A DNA stretch of 37,976 nt. Origin: Lysobacterales bacterium. Its GTDB lineage: Bacteria > Pseudomonadota > Gammaproteobacteria > Xanthomonadales > SZUA-5. The DNA lies in the NCBI GenBank assembly GCA_019187485.1, contig JABAQR010000038.1, positions 68,407 to 106,382 on the forward strand, read 5' to 3'. The translations under genes and the position numbers were made by a program. The notes under the pieces are model-generated. The model did no database searches. It saw only the letters and a program-made list of their open reading frames with translations, and was not told the origin of the DNA. Each line of letters opens with the position of its first letter. Positions within the stretch are counted from its first letter, which is position 1. This document shows, piece by piece, positions 1 to 37,976 of the stretch.

Positions 1-1032
1 GAGTGCCATCGCCACTTCCAGCAACGGGTCGTGGATGCCGAGTTCGTTCAGCACCTTGTAGCACATCTCGCGGATGATCTTGGCGCGCGGATCGAAGTTC
101 TTGTAAACGCGGTGGCCGAAGCCCATCAGCCGGAAGTTGTCGTTCTTGTCCTTGGCGCGCGCCACGGCCCTGGCAACCTGCGACTTGTCGCCGATCTCGT
201 TCAGCATTTTCAGCACGGCCTCGTTGGCGCCACCATGCGCCGGCCCCCACAGCGCGGCGATGCCGGCGGCGATGCAGGCGATCGGGTTGGCGCCGGTGGA
301 TCCGACCAGACGCACGGTCGAGGTGGAAGCATTTTGTTCGTGGTCGGCGTGCAGGATGAACAGCAGGTCGAGCGCCTTGGCCGCGATCGGATTGACGTGG
401 TACGGCTCGGCCGGCACGCTGAACATCATGTCCAGGAAGCGCGAGCAGTAATCGAGGTCGTTCTTGGGATAGACGTAGGGCTGGCCGACCGAGTGTTTGT
501 AACAGGCCGCAGCGAGTGTCGGAATCTTCGCAATCAGGCGGATCGCCGTGATCATCCTGTGCTCCGGATTCTCGGGATCCAGCGAGTCGTGATAGAAGGC
601 CGCGAGCGAGCCGGCAATACCGACCATCATCGCCATCGGATGCGCGTTGTAGTGGAAGCCGTTCATGAACAGCTTCAGCGACTCGTGAATCATCGTGTGA
701 TTGGTGACGTGATGCTCGAACTCGCGGAACTGCGCCGGCGAGGGCAGATCGCCGTTGATCAGCAGATAGGCCACCTCGATGAAACTCGAGTGCTGCGCCA
801 GTTGCTCGATCGGGTAGCCACGGTACAGCAGCACGCCCGCATCCCCGTCGATGAAGGTGATCGCGCTCTTGGTCGAACAGGTGGAGACGAAACCCGGGTC
901 GTAGGTGAACAGCCCGAGTTCCTTGTTGAGCTTGCCGATGTCGATGCCGGGATCGCCGAGCAGGCCGGAGATGATCGGCATTTCCGTGGACTTGCCAGTG
1001 CGCTTGTCGGTGATCTCGACGCTGTTCGACAT
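1..1032 (-). CDS. gltA: citrate synthase (5' part; runs off left edge)
   Basis: Citrate synthase condenses acetyl-CoA with oxaloacetate at the entry to the TCA cycle. The 344 codons visible here match the hexameric, NADH-regulated gammaproteobacterial type: an N-terminal beta domain, '[14 protein letters not shown]' near residue 228, '[10 protein letters not shown]' with active-site His about 266, and '[13 protein letters not shown]' with His about 307. The catalytic Asp and the C-terminal 80 or so residues lie beyond position 1. The ATG at 1032 is preceded by GGAG nine bases upstream and gives the expected N-terminus. No convincing promoter was found in the GC-rich 280 bases upstream. Identity is very secure. 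Confidence 0.97.
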
Positions 1033-1105
1033 GTTGAGGTGCTCCGGGCTCGGTTCGACGGGCCGGCCACTGGCGGCCGGCAAGTCCCCTACACTACCAC
1101 CCCGC

Positions 1106-1127
1106 CTCGCGCGCAAGCGCGCGCGAG
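1106..1127. repeat. perfect 9-bp inverted repeat upstream of gltA
   Basis: CTCGCGCGC, four-base loop AAGC, GCGCGCGAG. It lies about 75 bases before the gltA start codon and downstream of the rpmE terminator. It could form a hairpin in the gltA leader or be an operator, but composition alone makes GC-only palindromes likely here, so a role is not claimed. Confidence 0.45.
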
Positions 1128-1219
1128 ACCGGACACACGACCAATTGTTGACGACTCTCGAGACGGTCGTCGGTCGCTCGTTGGCGATTGCAGGAAAGTG
1201 CAGGATCGGCGCGAAAGCA

Positions 1220-1258
1220 GGAAAACCAAAAGCCCCGGCGCCTTGCGGCACCAGGGCT
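1220..1258 (-). terminator. rho-independent terminator of rpmE2
   Basis: Read on the minus strand, a 12-bp stem AGCCCTGGTGCC / GGCGCCGGGGCT (two G-U pairs) closes on a GCAA tetraloop and is followed by TTTTGGTTTTC. It begins 54 bases after the rpmE2 stop codon and separates this gene from gltA. A stable GNRA-loop hairpin plus T tract is the standard form of an intrinsic terminator. Confidence 0.88.
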
Positions 1259-1311
1259 GGATGCGAACCGCTTCAGTCGGCGCGGAGGCGGCTGCCGACC
1301 ACCGACAAACG

Positions 1312-1557
1312 CTACTTCTGGCCGTAGCGCTTGCGGAACTTGTCGACGCGACCGCCGGTGTCCACCGCCTTGTGCTTGCCGGTGTAGAAGGGGTGCGACT
1401 TGCTGGACACGTCGATCTTGATCAACGGGTATTCCTTGCCGTCCGTCCATTTGATCGTCTCTTTGGACTTCTTGGTGGACCGGGTCAGGAAGGCGAAGTC
1501 GGTGGTCACGTCCTGGAACACGACTTCAGCGTACTTCGGGTGGATGTCGGGCTTCAT
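1312..1557 (-). CDS. rpmE2: 50S ribosomal protein L31 type B
   Basis: Small ribosomal protein of 81 residues that bridges the 50S and 30S subunits. The N-terminus '[16 protein letters not shown]' and the '[10 protein letters not shown]' segment identify the family. There is no cysteine at all, so the zinc-binding CxxC motif of the A-type protein is absent. This is the zinc-independent type B form, which in many bacteria replaces the zinc form when zinc is scarce. The ATG at 1557 has AGGAGAGG about six bases upstream. The gene is monocistronic: an extended -10 promoter lies about 40 bases upstream and a strong terminator follows. Confidence 0.95.
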
Positions 1558-1593
1558 GTGGCGCCTCTCCTGGCGACTCGCAGCTAGCCGACG

Positions 1594-1623
1594 AGCATAG
1601 CACGGGATCTCCACAACGGGCAA
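1594..1623 (-). promoter_or_regulatory. sigma-70 promoter of rpmE2
   Basis: On the minus strand: -35 TTGCCC (1623-1618), 18-base spacer, extended -10 TGC TATGCT (-10 at 1599-1594). Predicted transcription start is about 30 bases before the rpmE2 ATG. No Zur-type operator palindrome was recognised around it. Confidence 0.6.
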
Positions 1624-1735
1624 AGTCTGCACAGGAGCCAATTCGGCCCCGGAAGACGCCAGGCGCTCACGATCGCCGGTGCGGTAACTGAATGAACCAG
1701 TGCTCGCATCGCCGGAATTCGCATGGCCAGCGATT

Positions 1736-3814
1736 TCAGGCCTTCGCGTATCGCGCCGACGCCCCCACCCAACGCCGCACCAGCGCTTCGGCGGCGCCAA
1801 CATCTTGTTCCAGCAGCCGATCGGCGACTTCGCGGACGCGCGCGAGCCAGCCGGCATCCCGCGTCAGGTCGGCCACGCGAAAGGCAGTCGCACCGGTCTG
1901 GCGAGTGCCGAGCACTTCGCCCGGGCCGCGCAGTTCGAGGTCGCGTTCGGCGATCGCAAAGCCATCGCTGGTCCGACGCAACACGCTCAGACGCTCGTGT
2001 GCGGTCGTCGACAACGGCGGCTGGTAGAGCAGCACACAGCTCGATTCCTCGACTCCCCGGCCGACACGACCGCGCAACTGGTGCAACTGCGCGAGTCCGA
2101 GGCGTTCGGGATTCTCGACGATCATCAGACTCGCGCGCGGCACGTCGACGCCAACCTCGATCACGGTGGTCGCGACCAGCAGGTCGAGCTCGCCTGCGGC
2201 GAAGTCGCGCATCACATCTGCGCGCTCGCCGGCCTTTAGACGGCTGTGCACCAGACCGACCCGCAATCGTGGCAGGGCCGCGGTCAATTCGGAGGCGGTC
2301 TTGGCGGCAGCCTCTGCCTCGATTTCCTCGGATTCATCGATCAGCGTGCACACCCAATAGGCCTGGCGTCCGCCGGCGCAGGCGTCGACGATGCGCTGCA
2401 CCACTTCATCGCGGCGCGCACGACTGACCGCGACCGTCTGCACTGGCTTGCGCCCTGGCGGCAGCTCGTCGATCACCGAGACATCGAGGTCGGCGAATTC
2501 GGTCATCGCCAGGGTACGTGGGATCGGAGTCGCGGTCATCACCAATTGATGCGGCCGCAGCACGCCGCCTTTCTGCGCAAACGCCAGGCGCTGGTCGACG
2601 CCGAAGCGGTGCTGCTCGTCGATGATCGCAAGACCAAGCGCACGGAAGCACACCGCCTCCTGCATCAGTGCGTGCGTGCCGACCGCCCACGGCGCCCCCT
2701 CGGCGAGCCTGGTCAGCGCCCTGGCGCGCACCTTGCCCTGGATCCGCGAGGACAGCCAGACGCCCTCGATGCCCAGGGGAGCGAACCAACGCTCGAAACT
2801 GCGTCGATGCTGCTCTGCGAGCAGTTCGGTCGGCGCCATCACCGCGGCCTGCATGCCGCTTTCGATTGCGGCCAGCGCGGCGAGTGCGGCGACAATGGTC
2901 TTGCCGGAGCCAACGTCGCCCTGCAGGAGGCGCAGCATCGGTGCGCTGCGCCCGAGGTCGGCGTCGATCTCGGCGAGCACGCGCACCTGTGCGCCGGTCA
3001 GCGTGAAGGGCAGCGTCGCCAGCAGTTGCCGGCGCAGTCGTCCGGAAGCCCGCAGCACCGGCGAGCGCTCGCTGCGCACGCGCTGGCGCACCAGCCGCAG
3101 GCTCAAGTGGTGCGCCAGCAGCTCCTCGAAGGCGAGCCGGGCGCGCGCCGGATGCACGCCGCTGGTGATCGCCTCCAACTCGCGGCGATCGCGCGGACGA
3201 TGCAGACTGCGGATCGCGTCGGCGAGGCACGGCCACTGCCGCGGCAACAGCCCCGCCAGCAGGCCGTCGTCGCCCTCCGGCAGTCGCTCCAGCGCGAGTT
3301 CGACTGCGCGTTGCAGGCGTGCGTTGCCCAGCCCCTCCGTCTGCGGATAGACCGGTCGCAGGCTGTCCTCGACCACCGGCTGTTCGTCGGCGCCGAGCAC
3401 ACGGTAGCGCGGATGCACCAGCTCCAGCGAGTAGCCGCCCGCGCGCGGTTTGCCGTACACCAGCACGCGCGCACCGGCTTTCAGCTGGTCAGCCTGCGCC
3501 TGCTTGAAGTGGAAGAAGCGCAGCAGCACGCGGCCGCTGCCGTCGCCGAGCGACACCAACAGGGCGCGCCGGCGGCGGAAACCGACCTCGGAGTGGTCGA
3601 CCGTGGCCACGAACTGGGCCGGCACGCCGGCGCGCAGCTCGCCGACGCGCAGGATCCCGGTGCGATCCTCGTGGCGCAGCGGAAAGTGGAACCAGAGGTC
3701 GACCAGGGTGCGGAAACCGGCCTTCTCCAGCGCCGCGAGCAGGCTCTTGCCGAGCCCCGTCAGTACCGACAGTGGCTGCGCGGCGGCGTTCGCGAAGGCA
3801 TCGTCCTGCGCCAC
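1736..3814 (-). CDS. recG: ATP-dependent DNA helicase RecG
   Basis: RecG is a branch-migrating superfamily 2 helicase that remodels stalled replication forks and recombination intermediates. The 692-residue length matches the E. coli protein. An N-terminal wedge/OB domain (about 60-150) precedes the helicase core: Walker A 'GDVGSGKT' at 299-306, DEQH box at 399-402, motif III 'MTATPIPRT', and motif VI 'QLRGRVGRG'. The start is a GTG at 3814, seven bases after the ridA stop, so it is probably translated by reinitiation; no strong ribosome site is seen. It is the last gene of the rpoZ-spoT-ridA-recG operon; recG follows spoT in many gammaproteobacteria. Confidence 0.97.
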
Positions 3815-3821
3815 CGGCAGC

Positions 3822-4205
3822 TCAGCCGAGCACCATCACCGCGTCCATCTCCACCCGCGCGCCGCGCGGCAAGGCAGCCACGCCGATCGCCGCGCGCGCC
3901 GGGAAGGGCTCGTGGAAATGGCGGCCCATGACCTCGTTGACGACCGGAAAGTTCGCCATGTCGGTCAGGAACACGTTCAGCTTGATGATGTCGGCGAGGC
4001 TGCCACCGGCGGCCTTGCAGACCGCCGCGAGATTGCCGAACACGCGCTCGACCTCGGCCCCGATGCTGGCGTTGTCGAGCTGCATGGTGGCCGGATCGAG
4101 CGGGATCTGGCCAGACAGGTAGATGGTGTCGCCGACCCGCACCGCCTGCGAGTAGGTACCGATCGCGGCGGGAGCGTCGGGGGTGCGGATGATTTCGCGC
4201 TGCAT
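3822..4205 (-). CDS. ridA: RidA family enamine/imine deaminase
   Basis: RidA hydrolyses reactive enamine/imine intermediates released by PLP enzymes such as threonine dehydratase, which protects other PLP enzymes and isoleucine synthesis. The protein has 127 residues, the normal size for the trimeric YjgF/YER057c/UK114 fold. Visible family marks are '[18 protein letters not shown]' near the start, the substrate-carboxylate Arg in '[15 protein letters not shown]' (about 104) and Glu 119 in 'VEMDAV'. It lies between spoT and recG in one operon. A PLP threonine/serine dehydratase-like gene elsewhere in the window (13357-14322) is a plausible source of its substrate. Confidence 0.95.
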
Positions 4206-4279
4206 GGGGCCTTGCCGGATGCCCGGGAGTGGCGGGCTTCGATGTGAGTCTAGTTCGGTTGTGGGTTGTGGGGTCGGAA

Positions 4280-4354
4280 AGAGCGGCCGTCGGGACGGCG
4301 CCCCTCCAAAGACTGCTGCGCTCCTGGAGGGCGGCGTCCCCGCACCGCCGCTCT
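4280..4354. repeat. imperfect inverted repeat between spoT and ridA
   Basis: Arms of 29 bases (4280-4308) and 30 bases (4325-4354) face each other across a 16-base loop; they begin AGAGCGGC and end CCCTCCA in palindromic sense. Outside them weaker GT-rich and CCACC-rich stretches extend the pairing. It fills most of the gap between the spoT stop (4387) and the ridA start (4205). The size and form fit a non-autonomous palindromic element of the REP kind. In the mRNA it would form a very stable hairpin that could lower ridA-recG output or protect the spoT transcript end. Confidence 0.75.
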
Positions 4355-4386
4355 TGCTGCCCACGCCCCACCACCAGGAACCCGCT

Positions 4387-6612
4387 CTACGACTGCTGCC
4401 GATGCACCACCAGCACCACATCGGCGCGACGCACACGCTTCATCACTTCGGCGAGATGCTCACGGTTGCGGACCTCGATGGTGAACAACAGCGAGGCGCT
4501 GTGGGCATCGCGCTCCAGGTACTCGACGTTCTCGATGTTCGAGTTCGCTGCGGCGATCGCAGCCGCGACCGTGGCGAGCACGCCGGGTCGGTTGGCGACT
4601 TCGATGCGCAGTTGCACGCGGTAGTCACCGCTCACTTCGGCATCCCAGTCGACGCGCACGACACGTTCGGGCTGCTTGCGCATCTCGATGACGTTCGGAC
4701 AAGTGGTCTGGTGTACCACCAACCCCTTGCCGGCGGACAGGAAGCCGATGATCGGGTCGCCCGGGATCGGCATGCAGCAATTGCCGAAGCTGAGCACGCC
4801 GCGCTCGCTGCCGGAAATACGCACCACCTGATCGCGCGGCGACGCACCGCTCCCACCGTCGCCGCGCCACAACTGGCGCGCCACCAGTGCCGGCATGCGG
4901 GCGCCCAGCGCGATATCGGCGAGCAGTTCCTCCAGCCGCCGCAGCCGGTTCTCCTCAAGGTAGGCGTGCAGCGCGGCCTCCGGCACCGCATCCAGGGTGC
5001 CCCCGAGATCGGCGAGCGCGCGCCCGAGCATGCGGTGACCGAGCGCGACCGCATCCTCGTGCTGCAAATGCTTGAGATAGTGACGGATGGCGGTGCGCGC
5101 CTTGCTGCTGACCACGAACTCCAGCCACTGCGGCTGCGGCGCCGCGCTCGGCGCGGTGACGATCTCGACGGTCTGCCCGGACACCAGGCGCGTGCGCAGC
5201 GGGCGCAGTGCGCGGTCGATGCGCGCAGCGACCGCGTGATCGCCGACATCGGTATGCACTGCATAGGCGAAGTCGATCGCGCAGGCGTTGCGCGGCAGCG
5301 CCAGGATGCGGCCCTTGGGCGTGAACAGGTAGACCTCATCGGGAAACAGGTCGACCTTGACGTTCTCCAGAAACTCGATCGAACTGCCGGCCTGGCGCTG
5401 GCTGTCGAGCAGGCCCTGGAGCCATTCGCGCGCCCGCATCTGCGCGTTGTTCGCAGGGCTCGCTTCGGATTTGTAGACCCAGTGGGCGGCGACCCCGCGC
5501 TCGGCGACGATGTCCATGTCCTCGGTGCGGATCTGCACCTCGATCGGCGCGCCGGCCGGCCCGAACAGCACCGTGTGCAGCGACTGGTAGCCGTTCGCTT
5601 TGGGAATTGCGATGTAGTCCTTGAAGCGGTTCTCGAGCGGTTTGTACATCCCGTGCGCGGTGCCCAGCGCCCGGTAGCACTCACCGACGGTCGCAACGAT
5701 CACACGCACGCCGTAGACGTCCATGACCTCGGCGAAGGTCTTGTGGTCGCCGCGCATCTTGCGATAAATGCTGTACGGACTCTTGATGCGACTGACGATG
5801 CGCGCCTGCAAGCCGTCCTCGCGCAGGCGCTGTGCGAGCGCCTGCTCGATCTTGCCCATGATTTCGCGGCGGTTGCCGATCATCGCCTTGATGCGCGCGC
5901 CGATCACCGCGTGACGACGCGGATGCAGCACGCGGAAGCCGAGCTCCTGCAGCTCGCTCTTGAGCTTGTTCATCCCCAACCGCTGGGCGATCGGGGCATA
6001 GACGTCGAGCGTCTCGCGAGCGATCCGGCGGCGGCCGTCCGCGCTCATCGACTCCAGCGTGCGCATGTTGTGCAGACGATCGGCGAGCTTGATCAGGATG
6101 ACTCGCAAATCGCGCGCCATCGCCAGCAACATCTTGCGGAAACTCTCGGCGGTGGCGGTCTCGCGCGAGGCGAACTGCACCTTGTCGAGCTTGGTCACGC
6201 CGTCGACCAGGTCCGCCACGGTCTCGCCGAAGTCGGCGAGCAGGGTGTTCTTGGTGACCGAGGTGTCCTCGATGGTGTCGTGCAGGATCGCCGCCTGCAG
6301 GGTCTCGGCGTCGAGGTGCATCTCGGCGAGGATGCGCGCCACCGCCACCGGGTGGGTGATGTAGGGATCGCCGCTCTTGCGATTCTGCCCGCGGTGGGCA
6401 CGCTCGCTGAACGCAAAAGCTCTTTCGACCTGGCGCACCTGCTCGGCGGAAAGATAGTTCTCCAGCAATTGCCGCAGTTCGAGCATGAAGTGCGGCAACA
6501 TCTCCTGCTGCGCCGCGGGCGTGGCAGGAGCGGATGCGGCGGGCGTCAGCGCATTCACGGCTGCGACCGCCCGAACCGGCTCAAAGGTCGTCGTCGCCCT
6601 TGCCGAGACCAT
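4387..6612 (-). CDS. spoT: bifunctional (p)ppGpp synthetase/hydrolase SpoT
   Basis: SpoT balances (p)ppGpp levels during starvation. The 741 residues show the full RelA/SpoT layout: HD hydrolase domain (about 60-220; His 73 and His-Asp 111-112 in 'ILHDTIEDT'), synthetase domain ('SPYSIYRKM', then 'NGYQSLHT' and '[10 protein letters not shown]'), TGS domain ('[12 protein letters not shown]'), helical/zinc-finger region and C-terminal ACT domain (last 80 residues). Hydrolase residues look intact. The synthetase has the SpoT-type '[15 protein letters not shown]' context. The ATG at 6612 overlaps the rpoZ end by 32 bases and gives an Ala/Pro-rich N-terminal extension; E. coli SpoT would begin near residue 38, so a later start at about 6501 is possible. 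Confidence 0.97.
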
Positions 6613-6874
6613 CGTCGAGTTCGGCGGCAGCCCACTCCATGGCCTGGCGCTCGGCTGCCTCGCGCTCGCGCTTCTCGACCTCGGCGAGCAACTGGTTGGT
6701 GATCTGGCCGGTGGCGATCTCGCGCAGCGCGATCACGGTCGGCTTGTCGTCGTCTTCGGGCACCAGCACATCGGCCCCGCGAGCCACCTGGCGGGCGCGC
6801 TTGCTGGCCATCAGCACCAGCTCGAAACGGTTGTCGACCACCTTCAGGCAGTCCTCGACGGTAATGCGGGCCAT
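6581..6874 (-). CDS. rpoZ: RNA polymerase omega subunit
   Basis: Omega helps assemble RNA polymerase by binding the beta-prime subunit and, in proteobacteria, forms part of ppGpp site 1. The 97-residue protein begins 'MARITVEDC' and carries '[15 protein letters not shown]' and '[15 protein letters not shown]', the hallmark omega segments. It heads the rpoZ-spoT operon, which puts a ppGpp sensor part and the ppGpp enzyme under shared expression. The usual upstream neighbour gmk is not here; an unrelated gene and a REP unit precede it. The start at 6874 was chosen because the upstream in-frame extension does not resemble omega. Confidence 0.96.
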
Positions 6875-6909
6875 GGCGGCACCTCGGGCTAAATGCGGAC
6901 GAACCCCGG

Positions 6910-6915
6910 ATTGTA
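6910..6915 (-). promoter_or_regulatory. probable -10 element of the rpoZ-spoT-ridA-recG operon
   Basis: TACAAT (5 of 6 consensus bases) on the minus strand, about 35 bases before the rpoZ ATG. No good -35 hexamer is seen at 16-18 bases, so the exact promoter is unsure. Its place between a REP unit and rpoZ suggests the operon is transcribed independently of the gene upstream. Confidence 0.45.
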
Positions 6916-6968
6916 GCCTGCGAGACATCGAACTGGGTAGACGCAGTTCGGAGACCCTTCAAGCGGCC

Positions 6969-6994
6969 GGTCGCGGCGCACGCGACGCTCCTAC
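6969..6994 (-). repeat. REP-type palindromic unit overlapping a stop codon
   Basis: On the minus strand the unit starts GTAGGAGCG and ends CGCGACC with a GC-rich palindromic middle. It matches the pattern of the two units inside hrpA (29145-29207; GTGGGAGCG...CGCGACC). The TAG within its first bases is the stop codon of the gene at 6991-7569. Such units are widespread, non-autonomous repeats in Pseudomonas and Lysobacterales, usually placed just outside genes. Confidence 0.7.
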
Positions 6995-7569
6995 ATGCGG
7001 GTGGTGGGTGCCTCCAGCACGATCGCACCGGGAAACATCTCCGCTGCGCGCTCGGGCAGGATGCGCCCACGCGATTCGCACCAGGCGTAGGCGAGACCGG
7101 GCTCGATACACGCGGGATCGCCGGCGAGGCGGCGCACCTCGAACAGCACGCGCACCAACTCGGCGAAGGCCTGCGCGAGCCGACGGAACAAGGTCTCCAG
7201 GCCGCCGCTGGCGCAGTCGCCGAGATGGCGGTAGGCCTCGCTGCCGATGTCCTGGAAATAACTCAACGACACCCTCCGGTGCTGCGCCTGCTGCGGGTAC
7301 AGCCCGGCGATCAGCAGACAACCGTCGCCGACGTCGCGCAACCCCTGTTCGCGGCGTCGGCCGCTCGCGAGCAGCGTGTCCAGCCACTCGAAGGCGATGG
7401 TGCGGTCGCCCAATTGCGCGTCGCGCTGATGGCGCATCAGCGTGAACACGAGATAACTCTCGAGTTCGTCACCGAGACAGCGCGCGGCACGTTGCTCGGC
7501 GTCGCGCACGAGCGAGTGCCACAGAGCGGTCTGACTGTCGTCGGTACGGATGGCTTCGGCTGGCTGCAT
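6991..7569 (-). CDS. hypothetical protein, 192 residues
   Basis: I do not recognise a named family. The protein is soluble and mostly helical by composition, with no signal peptide or membrane span. Conserved-looking stretches are 'LGDELESYLVFTLMRHQRD', 'FEWLDTLL' and 'VSLSYFQDIGSEAYRHLG'. Its style resembles uncharacterised proteins conserved in Lysobacterales and pseudomonads. The start at 7569 was chosen for the strong AGGAGGAG site about six bases upstream. The stop codon TAG is part of a REP unit, so the present C-terminus ('APTTRM') may have been altered by that insertion. It lies where gmk would normally precede rpoZ. Confidence 0.8.
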   Translation of the reverse strand: MQPAEAIRTDDSQTALWHSLVRDAEQRAARCLGDELESYLVFTLMRHQRDAQLGDRTIAFEWLDTLLASGRRREQGLRDVGDGCLLIAGLYPQQAQHRRVSLSYFQDIGSEAYRHLGDCASGGLETLFRRLAQAFAELVRVLFEVRRLAGDPACIEPGLAYAWCESRGRILPERAAEMFPGAIVLEAPTTRM

Positions 7570-7799
7570 GCGAACTCCTCCTGGGCGGCGTGGGCAGACC
7601 ATCCGCCGACCGGGCGGTCGTCGTGGACATGCGCTGCCGAGTTGTCGAAGGCGGTTCGCCGGAGGCGCTGGCGCCAGTGTGCAAATCCACGCCCGGGCGG
7701 TCAATCGGGAACCGGCCGCGGGTGCAACTTCGCGAGGATTGCGGTCGACGGGCTCGGGCTGGGTTAGCCTCGCCTTTCCTTCCTCGCCGGAGAACCGCC
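7570..7799. other. divergent intergenic region
   Basis: Separates the 192-residue unknown gene (minus) from the dienelactone hydrolase gene (plus) and must carry promoters for both. A loose plus-strand match (TTGCGG at about 7739, then GTTAGC 18 bases on) is too weak to call. Nothing else was seen. Confidence 0.4.
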
Positions 7800-8582
7800 A
7801 TGAACCTGCTGCGCGCCCTGTTGCCGTCGATGATGCTGGCCTCCGCGGCCGCCCACGCCGAATTGGTCGAGACCCAACTGCCGTTCGTGGTCGGCGACAG
7901 CGAATTCGCGAGCGTACTGATCCACGACTCCGCGAAGCCGGCCTCGCGCGCGATCCTGCTCACCCCGAACTGGATGGGCATTGACGCGGCCAACCTGAAG
8001 CAGGCGCGACTGGTTGCCGGGATGGGCTACACGGTTTACGTGGTCGACATGTACGGCAAGGACATCCGCCCGGCCAATACCGACGAGGCCGGCAAGGCGG
8101 CCGGGGCGGTCAAGGGCGATCCGTCGGCGCTGCGCGCGCGCATCCGCCAGGCGCTGGCCACGCTGCTGGCTCAGGAGCACGCCAAAGTCGACCCCAGGCG
8201 CGTCGGCGCGATCGGCTTCTGCTTCGGCGGCACGGTGGCGCTGGAACTGGCGCGCAGCGGTGCGCCGATCGCCGCCGTGGTGTCCTTTCACGGCGGCCTT
8301 GCGACCACCCAGCCGGCCAGCGCCGACACCCTGAAGGCCAAGGTGCTGGTGCTGCACGGCGCCGACGACCCCTGGGTGCCACCCGCTGAAGTCGAAGCGC
8401 TGCAATCGGAAATGCGCGCCGCGCGGGCGGACTGGCAACTGGTCAGCTTCGGCAACGCCGTGCATTCCTTCACCGACGTCGACGCCAGGCTGGCTGGCCA
8501 GGCGCAGTACAACGCGGTCGTGGCAGGGCGCGCCTACGCGATGATGAACGACTTCTTCAACGAGACCCTGGGCGCGCCCTGA
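7800..8582 (+). CDS. secreted dienelactone hydrolase family protein
   Basis: Alpha/beta hydrolase of 260 residues. A 20-residue signal peptide ends 'AAAHA', so the enzyme is probably periplasmic. The family's Cys-Asp-His triad is visible: Cys 141 in the nucleophile elbow 'GFCFGG', Asp 190 in 'LHGADDPWVPP', and His 222 in 'NAVHSFTD'. Related proteins hydrolyse lactones or esters; the natural substrate cannot be told from sequence, and no aromatic-degradation genes lie nearby. GGAG sits seven bases before the ATG. It converges with the kinase gene, leaving 39 bases between the stop codons. Confidence 0.92.
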   Translation: MNLLRALLPSMMLASAAAHAELVETQLPFVVGDSEFASVLIHDSAKPASRAILLTPNWMGIDAANLKQARLVAGMGYTVYVVDMYGKDIRPANTDEAGKAAGAVKGDPSALRARIRQALATLLAQEHAKVDPRRVGAIGFCFGGTVALELARSGAPIAAVVSFHGGLATTQPASADTLKAKVLVLHGADDPWVPPAEVEALQSEMRAARADWQLVSFGNAVHSFTDVDARLAGQAQYNAVVAGRAYAMMNDFFNETLGAP

Positions 8583-8621
8583 GCCTGCACGCCGCCGCGA
8601 TGTGCGAAAGCCGAACGCCGC

Positions 8622-10883
8622 TCAGCGAGCGCCAGCCTGCCGCAGCAGCGCATGCGCCCGCTCGGACCACGCCGGATCGGCGGCGTCGGCGCGCGCAAAC
8701 ACATCGAGGGCAGCCTGCGCATGGCGCGCCGCCGCGGGTGCGTCGCCCGCCGCCAGCGCGACTTCGGCGACGCCCAGGTGCACATGCCCACGACCAACGT
8801 AGTCCGGCGCGAAGGCCTTTTCCGCCAGCGCCAGCGCGCGCGCCGCATCGGCGCGCGCGCGCTCGACCTGGCCAAGGCCGGCACGCAGGCGCGCAGCATT
8901 GATCAACGGTCCGGCGAGGTCGCCGTGGTCGGCGCCGAAGGCCTGCTCGCGCAGCGCGATCGCGCGCTCGAACAGCGCCAGCGCCTGCTGCGGACGCTGC
9001 CGGTCGCGATAGACGAGCGCGAAATTGTTCAGCGCCACCGCGAGCGCCACGGTCTTCTGCGGCAATGCCTGCTCCAGCGCGGCGATCGCATCGCGGTAGG
9101 CCACTTCGGACTCGTCCAGCCGGCCGACGCCCTGCAAGGCGCTGCCGAGGTTCTCCAGGCGCGCGCCGAGCACGCCGGCGTCGAGCGCCAGCGCGCGCGC
9201 ATTCGCGACCGCCGATTCGGCCAGCGGGATCGCCGCCTCGAAGCGCCCGAGGTCGTTCATCAGCGCGGCGAGGTCGTTCTCGACCTCGCCGGCGTCGTGC
9301 TGGCGACCGGGGTCGGCTGCGTACGCGGCAAGCGCGGCGCGATAGAGGCGCTCGGCCGCGTCGGTGCGCCCGCGCGTCCATTCCAGCAGCGCCTGCGCCT
9401 GCAACACCTCGGCATGGCCGGCGCTGCCGGGGGCGCGCAACGCGAGCGCGCGTTCGAGTTGCGCCTGGGCCTCGTCGAGCTGCATCAGGCTGGTGTAGGC
9501 CAGGCCAATGCCGAGGCGCACGTCGGCCTCGCTGTCGGGCTGGTCGACGAAGTGCTCGGGGATGCGCTGCACGGCCTGGTCGATGGCCTGGCGCAGGGTC
9601 GGCTCGCGGCCGCTCGCGACCGGATTGGCGTCGGTGATCAAGGCCATCAGGAAGCGGCTCGAAGCCTCGGCGCGCGCCGCCTGCGCGCTGGCCACGCGCG
9701 CCTGCTGCGCGGCGATCGCCAGACCGAGCGCGAGCGCCAGCAGGGCCGCGCTGGCGGAGGCCACCGCCAGCCGGTTGCGGCGCACGAACAAGCGCGCGCG
9801 GTACCAGGCATCGCCGCTGCGCGCCTCCACCGGGCGCAGTTCCAGCCAGCGCCGCAAGTCTTCGGCGAAGGCGCCAGCGCTGCGGTAGCGGCGGTCCACG
9901 TCGGCCGCGAGCGCCTTCAGCAGCACGCGGTCGAGGTCGCCCGCGAGGCTGCGCCTCCAACCCGGCAGCTCGCGCGGAGCCAGCGCCAGCGCGCCGCCGT
10001 CAAGGGCATTCGACGGCCGCGTCGGCACTGCGGTGCGCAGCAGCGCCTCGCGCTCGGCCAGGCTGCGCTGGCCGAAGTCGAATGGCAGGCGCCCGGTCAG
10101 CAGCTCGTGCAGCAGCAATCCGGCCGAATAGACGTCCGAGGCGATCGTCAGCGCGCGCCCGGCGAGTTGCTCGGGACTGGCGTACTGCGGCGTCAGCGGG
10201 CCGCTACCGGTGGCGGTCAGCGCGGCGCCGGTGTCGGCCAGCGACTTGGCGATCCCGAAGTCGAGCAGGCGCGCCTGGCCCTGGGCGTCGACCAGCACAT
10301 TCCCGGGCTTGATGTCGCGGTGCAGGATGAGCGCGCGGTGGGCGGCGTCGATCGCGTCCAGCACTTGCAGGAACAGGCGCACGCGCGCGCCGACGCCGAG
10401 CGCGCGCTGGCGGCACCACTGGTCGATCGCCAGGCCGTCGATGTGTTCCATGACCACCCACGGCCGGCCGTCGGCGGCGGTGCCGCCGTCGATCACGCGC
10501 GCGATGTGCGGATGCTCGAGTTGCGCGAGGAAGCGGCGCTCGGCGTGGAAGCGCGCGACCAGCTCGGGGCTGTGCAGGCCGCTCGCGAGCAGCTTCAGCG
10601 CGCCGCGCTGGACGAAGCCTGCCTGCTCGCGCTCGACCGCGTGGACTTCGCCCATGCCGCCGGCGCCAAGCCGGCGCAGCAGTCGCCAGCCGCCGATTTC
10701 GGCCGGCAGCTCGCGCGAAGTCGAGGGTTCCAGCAGGCCGTCGTCGACCGCGTGCGCGCGCAGCAGGCGCAGGGCGTCGTCGAGCACGGCGCCCTCGCCG
10801 GCCTGCGCGCGCAGGAAGGCCTCGCGATCCGGCGGCGGTCGCGTCAAGGCCTGCTCGAACAGGGCGAGTGCGCGCGCGTCCAT
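8622..10883 (-). CDS. membrane Ser/Thr protein kinase with TPR domain
   Basis: Hanks-type kinase of 753 residues. The catalytic domain spans about 65-350: glycine loop 'GAGGMGEV' at 73-80, ATP lysine 97 ('RGALKLL'), 'HRDIKPGN' with catalytic Asp 190, DFG at 208-210, and 'SPEQL' at about 236. One membrane span (about 372-392) leads to a helical C-terminal half built of TPR-like repeats, presumably periplasmic and sensing or scaffolding. All catalytic residues are present. Its ATG shares one base with the stop codon of the upstream ECF sigma gene (TGATG), so the two are translationally coupled. Such kinases are known or proposed to control their partner sigma factor by phosphorylation in place of an anti-sigma factor. 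Confidence 0.93.
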   Translation of the reverse strand: MDARALALFEQALTRPPPDREAFLRAQAGEGAVLDDALRLLRAHAVDDGLLEPSTSRELPAEIGGWRLLRRLGAGGMGEVHAVEREQAGFVQRGALKLLASGLHSPELVARFHAERRFLAQLEHPHIARVIDGGTAADGRPWVVMEHIDGLAIDQWCRQRALGVGARVRLFLQVLDAIDAAHRALILHRDIKPGNVLVDAQGQARLLDFGIAKSLADTGAALTATGSGPLTPQYASPEQLAGRALTIASDVYSAGLLLHELLTGRLPFDFGQRSLAEREALLRTAVPTRPSNALDGGALALAPRELPGWRRSLAGDLDRVLLKALAADVDRRYRSAGAFAEDLRRWLELRPVEARSGDAWYRARLFVRRNRLAVASASAALLALALGLAIAAQQARVASAQAARAEASSRFLMALITDANPVASGREPTLRQAIDQAVQRIPEHFVDQPDSEADVRLGIGLAYTSLMQLDEAQAQLERALALRAPGSAGHAEVLQAQALLEWTRGRTDAAERLYRAALAAYAADPGRQHDAGEVENDLAALMNDLGRFEAAIPLAESAVANARALALDAGVLGARLENLGSALQGVGRLDESEVAYRDAIAALEQALPQKTVALAVALNNFALVYRDRQRPQQALALFERAIALREQAFGADHGDLAGPLINAARLRAGLGQVERARADAARALALAEKAFAPDYVGRGHVHLGVAEVALAAGDAPAAARHAQAALDVFARADAADPAWSERAHALLRQAGAR

Positions 10884-11443
10884 CAGCCGCCGAGCTGTAC
10901 CCGCAGGAAGCTGCGCGCAACCTCCCAGTCGCGATGCGCGGTCATCCGCGAGACCCCGAGCAGCTCGGCGATCTCGCCCATCTCGAGCCCGGCGAAATAG
11001 CGAAGTTCGACCACCCGCGCCTTGCGCTCGTCCATCGATTCCAGTTGCTGCAGCGCCTGCTCGAGCGCCAGCGCGTCGATCCCGTCGACCGGCGTCGCGG
11101 CATCGGCGAGCGCCGCCAGCGACAGCGCGCCCGCACCGCCACCGCGCTTGTCGGCGTCGCGCCGGCGCGCATGGTCGATGAGCACCTGGCGCATGCGCCG
11201 CGCGGCCAGCGCGTAGAACTGCGCACGGTCCGCCGCCTCCAGCGCCTGCTCGCCGGCCAGCCGCAGCCAGGCCTCGTGGATCAGCGCGGTCGGGGTCAGC
11301 GAGTGCCCGGCGCGTTCGCCGCGCATCTGGCGCTCGGCCAGCGCGTGCAGTGCCTCGTAGACCAGCGGCGCGAGCGCCGCGTCTGCGGCCGGATCGCCGG
11401 CGGCGCGACGTCTCAACAATTGCGTGATCGGGCCTTGGACCAT
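10883..11443 (-). CDS. ECF-family RNA polymerase sigma factor
   Basis: A 186-residue sigma-70 family regulator with region 2 ('LTPTALIHEAWLRL', 'RAQFYALAARRMRQVLIDHARRR') and region 4 helix-turn-helix ('GLEMGEIAELLGVSRMTAHRDW'). It resembles the group often annotated TIGR02999, common in Lysobacterales and Planctomycetes and typically paired with Ser/Thr kinases instead of anti-sigma factors. It overlaps the kinase gene by one base and no anti-sigma gene is present. The ATG at 11443 begins a normal-length protein. It probably directs transcription of an unknown regulon in response to the kinase signal. Confidence 0.93.
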   Translation of the reverse strand: MVQGPITQLLRRRAAGDPAADAALAPLVYEALHALAERQMRGERAGHSLTPTALIHEAWLRLAGEQALEAADRAQFYALAARRMRQVLIDHARRRDADKRGGGAGALSLAALADAATPVDGIDALALEQALQQLESMDERKARVVELRYFAGLEMGEIAELLGVSRMTAHRDWEVARSFLRVQLGG

Positions 11444-11653
11444 GCCGCGATTCTGCCGCAGTCATGCACCGGGAGCGCGCGCAGCGACCCGGCGACCGCT
11501 CCTGCCGGGCTTGCGGGTCCACACGGCCGCCGTCGACCTGGCGCCCCCGGGAGTGGAGCAGGATTCAGCGTCCCGATTGACCGAGGTCAGGGCCGCGGCG
11601 CGCCCCGGTCGCCCAGACTTCGGTCCGCCACGTCCAACTCACGGGGTCACCCG
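11444..11653. other. divergent intergenic region, sigma factor / cytochrome
   Basis: About 210 bases holding the promoters of the ECF sigma gene (minus) and the cytochrome gene (plus). A TTGACC hexamer at about 11578 has no -10 partner at normal spacing. A GGAGCGGTCGCCGGGTCGC stretch near 11490-11510 (minus) is only vaguely REP-like. Nothing firm was found. Confidence 0.35.
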
Positions 11654-12157
11654 ATGAAACCGCTGATTCCCATTCTGGCCCTCGCGGTCCTTTCCGCTTG
11701 CAAACCACAGGATCCGGCACCGCTGCCACCCCAGGTCGGCACCAAGGCCCCGCCACCTGCGGCGGCTCCGGCGGCGCCTCCCGTGAGCACCACGGCGGAT
11801 GCACCGCCCGCCGACGCGACGACACCGGTGACCACCGACGGCGCAGCCCCAGCCAATGCAACGGCCGCCACGACCGATGCCGCCTCAACCGCTCCGGCAC
11901 CCGCTGCCATCGATGGCGCCGCGATCTACCAGCAAACCTGCGCCACCTGTCACGCCACCGGTCTCGCCGGTGCGCCAAAGCCCGGAGATACCGCCGACTG
12001 GGCCCCGCGCATCGCGCAGGGCGAGGCAGTGCTGCTGCAACACGCGCTCGCAGGCTACACCGGCAAGAAAGGCGTGATGCCGCCCAAGGGTGGATTCATG
12101 CATCTGAGCGAAGAACAGATTCGCGCAGTGATCGCGCACATGACCGCCACGCCCTGA
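11654..12157 (+). CDS. lipoprotein c-type cytochrome (c5-like)
   Basis: A 167-residue lipoprotein with a lipobox ending at Cys 16 ('AVLSAC'), a 65-residue Ala/Pro/Thr-rich tether, and a single class I cytochrome c domain. Heme is attached at 'CATCH' (Cys 96, Cys 99, His 100); Met 142 in 'GKKGVMPPKGG' is the likely sixth ligand, the pattern of cytochrome c5. It would be anchored to a membrane facing the periplasm, the long flexible linker letting the heme domain reach redox partners. No oxidase or dehydrogenase subunit is adjacent. The start at 11654 is fixed by the signal sequence, although the ribosome site is weak. Confidence 0.93.
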   Translation: MKPLIPILALAVLSACKPQDPAPLPPQVGTKAPPPAAAPAAPPVSTTADAPPADATTPVTTDGAAPANATAATTDAASTAPAPAAIDGAAIYQQTCATCHATGLAGAPKPGDTADWAPRIAQGEAVLLQHALAGYTGKKGVMPPKGGFMHLSEEQIRAVIAHMTATP

Positions 12158-12271
12158 GAATGCGATCGGCCGGCCGCGATGCCGGTCCACGCGCGCGCCG
12201 GCCTGACTGCGGTCAAGGCGGCGCGTGGCGCGGTCGGGAAGGATGTCGCTCCCCCCGGAACGGATAGTCAG

Positions 12272-12487
12272 ATGAGTCAGTCCCTGCTCGACCGCGCCCG
12301 CGAGGCGCTCTCGCCCCACGACCCCGCTGCCACGGTCGAACTGGCCGATGGCGCGCTGCGCGTGGCCTCGGTATTGCCCGCCAGCACGGTCGTCGGCCTG
12401 CTGCGCGCGGCGGCCATCCCCACCGCCGAGTCCGAGCGCGGCGACTGTTGCGGCGGCTGTTGTGGAGGCGCTTCGCGCCAGGCCTGA
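12272..12487 (+). CDS. small protein with C-terminal CCGGCCGG motif
   Basis: A 71-residue protein I cannot assign. The body is a simple acidic helix-rich sequence ('LLDRAREALSPHDPAATVEL'). The end carries 'GDCCGGCCGGASRQA', two Cys-Cys pairs separated by Gly-Gly, a likely metal or cofactor ligand set. The ATG at 12272 was chosen; upstream in-frame codons are possible but look non-coding, and the ribosome site is poor. It lies 114 bases after the cytochrome gene on the same strand, and its stop codon is only five bases from the end of a convergent gene that also encodes a Cys-rich protein. Confidence 0.65.
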   Translation: MSQSLLDRAREALSPHDPAATVELADGALRVASVLPASTVVGLLRAAAIPTAESERGDCCGGCCGGASRQA

Positions 12488-12492
12488 CGGCG

Positions 12493-12765
12493 TCAGTCGG
12501 CGGTATCGGTGCGCGCGAGCAGGTCGCGCACCTCCGCCTGCAGCGCCTGCCAGGCGCTCTCGAACTGGCCTGCGTGCGGTTGCACGTGCGTCCACCGCCG
12601 CAACCGCGCCAGCACTTCCTGCTGTTGCTCCCAGAGACGCAGGTAGTCGGCCGCCTGCACCAGCTCGACCTTGCGATCCTGGCAGACGCCGATGCAGGGC
12701 TGTGGCGCATCCACGCGACCGCAGCCGATGCATTGCCAGCCAACGATGGTCTCGGCGAGGCTCAT
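12493..12765 (-). CDS. small Cys-rich (zinc-ribbon-like) protein
   Basis: A 90-residue protein with four cysteines near the N-terminus, in 'WQCIGCGRVDAPQPC' and 'IGVCQDRKVEL', followed by an amphipathic helical tail. The CxxC...C...C layout suggests a bound metal. I have the impression of a conserved hypothetical family in proteobacteria but cannot name it. Its ATG overlaps the stop codon of the upstream gene by four bases (ATGA), so the pair is translationally coupled and probably works together. Confidence 0.75.
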   Translation of the reverse strand: MSLAETIVGWQCIGCGRVDAPQPCIGVCQDRKVELVQAADYLRLWEQQQEVLARLRRWTHVQPHAGQFESAWQALQAEVRDLLARTDTAD

Positions 12766-13199
12766 CGGCGCACACCGAAGCCGGGATCGTCGAAGCGCTG
12801 CGGGTACAACACCAGAGACTGTCGCAGGCTTTGCCACGCCGCGTCGTCGGCCGCATCCTTGCGCAGACCGTCCGCCCCCTGGAGCAGCAGCGCAAGCACG
12901 CCATGCAGCGCGGCATCGGCGTCGGCTTCCAGCCGGCATTCCGCGAACAATCTTTTGACTTCCGCGTGGATCGCGTCGGCCAGCAGACCGGCTGCCCTCG
13001 CATCTCCCGGACGCGGCGCATCCAGCAAACCCTTGACGCGCAGCATCCCCGCGCGCAGTGCCGCGTCGGTCGCGTACGGGTGTACGGCCGTATCCAAAGC
13101 CGCTTCGTGTTGCGCGTGCGCATGCCTGTGCACTTCCTCGGCGAATGCCGGAAAGAGCGCCAATCGCAGTAGCGCCACGCCGCAGATCATTGCCCGCAT
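12762..13199 (-). CDS. DnrO-like periplasmic protein
   Basis: A 145-residue protein with a signal peptide ending 'FPAFA', then a His-rich stretch ('EEVHRHAHAQHEA'). The mature part, including 'YATDAALRAGMLRVKGLL', 'AECRLEADADAALHGVLALLLQG' and the end 'YPQRFDDPGF', resembles proteins annotated DnrO in Xanthomonas. That assignment is from memory. The His cluster and the conserved Cys suggest metal or redox handling in the periplasm. It is coupled by an ATGA overlap to the Cys-rich gene downstream. The start was set at the ATG at 13199, which gives a compact signal peptide. Confidence 0.75.
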   Translation of the reverse strand: MRAMICGVALLRLALFPAFAEEVHRHAHAQHEAALDTAVHPYATDAALRAGMLRVKGLLDAPRPGDARAAGLLADAIHAEVKRLFAECRLEADADAALHGVLALLLQGADGLRKDAADDAAWQSLRQSLVLYPQRFDDPGFGVRR

Positions 13200-13356
13200 A
13201 GTCGTCCTCGCTCCAAACCCATCCACACACAGCCGAAGCCTGCCAGATGCAGTCCGTGCGGTGCATGTCGGCGATCAAGCCCGTGACCGGTGGGGCGAAC
13301 GCCGGACCCGCCACTCATGCGCCACCGGAGGCGCGCACCTTGCCTTTGCAGCGCGG

Positions 13357-14322
13357 TCAGCGCGCGAATTCGCGAAACATCCGGTCGAGGTCCACGTTGC
13401 CGCCCGAGAGAACAAGGCCGACGCGCTTGCCGGCGAAGTGCCGCGGATGACGCAGAACCGCCGCCAGCGTGATCGCGGCGCTCGGCTCGACGACGATCTT
13501 GAGACGTTCGAAGATCAGACGCATCGCGGCCAGGGTTTCGCAATCGGGAACGCCGAGGATCTGCGCACCGCAGGCGCGCAGGATCGCGAAGTTCCGGGCA
13601 CCGAGGTCCGCGCGCAGGCCGTCGCAGATGGTGTCGACGCGGGCATTGCCCTGCAACTGGCCACACGCGAAGCTGCGCAGCGCATCGTCGGCGCCCTCGG
13701 GCTCGGCGCCAAATATCTCGACCGTCGGACACAGCGCGCGCGCGGCCAGCGCGTTACCCGCGAGCAATCCGCCGCCACTGATCGGAGCCACCAGGGCGTC
13801 GATGCGACCGATCTCGTCGATCAGTTCGAGGCTGGCGGTGCCCTGCCCGGCGATCACCTGCGGATGGGCGTAGGGATGCACCTCGACCGCGCCGGTGCGC
13901 GCGACCAGTGCGGCGAGGCTGGCCACGCGCGCGGCGTTGGTCGGCTCGCAGAACTCGACCTGCGCGCCCAGCCGGCGCACAGACTCCACCTTTACCCGCA
14001 CCGTGTCCTCCGGCATCACCACCTGCGCGGGGATGCCACGAAGTTGGGCAGCGAGGGCGAGCGCCGCGGCGTGATTGCCGGAAGAATGGGTGGCCACGCC
14101 GCGCGCGGCGTCGGCGTCGTCGAGGGCAAACACCGCATTGCAGGCGCCACGGAACTTGAAGGCGCCGATGCGCTGGAAGTTCTCGCACTTGAAGTGGATG
14201 TCGGCGCCGGCGTGCGCGTTCAGACTGCGACTGCGCAGCACCGGCGTGCGCGTCGCGTACGGTGCGATGCGTTCGGCAGCGCGGCGGATCTCATCGAACG
14301 TCGGGGCGGGAAAATCGACCAA
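13357..14322 (-). CDS. PLP-dependent threonine/serine dehydratase or serine racemase
   Basis: Fold-type II PLP enzyme of 321 residues. The Schiff-base lysine is Lys 56 in 'FQRIGAFKFRGA'; the phosphate loop 'SGGGLLAGN' and the C-terminal 'LSGGNVDLD' are present. It has only the catalytic domain, without the C-terminal ACT-like regulatory domain of biosynthetic IlvA, so it fits the catabolic dehydratase/serine racemase group. 'SSGNHAAALALAA' is typical of both, so the reaction cannot be fixed from sequence. The start is a TTG at 14322 with no clear ribosome site and is uncertain. It follows the SRPBCC gene on the same strand by 65 bases that contain a GCCCG/CGGGC hairpin. Confidence 0.88.
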   Translation of the reverse strand: MVDFPAPTFDEIRRAAERIAPYATRTPVLRSRSLNAHAGADIHFKCENFQRIGAFKFRGACNAVFALDDADAARGVATHSSGNHAAALALAAQLRGIPAQVVMPEDTVRVKVESVRRLGAQVEFCEPTNAARVASLAALVARTGAVEVHPYAHPQVIAGQGTASLELIDEIGRIDALVAPISGGGLLAGNALAARALCPTVEIFGAEPEGADDALRSFACGQLQGNARVDTICDGLRADLGARNFAILRACGAQILGVPDCETLAAMRLIFERLKIVVEPSAAITLAAVLRHPRHFAGKRVGLVLSGGNVDLDRMFREFAR

Positions 14323-14387
14323 AAAGAATCCGAACGAAAGGCAACGCCCGACACTGGGCCGGGCATCGCGTCGAAACGCGCAAAAAC

Positions 14388-15599
14388 TCAGCCGCCCGCG
14401 GCAACCGGCGCTGCGGTTCGAGCCGATGCCTGTGGCGCACTGCCATCGGCCGGCGGTGCGAGCGGATCCACCGGCGGAAGCCCCAGCGGCAGGAACACGC
14501 GGGTGACTTCGACCATCATCGGCTCCTCGTCCGCGGCAGCGGCCGCAGCTTCGCCTCCTGCGGTCGCGCCGGCGTCGACAGCCGCCAGTTCGCCCGTCGG
14601 TGCCTTGGGCGCTTCGCGATCCGGCAGGAATTCCTCGATCGGCTTGGCCATCGGATCGAAGGCCAGGCCGTGCACGGTGGCGTAGGCCTGCAGCTTCTCA
14701 AAGGTGACGTTGCTCTTGCGGCGCTCGCCCACGTGTTCGGCCACCAGAACCTCGCCGCCGAAGGTGGTGACCGCCTCGATCCCCTCGCGCATCGGCACGT
14801 CGTTGCGATCCACCGGCAGCGTCACCGTGTAGCCGAGGCGATAACGCTCCTTCAGCGTGACCTGCACCTGCGCCGGGCCGGTCACATTGAGCTTGTTGCG
14901 CTCGCGGAAGGCCTGCAGGGTCTTCATGGTATCGGCGACGCCGGCATTGAGGTCGGGGAATTCGGTGGAGGAATAGACCTCGACCATACCGGGGAGCTTG
15001 AGCGCCGGACCGGCGACCATCGGCTGCCTGGTGATTGCGATGTCGCTGTAGTCGCGTGCATAGGCGCTGGATTCGATCAGCGCTTTCAGACGCATCAGCC
15101 CGTACTGGTAGTCGCCGCCCAGGTCCGAGTCCAGGTACTTGCCCTTGATGCGCTCGATCGGGTTGCCGCCGAGCTCGACGTCGTACATCCAGGTCACCTT
15201 GACGCCGAGGTCGGTGCTGCCGATGTCGAAGGTGACGGTGCCGGTGCGGCCGTTGGTGACGCGCTGGATCATCTTGACGATCGAGGTCGGCGTGCTCTCG
15301 ATGATCTCGAACTGACCGGCACCAACCTCGCGCTTGCCGGAATACGTCATCAGTGCGCCCTGACCGATCTCCGGCCCCTCGAAGCTGTAGTTCGCGGCCG
15401 GGTCCTTCTTGGCCCAGGGCGACCACTCGTTGAAGCGCTTGAAGCTGTTCAGCACGTCGAACACATGGCTGGGCGGCCGTTCGATGATGATCGAGCGCTC
15501 CACATGGCCGTGGCCACCGCCGGGCAGGAACAGCCCGATCAACAGCAGGACCACGATCGTGGCCACAATCGCGAGCGCCAATTCAATCAAAGCACGCAT
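14388..15599 (-). CDS. membrane-anchored SRPBCC / effector-binding protein
   Basis: A 403-residue protein with an N-terminal membrane anchor (about 5-27). It is followed by a polyketide-cyclase-like SRPBCC domain (about 34-175; 'IERPPSHVFDVLNSFKRFNEWSPWAKKDP') and a GyrI/AraC effector-binding-like domain (about 190-330; 'YRLGYTVTLPVDR'). A low-complexity Ala/Pro tail occupies about 345-403. Proteins of this layout are common and uncharacterised in Lysobacterales; both domains bind small hydrophobic or cationic ligands in other proteins. A GGGAG sequence lies ahead of the ATG at 15599. It lies between gcvH and the PLP enzyme gene, with 105 bases to gcvH. Confidence 0.87.
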   Translation of the reverse strand: MRALIELALAIVATIVVLLLIGLFLPGGGHGHVERSIIIERPPSHVFDVLNSFKRFNEWSPWAKKDPAANYSFEGPEIGQGALMTYSGKREVGAGQFEIIESTPTSIVKMIQRVTNGRTGTVTFDIGSTDLGVKVTWMYDVELGGNPIERIKGKYLDSDLGGDYQYGLMRLKALIESSAYARDYSDIAITRQPMVAGPALKLPGMVEVYSSTEFPDLNAGVADTMKTLQAFRERNKLNVTGPAQVQVTLKERYRLGYTVTLPVDRNDVPMREGIEAVTTFGGEVLVAEHVGERRKSNVTFEKLQAYATVHGLAFDPMAKPIEEFLPDREAPKAPTGELAAVDAGATAGGEAAAAAADEEPMMVEVTRVFLPLGLPPVDPLAPPADGSAPQASARTAAPVAAGG

Positions 15600-15704
15600 C
15601 AGTCACGTCTCCCGAAACGGGTACCCGCCAGACAAGGCGCGGAATGTTAATCGTTCTATGGCGCGTGCGCCACGCGTTCCGCGCGGCGCCGCAGCCGACC
15701 GGGC

Positions 15705-16094
15705 TCAGGTCTGGTCGACCAATTCCTGGTACGCGTCGGGATCGAGCAGTTCCTCGTACTCGGTCGCATCATCTGGACGCAGCACGAAGATCCAGCCCTC
15801 GCCGAAGGCGTCCTCGTTGACCGTTTCCGGCTTGTCGGCGAGCGCCTGGTTCACGCGCACGACGGTCCCCGTCATCGGCGAGTAGACGTCCGAGGCCGCC
15901 TTGACGGACTCCACCACCGCGCAGCCGCTACCGGCCTCGACGCGGTCGCCCACGCTCGGCAACTCCACGTACACCAGATCCCCCAACAGACCCTGCGCGT
16001 GGTCGGAGATTCCGACCGTCACCGTGCCATCGCCCTCCTTGCGCGCCCACTCGTGAGACTTCATGAACCTGAGGTCGCCGGGGATTTCGCTCAT
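15705..16094 (-). CDS. gcvH: glycine cleavage system H protein
   Basis: Carries the lipoyl arm that shuttles the aminomethyl group between the P, T and L proteins of the glycine cleavage system. It has 129 residues; the lipoylated lysine is Lys 65 in '[14 protein letters not shown]'. '[20 protein letters not shown]' and '[13 protein letters not shown]' are diagnostic. The start is ATG 16094, without a clear ribosome site. It lies 137 bases downstream of gcvT on the same strand, probably with its own promoter as well, since a TATCCT element lies about 35 bases before the start. gcvP is not in the window. Confidence 0.96.
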
Positions 16095-16231
16095 GGCTGT
16101 GGAGATGCGCTGGAAGGGGGTGTCAGGATAACAAAGCGGATGTTCGTGTTGCTTGCACGTGTTGGCGTCGTGTCGGGCCGCCAGCGACTCGCACCCGGCC
16201 GTGACCGACACCGGCCCTCCGCCCCCGTTCC

Positions 16232-17320
16232 TCACACCGCCTTGCCCTCGCGGACGAACACCGGCTTGACCAGACGCACCGGCACCAGCTTGCCGCGAAT
16301 GTCGACTTGCGCGCTGGCGTCGGTGGCGGCCGCGGCGGGCACGCGAGCGAGGGCGATCGCCTTGCCGAGAGTGGGCGAGAAAGTCCCGGACAGGATTTCG
16401 CCGTCGCCCGCGGCGGTCAGTACACGCTGGCCGTGCCGGAGCACACCCTTCTCGTCCATCACCAGCCCCACGAGCACGCGGGCGACGCCGGCGGCGCGTT
16501 GCGCTTCCAGTGCGGCACGGCCAATGAACACGCGCCCGGGCGGATCGAAGGCCACGGTCCACGCGAGGTTGGCCTCGAGCGGACTGGTGTCTTCGTCCAT
16601 GTCCTGGCCGTAGAGGTTCATGCCGGCCTCGAGACGCAGGGTGTCGCGCGCGCCCAGGCCGCAGGGCCGGACTCCGGCGTCCAGCAACGCATTCCAGAAG
16701 GCGGGCACGCGATCCGACTGGACCACGATCTCGTAGCCATCCTCGCCGGTGTAACCGGTGCGGGCGATGAACAGGCCATCGGACTCCACCGCCGCAAAGC
16801 GGCTCAGCGCGGCGGCCGCCGCCCGCCCATCGGCAGACAGCAGGGACTCGACCGCGGCGCGTGCCCGAGGCCCCTGCACGGCCACCATTGCGAGTTCGCT
16901 GCGCTCGGCGACACCGACCTCGAAGGCCGATGCCTGCGCCCGGATCCACGCGAGGTCCTTGGCGCGCGTGGCGGCGTTGACGATCAGGCGGAAACCGTCC
17001 TCACGCAGAAAGTAGACGATCAGGTCGTCGATCACCCCGCCGCGCTCGTTGAGCATGCAGGTGTACAGCGCCTTGCCGCCAACCTTGAGCTTGTCCACGT
17101 TGTTGGCCAGCAGCATTCGCAGGAATTCCCTGCAACGCGCGCCCGAGAGGTCGACCACGGTCATGTGCGAGACATCGAACATGCCCGCCGCGCGTCGCAC
17201 GATGTGGTGTTCATCGATCTGCGAGCCATAGTGCAGCGGCATGTCCCAGCCGCCGAAATCGACCATCTTGGCGCCCAGCTCGCGATGACGGACGTTCAGC
17301 GGGGTCTGTTGCAGGGTCAT
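16232..17320 (-). CDS. gcvT: glycine cleavage system T protein (aminomethyltransferase)
   Basis: Transfers the methylene group from aminomethyl-lipoyl-H protein to tetrahydrofolate, releasing ammonia. At 362 residues it is full length. Recognisable segments are '[18 protein letters not shown]', 'FDVSHM', '[11 protein letters not shown]' with the folate-site acidic residues, '[12 protein letters not shown]' and '[20 protein letters not shown]'. AGGAG lies eight bases before the ATG at 17320. It is followed by gcvH. No glycine riboswitch was recognised in the upstream 220 bases; a TATCAT -10-like hexamer is at 17358-17353. Confidence 0.97.
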
Positions 17321-17352
17321 GAAGGGCTCCTGGGCGGCAAGGCGAGCCGCGG

Positions 17353-17358
17353 ATGATA
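17353..17358 (-). promoter_or_regulatory. possible -10 element of gcvT
   Basis: TATCAT (5 of 6) on the minus strand, about 33 bases before the gcvT ATG. The upstream -35 region is GC-only with no consensus match, so activator dependence or a different promoter is possible. Confidence 0.35.
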
Positions 17359-17542
17359 ACGTCGCCGGATCGAGGCGGCGGGCGCAGAAGGCCCGCGGCG
17401 ACGGATCCCCGGCTCGCGGCTCCGCTCCGGTGCTCGCCGAAGATCGGATACCGGCAAGCTGCCGGTTGTCCATGACCTGTCACCCACGACGGCGACGCAC
17501 CCGATCCGGGAACATCGCAGCTCGCAATCCGGAGATCCGCCG

Positions 17543-18025
17543 CTGGATATCCTGCTCTACCTCCTCGCCGCGCTGCTGGTGATCGCTGGCATCGCCGGCT
17601 CGGTTGTACCGGCGCTGCCGGGCCTGCCGCTGGTGTTCGCAGGCCTGTTCCTCGCGGCCTGGCTGGGCGACTTCCAGCAGGTGGGCTGGCTCGCGCTGGG
17701 ACTACTTGGTGGACTCATGCTGCTGGCGCTGGCGGTCGACCTCGTGGCTTCGCTGTTGGGCACGAGGCGGTTCGGTGCGAGCGGCCTGGCCGTGCTCGGC
17801 GCCGCCGTCGGCACCGTCGTCGGCCTGTTCTTCGGCCTACCCGGCCTGCTGCTCGGACCCTTTGTCGGCGCCCTCGGCGGCGAACTGCTGGCCGGACGCG
17901 GCTTCGAGCAAGCCGCGCGGGCCGGCGTCGGTGCCTGGCTGGGCTTCCTGATCGGCACGCTGGCCAAGCTCGCGCTCGCCTTCAGCATGCTCGGGGTTTA
18001 CCTGCTCGCCTGGCTGCTGCCCTGA
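17543..18025 (+). CDS. DUF456 family membrane protein
   Basis: Small hydrophobic protein of about 160 residues with three pairs of membrane segments and repeated Gly-rich motifs ('GIAGSVVPALPGLPLVF', 'LFFGLPGLLLGPFVGAL'), as in DUF456 proteins, whose function is unknown. The first ATG/GTG/TTG is a GTG at 17579, but that would cut the first helix. I place the start at CTG 17543: it has GGAG eight bases upstream and restores the family N-terminus ('xDILLYLLAALLVIAG'). It is divergent from gcvT and followed by a hairpin. Confidence 0.8.
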   Translation: MDILLYLLAALLVIAGIAGSVVPALPGLPLVFAGLFLAAWLGDFQQVGWLALGLLGGLMLLALAVDLVASLLGTRRFGASGLAVLGAAVGTVVGLFFGLPGLLLGPFVGALGGELLAGRGFEQAARAGVGAWLGFLIGTLAKLALAFSMLGVYLLAWLLP

Positions 18026-18026
18026 T

Positions 18027-18056
18027 TGGCCGGCCCAAACGCCGGGCCAGACTTTA
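18027..18056 (+). terminator. probable terminator after the DUF456 gene
   Basis: Stem TGGCCGGC / GCCGGGCCA with one bulged G and a CCAAAC loop, immediately after the stop codon, followed by GACTTT. The T-run is short, so termination may be partial. Confidence 0.45.
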
Positions 18057-18113
18057 CACGCGCGGATCGCCACCACGGGTAGAGTGGTCTCCTGGAACAA
18101 GCAGGAGAATCCC

Positions 18114-18368
18114 ATGCACGCCCTGGTCCTGGTCGGACTGCTCGCCGCCACCGCGGCCGAACCGGTGGCCGTCGACGTCACCACCCACCCGCTCACGGCC
18201 GGTCCGGTGCAGAAGGATGCGCGCCCGACCACCGACCTCGTGCCGCGCGCGCAGCACGCGATGCGCGCGCACCTCGACTCGCGCGGCCAGCTGCAATACC
18301 AGTGCGAGGCGACGGAAGCCATGCCCGACCTGCGCTTCGAACGCCGCGTCATGAACAGGGAGCGCTAG
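18114..18368 (+). CDS. small secreted protein, 84 residues
   Basis: Unrecognised. A signal peptide ('MHALVLVGLLAATAAEP') is followed by a short polar mature part with one Cys ('LQYQCEATEAMPDL') and an Arg-rich end. AGGAG lies eight bases before the ATG. The stop TAG is one base from the ATG of the protease gene that follows (TAGGATG), so the two are translationally coupled. A partner, inhibitor or chaperone role for the protease is conceivable but is only inferred from position. Confidence 0.75.
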   Translation: MHALVLVGLLAATAAEPVAVDVTTHPLTAGPVQKDARPTTDLVPRAQHAMRAHLDSRGQLQYQCEATEAMPDLRFERRVMNRER

Positions 18369-18369
18369 G

Positions 18370-20619
18370 ATGCGTGCCCTCGCCGCCCTGCTGCTGCTCG
18401 CTTCCGCCGGCGCGCACGCGCAATCGACCGGACTCACGCCCGGTCAGAGCGCGTCCTTCACCCTGCCGGCCAACGCCTACACCACCGGCCTGCATTTTGA
18501 CGTGCCGGCCGGCGTGACCTCCTTCAAGGTGGAGCTGGAGAGCGACACCCCGAATGTCGATCTCGACCTCTTCCTGCGCTACGGCAACGCCTTTTCGAGC
18601 CAGAGCGCCTATGGCCGACCGATGAGCTTCGAGGCGTTGCAGGCACAGGCCCAGTACTACGCGGTCAGCGGCGGCGACGAAGAAGCCATCGCCATTGGTC
18701 GCTCCAACTACCGTCCGGTGCGCGCGGGCCGCTGGCACTTGGCGGCGCTGAACTTCGCGAGCGTTGCCGCGGTTTCACGCATCAAGGTCGAGTACGGCAG
18801 CGGCGAACCGACCCCATTGCAGTTCGACGTGCATTTCGACCAGGCGAGCGCCGAATGCGACGTCGCGCCGTGGAACGACTCCACACCGGCGACACCGGTC
18901 GGCGGCAACCCGGGCACGACGCTCGGCCAGCAGCGCCGCAATGCGATGCTGGAGGCGCTGCGCCAGCTCGCGACCGGTCTCGACAGCCAGGTTCCGATCA
19001 CTGTGCGCGCCTGCTGGGACGCGCTGGAAGCGCAGGCGAATTCGGCCACGCTGGCCGGCGCTGCACCGGATGACTTCGTCATCGACGATCGCAGCCTGGT
19101 GTTCACCGGCGGCGCTACCCTGCCGCAGGCCGCCTACCTGCCGGACAAGTACGCCTTCTATTCGGCTGCGCCCGCGGCGCGCCTCGGCGGTACGCGCGCG
19201 TGCAGTCTGCGCGGCGGCAGTTGCGAGGGCGTCACCGACATGACCATCACCTACAACCGACGCATCGGCGAACCGGGTGTGCTCGGCGGCCAGCGCTTCT
19301 ATCTCGGCTACGACACCGCACCGGCCGGCACGATCGACTTCGTCGGCGTCTCGGTGCACGAGCTCGGGCATGGCCTGGGCTTCCTGTCGCTGGTGCGCAC
19401 CACCGGCACGGTCGGCGCCAAGCCGGTCGGCCGCGACGACATCTACGGCCGCCAGGTGGTCGATAACCGCCAGTCCCCCTACCGTCCGTTCATGCGCCTG
19501 ACCGACGCCGAGCGCGCCGATGCGATGGTGTCGGCCACCGGGCTCAGTTGGATGGATGCGCGTGCGGTCAACTCCCCGCAGAACACGCCTTCCGGTTTCC
19601 CCGGCGTGCTGCTGTTCGCACCGAATCCGATCGAGCCCGGCTCAACGCTCTCGCACCTCTCCAGCTTCTACAACGGCCAGCTGATGACGCCGTCGATCAA
19701 TTCCTCGCGCGGCGTGCGCCAGCTCGGCCTGGCCGTACCGATGCTCTACGCGATGGGCTGGGATCCGGACGCCAGCACCTTCCCGACCGCGCCCGCACCT
19801 TTTGCCGGACTGTGGTTTGATCGCACCCACGATGGTCACGGTGTCGACTTCCAGCGCGTGTACACCGATGCCGCCGGTTTCGACATCTACTCGCTGTTCT
19901 TCTACACCTACGACGCCAATGGGCGACCAGAGTGGTACATCGCGATCGGTCCGATGGTAGACGGCGTGTTCGTCGCCCAGGCGGACGCCTTCGGCAACAG
20001 CCTGGTGCGCTACCGATACGCGGGCGGTCCGACCCCGCAGCAGGCGGTACCGACCGAGAGCGGCCAGGCGGTATTCGACTTCAATCAGCCCAGTCACTCG
20101 CCGGCATGCAACGACGGCACTACGCGTGCGGGGGTCGGTACCCTGGGCGTGTTCCGGTACACCCTCGGCGGCGTCACTGGTGCCTGGTGCATGGAGGAAC
20201 TGATCCCGGCAGCCGGACGACCGGACAACGATCTGACTGGCACCTGGTACGGCGGATCCTCCGACAGCGGCTGGGGGTCTAGTGTCGGCACCGCCGCAAT
20301 CAGTGCCAGCCAGACCCTGCTGTTCTCGACCTTGTACTATCCCGACAGCACCGGCGCGGGACGCTGGGCCTTCATCAGCGCACCGAACTACCAACCGGGT
20401 CAGGCGGTGCCGGTGTTCGAACGCCGCGGCTATTGCCGCAGTTGCCCTCCCAGCCTGGTCGACACCCAGATCGGCACCTTGACGCCCAGCCTGACGCAGC
20501 CGGTGCAGTCGCAGGCCGGCAACAACCGCATCAGTTTCGACATCCGCTACGGCGGCCCGGAAGGCGGCCGCTTCACGCGCAATAACGTGCCCTACGAGTT
20601 GCTGAGCGTGCCGCAATAA
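18370..20619 (+). CDS. secreted zinc metalloprotease-like protein with PPC domain and C-terminal repeats
   Basis: 749 residues with a signal peptide ending 'AHA' at 17. An N-terminal beta-sandwich (about 20-145; 'DVPAGVTSFKVELESDTPNVDLDLFLRYG' region) resembles the pre-peptidase C-terminal domain. The catalytic region holds 'VSVHELGHGLGF' with His 330, Glu 331 and His 334. The usual metzincin third ligand is absent (Ser 340); a candidate is His 429 in 'STLSHLSS', followed by 'QLMTPSIN' as in related families. The C-terminus (about 478-745) has two repeats ('GLWFDRTHDGHGVDFQRV', 'GTWYGGSSDSGWGSSV') of a type widespread in secreted Lysobacterales proteins. Eight or more cysteines suggest disulfides. 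Probably an extracellular enzyme. Confidence 0.88.
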   Translation: MRALAALLLLASAGAHAQSTGLTPGQSASFTLPANAYTTGLHFDVPAGVTSFKVELESDTPNVDLDLFLRYGNAFSSQSAYGRPMSFEALQAQAQYYAVSGGDEEAIAIGRSNYRPVRAGRWHLAALNFASVAAVSRIKVEYGSGEPTPLQFDVHFDQASAECDVAPWNDSTPATPVGGNPGTTLGQQRRNAMLEALRQLATGLDSQVPITVRACWDALEAQANSATLAGAAPDDFVIDDRSLVFTGGATLPQAAYLPDKYAFYSAAPAARLGGTRACSLRGGSCEGVTDMTITYNRRIGEPGVLGGQRFYLGYDTAPAGTIDFVGVSVHELGHGLGFLSLVRTTGTVGAKPVGRDDIYGRQVVDNRQSPYRPFMRLTDAERADAMVSATGLSWMDARAVNSPQNTPSGFPGVLLFAPNPIEPGSTLSHLSSFYNGQLMTPSINSSRGVRQLGLAVPMLYAMGWDPDASTFPTAPAPFAGLWFDRTHDGHGVDFQRVYTDAAGFDIYSLFFYTYDANGRPEWYIAIGPMVDGVFVAQADAFGNSLVRYRYAGGPTPQQAVPTESGQAVFDFNQPSHSPACNDGTTRAGVGTLGVFRYTLGGVTGAWCMEELIPAAGRPDNDLTGTWYGGSSDSGWGSSVGTAAISASQTLLFSTLYYPDSTGAGRWAFISAPNYQPGQAVPVFERRGYCRSCPPSLVDTQIGTLTPSLTQPVQSQAGNNRISFDIRYGGPEGGRFTRNNVPYELLSVPQ

Positions 20620-20686
20620 CGCACGCTGGCGGCACCCGGCACCCGGCATCGCGATTCGCGGGGATCGCCGTCCGGGTCGCGCGCAC

Positions 20687-21175
20687 TCAACGCCGCTCGA
20701 AGGGGTTCTCCAGCAGTTCGCGTGCCATCACGATGGCGTCCTCGCGCCCGTTGCGCGCCGGGTAGTAGTTCGGGCGCTGGCCGATCTCGCAGAAGCCGTT
20801 GCGGCGGTACAGCGTGATCGCCGCCCGGTTGGACGGCCGCACTTCGAGAAATACCCGTTCGGCCTGGTGCCAGCGCGCCAGATCGACGAGGCGGTGCAGC
20901 AAGCGTCGTCCGTGTCCCTGGTTCTGGTATCCGGGCGCGACGCACAGGTTCAGGATGTGCGCTTCGCCGGCGGCGGCCGAGAGCACGCCATAGCCGAGCA
21001 CGCCGGGGGCGCCTTCGAGCACCCACAAGCCGTAGCCGGCCCTGAAGCAATCGCGGAACACCGCATCGGTCCAGGGAAACTCGTAGGCGAAAGCCTCGAT
21101 GGCGAGCACCTCGGGCAGATCGTCCAGGCGCATCGGCCGCAGGTGCGGCACCGCCGGTCGCGGCTGAGCGCTCAT
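20687..21175 (-). CDS. rimI: ribosomal protein S18 alanine N-acetyltransferase
   Basis: GNAT acetyltransferase that acetylates the N-terminal alanine of ribosomal protein S18. At 162 residues it shows the acetyl-CoA loop 'QNQGHG' (84-89) and the RimI pair Glu 111 ('FLEVRPSN') and Tyr 123 ('ITLYRRNGF'), 12 residues apart as in the Salmonella enzyme. Its ATG overlaps the stop codon of the holD-like gene by four bases (ATGA). holD-rimI is also a neighbour pair in E. coli. It converges with the protease gene across 67 bases that contain a short direct repeat (GGCACCC) but no clear terminator. Confidence 0.93.
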   Translation of the reverse strand: MSAQPRPAVPHLRPMRLDDLPEVLAIEAFAYEFPWTDAVFRDCFRAGYGLWVLEGAPGVLGYGVLSAAAGEAHILNLCVAPGYQNQGHGRRLLHRLVDLARWHQAERVFLEVRPSNRAAITLYRRNGFCEIGQRPNYYPARNGREDAIVMARELLENPFERR

Positions 21176-21474
21176 CGCGGCAGCCGACGGATCCGCTTCC
21201 AGAGCGCACGCTTGGCCTCCGCGCCGGCGCGCAGCGTAGCGAGATCGGGCAGGGTCTGGCCGGCGGCGAGCCAGGCATTGCGCCAGACCGCCACCTCGGC
21301 GTAGCCGGCGGCGCGCGCGATCGCGCGCGCGAGTGGATCGGCGTCCCGGTCGCCGGCCCCGGCCTGCGTCGGCCGCTGCGCGCGCTGCTGGTAGACATCC
21401 ACTTCGAGCAACGCCAGCAACCGTCGGCGGCGCGCGTCGGCAGCGGATATCGCGACTGGTTGCGATGCGCTCAT
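21172..21474 (-). CDS. holD: probable DNA polymerase III psi subunit
   Basis: A 100-residue protein. Its C-terminus 'LATLRAGAEAKRALWKRI' aligns well with the E. coli HolD end ('LRANPTARAALWQQI'), and its N-terminus ('RRRRLLALLEVDVYQQR') fits the short peptide by which psi binds the clamp loader. Psi links the clamp loader to chi and single-strand binding protein. Genomic position supports this: holD precedes rimI in E. coli, and here the two overlap by ATGA. The middle is poorly conserved, as is usual for psi. The ATG at 21474 lies eight bases after the stop of the lipoprotein gene. Confidence 0.65.
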   Translation of the reverse strand: MSASQPVAISAADARRRRLLALLEVDVYQQRAQRPTQAGAGDRDADPLARAIARAAGYAEVAVWRNAWLAAGQTLPDLATLRAGAEAKRALWKRIRRLPR

Positions 21475-21482
21475 CGCCGCGC

Positions 21483-22097
21483 TCAGGTCGGTGGCCGCCG
21501 CTTCTTCAGAGCATCGATCAGGCGCTGCGCGACCTGGTCGACGGCCGTCGACAGCGCGATCGCGGCATCCTCGACGCTCGCGCCCCGCACCGGTACGCGC
21601 AGCAATTCGTCGCGCTCCACCAGCGGCATGGGCTCGTCGTCCGCCTGCAGGCGCAAACGGACCCCAAGCACCGCCTCGGCGGGCCGGCCCTCGACCAGCA
21701 CGCGCTCGAATCGGTAGATGGTGCCGCCGAGACGATAGCCCTCGACGCGCGCCGACAGACGATCGGTGACATAGGTGGAAACCCGCGCCGCGGTCAGCAA
21801 TTCCTGCATGCGCCGCTGCACCAGCACCGGCGGCGGGTCGTTCCACAACTGGTAGTGGTACTGGCTGACCTTGATGCTGTGCGGATCGTTGGCGTAGAGG
21901 ATCGGTCGTTCGCCATGCACGCCGTCGGCGCGGAAGGCCTCGACCAGCAACGGCTTGTTCAGCAGCGGCGCTGCCAGCGGCGTGATCGCGCCGGCCGGAG
22001 CCAGCCGGTAATAGCGGAAATCGGGCACCGCATCGGGTGCGCTGCAGCCCACCAATGCGGCGAGGGCGAGAATCGGCAGGACGACGCGTGCTTTCAT
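21483..22097 (-). CDS. ABC-type transport auxiliary lipoprotein (PqiC-like)
   Basis: A 204-residue lipoprotein with the lipobox cysteine at 18 ('ALVGCSAP'). It matches the ABC_trans_aux/PqiC family: 'FRYYRLAPAG', 'SIKVSQYHYQLWNDPPPVLVQRRMQELL' region and 'EGYRLGGTIYRFER'. These outer-membrane lipoproteins accompany MCE proteins that move phospholipids across the envelope. Its ATG overlaps the MCE gene stop by four bases, confirming a functional pair. Confidence 0.85.
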   Translation of the reverse strand: MKARVVLPILALAALVGCSAPDAVPDFRYYRLAPAGAITPLAAPLLNKPLLVEAFRADGVHGERPILYANDPHSIKVSQYHYQLWNDPPPVLVQRRMQELLTAARVSTYVTDRLSARVEGYRLGGTIYRFERVLVEGRPAEAVLGVRLRLQADDEPMPLVERDELLRVPVRGASVEDAAIALSTAVDQVAQRLIDALKKRRPPT

Positions 22098-23041
22098 TTC
22101 TTCTCGTCCGGCAAAGTGTCGGATCGCGGCGCGAAGATCAGCCGCTGCGGTTCCTTGCGGATCTGACGGCTGAATTCGTCGAAGTGCCGGCTCGCCGACT
22201 CGAGGTTGTAGGTGATCGCGTCGATGCGCTGCGCCATCGCGTCGAGGGTGACGCGCAGGTCGGCCATCGCCAACCTTACCTCCGGACGGCTTTCCTTCAC
22301 GGTGGCGTCCAGCTCGGCGAGGATCGAATCGAGTTGCGCGCGCGTGCCCGCAAGATCGGCGGTCAGTTGCCGCACATTGCCGGCGGCCGCTCCGGATTCG
22401 GCCAGCAACTTGTCGACATGCGCCTGGTTGTCCGGACGCAGGATGTTGCTGAGCGAGGAGGCACTGACGTTGAGCTCATCGATCAGCTTCACCGCCTTGT
22501 CCAGCAATTGCGGCGTGTTCTCGTCCAGCTTGCCGCTGATCGACTCCAGACGCTTGCCGAGGCGCTCGACCATCGGCGTCAGCTTGTCGCGGGTCAGACT
22601 GGTGACCTCGCCGGCGAGTTCGCCGACCGCACCGAACAGATCCGCGGCCTCACGTCCCTCGATGCTGTCGCCCGGCGTCAGAAACTCCTTGGCCTGGCCC
22701 TCGCGAATCGAGACGAACACGTCCGAGAGCAGGCCCGAGGACATCAGTTGCGCGAGCGAGTCCCGGGGGATCCGCCAGCCCGACTGCACCGAGAAATCGA
22801 CCCGGAAGCGGGTGACATCGCCCTCGCGTTCGGGCGAGATCCGCTCGATCTGGCCGATCCGGTAGCCCTGGTAAAACACCGGCGTGCCGAAGGCGAGCCC
22901 GGCAACGTTGCGATAACGCACCACGTAATCGTCGCTGGGCCCGCTGCGGCCGGTGATCACGAACAGCGTGCCGAGCAGCAGCCCGAGCGCCGCGAGCGCG
23001 ATCACGCCGGTCAGGAAATAGTTGACGTTCTCGCGTTTCAC
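22094..23041 (-). CDS. MlaD-like MCE family protein
   Basis: A 315-residue protein with an N-terminal membrane anchor (about 10-30), one MCE domain (about 38-118; 'VVRYRNVAGLAFGTPVFYQGYRIGQIERI' region) and a long helical tail likely to form a coiled-coil tube ('LRQLTADLAGTRAQLDSILAELDATV' region). MCE proteins form hexameric periplasmic channels for lipids. The start is GTG 23041 with GGAG/GAAGG just upstream. In related bacteria an ATPase and a permease gene normally precede such a gene; here ilvC does, so this is an orphan MCE-lipoprotein pair. Confidence 0.87.
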   Translation of the reverse strand: MKRENVNYFLTGVIALAALGLLLGTLFVITGRSGPSDDYVVRYRNVAGLAFGTPVFYQGYRIGQIERISPEREGDVTRFRVDFSVQSGWRIPRDSLAQLMSSGLLSDVFVSIREGQAKEFLTPGDSIEGREAADLFGAVGELAGEVTSLTRDKLTPMVERLGKRLESISGKLDENTPQLLDKAVKLIDELNVSASSLSNILRPDNQAHVDKLLAESGAAAGNVRQLTADLAGTRAQLDSILAELDATVKESRPEVRLAMADLRVTLDAMAQRIDAITYNLESASRHFDEFSRQIRKEPQRLIFAPRSDTLPDEKK

Positions 23042-23193
23042 GCGCCTTCGATCTCCGCTCGATCGGCGGATTCTGCCACAGGGTTGGGCCCAGACCCCTG
23101 GTGCGCACCGACCCGAGCGAGATCAGGCGAATCCAGATCCGGCACGGGCCGATCGCCGCACAGGGCGATCGCCCGCACCCGGGCCGCCTGCGC
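23042..23193 (-). other. intergenic gap ilvC to MCE gene with a candidate small ORF
   Basis: A 46-codon frame (GTG 23178 to TGA 23038) runs through the gap and overlaps the MCE start by four bases (GTGA). Its product would be 'VRAIALCGDRPVPDLD...AEIEGA', with no recognised relatives. A perfect 12-base palindrome GGGCGATCGCCC is at 23163-23174, shortly after the ilvC stop. The ORF may be real and coupled to the MCE gene, or chance in GC-rich DNA. Confidence 0.25.
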
Positions 23194-24210
23194 TCAGGCG
23201 GCCCTGTCCTGCACGCCTGCCTGCTGCAGCCAGCTCATGCGCGCGCGCAAACGCTTGCCGACCGACTCGATCGGGTGCGCGAGGTCGCGCTCGAGCAGGG
23301 CCTTGTAGTTCGGGCAGCCGTTCTCGTTCTCGGCGATCCACTCGCGTGCGAAGCTGCCGTTGCGGATCTCTTCGAGCACTTCGCGCATGGCCTTGCGCGA
23401 AGCGCCGTTGACCACCCGCGGGCCGCGCGTCAGGTCGCCGTACTTGGCGGTGTCGGAGATGAACTGGTGCATGCGCGCCATGCCGCCTTCGTACAGCAGG
23501 TCGACGATCAGCTTGAGTTCGTGCAGCACCTCGAAATAGGCCACTTCCGGCTGGTAGCCGGCCTGCACCAGGGTCTCGAAGCCCGCCTGCACGAGTTCGG
23601 TGGCGCCACCGCAGAGCACCGCCTGCTCGCCGAACAGATCGGTCTCGGTCTCTTCCGCGAAGGTGGTCTCGAGCACGCCCGCGTGCGCGGAACCGACGCC
23701 CCAGGCCCAGGCCAGCGCACGCGCCTTGGCGGTGCCGGTGGCGTCCTGGTGGACCGCGATCAGGCTCGGCACGCCGCGGCCCTCCTCGTACTGGCGACGC
23801 ACCAGCTTGCCCGGTGCCTTCGGCGCGACCAGGGCGACGTCGACATCCTTCGGCGGGCTGATCGTGCCGTAGTGGATGTTGAAGCCGTGCGCAAACATCA
23901 GCAGCGTGCCGGCCTTCAGGTAAGGCGCCACGTAGTTCCTGTAGGCCTTCGGCTGCTCGGTATCCGGCAGCAGCAGCGAGATCACGTGCGCATCCTTGCA
24001 CGCGGTCGCGGCGTCCTTCGGCTTGAAGCCGTCGGCCTCCGCCTGCGCCCAGGTCTTGCCGCCCGGACGCAGCGCGATGGTGACGTCGAAACCGGAATCC
24101 TTGAGATTCATCGCCTGCGCGCGGCCCTGGCTGCCGTAGCCCAGGATGACGATGCGCTGGCCCTTCAGGGCCTCGGGTTGCACATCGGCGTCGGAATAGA
24201 GTTTGGTCAT
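23194..24210 (-). CDS. ilvC: ketol-acid reductoisomerase
   Basis: Second common step of valine, leucine and isoleucine synthesis: alkyl migration and NADPH reduction of acetohydroxy acids. A class I enzyme of 338 residues. The NADPH loop 'GYGSQG' is at 24-29, and the metal-binding acidic residues lie in '[13 protein letters not shown]' and '[17 protein letters not shown]'. '[10 protein letters not shown]' fixes the start at 24210. It lies downstream of ilvD on the same strand, separated by a 213-base gap filled mainly by an inverted-repeat element, so cotranscription may be reduced there. Confidence 0.97.
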
Positions 24211-24248
24211 TGCGGCGAACCTCGAAGCGGGGTTGGGGGGACTGCGTC

Positions 24249-24424
24249 AAGCAGGGGAAAATGGAAAAAGAAAAAGGGAAACGGAAAAGCGGCTGCTGGC
24301 CGGATTGTGGGGGCGAGGCGGTCATGTGAAGGGAGGGCCGAATTCGTATTCATTGAACTTGGCGCTTGCGGCGAGTTGCTCCTGCTCTTCCCTTTTCCAT
24401 TTTCCTTTTCCCCTTTTCCTGCTT
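24249..24424. repeat. purine-rich inverted repeat element between ilvD and ilvC
   Basis: Two arms of about 41 bases, 24249-24290 (purine-rich: GGGGAAAATGGAAAAAG and more) and 24384-24424 (pyrimidine-rich), are imperfectly complementary and flank a 93-base centre of ordinary composition. The A/G-only arms stand out sharply from the surrounding GC-rich DNA. The right arm abuts the ilvD stop codon. The form suggests a small non-autonomous palindromic insertion; the polypurine tracts could also form a triplex or a long hairpin that affects ilvC expression. Confidence 0.75.
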
Positions 24425-26073
24425 CAGAGCGCTCCGCGGTGGGTCGGCGCTCCATCGGAGGCCGATCCCACCAGTTGCGCGTATTTGGCGAGCACGCCGC
24501 AGGTCTCCGCCAGCGGCTTCGGGACGTAGCGACGCTCGGCGAGCGGCGCGTCCACATCCAGCACGCGCGCGTCGACGTCCAGCGTGATCTCATCGCCGTC
24601 GGCGACCAGCGCGATCGGCCCGCCGCGCGCGGCTTCCGGCGACACATGGCCGACCATGAAGCCGTGGGTGGCGCCGCTGAAGCGGCCGTCGGTGACCAGC
24701 GCGACCGAGTCGCCAAGGCCAGCGCCCATCAGCGCCGCGGTCACCTTCAGCATCTCCGGCATGCCGGGCGCGCCGACCGGGCCGACGTGGCGGATCACGA
24801 TCACGTCGCCGGCCTGGATGCGGCCCGCCGCAACCGCATCGAAGACTTCGGATTCGGCGTCGAACACCCGCGCCGGGCCGACGTGGCGGCGGCGGTCGTG
24901 GCCGACCAGCTTGACCACGCAGCCCTCCGGCGCGAGCGAGCCGCGCAGGATCGCGATCCCACCCTCGGCCTTGATCGGCTGCTCCCAGCGGCGCAGCACC
25001 TGCTGGCCCTCGCGCTCGACGGCAAGCTCCGCCTCGGCGTGCATGCGCTGGCCGGAGACAGTCTCGCCATCGTGCAATCGACCCTGTTCCTTGAGCCGCT
25101 GCGCGACCAGGCGCAGGCCACCGGCCAGGGTCATGTCGGGCGCTGCAAAGCGGCCACCGGGTTTCATGTCGGCGAGCACCGGCGTGCTCCGGCTGATCGC
25201 GTCGAAGTCCTCGAGCGCCAGCCTGACGCCGCACTCGCGCGCGATCGCCAGCAGGTGCAGCACGGCATTGGTCGAGCCGCCGGTGACCATCACCGCGGCG
25301 ATCGCGTTCTCGAAGGCCTGGCGGGTCATGATCTGGCGCGGCTTCAGATCGCGGCGCAGCAGGTCCATGACCGCGCGACCGGCCTCGAAGGCCGCCGCCG
25401 GCTTGCCCGGATGCAGCGCCGGCAAATCGGTGCCGTCCATGCTCGCGATGCCGAGGAAAGCCAGCGCGGTCGCCATCGTGTTCGCGGTGAACTGGCCGCC
25501 GCAGGCGCCGGCGCCGGGGCAGGCCTTGCCTTCCAGTTCCAGCAACTCGTCCTTGCTGATCTTGCCGGCGCGGCAGGCGCCGACCGCCTCGAACATGTCC
25601 TGGATGGTGAGGTCGCGGCCGCCGTGGTGGCCGGGCATGATCGAGCCGCCGTAGACCGCGAGGCCCGGCTGGTTCATGCGCGCGAGCGCCATCGCCGCGG
25701 CCGGGATGGTCTTGTCGCAGCCGGTCAGGACCACGACGCCGTCGAAGGAGTGGCCGCGGACAAAGAGCTCGATCGTGTCCGCGATCCAGTCGCGCGAGAC
25801 CAGCGAGGCGCGCATGCCGGGCGTGCCCATGCTGATGCCGTCCGAGACCACGATGGTGTTGCCCTCGATCGGCGTGCCGCCGGCCGCGCGCACGCCGTCC
25901 TTCACCTGCTGCGCGAGCTCGCGCAGGTGCATGTTGCAGGGGGTGACTTCGCTGAAGGTGCTGACCACCGCGATCAGCGGCTTTTCCAGGTCCGCCGGCG
26001 TCAGTCCGGTCGCACGCAGCATCGCGCGCGCCGGCGCGTGGTCGGGAAAGGCCTTGATCTGGTCGGATTGCAT
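24424..26073 (-). CDS. ilvD: dihydroxy-acid dehydratase
   Basis: Iron-sulfur enzyme that dehydrates dihydroxy acids to the keto acids of valine and isoleucine. The 549 residues include the cluster cysteines Cys 46 ('EVTPCNMHL'), Cys 119 ('[10 protein letters not shown]') and Cys 191 ('[11 protein letters not shown]'), plus '[19 protein letters not shown]' and the C-terminal '[20 protein letters not shown]'. It is the roughly 550-residue form, shorter than E. coli IlvD. GGAGG lies about five bases before the ATG at 26073. An upstream leader with a Val-rich mini-ORF suggests attenuation by charged branched-chain tRNA. Confidence 0.97.
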
Positions 26074-26297
26074 CGAACCTCCGGGCTGGGAGGCTCTGCA
26101 TCGGCTGCGGGGCGCATCGGCAGGCCCCGGTGTTTCCGAGTGCAGGGCCCTTGCGTGTATCCGTGACTTAGGGAGCCTGCACTCGGGGCGCAAGCGTTGC
26201 GACGACGACTCGGAAAGCGCCGCTGGTGGAACTGGACGTCGGGCAAAGCGCGTTGTGCATAGCAGCAAAGGTGCCGGCGCGAAGGCGCGGTTGTCAA
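26074..26297 (-). promoter_or_regulatory. ilvDC leader: promoter and candidate attenuator
   Basis: Read on minus: perfect -35 TTGACA (26297-26292), then a weak -10 region about 17 bases on, which would place the transcript start almost at the leader ATG (26260). After the leader peptide, an 11-bp perfect stem CCGAGTGCAGG (26186-26176) / CCTGCACTCGG (26146-26136) spans the leader stop codon. A second hairpin, GCCCCG-type 6-bp stem (26129-26124 / 26113-26108), follows before the ilvD ribosome site. No U-tract is seen, so control might act on ilvD translation or through Rho, not a classical terminator. Confidence 0.5.
26168..26260 (-). CDS. putative ilvDC leader peptide, 30 residues
   Basis: ATG 26260 to TAA 26168 encodes a short peptide with the central run 'FRVVVATLA' (three consecutive GTC valine codons, then Thr and Leu), ending 'PRVQAP'. 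It lies between a TTGACA promoter element and ilvD, and its last codons overlap the 5' arm of an 11-bp hairpin. Clustered codons for the pathway end products, next to exclusive structures, are the mark of ribosome-mediated attenuation. No ribosome site precedes the ATG; if transcription begins as the promoter spacing suggests, the peptide would be read from a nearly leaderless mRNA. Confidence 0.5.
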
Positions 26298-26336
26298 GCC
26301 CGCGAATAGAGCAATGCACCCAGACCCGGACGCTCC

Positions 26337-28487
26337 TCAGCGCTGTCCGGAGTCCGATGTCCGGCGCTGCCGCCAGCGCTGATGCGCCTGTGCCATCGCG
26401 AGGTATCGGGGGGCCTGTCGCAACGTATCCAGCCCAGGGTTCTGCTCGACGGCGATGAAGCTCACCGGCCCGAGCTGGGCAGCCATCGCCTCCAGGTGAA
26501 TGAGCGCGCGGTCCGGGTCGCCAGCGCGCGCGTAGGCAACCGCCAGCGCCATTCGCACGGCGCTCTCGGACCAGGCATCACGACGCGCGTTCGCGACCCA
26601 GTCCCGCTCGGCGGCACGTACGCCCGCCAGATCCGCGAGCATCCCGGGCAGATCGCATGGATAGTAGAAGTAGGAGCTGGTGGACGACCAGCCGCCGGGA
26701 TAGGGTGTGCGCCTGGCCGCGATCTGCGCCTGCAAGGTCTTCAGCTCGGCGCTCGCCGCCTCGCGCTGCCCGGTCGCCAGCAGGAATTCGGCGTGCGCAT
26801 GCGCGTACGCGTCCGGGTGCTCGGGAAACTGCCGCAGGCGTTCGGGCCACAGCGCCGGCGACAAAGCGCGCGCCATCCATTCCGGCTTGCGGCTGGCCAG
26901 GGCGATGCGGAAGGGCAGGGTTGCGTAGAAATCGTTGGGGCCGGTGATGGCCGCCCAGGCGCCATCGACATCACCGCGATTGAGACGGTCCTCGGCCGTG
27001 TGGGTCGGCAGTTCGGCGCCCAGCTCGCGCACACGCCCCCGCAACGCATCGGCGCGCTCGAACTCTCCCAGCGTCGCGAGCGTGTTGGACAGCTCGATCA
27101 AGGTGTCGGTATTGGCCGAATCGGTCTCGAGGGAGTGCTCGAAGGCCGCCACCGAATCGGCGAAGCGGCCGTCCCGGCGCGCCACCAGCCCGCGCGCATA
27201 CCAGGCCTCGGCGTGGCCGGGGGCGCGCCGGATGACGCGTGCCAGCAGCGCGTCGGCGCCCGCATAATCGAGTTCGCCCCAGTAGCGCTCGTAGGCCTGC
27301 GCCATCCAGGTCTCGATGTCACGTTCTGCCAGCGCAACCGCGCGCGCGGTGGTCTGCATGGCCGCTTCGCGCATCGTCGCGTCGCTGTAGCCGAACCAGT
27401 AGCTGGCGAACTGAGTGCGCGCCTTGCGCGCGAAGGCGTGCGCGAACGCCGGATCGAGTTCGATCGCGCGGTCGAACTGCAACAGCGCCGCCGCGAAGCG
27501 CTCGGGCGTCGCGCGGTCGTGCGCGGCCAGCAACTTGCCCTGCAAGAAAGCCTCGTAGGCCAGCATGCTGCGGGTGGAGCCCGCAGCCAGACGTTTGGTC
27601 TGGCTCGGACTCAGCGCCACATGGGTGGCATCCGCCACCGCCCGTGCGATCTCCGCCTGGATGGCGAATACGCTGTCGGTGCTGAGCGCACGGTCATAGC
27701 GTTCGGCCCACAGATGCACGTCGCTCGTGCCGTCGATCAACTGCACACTGATCAGCACCTGACCACCGGATCGCTGCACCGCGCCTTCCAGCACCACCGC
27801 GGCGCCGAGTTCGGCGGCAATCTCGGGAATGGATTTGCGGGTGTCGGCGAAACGCAGCATCGAGGTGCGCGAGATCACCTTCAAGCTCGGAATCTTCGCC
27901 AGTTGGGTCAGCAGATCGTCGTGGATGCCTTCGGCGAAGTAGGCGTCCTCCGGCAGCAGGCTGCGATTGCGGAACGGCAGCACCGCAACCAGTCCGGCCT
28001 GCACCAAAGCGGGAGTCGCCGCCTTCACACCCGAATCGAATGCCGTGCTGGCGGTCGGAGAACCGGACGAACGGCGCAGCAGAAACTTGTCGGCCAGGAA
28101 ATAGCCCACCGCCAGCAACAACAGTCCAATGATCATCCGGTCCTGCAGACGTTCGCGCGAAAAGCTGCGCGGTACGTCGTCCCAGACTCGCTTGTCGATG
28201 CGTCGGAAGCGCCGCCTGCGCTCGGGTCCGGCATAAGGGCGGTACTCGGACTCGATCTCGGTCTCGCGTTGCAGCCCCGCGGGCGTCAGCTCGTAGATCC
28301 ACGAGGCCACCAGTGCCAGCACGAAGCCGAGCGCCAGCAGGCCGACCAGTGCCTTCATCACCCAAGCCGGAGCGTCGAACACCGGCAACAGGGTTGCCGC
28401 CACCTGCACCGCCAGCCAGGCACCGACGAGGTAGAGCCCGGCCATGCGGAAGACATTGCGCCGCCTGAGTTCGGCCAGGAGCCTCAA
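26337..28487 (-). CDS. membrane protein with TolB-like N-terminal domain and TPRs
   Basis: About 716 residues. A cytoplasmic '[18 protein letters not shown]' start leads into two close membrane helices and '[15 protein letters not shown]', then a third helix ('[20 protein letters not shown]'). Next comes a TolB/FlgO-like alpha-beta domain ('[11 protein letters not shown]', '[17 protein letters not shown]', '[21 protein letters not shown]') and a long TPR region. This layout is very common in Lysobacterales, often fused to or beside adenylate cyclase or DNA-binding domains; neither is present here. Function unknown, possibly envelope signalling. I prefer TTG 28487 because homologues begin there; GTG 28511 and GTG 28607 are alternatives. 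It follows hrpA closely on the same strand. Confidence 0.85.
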
Positions 28488-28614
28488 GGGAAAGTCCGGA
28501 GCTGCGGGCACACGCTCACAGCATGCCGGAAATCCGCGCGGTCGCCGGTGGATGTGAACGAATCTGGGTGCCGTCGGCGATGTGCGCCTCGTTGCGACCG
28601 CGATCACGGCGCAT

Positions 28615-31600
28615 TCAGAGACTTTCGATGAGCTTGACCAGGCGCTTGGCCGACACCGGTTCAGCGGTCTTCAGTTCCTGCGCGTACTGCGACACGCGGA
28701 ACTCCTCGATCAGCCAACGCAAGCCCGCCACTTCCGGATCCAGCGGGCGTGCGGCGTGCAGGCGCTGCCAGGCGCGCCAGAAGGGCTGGACTTCGAGCAA
28801 CTTCGCCTGGTCCCTGGCCGAATCGCGCTTGAGACGCTCGATGCGCAGGCGCAACGCTTCGAGATAGCGCGGAAAGTGCGCGAGGCGTTCGACTGGCGTC
28901 TCGCGCAGGAAGCCCGGGTGCACCAGCGCTTCGAGGTGCTCGCGCGCGTCGGCGAGGTTGGCCGCGGCGTAGCCCATCAACGGCGGCGCCAGTTGGCCGC
29001 GCACGACCTTGACCAGGCGCAGGATCGCGTCGAGCTGGGCCGCCTGGCGCTGCACTTCGCTGCCGAGTTCGCGGCGAGCGTGGGCGACGAGGGCGGCGAA
29101 GGCGACGCGGGTGCGGGGGATCCCGGCCGGCTTGCCGGCGTCCTGCGGGAGCGGATTTGTTCCGCGACTCTCCTGCGGCGCCGGTCGCGGGGTAAACCCG
29201 CTCCCACAATGCAGCCTCGCCACCCGATCCACCGCCGCCTCGATCAGGTCCCGACGCAGTTCCTCGATGCTGCCTTGCACGCCGAAGGCCATCTGCGCAT
29301 CGTTGCTGAGCTGGATGTGGCGCTGCCAGTAGCGCAGCTCGGTGTCGAGCGCGAGCAGCAGCAATCGGCGCACGCCGCGCGGGTGCTCGGCGGCGGCTTC
29401 GGCGGCATCCGCGTGAGCGCGCAGGCCGGCGCTGGCGCCATCGTCGAACAGCGCCGGGTAGGCGCGCGCGCCGCCCTCGGCCCTGACTTCCGCTGGAATC
29501 TCGTCGAGCGGCCATTCGACCAGGTGGTCGCGGTGGTAGAGCGCGTCGACGCGCGCCGCGAAGGCCTCGCGCGCGGCGCGCTCGAAGCGCGCCTTCAGCG
29601 CCGCGAGATCGCGGCCTTCGGCGAGCGGTTGGCCGCTGGCGTCGACGATGCGCAGGTTGAACGCAAGGTAGGCCGGCAGCCCGGAGGCGTCGAAGTCGGC
29701 GGCGCGGATGTCGCTGCCGGAGACGCGCGACAGGAAGGCCGCGAGCGCTTCGGCGAACGGCAGCTTGCGCGGCTCGGCCGCCTCCAGGAAAGCGCGCGCG
29801 AAGTCCGGCGCCGGTACCACCGCGCGCCGCAAGGCCTTCGGCAGCGACTTGATCAGCGCGGTCGCCTTTTCCTCGCGCAGGCCCGGCACCAGCCAGTCGA
29901 TCTCGGCGTCGGACAGGCCGAGCAACACCGCCAGCGGCACCGTCGCGGTGACGCCGTCGCGTTCGCCCTTCGGATCGAAGTGGTACGCGAGCAGCAGGCG
30001 CGCGCCCTGCACTTCGAGCGCGTCCGGAAACTCGAAGCGCTCGTCGCCGCGCGCGCTCGGGATCACGAGATCGTCGAGCGTCAGCTGGAGCGCGTCCCGC
30101 TGCGACGGAGCCGCTCGCTTCAGCCAGCGATCGAGCGCGTGCGAGTCGAGGATCTCGCGCGGGCAGCGCGCATCGAACCATTCGGCGAGCTGTTCCTCGT
30201 CGCGCAGCAGGCCGCGCCGGCGCAGCTTTTCTTCCTTCGCATGCGCCTGCGCGCGCATCGCCGCGTTGTGCGCGAGCACGGCGTTGCGCGCCGGACCTTC
30301 GCCACGCACCAACTGGTGGCGCAGGAACAACTGGCGCGCCGCAAGCGGGTCGACCGGCGCGTAGCTGATCCGCCGCCGCTGCACGATCGGCAGGCCGTAC
30401 AGGTTCACGTCCTCGAAACCGACCGCGCGCCCGCCTTTCGGATCCCAGGACGGCTCGTAGAAGGTCTTCGACACCAGATGCAGCGCGGCCGGTTCGATCC
30501 AGGCCGGATCGATGCGCGCGACCATCAGCGCGTACAGCTTCTCGGTTTCCAGCAGGGTCGCGGCAACGATCCAGTTCGGCCCGGCCTTGCTCTGCCCCGA
30601 ACCCGGAAAGATCTGCAAGGCGCGCCCGCGCGGCCCGCGGTACCTGACCTTGTCGTCCTTGCGCGCGACCTGGGTGACGAAGGCGCTCAGCAGCGCGCGG
30701 TGCAGGGCTTCGTAGCTGTGGGGGTCGGTGAGGGCGGTCTCGGTGGGTGCGGGGCGCTCCGATGGTGCTTGTCCTGGAAGCAGGAGCGGGGCTGGGGGCT
30801 GGGGGCTGGGGCGCGAAGACCGGGCGATGGCTGTTGGCGCGTGCTTGCGCATGAGCAGTGCCGGCACGGCCTGCGCACCCTCCCGCGCACTCGCCCCAGC
30901 CCCCAGCCCCGAGCCCCGCCTTGGCTCTTCAAACAACTCGCGCACCGTCACCAGCAACTGCCGATGCAATTCCCGCCACTCGCGCATGCGCAAATAGGAC
31001 AGGAAGTGGGCGCGGCACCATTCGCGCAACTGGCCCTGGGTGCGCTCCTCGTGCTCGTGGGTGTAGGCCTGCCAGAGCTGCACCAGGGTCAGGAAATCGC
31101 TCTTCTCGTGCACCCAGGCGGCGTGCGCGGCGTCGGCGAGGCCGCGTGCCTCGGGCGGGCGCTCGCGCGGGTCCTGCACCGACAGGCCGGCGGCGATCAC
31201 GAGCGCTTCATCGAGCACGCGCGCGGCGCGCGCCGCGACCAGGAAGCGCGCGAGGCGCACGTCGATGGGCAGGCGCGCCATCTCGCGGCCGACCGCGGTC
31301 AGCGCGCGCTGCGCGTCGATCGCGCCGATCTCGGTGAGCACCAGGAAGCCGTCGGCGAGCGCGCGCTCGCCCGGCGGGTCGAGGAAGGGGAAGTCGGCGG
31401 GATCACCGAGTTCCAGGTCGAGCATGCGCAGGATCACGCCGGCCAGCGAGGAGCGCAGCAGCTCGGGATCGGTGTAGCGCGCGCGGCGCTGGAAGTCGGC
31501 TTCGTCGTAGAGGCGCACGGCGACGCCGGCCGATAGCCGCCCGCAACGGCCTGCGCGCTGGTTCGCGCTCGCCTGCGAGACCGCTTCGACCTGCAGCCGC

Positions 31601-32736
31601 TGCACCTTGGCGCGCTGGCTGTAGCGGTTGACGCGCGCCAGCCCGCTGTCGATCACGAAGCGGATGCGCGGCACCGTGATCGAGGTCTCGGCGACGTTGG
31701 TCGCGAGCACGATGCGCCGCTGCGGACCGGGTCGGAACACCGCGTCCTGGGCCGCCGCGGACAGCCGCGCGTACAGCGGCAGCACCTCGGTGTGCGCGTA
31801 GCGGCGCGCTTCGAGCGCCTTGTGCACATCGCGGATCTCGCGCTCGCCGGGCAGGAACACCAGCACGTCGCCGCGCGCGTCCTCGCGCTGCAGTTCCTCG
31901 CAGGCGGCGGCGATCGCGCGCGTCAGGCCCTCGTCGGCGCGCTCCTCGCGGTCGCCCTCGATCGGCCTGTAGCGGATCTCGACCGGATGGCCGCGGCCCT
32001 CCACCGAGATCACCGGAGCGCCGCCGAAATGCGCGGCGAAACGCTCGGTATCGATGGTGGCCGAGGTGATCAGGATCTTGAGATCCGGTCGGCGCGCGCT
32101 CAGGCGCTTGAGATAACCGAGCAGGAAATCGATGTTGAGGCTGCGCTCGTGCGCCTCGTCGACGATCAGCGTGTCGTAGCGCCGCAGGAAGCGATCGGAC
32201 TGGGTCTCCGCCAGCAGCAGGCCGTCGGTCATGAACTTGACCAGGGTTTGCTCACCGACCTGGTCCTGGAAGCGCACCGCGTAGCCGACCAGTTGCCCGA
32301 GCGGCGACTTCAGCTCCTCGGCGACGCGCCGGGCCACGCTGCGCGCCGCGATCCGGCGCGGCTGGGTGCAACCGATCATGCCGGCGAGGCCGCGGCCGGC
32401 GGCCAGGCACAGCTTCGGCAACTGGGTGGTCTTGCCCGAGCCGGTCTCGCCGGCGATCACCACCACGCGATGCGCGCGGATCGCCGTGATGATCGCTTCG
32501 GCATGCGCGGCGATCGGCAGTTCGGCGGGCACCGTGATCGCCGGCACGCAGGCCGCGCGGGCGACGCGCTTGCGGACCGAGGCTTCGATCCGCTGCGCGA
32601 GTCTCGCCAGCCGCTCCTGCGCCCCCGGCGTGTCCGCACGCCAACGATCCAGATCGGCACGCAGGCTCGGGCAGTCCGCCGCCATGGTCTCGGCGAGACG
32701 ACGGCGGAGGGAGCACAGGGATTGCGCTTCGATCAT
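28615..32736 (-). CDS. hrpA: ATP-dependent RNA helicase HrpA with two in-frame repeat insertions
   Basis: DEAH-box RNA helicase of 1373 residues (E. coli HrpA is about 1300); in E. coli it acts in mRNA processing and resolves stalled ribosomes. Walker A 'GETGSGKTT' is at 96-104 and DEAH at 193-196, followed by 'SATIDTERF', 'QRAGRCGR', OB-fold and C-terminal HrpA regions. Two stretches have no counterpart in the E. coli protein as I recall it: about 600-660 (low-complexity, rich in Gly, Ala, Pro and Arg) and about 1172-1207 ('CGSGFTPRPAPQESRG' and on). Both coincide with inverted-repeat DNA and keep the frame open. The motor motifs are intact, so the protein is probably functional. Confidence 0.95.
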   Translation of the reverse strand: MIEAQSLCSLRRRLAETMAADCPSLRADLDRWRADTPGAQERLARLAQRIEASVRKRVARAACVPAITVPAELPIAAHAEAIITAIRAHRVVVIAGETGSGKTTQLPKLCLAAGRGLAGMIGCTQPRRIAARSVARRVAEELKSPLGQLVGYAVRFQDQVGEQTLVKFMTDGLLLAETQSDRFLRRYDTLIVDEAHERSLNIDFLLGYLKRLSARRPDLKILITSATIDTERFAAHFGGAPVISVEGRGHPVEIRYRPIEGDREERADEGLTRAIAAACEELQREDARGDVLVFLPGEREIRDVHKALEARRYAHTEVLPLYARLSAAAQDAVFRPGPQRRIVLATNVAETSITVPRIRFVIDSGLARVNRYSQRAKVQRLQVEAVSQASANQRAGRCGRLSAGVAVRLYDEADFQRRARYTDPELLRSSLAGVILRMLDLELGDPADFPFLDPPGERALADGFLVLTEIGAIDAQRALTAVGREMARLPIDVRLARFLVAARAARVLDEALVIAAGLSVQDPRERPPEARGLADAAHAAWVHEKSDFLTLVQLWQAYTHEHEERTQGQLREWCRAHFLSYLRMREWRELHRQLLVTVRELFEEPRRGSGLGAGASAREGAQAVPALLMRKHAPTAIARSSRPSPQPPAPLLLPGQAPSERPAPTETALTDPHSYEALHRALLSAFVTQVARKDDKVRYRGPRGRALQIFPGSGQSKAGPNWIVAATLLETEKLYALMVARIDPAWIEPAALHLVSKTFYEPSWDPKGGRAVGFEDVNLYGLPIVQRRRISYAPVDPLAARQLFLRHQLVRGEGPARNAVLAHNAAMRAQAHAKEEKLRRRGLLRDEEQLAEWFDARCPREILDSHALDRWLKRAAPSQRDALQLTLDDLVIPSARGDERFEFPDALEVQGARLLLAYHFDPKGERDGVTATVPLAVLLGLSDAEIDWLVPGLREEKATALIKSLPKALRRAVVPAPDFARAFLEAAEPRKLPFAEALAAFLSRVSGSDIRAADFDASGLPAYLAFNLRIVDASGQPLAEGRDLAALKARFERAAREAFAARVDALYHRDHLVEWPLDEIPAEVRAEGGARAYPALFDDGASAGLRAHADAAEAAAEHPRGVRRLLLLALDTELRYWQRHIQLSNDAQMAFGVQGSIEELRRDLIEAAVDRVARLHCGSGFTPRPAPQESRGTNPLPQDAGKPAGIPRTRVAFAALVAHARRELGSEVQRQAAQLDAILRLVKVVRGQLAPPLMGYAAANLADAREHLEALVHPGFLRETPVERLAHFPRYLEALRLRIERLKRDSARDQAKLLEVQPFWRAWQRLHAARPLDPEVAGLRWLIEEFRVSQYAQELKTAEPVSAKRLVKLIESL
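29145..29207. repeat. REP pair inside hrpA
   Basis: Two 25-base REP units in inverted orientation, GCGGGAGCGG...CCGCGACT (29145-29169) and the complement of GTGGGAGCGGG...CCGCGACC (29183-29207), match at 19 of 25 positions around a 13-base spacer. A further short palindrome, GCCGGCTTGCCGGC, lies just before at about 29126-29139. On the coding strand this DNA is translated as hrpA residues about 1177-1198. REP elements inside coding sequence are unusual. Confidence 0.8.
30787..30918. repeat. 27-bp inverted repeat of CTGGGGG motifs inside hrpA
   Basis: Arms 30787-30813 and 30892-30918 are inverted copies identical at 26 of 27 positions, built from GCTGGGG steps, around a 78-base centre. The DNA is translated in frame as hrpA residues about 607-650. 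The near-identity of the arms, compared with the unconstrained peptide they encode, points to a recently inserted palindromic element. Confidence 0.82.
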
Positions 32737-32780
32737 GACTCAACGAAAGGGGCATCGGTCCGCATGGGACATGATCTCCG

Positions 32781-33902
32781 TCATCCCCGCGTCGGGCCCG
32801 GCACGCCGAGATCCATTCCATCCTCGCTGAGTGCCACTCGCCCGAGGCGTTCGATCGGCAGTCCACGGGCGACGGCCTCGTCGCGCAGGCGACCGATGGC
32901 GCCGGCGGACAGCGGGTAACGGTGTTCGACCGGCCGACCGAGCGCGTCGACCAGGGTGCAGGCGACGACGCCCAGTCCCGCCGCTTCGTGCAGCAGGACG
33001 CGCACCGGGAGAGCGTCGGTGAGATTCTCGACGACGAAATCGTCGACCTCGCGCGCACAGGCGTGATCGGCCACGCCGAGTTGCGCGCGCACGACCAGAG
33101 CGTGCGCGCCAAGCAGGCTCTGCAACTGGCGGAACTCGTGCAGGTGCGCAAGCCATGTCCGCAGCGCCGAGGCATCGGCGGGATCGCAGCGGTGCGCGTG
33201 TAGCGAATAGCTACGGAAACCGAGCCAGGCCACGCCATCGTCCAGGCGCAGCGATTGTCCGAGCGGAGTTTGCGTCTCGACCATGCGCGCAGGTCGGCCG
33301 TACAGCGCCTCCTCGATCAGCGTCCACGCGCAGCCGAGACCGACGTGTTCCAACTGCGCCGCCATCATCGCGGCGAGGTCGACCAGGGACATCAGGCGCA
33401 CGTGTTCGAAGGCGACGCCCAGATCACGATGCAGCTCGTAGACCACCGCAGGATCCGCCAGACCTTGCTCGCAGAGCGCGTCTTCCAGCGGTCCATTCGC
33501 CGCCGCGATCGCGGCGGCATCGCCGGTGAGCACGATCGGGATCGCGAACAACGAACCGGCGCCGAGCTCCGGATCCGGTTCCAGCCGCGCCGTCGGCATG
33601 CGCCCTTCGCGCTCGCACAGCACCAGGCAGTGGCCGGCGGCCAGACCGTGGCGTTGCCCGGCGTGGAACAGGTGTTCGAGTTCGGCGTGCAGAGGGAACC
33701 CCGGCCGCAGCAATTGCGCCGGATCGTAGAGCGCACCCGACCAGGCGAAACCATACTGGTGCTCGTGCGGCAGGAAGCGCGCCAGTTGCGTCCCCATCGC
33801 GTCGTTCAATCCCTCGGCGACCTCGCGCTGTAACAGTCGCCGTTGTGGCGTCTTGTCCGCCACCAGCTCCAACGCGAGCACGCCCATCCACGCCGTCGTC
33901 AT
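32781..33902 (-). CDS. hypothetical protein, 373 residues
   Basis: Unrecognised. The N-terminus ('MTTAWMGVLALELVADKTPQRRLLQREV') and the middle ('MSLVDLAAMMAAQLEHVGLGCAWTLIEEALYG') suggest a soluble alpha-beta protein. There is no signal peptide or membrane span, and no catalytic motif that I can name. Length and composition fit a single real gene, with codon use like its neighbours. The ATG at 33902 was preferred over longer in-frame forms, whose extra residues look non-coding. It lies between ung and hrpA on the same strand, with 83 and 44 bases between. Confidence 0.8.
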   Translation of the reverse strand: MTTAWMGVLALELVADKTPQRRLLQREVAEGLNDAMGTQLARFLPHEHQYGFAWSGALYDPAQLLRPGFPLHAELEHLFHAGQRHGLAAGHCLVLCEREGRMPTARLEPDPELGAGSLFAIPIVLTGDAAAIAAANGPLEDALCEQGLADPAVVYELHRDLGVAFEHVRLMSLVDLAAMMAAQLEHVGLGCAWTLIEEALYGRPARMVETQTPLGQSLRLDDGVAWLGFRSYSLHAHRCDPADASALRTWLAHLHEFRQLQSLLGAHALVVRAQLGVADHACAREVDDFVVENLTDALPVRVLLHEAAGLGVVACTLVDALGRPVEHRYPLSAGAIGRLRDEAVARGLPIERLGRVALSEDGMDLGVPGPTRG

Positions 33903-33985
33903 TGTCGCACCCGTCATCGACCGGGCGCGGACGATAGCAGCGCGCACCGATCACGGCCGCCATCGCGTCTTCGGGGATTCCCGGG

Positions 33986-34690
33986 CTACATCGGCGGCAG
34001 CCGCCAATCGATCGACTGTGCGCCGCGCGCCTTCAACCAGGCATTGGCGCGCGAGAAGTGGCCGCAGCCGATGAAGCCGCGGTGCGCCGACAGCGGCGAA
34101 GGATGCGGCGCGCGCAGCAGCAGGTGGCGGTGGGGATCGACGAGCTTGCCCTTGGCCTGCGCGTAGGCGCCCCACAGGAAGAACACCAGGCCCTCGCGGC
34201 CCTCGTTCAGCAATTGCACGATGCGGTCGGTGAAGGCTTCCCAGCCGCGCCGCTGGTGCGAGCCGGCGCGGCCGCGCTCGACCGTCAGCACCGCGTTCAG
34301 CAGCAGCACGCCGCGATCGGCCCAGGGGACGAGGCAACCATGCCCGGGCGGCTCGATGCCGAGGTCGCGCTTGAGCTCGGCGTAGATGTTGACCAGCGAA
34401 GGCGGGACCTCGACCCCTGGCGGCACCGAGAAACACAGTCCCTGTGCCTGTCCCGGCCCGTGGTAGGGATCCTGGCCGAGGATCACCACCTTGACCTGGT
34501 CGAAAGGCGTGTGGTCGAGGGCGGCGAAGATCTGCCGTGGCGGCGGATAGATGTCCTTGCCGGCGGCCAGCTCGCGGCGCAGGAACTCGCGCAGCGACTG
34601 CATCACCGGCCCGGTCAGCTCCGGCAGCAGCCGCTGCTTCCAGCTCTCGTGCAGGCGGATGCGCGAAGCAGCCTCGGCGGCATCGCTCAT
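33986..34690 (-). CDS. ung: uracil-DNA glycosylase
   Basis: Family 1 UDG of 234 residues that removes uracil from DNA to begin base excision repair. Motif A 'GQDPYHG' carries the catalytic Asp 74, and motif B 'HPSPLS' the catalytic His 196; '[12 protein letters not shown]' and '[10 protein letters not shown]' complete the uracil pocket. The ATG at 34690 begins 'MSDAAEA'. Upstream, a 43-base gap to the response-regulator stop contains a short tandem repeat instead of a clear promoter, so the gene may be read from upstream. Confidence 0.97.
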
Positions 34691-34699
34691 GTGCTTGCG

Positions 34700-34727
34700 C
34701 CGACAACCGACCACCGGCAACCGACTA
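34700..34727. repeat. 14-bp tandem direct repeat before ung
   Basis: Two adjacent 14-mers, CCGACAACCGACCA and CCGGCAACCGACTA (12 of 14 identical), lie between the response-regulator stop and the ung start. A similar CCGACCACCGACAA string follows rpmE2 at about 1295, suggesting a low-copy dispersed sequence. The significance is unclear. Confidence 0.5.
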
Positions 34728-34733
34728 CCCGCC

Positions 34734-35582
34734 TCACGGCGTGGGCAGGCTCTGCGCCCGCAAGGCCTGCGACACCCGCAACTGGAAGCCGAGCTTGGTG
34801 ATCAGCAGGCGTTCCTCGGTGGGCTTCTGCACGAGGTCGTTGGCGCCCGCGCGCAGCAGCGCGGTCTGGTTGGCGGCGTTGTCGTCGCCGGTCATCACCA
34901 GGATCGGCAGCATGCCCTTGCCATAGCCGAAGCGACTGCCGCGCACCACCTCGAGCAGGTCGCCGCCGGTCATGCCACCCTTCAGGTAGACGTCGGTCAG
35001 GATGATGTCGGGGCCGATGCGGCCTTCCATCTGCGCCTTCTCGAGGATGTCGATGGCGTCCTCGACGCTGACCACGTGGTTCACCTTGAGGCCGTGCTTT
35101 TCCATCATGCGCCGGGTCGCCACCGCGACCACGCGCGAGTCCTCGACGTACAGCACCTCGCCGGGGACCTGGCCTTCGGGCCGGATGTAGCCGCGGATGA
35201 AGGTGCTGAGCGCCTGCGGGCCGAGCGACTTGTCGAAGTAGTCGGTGACGTCGGAAGTGAGGTCGCGGTCGAGCAGGCGCTGCTGCACGTCGCCGGAGAC
35301 CACCACGATCGGGATGTAGGCCTGCGGCGAGTGCTCGCGGATGTAGCGCGCCAGCTCCATGCCGTCCATGTCCGGCAGCCGCAACGCAGTAGTCACGAGG
35401 TCGACCACGCCACTGCTGAGGTGCGTCTTGGCCTCTTCGCCGGTGCTGCAGGAAAGTACGGTGACGCCGGGCAGGTCCTGGTGCAGCAACTGCTCGATGA
35501 TCTTGCGCACGACCTTGGAGCCGTCGACGACCATCACCCGCGGGTTCTCGCTGGAGATGTGTCGCGTGACCGATGTTTCCAT
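34734..35582 (-). CDS. tandem-receiver response regulator
   Basis: 282 residues made of two CheY-like receiver domains and no output domain. The second (about 143-265) is complete: Glu 147/Asp 148, phospho-acceptor Asp 197 ('ILTDVYL'), Thr 231 and Lys 253. The first (about 15-130) keeps the Ser/Thr and Lys positions but has Asp-Gly in place of the acidic pair (20-21) and Ala 66 where the acceptor Asp belongs ('[11 protein letters not shown]'), so it is a pseudo-receiver. GGGGAG precedes the ATG. No histidine kinase is adjacent; it follows ftsX by 34 bases. It probably acts through protein-protein contact. Confidence 0.9.
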
Positions 35583-35616
35583 GCCTGGCTCCCCTGCCCC
35601 GTGCCGGGTCCGACGC

Positions 35617-36585
35617 TCAGCGCGGCTCGGCGTCGCGCAGATGCCGCGCGCTCGCCAGCCATGCTCCCAGCCAACCCAGCAGCGCGCCATAGGCCACCAA
35701 CATGGCGGTCCCGCGCACTCCCAGCCCCTGCAACGCAAACTCGGCTTCGTAGCTTAGCGCAAGGCGATCCACCGCGGGCTGCGCCGCCTGCAGGCCGAGC
35801 AGCACCAGCGCGAGCGCCAACAGGCCGCCGACGATGCCATACCAGACGCCGATGTAGAGGAAAGGCCGGCGCACACGACCATCGCTGGCGCCGAGCAGCT
35901 TCAGGATCAGGATCTCCTCGCGCTTCAGCGAGATCTCGAGGCGGATGGTGTTGCCGACCACCAGCAGCACCGCGAGCGCGAGGATCGCGGCGCCGAACAG
36001 GATCGCGCGACGCGCGAGCTCGAGCAGCATCTCCAGGCGCTCCAGCCAGCGGCGGTCCACCTGCACCCAGTCGACCTCGTCGCGCGCGGCGAGTTCGGAC
36101 TTGAATTCGTCGAGCCTGGCGACCCCGGCCGGGGTCAGCCGCACGCTCACCAGCGCCGGCATCGGATTGGCGTCGAGGGCGCCGAGGGCCTGCGCGAAAT
36201 CGCTCATCTCGCGCAGTTCGGCGAGCGCATCGTCGGCGCTCTTGACCTCGGTGCCGGCCACTTCCGGGCGACCGTGCAGCGCGTCCGCCAGCGCGATCGC
36301 ACGCTCCACCGGCTCGCCGGCGGCGAGGAACACGGTGAGGTCGCCGCTCGGCCGCCAGGACACGGCGGCGCGGTCGACCTGGTCGAGCGCGAGCAGGCCG
36401 AGCGCCGGCAGCACCAGCGCCACCGCGATCACGCCGAGCGTCAGCAACTGGCCGAGCGGATCGCGCAGCAGCCGCTTGAAACCGGCGCGCAGGCCCTCGG
36501 CGTGCGCGCGCAGCCAGGCGCGGCGCGGATCGCCCTGCGGACGACCCAGCTCGGTGCGGGCAACCGCCTCAGCCGGCTCGTCCAT
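35617..36585 (-). CDS. ftsX: cell division protein FtsX
   Basis: Membrane component of the FtsEX complex, which couples ATP hydrolysis to activation of septal peptidoglycan amidases through EnvC-type proteins. 322 residues: a cytoplasmic N-terminus, the first membrane helix ('LLTLGVIAVALVLPALGLLAL' region), a periplasmic loop of about 110 residues, then three more helices with the FtsX-type motif 'ISLKREEILILKLLGASD'. Its ATG lies 17 bases inside ftsE, the usual tight coupling of the pair. Confidence 0.96.
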   Translation of the reverse strand: MDEPAEAVARTELGRPQGDPRRAWLRAHAEGLRAGFKRLLRDPLGQLLTLGVIAVALVLPALGLLALDQVDRAAVSWRPSGDLTVFLAAGEPVERAIALADALHGRPEVAGTEVKSADDALAELREMSDFAQALGALDANPMPALVSVRLTPAGVARLDEFKSELAARDEVDWVQVDRRWLERLEMLLELARRAILFGAAILALAVLLVVGNTIRLEISLKREEILILKLLGASDGRVRRPFLYIGVWYGIVGGLLALALVLLGLQAAQPAVDRLALSYEAEFALQGLGVRGTAMLVAYGALLGWLGAWLASARHLRDAEPR

Positions 36586-37261
36586 ACCAGTCCTCCGGGC
36601 GGAAATCGTCGATCAGGCGGCCGCGATCGAGCACCAGCGTGCGCTTGCGCATGCGCTGGATCAGCGGCAGGTCGTGGCTGGCGATGATCACCGTGGTGCC
36701 CTGCTCCTTCAGCGAGATCATCAGTTGCATGATCTCGGCGGCGAGCTTCGGATCGAGGTTGCCGGTGGGCTCGTCGGCCAGCAGCAGATCGGGCACGCCG
36801 ACCATCGCGCGCGCGATGCCGAGGCGCTGCTGCTCGCCGGTCGACAGCTCCGCGGGCAGCGCTGCTTCGCGCCCGCCGAGCCCGACCTGCTCCAGCGCCC
36901 GCGCCACGCGCGGCGCGATGGCGTCTTCGGCCACGCCGTCGAGGCGCATCGGCAGCGCGACGTTGTCGTAGGCATTGCGATCGAGCAGCAGGCGATGGTC
37001 CTGGAACACCAGGCCCAAACGCCGTCGGTAGGCCGGCAGCTCGCGCCGGCGCACGTCGGCGAGACGCCGGCTGAAGACCTCGATGTGGCCCTCGCTCGGA
37101 CGCTCGATCAGCGCCAGCAGCTTCAGCAGCGTGCTCTTGCCGGCGCCCGAGTGACCGGTGACATAAACCATCTCGCCGTAGCCGATCTCGAAACTGACGT
37201 CGGCCAGCGCCTCGCGCCCCTCGGCGTAGCGCTTGCTGACGAGTTCGAAGCGGATCGACAT
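36569..37261 (-). CDS. ftsE: cell division ATP-binding protein FtsE
   Basis: ABC ATPase of 230 residues, partner of FtsX. Walker A 'GHSGAGKST' is at 36-44, followed by Q-loop 'LVFQDHRLL', signature 'LSTGEQQRLGIARA', Walker B 'LLLADEPTGNLDP' and H-loop 'IIASHD'. All catalytic residues are present. The start is ATG 37261. A CATAAT -10-like element on the minus strand is at about 37298-37293. The divergent gene on plus begins at 37382. Confidence 0.97.
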   Translation of the reverse strand: MSIRFELVSKRYAEGREALADVSFEIGYGEMVYVTGHSGAGKSTLLKLLALIERPSEGHIEVFSRRLADVRRRELPAYRRRLGLVFQDHRLLLDRNAYDNVALPMRLDGVAEDAIAPRVARALEQVGLGGREAALPAELSTGEQQRLGIARAMVGVPDLLLADEPTGNLDPKLAAEIMQLMISLKEQGTTVIIASHDLPLIQRMRKRTLVLDRGRLIDDFRPEDWYGRAG

Positions 37262-37381
37262 GAGGGATGCGACTCCGACGAGAATCCGCCGATTATGCGG
37301 AAGCGACCGCCCTTGTGGGCCTGCTTTCGGATTGCCGGCGGCGGACGGCTATCCTTCCGCTCCCCGATCCCGGAGCCCGCC
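37262..37381. other. divergent promoter region ftsE / TPR gene
   Basis: A 120-base gap. On minus, CATAAT (5 of 6) lies about 32 bases before ftsE. On plus, TTCGGA ... TATCCT with an 18-base spacer lies about 25 bases before the TPR gene. Both -35 matches are poor. Confidence 0.35.
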
Positions 37382-37976
37382 GTGGCCGATCCTGCCGCCC
37401 TCATCGCCAGCGCCGAGCAAGCGCTGCGCGCCGGCCAATGGGCGCGGGCGCGCGAGCTGGCGATCGCCTGCGGCGATGTCGCAGCGCTCGCACTGCGGAC
37501 GCGTGCGGTGCTTGCCAACGCCGCGCTGCAACTGGGCGAGCACGCCGAGGCGGTGGCTCAGTTCCGCTGGCTGCGGGAGGCGCTGCCGATGCATGCAGGT
37601 GTGCGCGCGGCGCTGTCGATGGCACTCAACAACCTCGGCTCGGCCGCGCTCCAGGCCGGCGACACGGCGCAGGCCGACGATCACTATCGCGAAGCGATCG
37701 CCGTCGATGCGCGCAACGCGCTCGCCTGGCAGAACCTCGGCGGCCGCGCGCAGGCGGCGAACCGTTTCGACGTCGCCGCGCAGGCCTATGCGCGCTGCGT
37801 GGAACTCGATCCCGCGCGCCTCGACGCGCGCCTGCAGTGGGCGCTGTGCGAACGCCTGCGCGGCGCGCCGCAGGCTGCGCGCACCGCACTCGCGGGGATG
37901 CCGGCGACGCTGCCGGCCGAATTGGCGGCGCAGGTCGGCGCCGAGTGGGAGCTGCTCGGCGATGCGGCTGCGGCAC
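37382..37976 (+). CDS. TPR-repeat protein (5' part; runs off right edge)
   Basis: An open frame of 198 codons from GTG 37382, with GGAG seven bases upstream, continues past the window end. It contains tetratricopeptide-like units ('LALRTRAVLANAALQLGEHAEAVAQF', 'AWQNLGGRAQAANRFDVAAQAYARCVELDP', each only partly quoted by key residues). There is no signal peptide. In Lysobacterales such N-terminal TPRs are often followed by a sulfotransferase domain, but that part is outside the window, so the function is open. Confidence 0.8.
   Translation, partial: MADPAALIASAEQALRAGQWARARELAIACGDVAALALRTRAVLANAALQLGEHAEAVAQFRWLREALPMHAGVRAALSMALNNLGSAALQAGDTAQADDHYREAIAVDARNALAWQNLGGRAQAANRFDVAAQAYARCVELDPARLDARLQWALCERLRGAPQAARTALAGMPATLPAELAAQVGAEWELLGDAAAA

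Follow-up and report, generated by a model that had tools for sequence, protein, structure and literature searches.

The window analysed here, the whole stretch of 37,976 nucleotides, is part of a draft genome (81 contigs, 3.83 Mb) and carries on its minus strand an ECF sigma factor gene followed immediately by the gene of a transmembrane Ser/Thr kinase (Table 1). The junction reads ...GGCGGC-TGATG-GACGCG..., and the A of the sigma stop codon TGA is the first base of the kinase ATG. An earlier sequence-only reading of this DNA had placed the sigma stop inside the kinase start codon with an overlap of one base, and this is confirmed, base 10883 being common to both genes. Chance open reading frames are excluded for both genes, because orthologues of the two (61–73% identity for the sigma factor, 46–71% for the kinase) are found side by side in other Lysobacterales, in records titled, among others, Lysobacterales, Lysobacteraceae, Tahibacter and Dokdonella. 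The same reading had found no anti-sigma gene at the pair, and this stands as well: both flanking genes have been identified and neither encodes an anti-sigma factor, nor was one found among three further identified genes around the pair, where one nearby open reading frame has no Pfam match.

Table 1. Features of the sigma–kinase locus, in coordinates of the window.
Feature	Position	Strand	Basis or remark
ECF43-type sigma factor gene, 186 aa	10883..11443	minus	ATG at 11443, TGA 10885-10883; PF07638, TIGR02999, orthologues
Transmembrane Ser/Thr kinase gene, 753 aa	8622..10883	minus	ATG 10883-10881, end 8622; PF00069
TGATG junction, sigma stop and kinase start	10881..10885	minus	one base in common, 10883
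Thr52 codon, motif T-P-T-A in region 2.2, predicted main phospho-acceptor	11288..11290	minus	aligns with EcfK Thr51
Ser108 codon, sigma2-sigma4 linker, predicted second phospho-site	11120..11122	minus	aligns with EcfK Thr106
N-terminal three-helix module of the kinase, residues 1-48, proposed sigma-docking element	10740..10883	minus	model, HMM, PknS match
Transmembrane span, residues 371-395	9699..9773	minus	hydropathy; helix 371-419 in model
TPR solenoid, residues 421-753	8625..9623	minus	TPR_12 matches; all-helical repeat in model
Weak -10-like CAGAAT just upstream of sigma start	11450..11455	minus	inferred counterpart of TACAAT in orthologues
Dienelactone-hydrolase-family gene, flanking	7800-8582	plus	convergent
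c-type cytochrome gene, flanking	11654-12157	plus	divergent

The sigma factor matches PF07638 (E=8.5e-49, 166 bits) and TIGR02999 ‘ECF-type sigma factor’ (196.5 bits, the cut-off being 126), two models that are broader than ECF43; no solved sigma factor was found by sequence. The ECF43 sigma factors are described as proteins that are devoid of the acidic DAED motif, have a Thr there, adjoin a Ser/Thr kinase and are activated by phosphorylation of that Thr (PMC8999054, PMC13147305, PMC8103513). In an alignment with EcfK-like sequences, region 2.2 of the window's sigma factor has T50-P51-T52-A53 in place of DAED, an uncharged motif with Thr in the third position, and there is an Ala at both the T104 and the S108 positions of EcfK. 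The EcfK-like sigma factors used (loci L208 and L209) reproduce the published EcfK site numbering (T35, T51, T104, T106, S108, S110), and their adjoining kinases share 91% identity with the solved PknS domain. Direct phosphorylation of EcfK by PknS has been shown (PMC13147305), and that of EcfP by PknT has been reviewed (PMC8999054). Four residues in the EcfK linker are further targets of PknS; among them, T106 becomes critical once T51 is removed too. The T51A mutant remains functional in Xanthomonas citri (PMC13147305), so the weight of each phospho-site may differ.

The kinase domain (PF00069, E=1.4e-33, residues 68–271) contains the Gly-rich loop GAGGMGEV at residue 73, HRDIKPGN at 188, DFG at 208–210 and SPE at 236–238, and its catalytic residues are invariant across 17 aligned sequences. 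Of several TPR models that match the protein, TPR_12 does so in four stretches, the best of them at 615–689. These matches, together with one hydrophobic span, bear out the previous description of a kinase with a single membrane span and a TPR half. The best solved relative is PknS (9EED, E=1.3e-45), over residues 4–348. An AlphaFold2 model built from 17 sequences (mean pLDDT 86, pTM 0.50) consists of an N-terminal three-helix piece, hereafter the module, followed by the kinase fold, a long helix at 371–419 and a helical-repeat half at 421–752. By analogy with PknS, we infer that the TPR half is a periplasmic sensor. Judged by family and motif, the pair is an ECF43-type sigma–kinase system, a known kind, like EcfP–PknT and EcfK–PknS.

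We estimate at roughly 85% the probability that the two proteins form a signalling pair of the ECF43 kind in which the kinase activates the sigma factor by phosphorylation, as sequence comparison and the analogy with the studied systems predict. Control of the sigma factor by kinase phosphorylation had been put forward in the sequence-only reading, and it is supported as a prediction by the absence of DAED and by the two residues that align with EcfK sites. According to this proposal, the sigma factor, as synthesised, would have little affinity for core RNA polymerase, since T-P-T-A replaces the acidic DAED usual in region 2.2. A single helix would hold the kinase in the membrane, and its TPR half would project out of the cytoplasm, where an envelope or extracellular signal would activate it and lead to autophosphorylation. 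It would then phosphorylate Thr52, and probably also Ser108 in the linker, of the sigma factor made from the same mRNA, and the added charge would restore the contact with the polymerase and allow the regulon to be transcribed. The overlap or close spacing of the genes probably couples their translation and keeps the two proteins in proportion, although coupling would not be essential, because the genes are separated in some orthologues.

The conservation of this arrangement was evaluated in 155 distinct related sigma factors, taken from the higher-scoring part of the locus matches after removal of hits below 60 bits and of identical tails; the short copies (loci L001–L008 and L023–L052) were left out. 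A kinase gene lies downstream, on the same strand and within 450 nt, in 114 of the 155, and further off in five; in 20 the locus contains a different kinase, in 12 it contains none, and four are at a contig edge. The four DAED columns are free of acidic residues in 135 of these sigma factors, and the position of Ser108 holds S, T, D or E in 126 (S or T in 98). The acceptor Thr is kept in 148/155, that is, in 111/114 of those with an adjacent downstream kinase and in 37/41 of those without one; being kept almost equally in both, the Thr alone is no proof of a local kinase.

With regard to the junction, ATGA or GTGA is present at the sigma stop in 70 of the 114 adjacent pairs (the first start in the kinase frame is located there in 59), and TGATG in seven (ten if ambiguous cases are included). 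Among the matches listed there are 24 distinct orthologues, defined by at least 60% sigma identity and including the window member: 19 have an adjacent kinase, four are rearranged and one is at a contig edge. The 19 adjacent pairs comprise 11 four-base overlaps, four one-base overlaps and four other junctions. Evidently, the pairing is conserved and the exact one-base overlap is not. A complete open reading frame for the kinase orthologue exists in 17 of the 20 named loci L128–L147. The orthologous kinase is on the opposite strand in L064 and L141 and about 1.7 kb from the sigma gene in L139; four open reading frames between the separated genes of these three loci were compared with Pfam and none matched. 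As a clue to the regulon, eight other genes of the window were searched for in 27 orthologue loci, which reach at most about 5–6 kb per side, and none was matched. The window's own genome has 15 PF07638 matches, 11 of them strong. Of these 11 sigma genes, eight have a kinase directly downstream and one is at a contig edge; another has a kinase convergent with it, and behind the last there is only the apparent start of a lost kinase.

It is improbable that the kinase reaches the sigma factor by way of an intermediary, such as an unlinked anti-sigma protein or a different partner that it phosphorylates. PknB is reported to phosphorylate RshA as well, for SigH (PMC13147305), and the genome-wide search for anti-sigma proteins covered two families, zf-HC2 (PF13490), with no match at E≤0.001, and the FecR N-domain (PF16220), with no match. 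The single zf-HC2 match below the cut-off (0.003, at C7:32871, outside the window) would suit such an intermediary, but it adjoins another, weakly matching ECF gene. Besides the lack of an anti-sigma gene beside the pair, in 19 of the 24 distinct listed orthologues the sigma and kinase genes are too close for another gene to fit between them, and the motif in region 2.2 fits sigma factors that are phosphorylated directly.

The divergence of sigma factor and kinase was compared in 58 of the 114 pairs, from 15 genomes, for which the Gly loop and the start were recognised. Pairwise sigma distances correlate with those of the kinase domain (r=0.62) and with those of the module (r=0.67), against means of 0.16 and 0.20, respectively, when partners are shuffled within genomes; none of 2000 shuffles reaches either observed value. 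Coevolution, a check proposed along with the original idea, is in this sense borne out by strong co-divergence. When only the paralogues of one genome are compared (130 comparisons), the observed correlation is reached by 7/2000 shuffles for the kinase domain and 0/2000 for the module; with distant pairs only, the excess is small (141/2000 and 9/2000). Part of the co-divergence is plain co-inheritance, because the excess is much weaker among distant pairs; as measured on these sequences, it supports a faithful pairing of sigma factor and kinase. Within genomes, r is 0.53 for the module, 0.36 for the kinase domain and 0.45 for the best kinase window of the same length. The notion that the module tracks the sigma factor better than the catalytic domain does was dropped, since the two stand out from their respective shuffles to a similar degree.

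These data also bear on the possibility that the kinase mainly serves other substrates, for instance in phage defence or general signalling, with the sigma factor as a passenger in the operon. The kinase domain does match the PADLOC PD-T4-6 models (best E=2e-64), as well as generic PknB-like models, but the PADLOC matches (the best 25 of 33) begin at residue 61 or later, where they correspond to the generic kinase domain, and the pairs are kept across lineages and co-diverge. Such a role is very unlikely as the main one.

The upstream regions offer a view of how the pair might be expressed. An element that resembles the housekeeping -10 box, TANAMT, is found within approximately 60 nt upstream in 12 of 22 non-redundant orthologues, where shuffles give 0.22. 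Among 71 paralogues, 24 have it, compared with 1.55 expected, and it precedes none of 63 kinase starts. In the window, the upstream region has only the weak CAGAAT near the sigma ATG; a strict sigma-70 consensus promoter was searched for in 11380–11700, and none was found, as expected. The expectation of a promoter motif shared upstream of the pair therefore holds in part: there is a shared element, but its resemblance to a housekeeping -10 box argues against a dedicated self-promoter of the ECF type. A two-box promoter conserved upstream of the two genes was considered and rejected, given that the counts of 4-mer/spacer/4-mer combinations in 21 orthologue upstream regions are not above those of shuffles. 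The genes of ECF sigma factors are often autoregulated, and this frequency would favour control of the pair mainly at the level of transcription, the sigma factor activating its own promoter; in view of the shared element and of the failed two-box search, we give this explanation the slimmest chance of those considered. The sequence upstream instead suggests steady expression and control after translation.

The N-terminal module deserves separate discussion. In another model (pTM 0.61), it has helices at residues 3–12, 17–28 and 32–48 and a block pLDDT of 92–95 over residues 1–40. The Gly loop, recognised in 101 of the 114 pairs, lies at a median of 89 codons past the sigma stop (5–95%: 70–111), and most of the stretches in between have in common the pattern LF..AL..P...R...L......D..L......LL. 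The window member matches no Pfam model; for 16 families there are matches to one or two of the 49 members examined, with E values of 0.009–0.1. An HMM made from Lysobacterales pairs matches all 32 tested pairs of other lineages and none of 32 shuffled ones; the test set consisted of 40 pairs, eight of which had no recognised Gly loop or start, and a few are titled only ‘Proteobacteria’, ‘Gammaproteobacteria’ or ‘bacterium’. On the strength of these profile matches, the module is a feature of ECF43-linked kinases across phyla that is new here.

The module is also associated with the position of the kinase gene. In four genomes it is found in 40/51 kinases directly downstream of a sigma gene and in 22/63 others (Fisher P=4e-6), the figures for the window's own genome being 6/8 and 3/21. 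For this count the HMM was built from 75 pairs at loci outside the four genomes, close relatives of which remained in the training set. The 119 kinases examined were the 29 of the own genome and 30 each of the 36, 33 and 38 in the three others; five whose sigma gene is on the opposite strand or more distant were counted in neither group, and a sigma gene beyond about 1.5 kb is missed. At least one of the 11 sigma-adjacent kinases scored as lacking the module (L226) reflects a misplaced Gly loop, the module being detected there otherwise. Among PDB sequences, the sole significant match of the module is residues 7–88 of PknS (E=1.6e-12; the next at 0.04), a region that is nearly all absent from the crystal density (PMC13147305). 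The 83-residue N-terminus of PknS ‘may play a functional role’, and none is assigned in the parts of that source covered here (PMC13147305). The module would probably help the kinase to recognise its own sigma factor among the ten others of the same kind in the genome.

A further proposal concerns the origin of the module. In class I anti-sigma domains (ASDI), three N-terminal helices bind sigma4 and a fourth binds sigma2 (PMC7406223). As in ASDI factors, the kinase module is a three-helix piece that precedes a membrane span and a sensor half, and the model has a three-helix bundle at the N-terminus, although this is a common shape and discriminates weakly; unlike them, it leads into a kinase domain rather than helix 4, has no zinc motif and gives no significant fold match. 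With hhalign, the module aligns in register with zf-HC2 (P=0.0043 with 8 sequences, 0.013 with 37), compared with 0.0062 for FecR-N against zinc ASDI and 5.7e-11 for zinc-less against zinc ASDI. None of 58 decoy windows from TPR, kinase and sigma sequences has P≤0.013, the lowest value being 0.022, and one has a raw score of 14.7 against 14.6 for the module. The decoys numbered 59 before one window with a far better score than the anti-sigma set was removed as a true match, since it begins where the kinase fold begins and matches kinase strands that are also present in the query alignment. Foldseek found no match of the module at E≤0.001; the anti-sigma factors DdvA and RslA are at ranks 2, 11, 17 and 21 of 46, with E values of 2.0–7.2 and low TM-scores. 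A re-examination with VIA-align, confined to the Foldseek list, places RslA at rank 32 (Z 2.1), which excludes nothing. The co-divergence of sub-regions (module with sigma4, kinase domain with sigma2) has the expected direction and is weak, being reached by 73/2000 shuffles within genomes and 227/2000 overall.

All this hints weakly at a kinship of the module with class I anti-sigma domains, to be taken as a lead only. It is conceivable, though rather doubtful, that ECF43-linked kinases carry an N-terminal zinc-less relative of ASDI, the bundle of which would hold sigma region 4; the kinase domain, standing where anti-sigma factors have helix 4, would phosphorylate region 2.2. If this were true, the kinase would be an anti-sigma factor and an activator in one, the canonical and the phosphorylation-dependent modes of ECF control would be joined, and there would be an explanation for how at least eight pairs per cell avoid cross-talk. 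Should the module derive from an anti-sigma domain, kinase-controlled ECF sigma factors would have evolved directly out of anti-sigma control. Judging by titles and the beginnings of abstracts, no proposal of this kinship was found in the literature covered, outside of which fall Iyer et al. 2020 and the ECF reclassification.

The direct phosphorylation of sigma factors has been worked out for few proteins only. With eleven strong sigma factors of this type in one genome, eight of them with a kinase directly after, pair specificity is a real question, and the N-terminal module is a concrete candidate for the element that provides it.

One of the closest known systems is EcfK–PknS of Xanthomonas citri, also ECF43. 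The two pairs share adjacent genes in the same order, the acceptor Thr in the same place (x-x-T-x), a Ser or Thr at the linker site, and a kinase made up of an N-terminal helical extension, a kinase domain, one membrane span and a TPR half. They differ in the motif, which is Q-A-T-E in EcfK and has no acid beside the Thr in the window's sigma factor, and in the junction, which is GTGA in the close EcfK homologues of L208 and L209. Furthermore, EcfK belongs to a T6SS cluster, whereas a search of this genome for VipB/TssC found no match; the regulon is therefore probably not the T6SS of EcfK. In EcfP–PknT of Vibrio parahaemolyticus, likewise ECF43, the output is polymyxin resistance, and the motif as published is S-T-T-A, in which, as in T-P-T-A, the acids of DAED are gone and the position of the phospho-Thr is kept (PMC8999054).

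The own genome, the 3.8 Mb draft Lysobacterales assembly from which the window comes, holds 29 matches to the kinase family PF00069 and 11 strong ECF43-type sigmas (a type that typically has Thr at the third position of the DAED site in region 2.2), and is probably rich in this type of signalling. The adjoining weak sigma and weak zf-HC2 anti-sigma matches on its contig C7, outside the window, are probably an ordinary ECF/anti-sigma pair.

The arrangement of sigma and kinase genes varies among the fetched loci (L-numbers). On contig C2 of the own genome, the genes of the L017 sigma and of a kinase (L237) are convergent, and this kinase retains the three-helix N-terminal module; therefore, the pairing may outlast gene rearrangement. 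In L064, L139 and L141, about 0.8–1.7 kb separate the orthologous sigma and kinase within the same locus, the two lie on opposite strands in two of the three, and the four intervening open reading frames tested gave no Pfam match.

The paralogous L018 sigma looks as if it has lost its kinase: its gene ends in an ATGA overlap, followed only by a kinase-module-like remnant up to the next, convergent gene. In a Lysobacteraceae UdeA_SF1 record (L065), two tandem ECF43-type sigmas precede one kinase, whose open frame spans only 338 codons, and it is possible that both share it.

Coordinates of the sigma features discussed
Feature	Position	Strand	Remark
L018 paralogous sigma	own genome, C28:4477-5142	minus	
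L065 tandem sigma genes	about 4942-6146	minus	same place as L149
Weak PF07638 sigma match adjoining weak zf-HC2 match	own genome, C7:32871-33504		outside window

Finally, among the sigmas L071, L096, L108 and L120, the predicted phospho-Thr position is occupied by R in three and C in one, three of the four carry Asp at the first motif position, and a kinase is adjacent only in L096; these sigmas possibly constitute a phosphorylation-independent branch.

Follow-up and report, generated by a model that had tools for sequence, protein, structure and literature searches.

The window, by which we mean the whole 37,976-nt stretch of Lysobacterales DNA that was analysed, carries on its minus strand ilvD, the predicted first regulated gene, with ilvC downstream of it, and both identities passed the NCBIfam cut-offs (Table 1). 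The ilvD start codon lies at 26073, and ilvC adjoins ilvD also in G002, G004, G007, G003, G008 and other genomes. Between the two genes, we found a 26-nt purine-rich inverted repeat with 85% complementarity (24255-24280/24388-24413), short pieces of which recur at three other genomic sites; this element may belong to a dispersed repeat, or it may influence ilvC expression.

A valine-rich leader with predicted alternative hairpins upstream of ilvD

Upstream of ilvD, the initial annotation had proposed a TTGACA element, a 30-codon mini-ORF with three consecutive valine codons, an 11-bp perfect hairpin overlapping the end of this ORF and its stop, and a second hairpin ahead of the ilvD ribosome site. 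All four were recovered, with one amendment: the 11-bp hairpin is exact and does lie over the end of the ORF, but the stop codon sits in its loop and not in its stem. A likely -10 element was assigned by aligning the promoters of the family, in which its counterpart is TACCTT in G002, G003 and G008; it is a poor -10 and was missed by a consensus promoter scan. The two absences listed in the initial annotation also held. No ribosome site precedes the leader ATG, and a terminator scan found neither a U-run nor a terminator-like site in the window leader. When the upstream region was shuffled, a leader ORF with a V/I/L run placed 35-39 nt behind TTGAC arose in 1 of 2000 shuffles.

Two further elements, absent from the initial annotation, were a third hairpin, which lies over the ilvD Shine-Dalgarno (SD), and region 4, a second partner for region 3. 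Having this second downstream partner, region 3 could take part in a classic 2:3 versus 3:4 switch, a model which requires region 4 to resemble region 2, and region 4 is indeed a near copy of region 2. In folding, the inner hairpin was compatible with both the 2:3 and the 3:4 state. The length of the 11-bp perfect stem was reached by 0 of 150 dinucleotide shuffles. The folding energy of the whole leader was unremarkable (z -1.45) and is weak as evidence, so the case rests on comparison. A search of Rfam 15 gave no match to the window above the gathering threshold.

Table 1 Features of the ilvD leader and of the genes behind it.
Feature	Position	Strand	Observation or evidence
-35 element TTGACA	26292..26297	-	seen in the sequence
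Likely -10 element CACCTT	26268..26273	-	7 nt 5' of the leader ATG; family promoter alignment
Leader ORF, 30 codons, leaderless (predicted)	26168..26260	-	V/L/I-rich counterparts in relatives
Control codons GTC GTC GTC (VVV)	26201..26209	-	V/L/I runs of the other family leaders
Leader ORF stop	26168-26170	-	in the loop of the 11-bp stem
Region 2 (CCGAGTGCAGG), end of leader ORF, anti-3:4 arm	26176..26186	-	exact 11-bp complement of region 3
11-bp inverted repeat, arms CCGAGTGCAGG and CCTGCACTCGG	26186-26176 / 26146-26136	-	perfect match
Region 3 (GGCCCTGCACTCGG), partner of region 2 or region 4	26136..26149	-	identical in G002; folding
Inner hairpin CGGGGC 26129-26124 / GCCCCG 26113-26108	26108..26129	-	arms kept in G002
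Region 4 (CCGATGCAGAGCC), alternative partner of region 3	26092..26104	-	12/13 bases kept in G002
SD hairpin GAGCCTCC 26096-26089 / GGAGGTTC 26082-26075	26075..26096	-	masks the ilvD Shine-Dalgarno
ilvD Shine-Dalgarno GGAGG	26082-26078	-	inside the GAGCCTCC/GGAGGTTC hairpin
ilvD, dihydroxy-acid dehydratase, first regulated gene (predicted)	24424..26073	-	TIGR00110 and NF002068 above cut-off
ilvC, ketol-acid reductoisomerase, downstream of ilvD	23194..24210	-	TIGR00465 and NF004017 above cut-off

Conservation of the leader within the family and across the order

We compared nine genomes of the window's family (f1, in which the window genome is G000). In G002, from the same genus, TTGACA and TACCTT precede the leader MHNDFTSTQLNTGLTSVGSPVVVGVVITERQVQAA. 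The V/L/I run reads VVVGVVI in G002, VLVVVVL in G008 and LVVVLV in G003, the latter two genomes representing another genus of the family, and the valine run of the window is the shortest among these four family leaders. The family is set apart by its four leader-bearing genomes, which keep region 3 and have no U-run. Their 3:4 stem is longer and imperfect, with a hairpin of the GGGGC/GCCCC type inside it. A further hairpin, next to region 4 or overlapping it, holds a strong GGAGG and is formed in G003 and G008 by other sequence (CCTTCG..CGGAGG). This U-less form is represented by only four genomes, too few for a covariation test.

Identity between the leader stop and ilvD reached 88% for G000/G002 (76/86) and 85% for G003/G008 (81/95), compared with 61% at four-fold ilvD sites for either pair. 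Regions 3 and 4 and the SD hairpin are nearly unchanged, and the constraint reaches the ilvD start codon. This excess over four-fold sites makes decay unlikely in the two leader-bearing genera. Decay of the leader seems to have happened in two other genera of the family: G004 and G007, from a sister genus, have kept the promoter and lost the leader (loci L104 and L103), and G005 has kept the ORF, with the valine run absent. The loss of the leader or of its valine codons in two genera indicates that the system is dispensable. At L103 and L104 the ilvD start lies about 20-30 nt downstream of the predicted transcription start, and no clear Shine-Dalgarno was seen there. An ilvD of matching type was not found in the incomplete assemblies of G001 and G006.

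Outside the family, a V/L/I-rich leader ORF precedes ilvD in 32 relatives from families f2, f4, f6, f8 and f10, among them named Lysobacter and Luteimonas genomes, and the ORF ends in runs such as ALVLVLVLIISLTGSG. In these relatives the promoter fills the space ahead of the leader ATG, which leaves no ribosome site there. The distance from TTGAC to the leader ATG is 35-39 nt in all 32 (L018 being counted from its downstream ATG, 36 nt from TTGAC), and a T-run of 4 or more follows the leader in 30 of them. This spacing strongly suggests that, throughout the order, the transcript of the ilvD leaders starts at the leader ATG; together with the missing ribosome site it agrees with the leaderless peptide considered in the initial annotation, which we likewise predict. 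The order's ilvD leaders (L022, L116, L163, L166 and others) share with the window leader this spacing, a V/L/I ORF upstream of ilvD that is predicted to be leaderless, and complementarity of the ORF tail with region 3. A compact hairpin with a U-run closes these leaders, a combination which the window's family lacks, and the family adds the SD hairpin. Of 80 upstream regions, 37 had the motif; the opposite strand gave 1 and shuffles gave about 0. This count is descriptive only, because its threshold was set after examples had been seen and the loci are related. Comparison of ilvD upstream regions thus found leader codons and stems to be conserved, and the recurrence of leader ORF, V/L/I codons and stem in relatives bears out the initial reading of a branched-chain attenuator-type leader upstream of ilvDC. 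Among the control codons of the relatives (e.g. L116), GTA, CTT and ATT are frequent, within DNA that is GC-rich elsewhere (CTCGTACTCGTACTCGTACTCATTATT); this could hint at a preference for low-usage codons.

Folding with an imposed ribosome supports a 2:3/3:4 choice

Equilibrium folding past the complete terminator of canonical relatives nearly always returned the terminator and did not reveal the switch. For the order-wide fold, RNA polymerase was therefore set immediately downstream of region 3 and a ribosome footprint was imposed. With the ribosome on the V/L/I run, 2:3 pairing averaged 9.1 bp and exceeded 5 bp in 36 of the 38 leaders tested, compared with 1.9 bp when the ribosome was at the stop codon and 3.4 bp with shuffled ORF tails. 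Walking the ribosome along the four family leaders gave 2:3 pairing on the control codons, followed by 3:4; for G003 and G008, 2:3 pairing was favoured almost exclusively while the ribosome was on the control codons. A choice between 2:3 and 3:4 is supported, as a prediction from sequence, by the sequence itself, by conservation and by folding. Generic duplex energies of the ORF tails with downstream RNA, which we also tried, were noisy.

Proposed mechanism and alternative explanations

We consider it probable that the element is a ribosome-mediated branched-chain amino-acid attenuator, in which a leaderless leader peptide supplies the sensor and the switch. The fixed promoter spacing points to RNA polymerase initiating on the A of the leader ATG or directly beside it, and to a ribosome that would load on the 5' end of the transcript. 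If charged Val-tRNA were short, the ribosome would wait on VVV and leave region 2 free to pair with region 3, which would block 3:4 and allow ilvD-ilvC to be expressed. If valine were plentiful, a ribosome at the stop codon would cover region 2, so that 3:4 would form behind RNA polymerase and expression would drop. For the last step, we infer only that 3:4 would act on transcription, by pausing or by Rho-assisted termination. Since the U-run of the relatives is missing, such a transcriptional output through 3:4 appears the likeliest, and Rho-assisted or pause-linked termination is preferred because it retains the ancestral logic. A purely transcriptional output (U-less, or Rho-assisted or pause-linked termination) is nevertheless a tentative choice, to which we give slightly under an even chance.

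The main alternative to a transcriptional output is ilvD translation, the switch having been re-wired to access to the ilvD SD in place of the lost U-run terminator. This would be in keeping with the hairpin around the strong GGAGG, found next to or overlapping region 4 in both leader-bearing genera although its sequences differ, and with the sequence constraint as far as the ilvD start codon. Furthermore, the computed cost of opening the ilvD start differs between the 2:3 and 3:4 states by 6.5-8.9 kcal/mol in the four family leaders, and elsewhere this difference is small (1.6, sd 2.3). However, for a biosynthetic gene the predicted effect runs the wrong way, with the stalled state closing the ilvD start. 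The difference in the window also drops to 0.6 kcal/mol once 18 more bases of ilvD are included and is thus sensitive to transcript length; the ribosome walk showed it as small or absent. A translational switch that was consistent and ran in the sensible direction did not emerge from folding of the family leaders, and we regard a translational attenuator as unlikely, at perhaps one chance among several. Less likely again is a decaying relic, in which the terminator was lost in the family and the leader has no function in the window genome. The absent U-run, the leader deletions in G004 and G007, the valine run missing from G005 and the short valine run of the window would all fit such decay, but the stop-to-ilvD identity far exceeds that of four-fold sites in two separate pairs, with little change in regions 3 and 4 or in the SD hairpin, and the folding switch is intact in the family leaders. 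That a short ORF and an inverted repeat merely coincided in a GC-rich region might be argued from the modest folding z-score and the lack of an Rfam match; position, spacing, codon content and stem are conserved order-wide, however, and these comparative data in practice refute chance, to which we give almost no weight.

Apart from the preferred transcriptional reading of the window, the family as a whole may have exchanged intrinsic termination for a U-less output (SD-hairpin gating or Rho) while valine sensing was kept, a conversion that we put at not quite an even chance. If true, ancestral, converted and lost attenuator states would stand side by side in one order. The window's family illustrates how an attenuator may retain its sensor and switch despite losing its U-run terminator, and its sister genera show outright loss.

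Relation to known leaders

The enterobacterial ilvL/ilvGMEDA system combines control codons for V/L/I with a 2:3/3:4 switch, and its ilvL leader carries a conventional 5' untranslated region, a ribosome site and an intrinsic terminator. The window leader shares the V/L/I leader peptide and the 2:3/3:4 arrangement with this system, but lacks the intrinsic terminator and the leader ribosome site. Judged against canonical attenuators, it has a run of end-product codons in the leader ORF and, as predicted by folding, mutually exclusive 2:3 and 3:4 pairings, whereas a GC-rich 3:4 hairpin followed by a U-run is found in none of the four family leaders. Because this U-run terminator is missing, we class the window leader as a variant that stands outside the canonical class. 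Nor does it behave as an SD-sequestering attenuator in prediction, in which the stalled state closes the ilvD start or changes little.

Leaders of similar design occur in other bacteria. In Corynebacterium, ilvBNC (the ilvB-II motif) has a leaderless leader without a ribosome site, VVV codons and alternative hairpins (PMC11857589, PMC10272879), and a leaderless valine-codon leader peptide before ilvBNC is credited to Morbach et al. 2000, as cited in PMC10272879. The VVV control codons recur in the window leader, as do, by prediction, the leaderless start and the alternative hairpins, but the Corynebacterium system belongs to another phylum, precedes other genes and has a demonstrated transcription terminator. 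In Sinorhizobium meliloti, the leader ORF's ATG is where the trpL attenuator transcript begins (PMC7298713), as is predicted for the window leader; in contrast to the latter, this system concerns tryptophan and trpE(G) in an alphaproteobacterium. The actinobacterial LEU element before leuA has a predicted leader ORF and an SD-masking stem and no terminator (PMC1262725), and thus resembles the window in combining control codons and an SD-masking stem without a terminator. Its predicted pseudoknot pairs leucine codons with the SD, a pairing not seen in the window. We found no description of such leaders for the order in the open-access literature, and older work (e.g. that of Vitreschak and colleagues 2004 on proteobacterial attenuators) may list some. 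Leaderless ilv and trp leaders are already known elsewhere, and the window leader is a new variant.

Leaders before leuA and ilvC

The leuA gene of the window genome has its own predicted leaderless leader, MKFLPHRNMAAVDALLALRLLARPCEVCGCPGV (L215, at G000:C26, upstream of 17068). It is a leucine leader, lies 37 nt behind TTGACA and is followed by a hairpin and then TTTCGCTTTAT, a T-rich tail; it is conserved in G001 and G002. A U-run is thus present after the leuA leader of this genome, unlike its ilvD leader. The occurrence of this leuA leader in the genome counts in favour of the proposed attenuator. No such leader was found in the window genome before AHAS, hisG or the aspartate kinases.

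The same arrangement is seen upstream of leuA in family f12, and some f2 and f7 members have it upstream of ilvC. Across the ilvD, leuA and ilvC leaders of the whole order, the promoter-to-ATG spacing is fixed, which suggests that leaderless leader peptides are the order's usual means of branched-chain control. Such a rule would tie attenuation to leaderless initiation, a mode of initiation thought to respond to stress differently from SD-led initiation. In f12 (L222, L224, L225 and L233), the ilvD leader is absent and a V/L/I leader, predicted to be leaderless, stands before leuA instead. At the f12 loci examined closely, ilvD follows an apparent leuB, as if a single leader served a joint leu-ilv operon.
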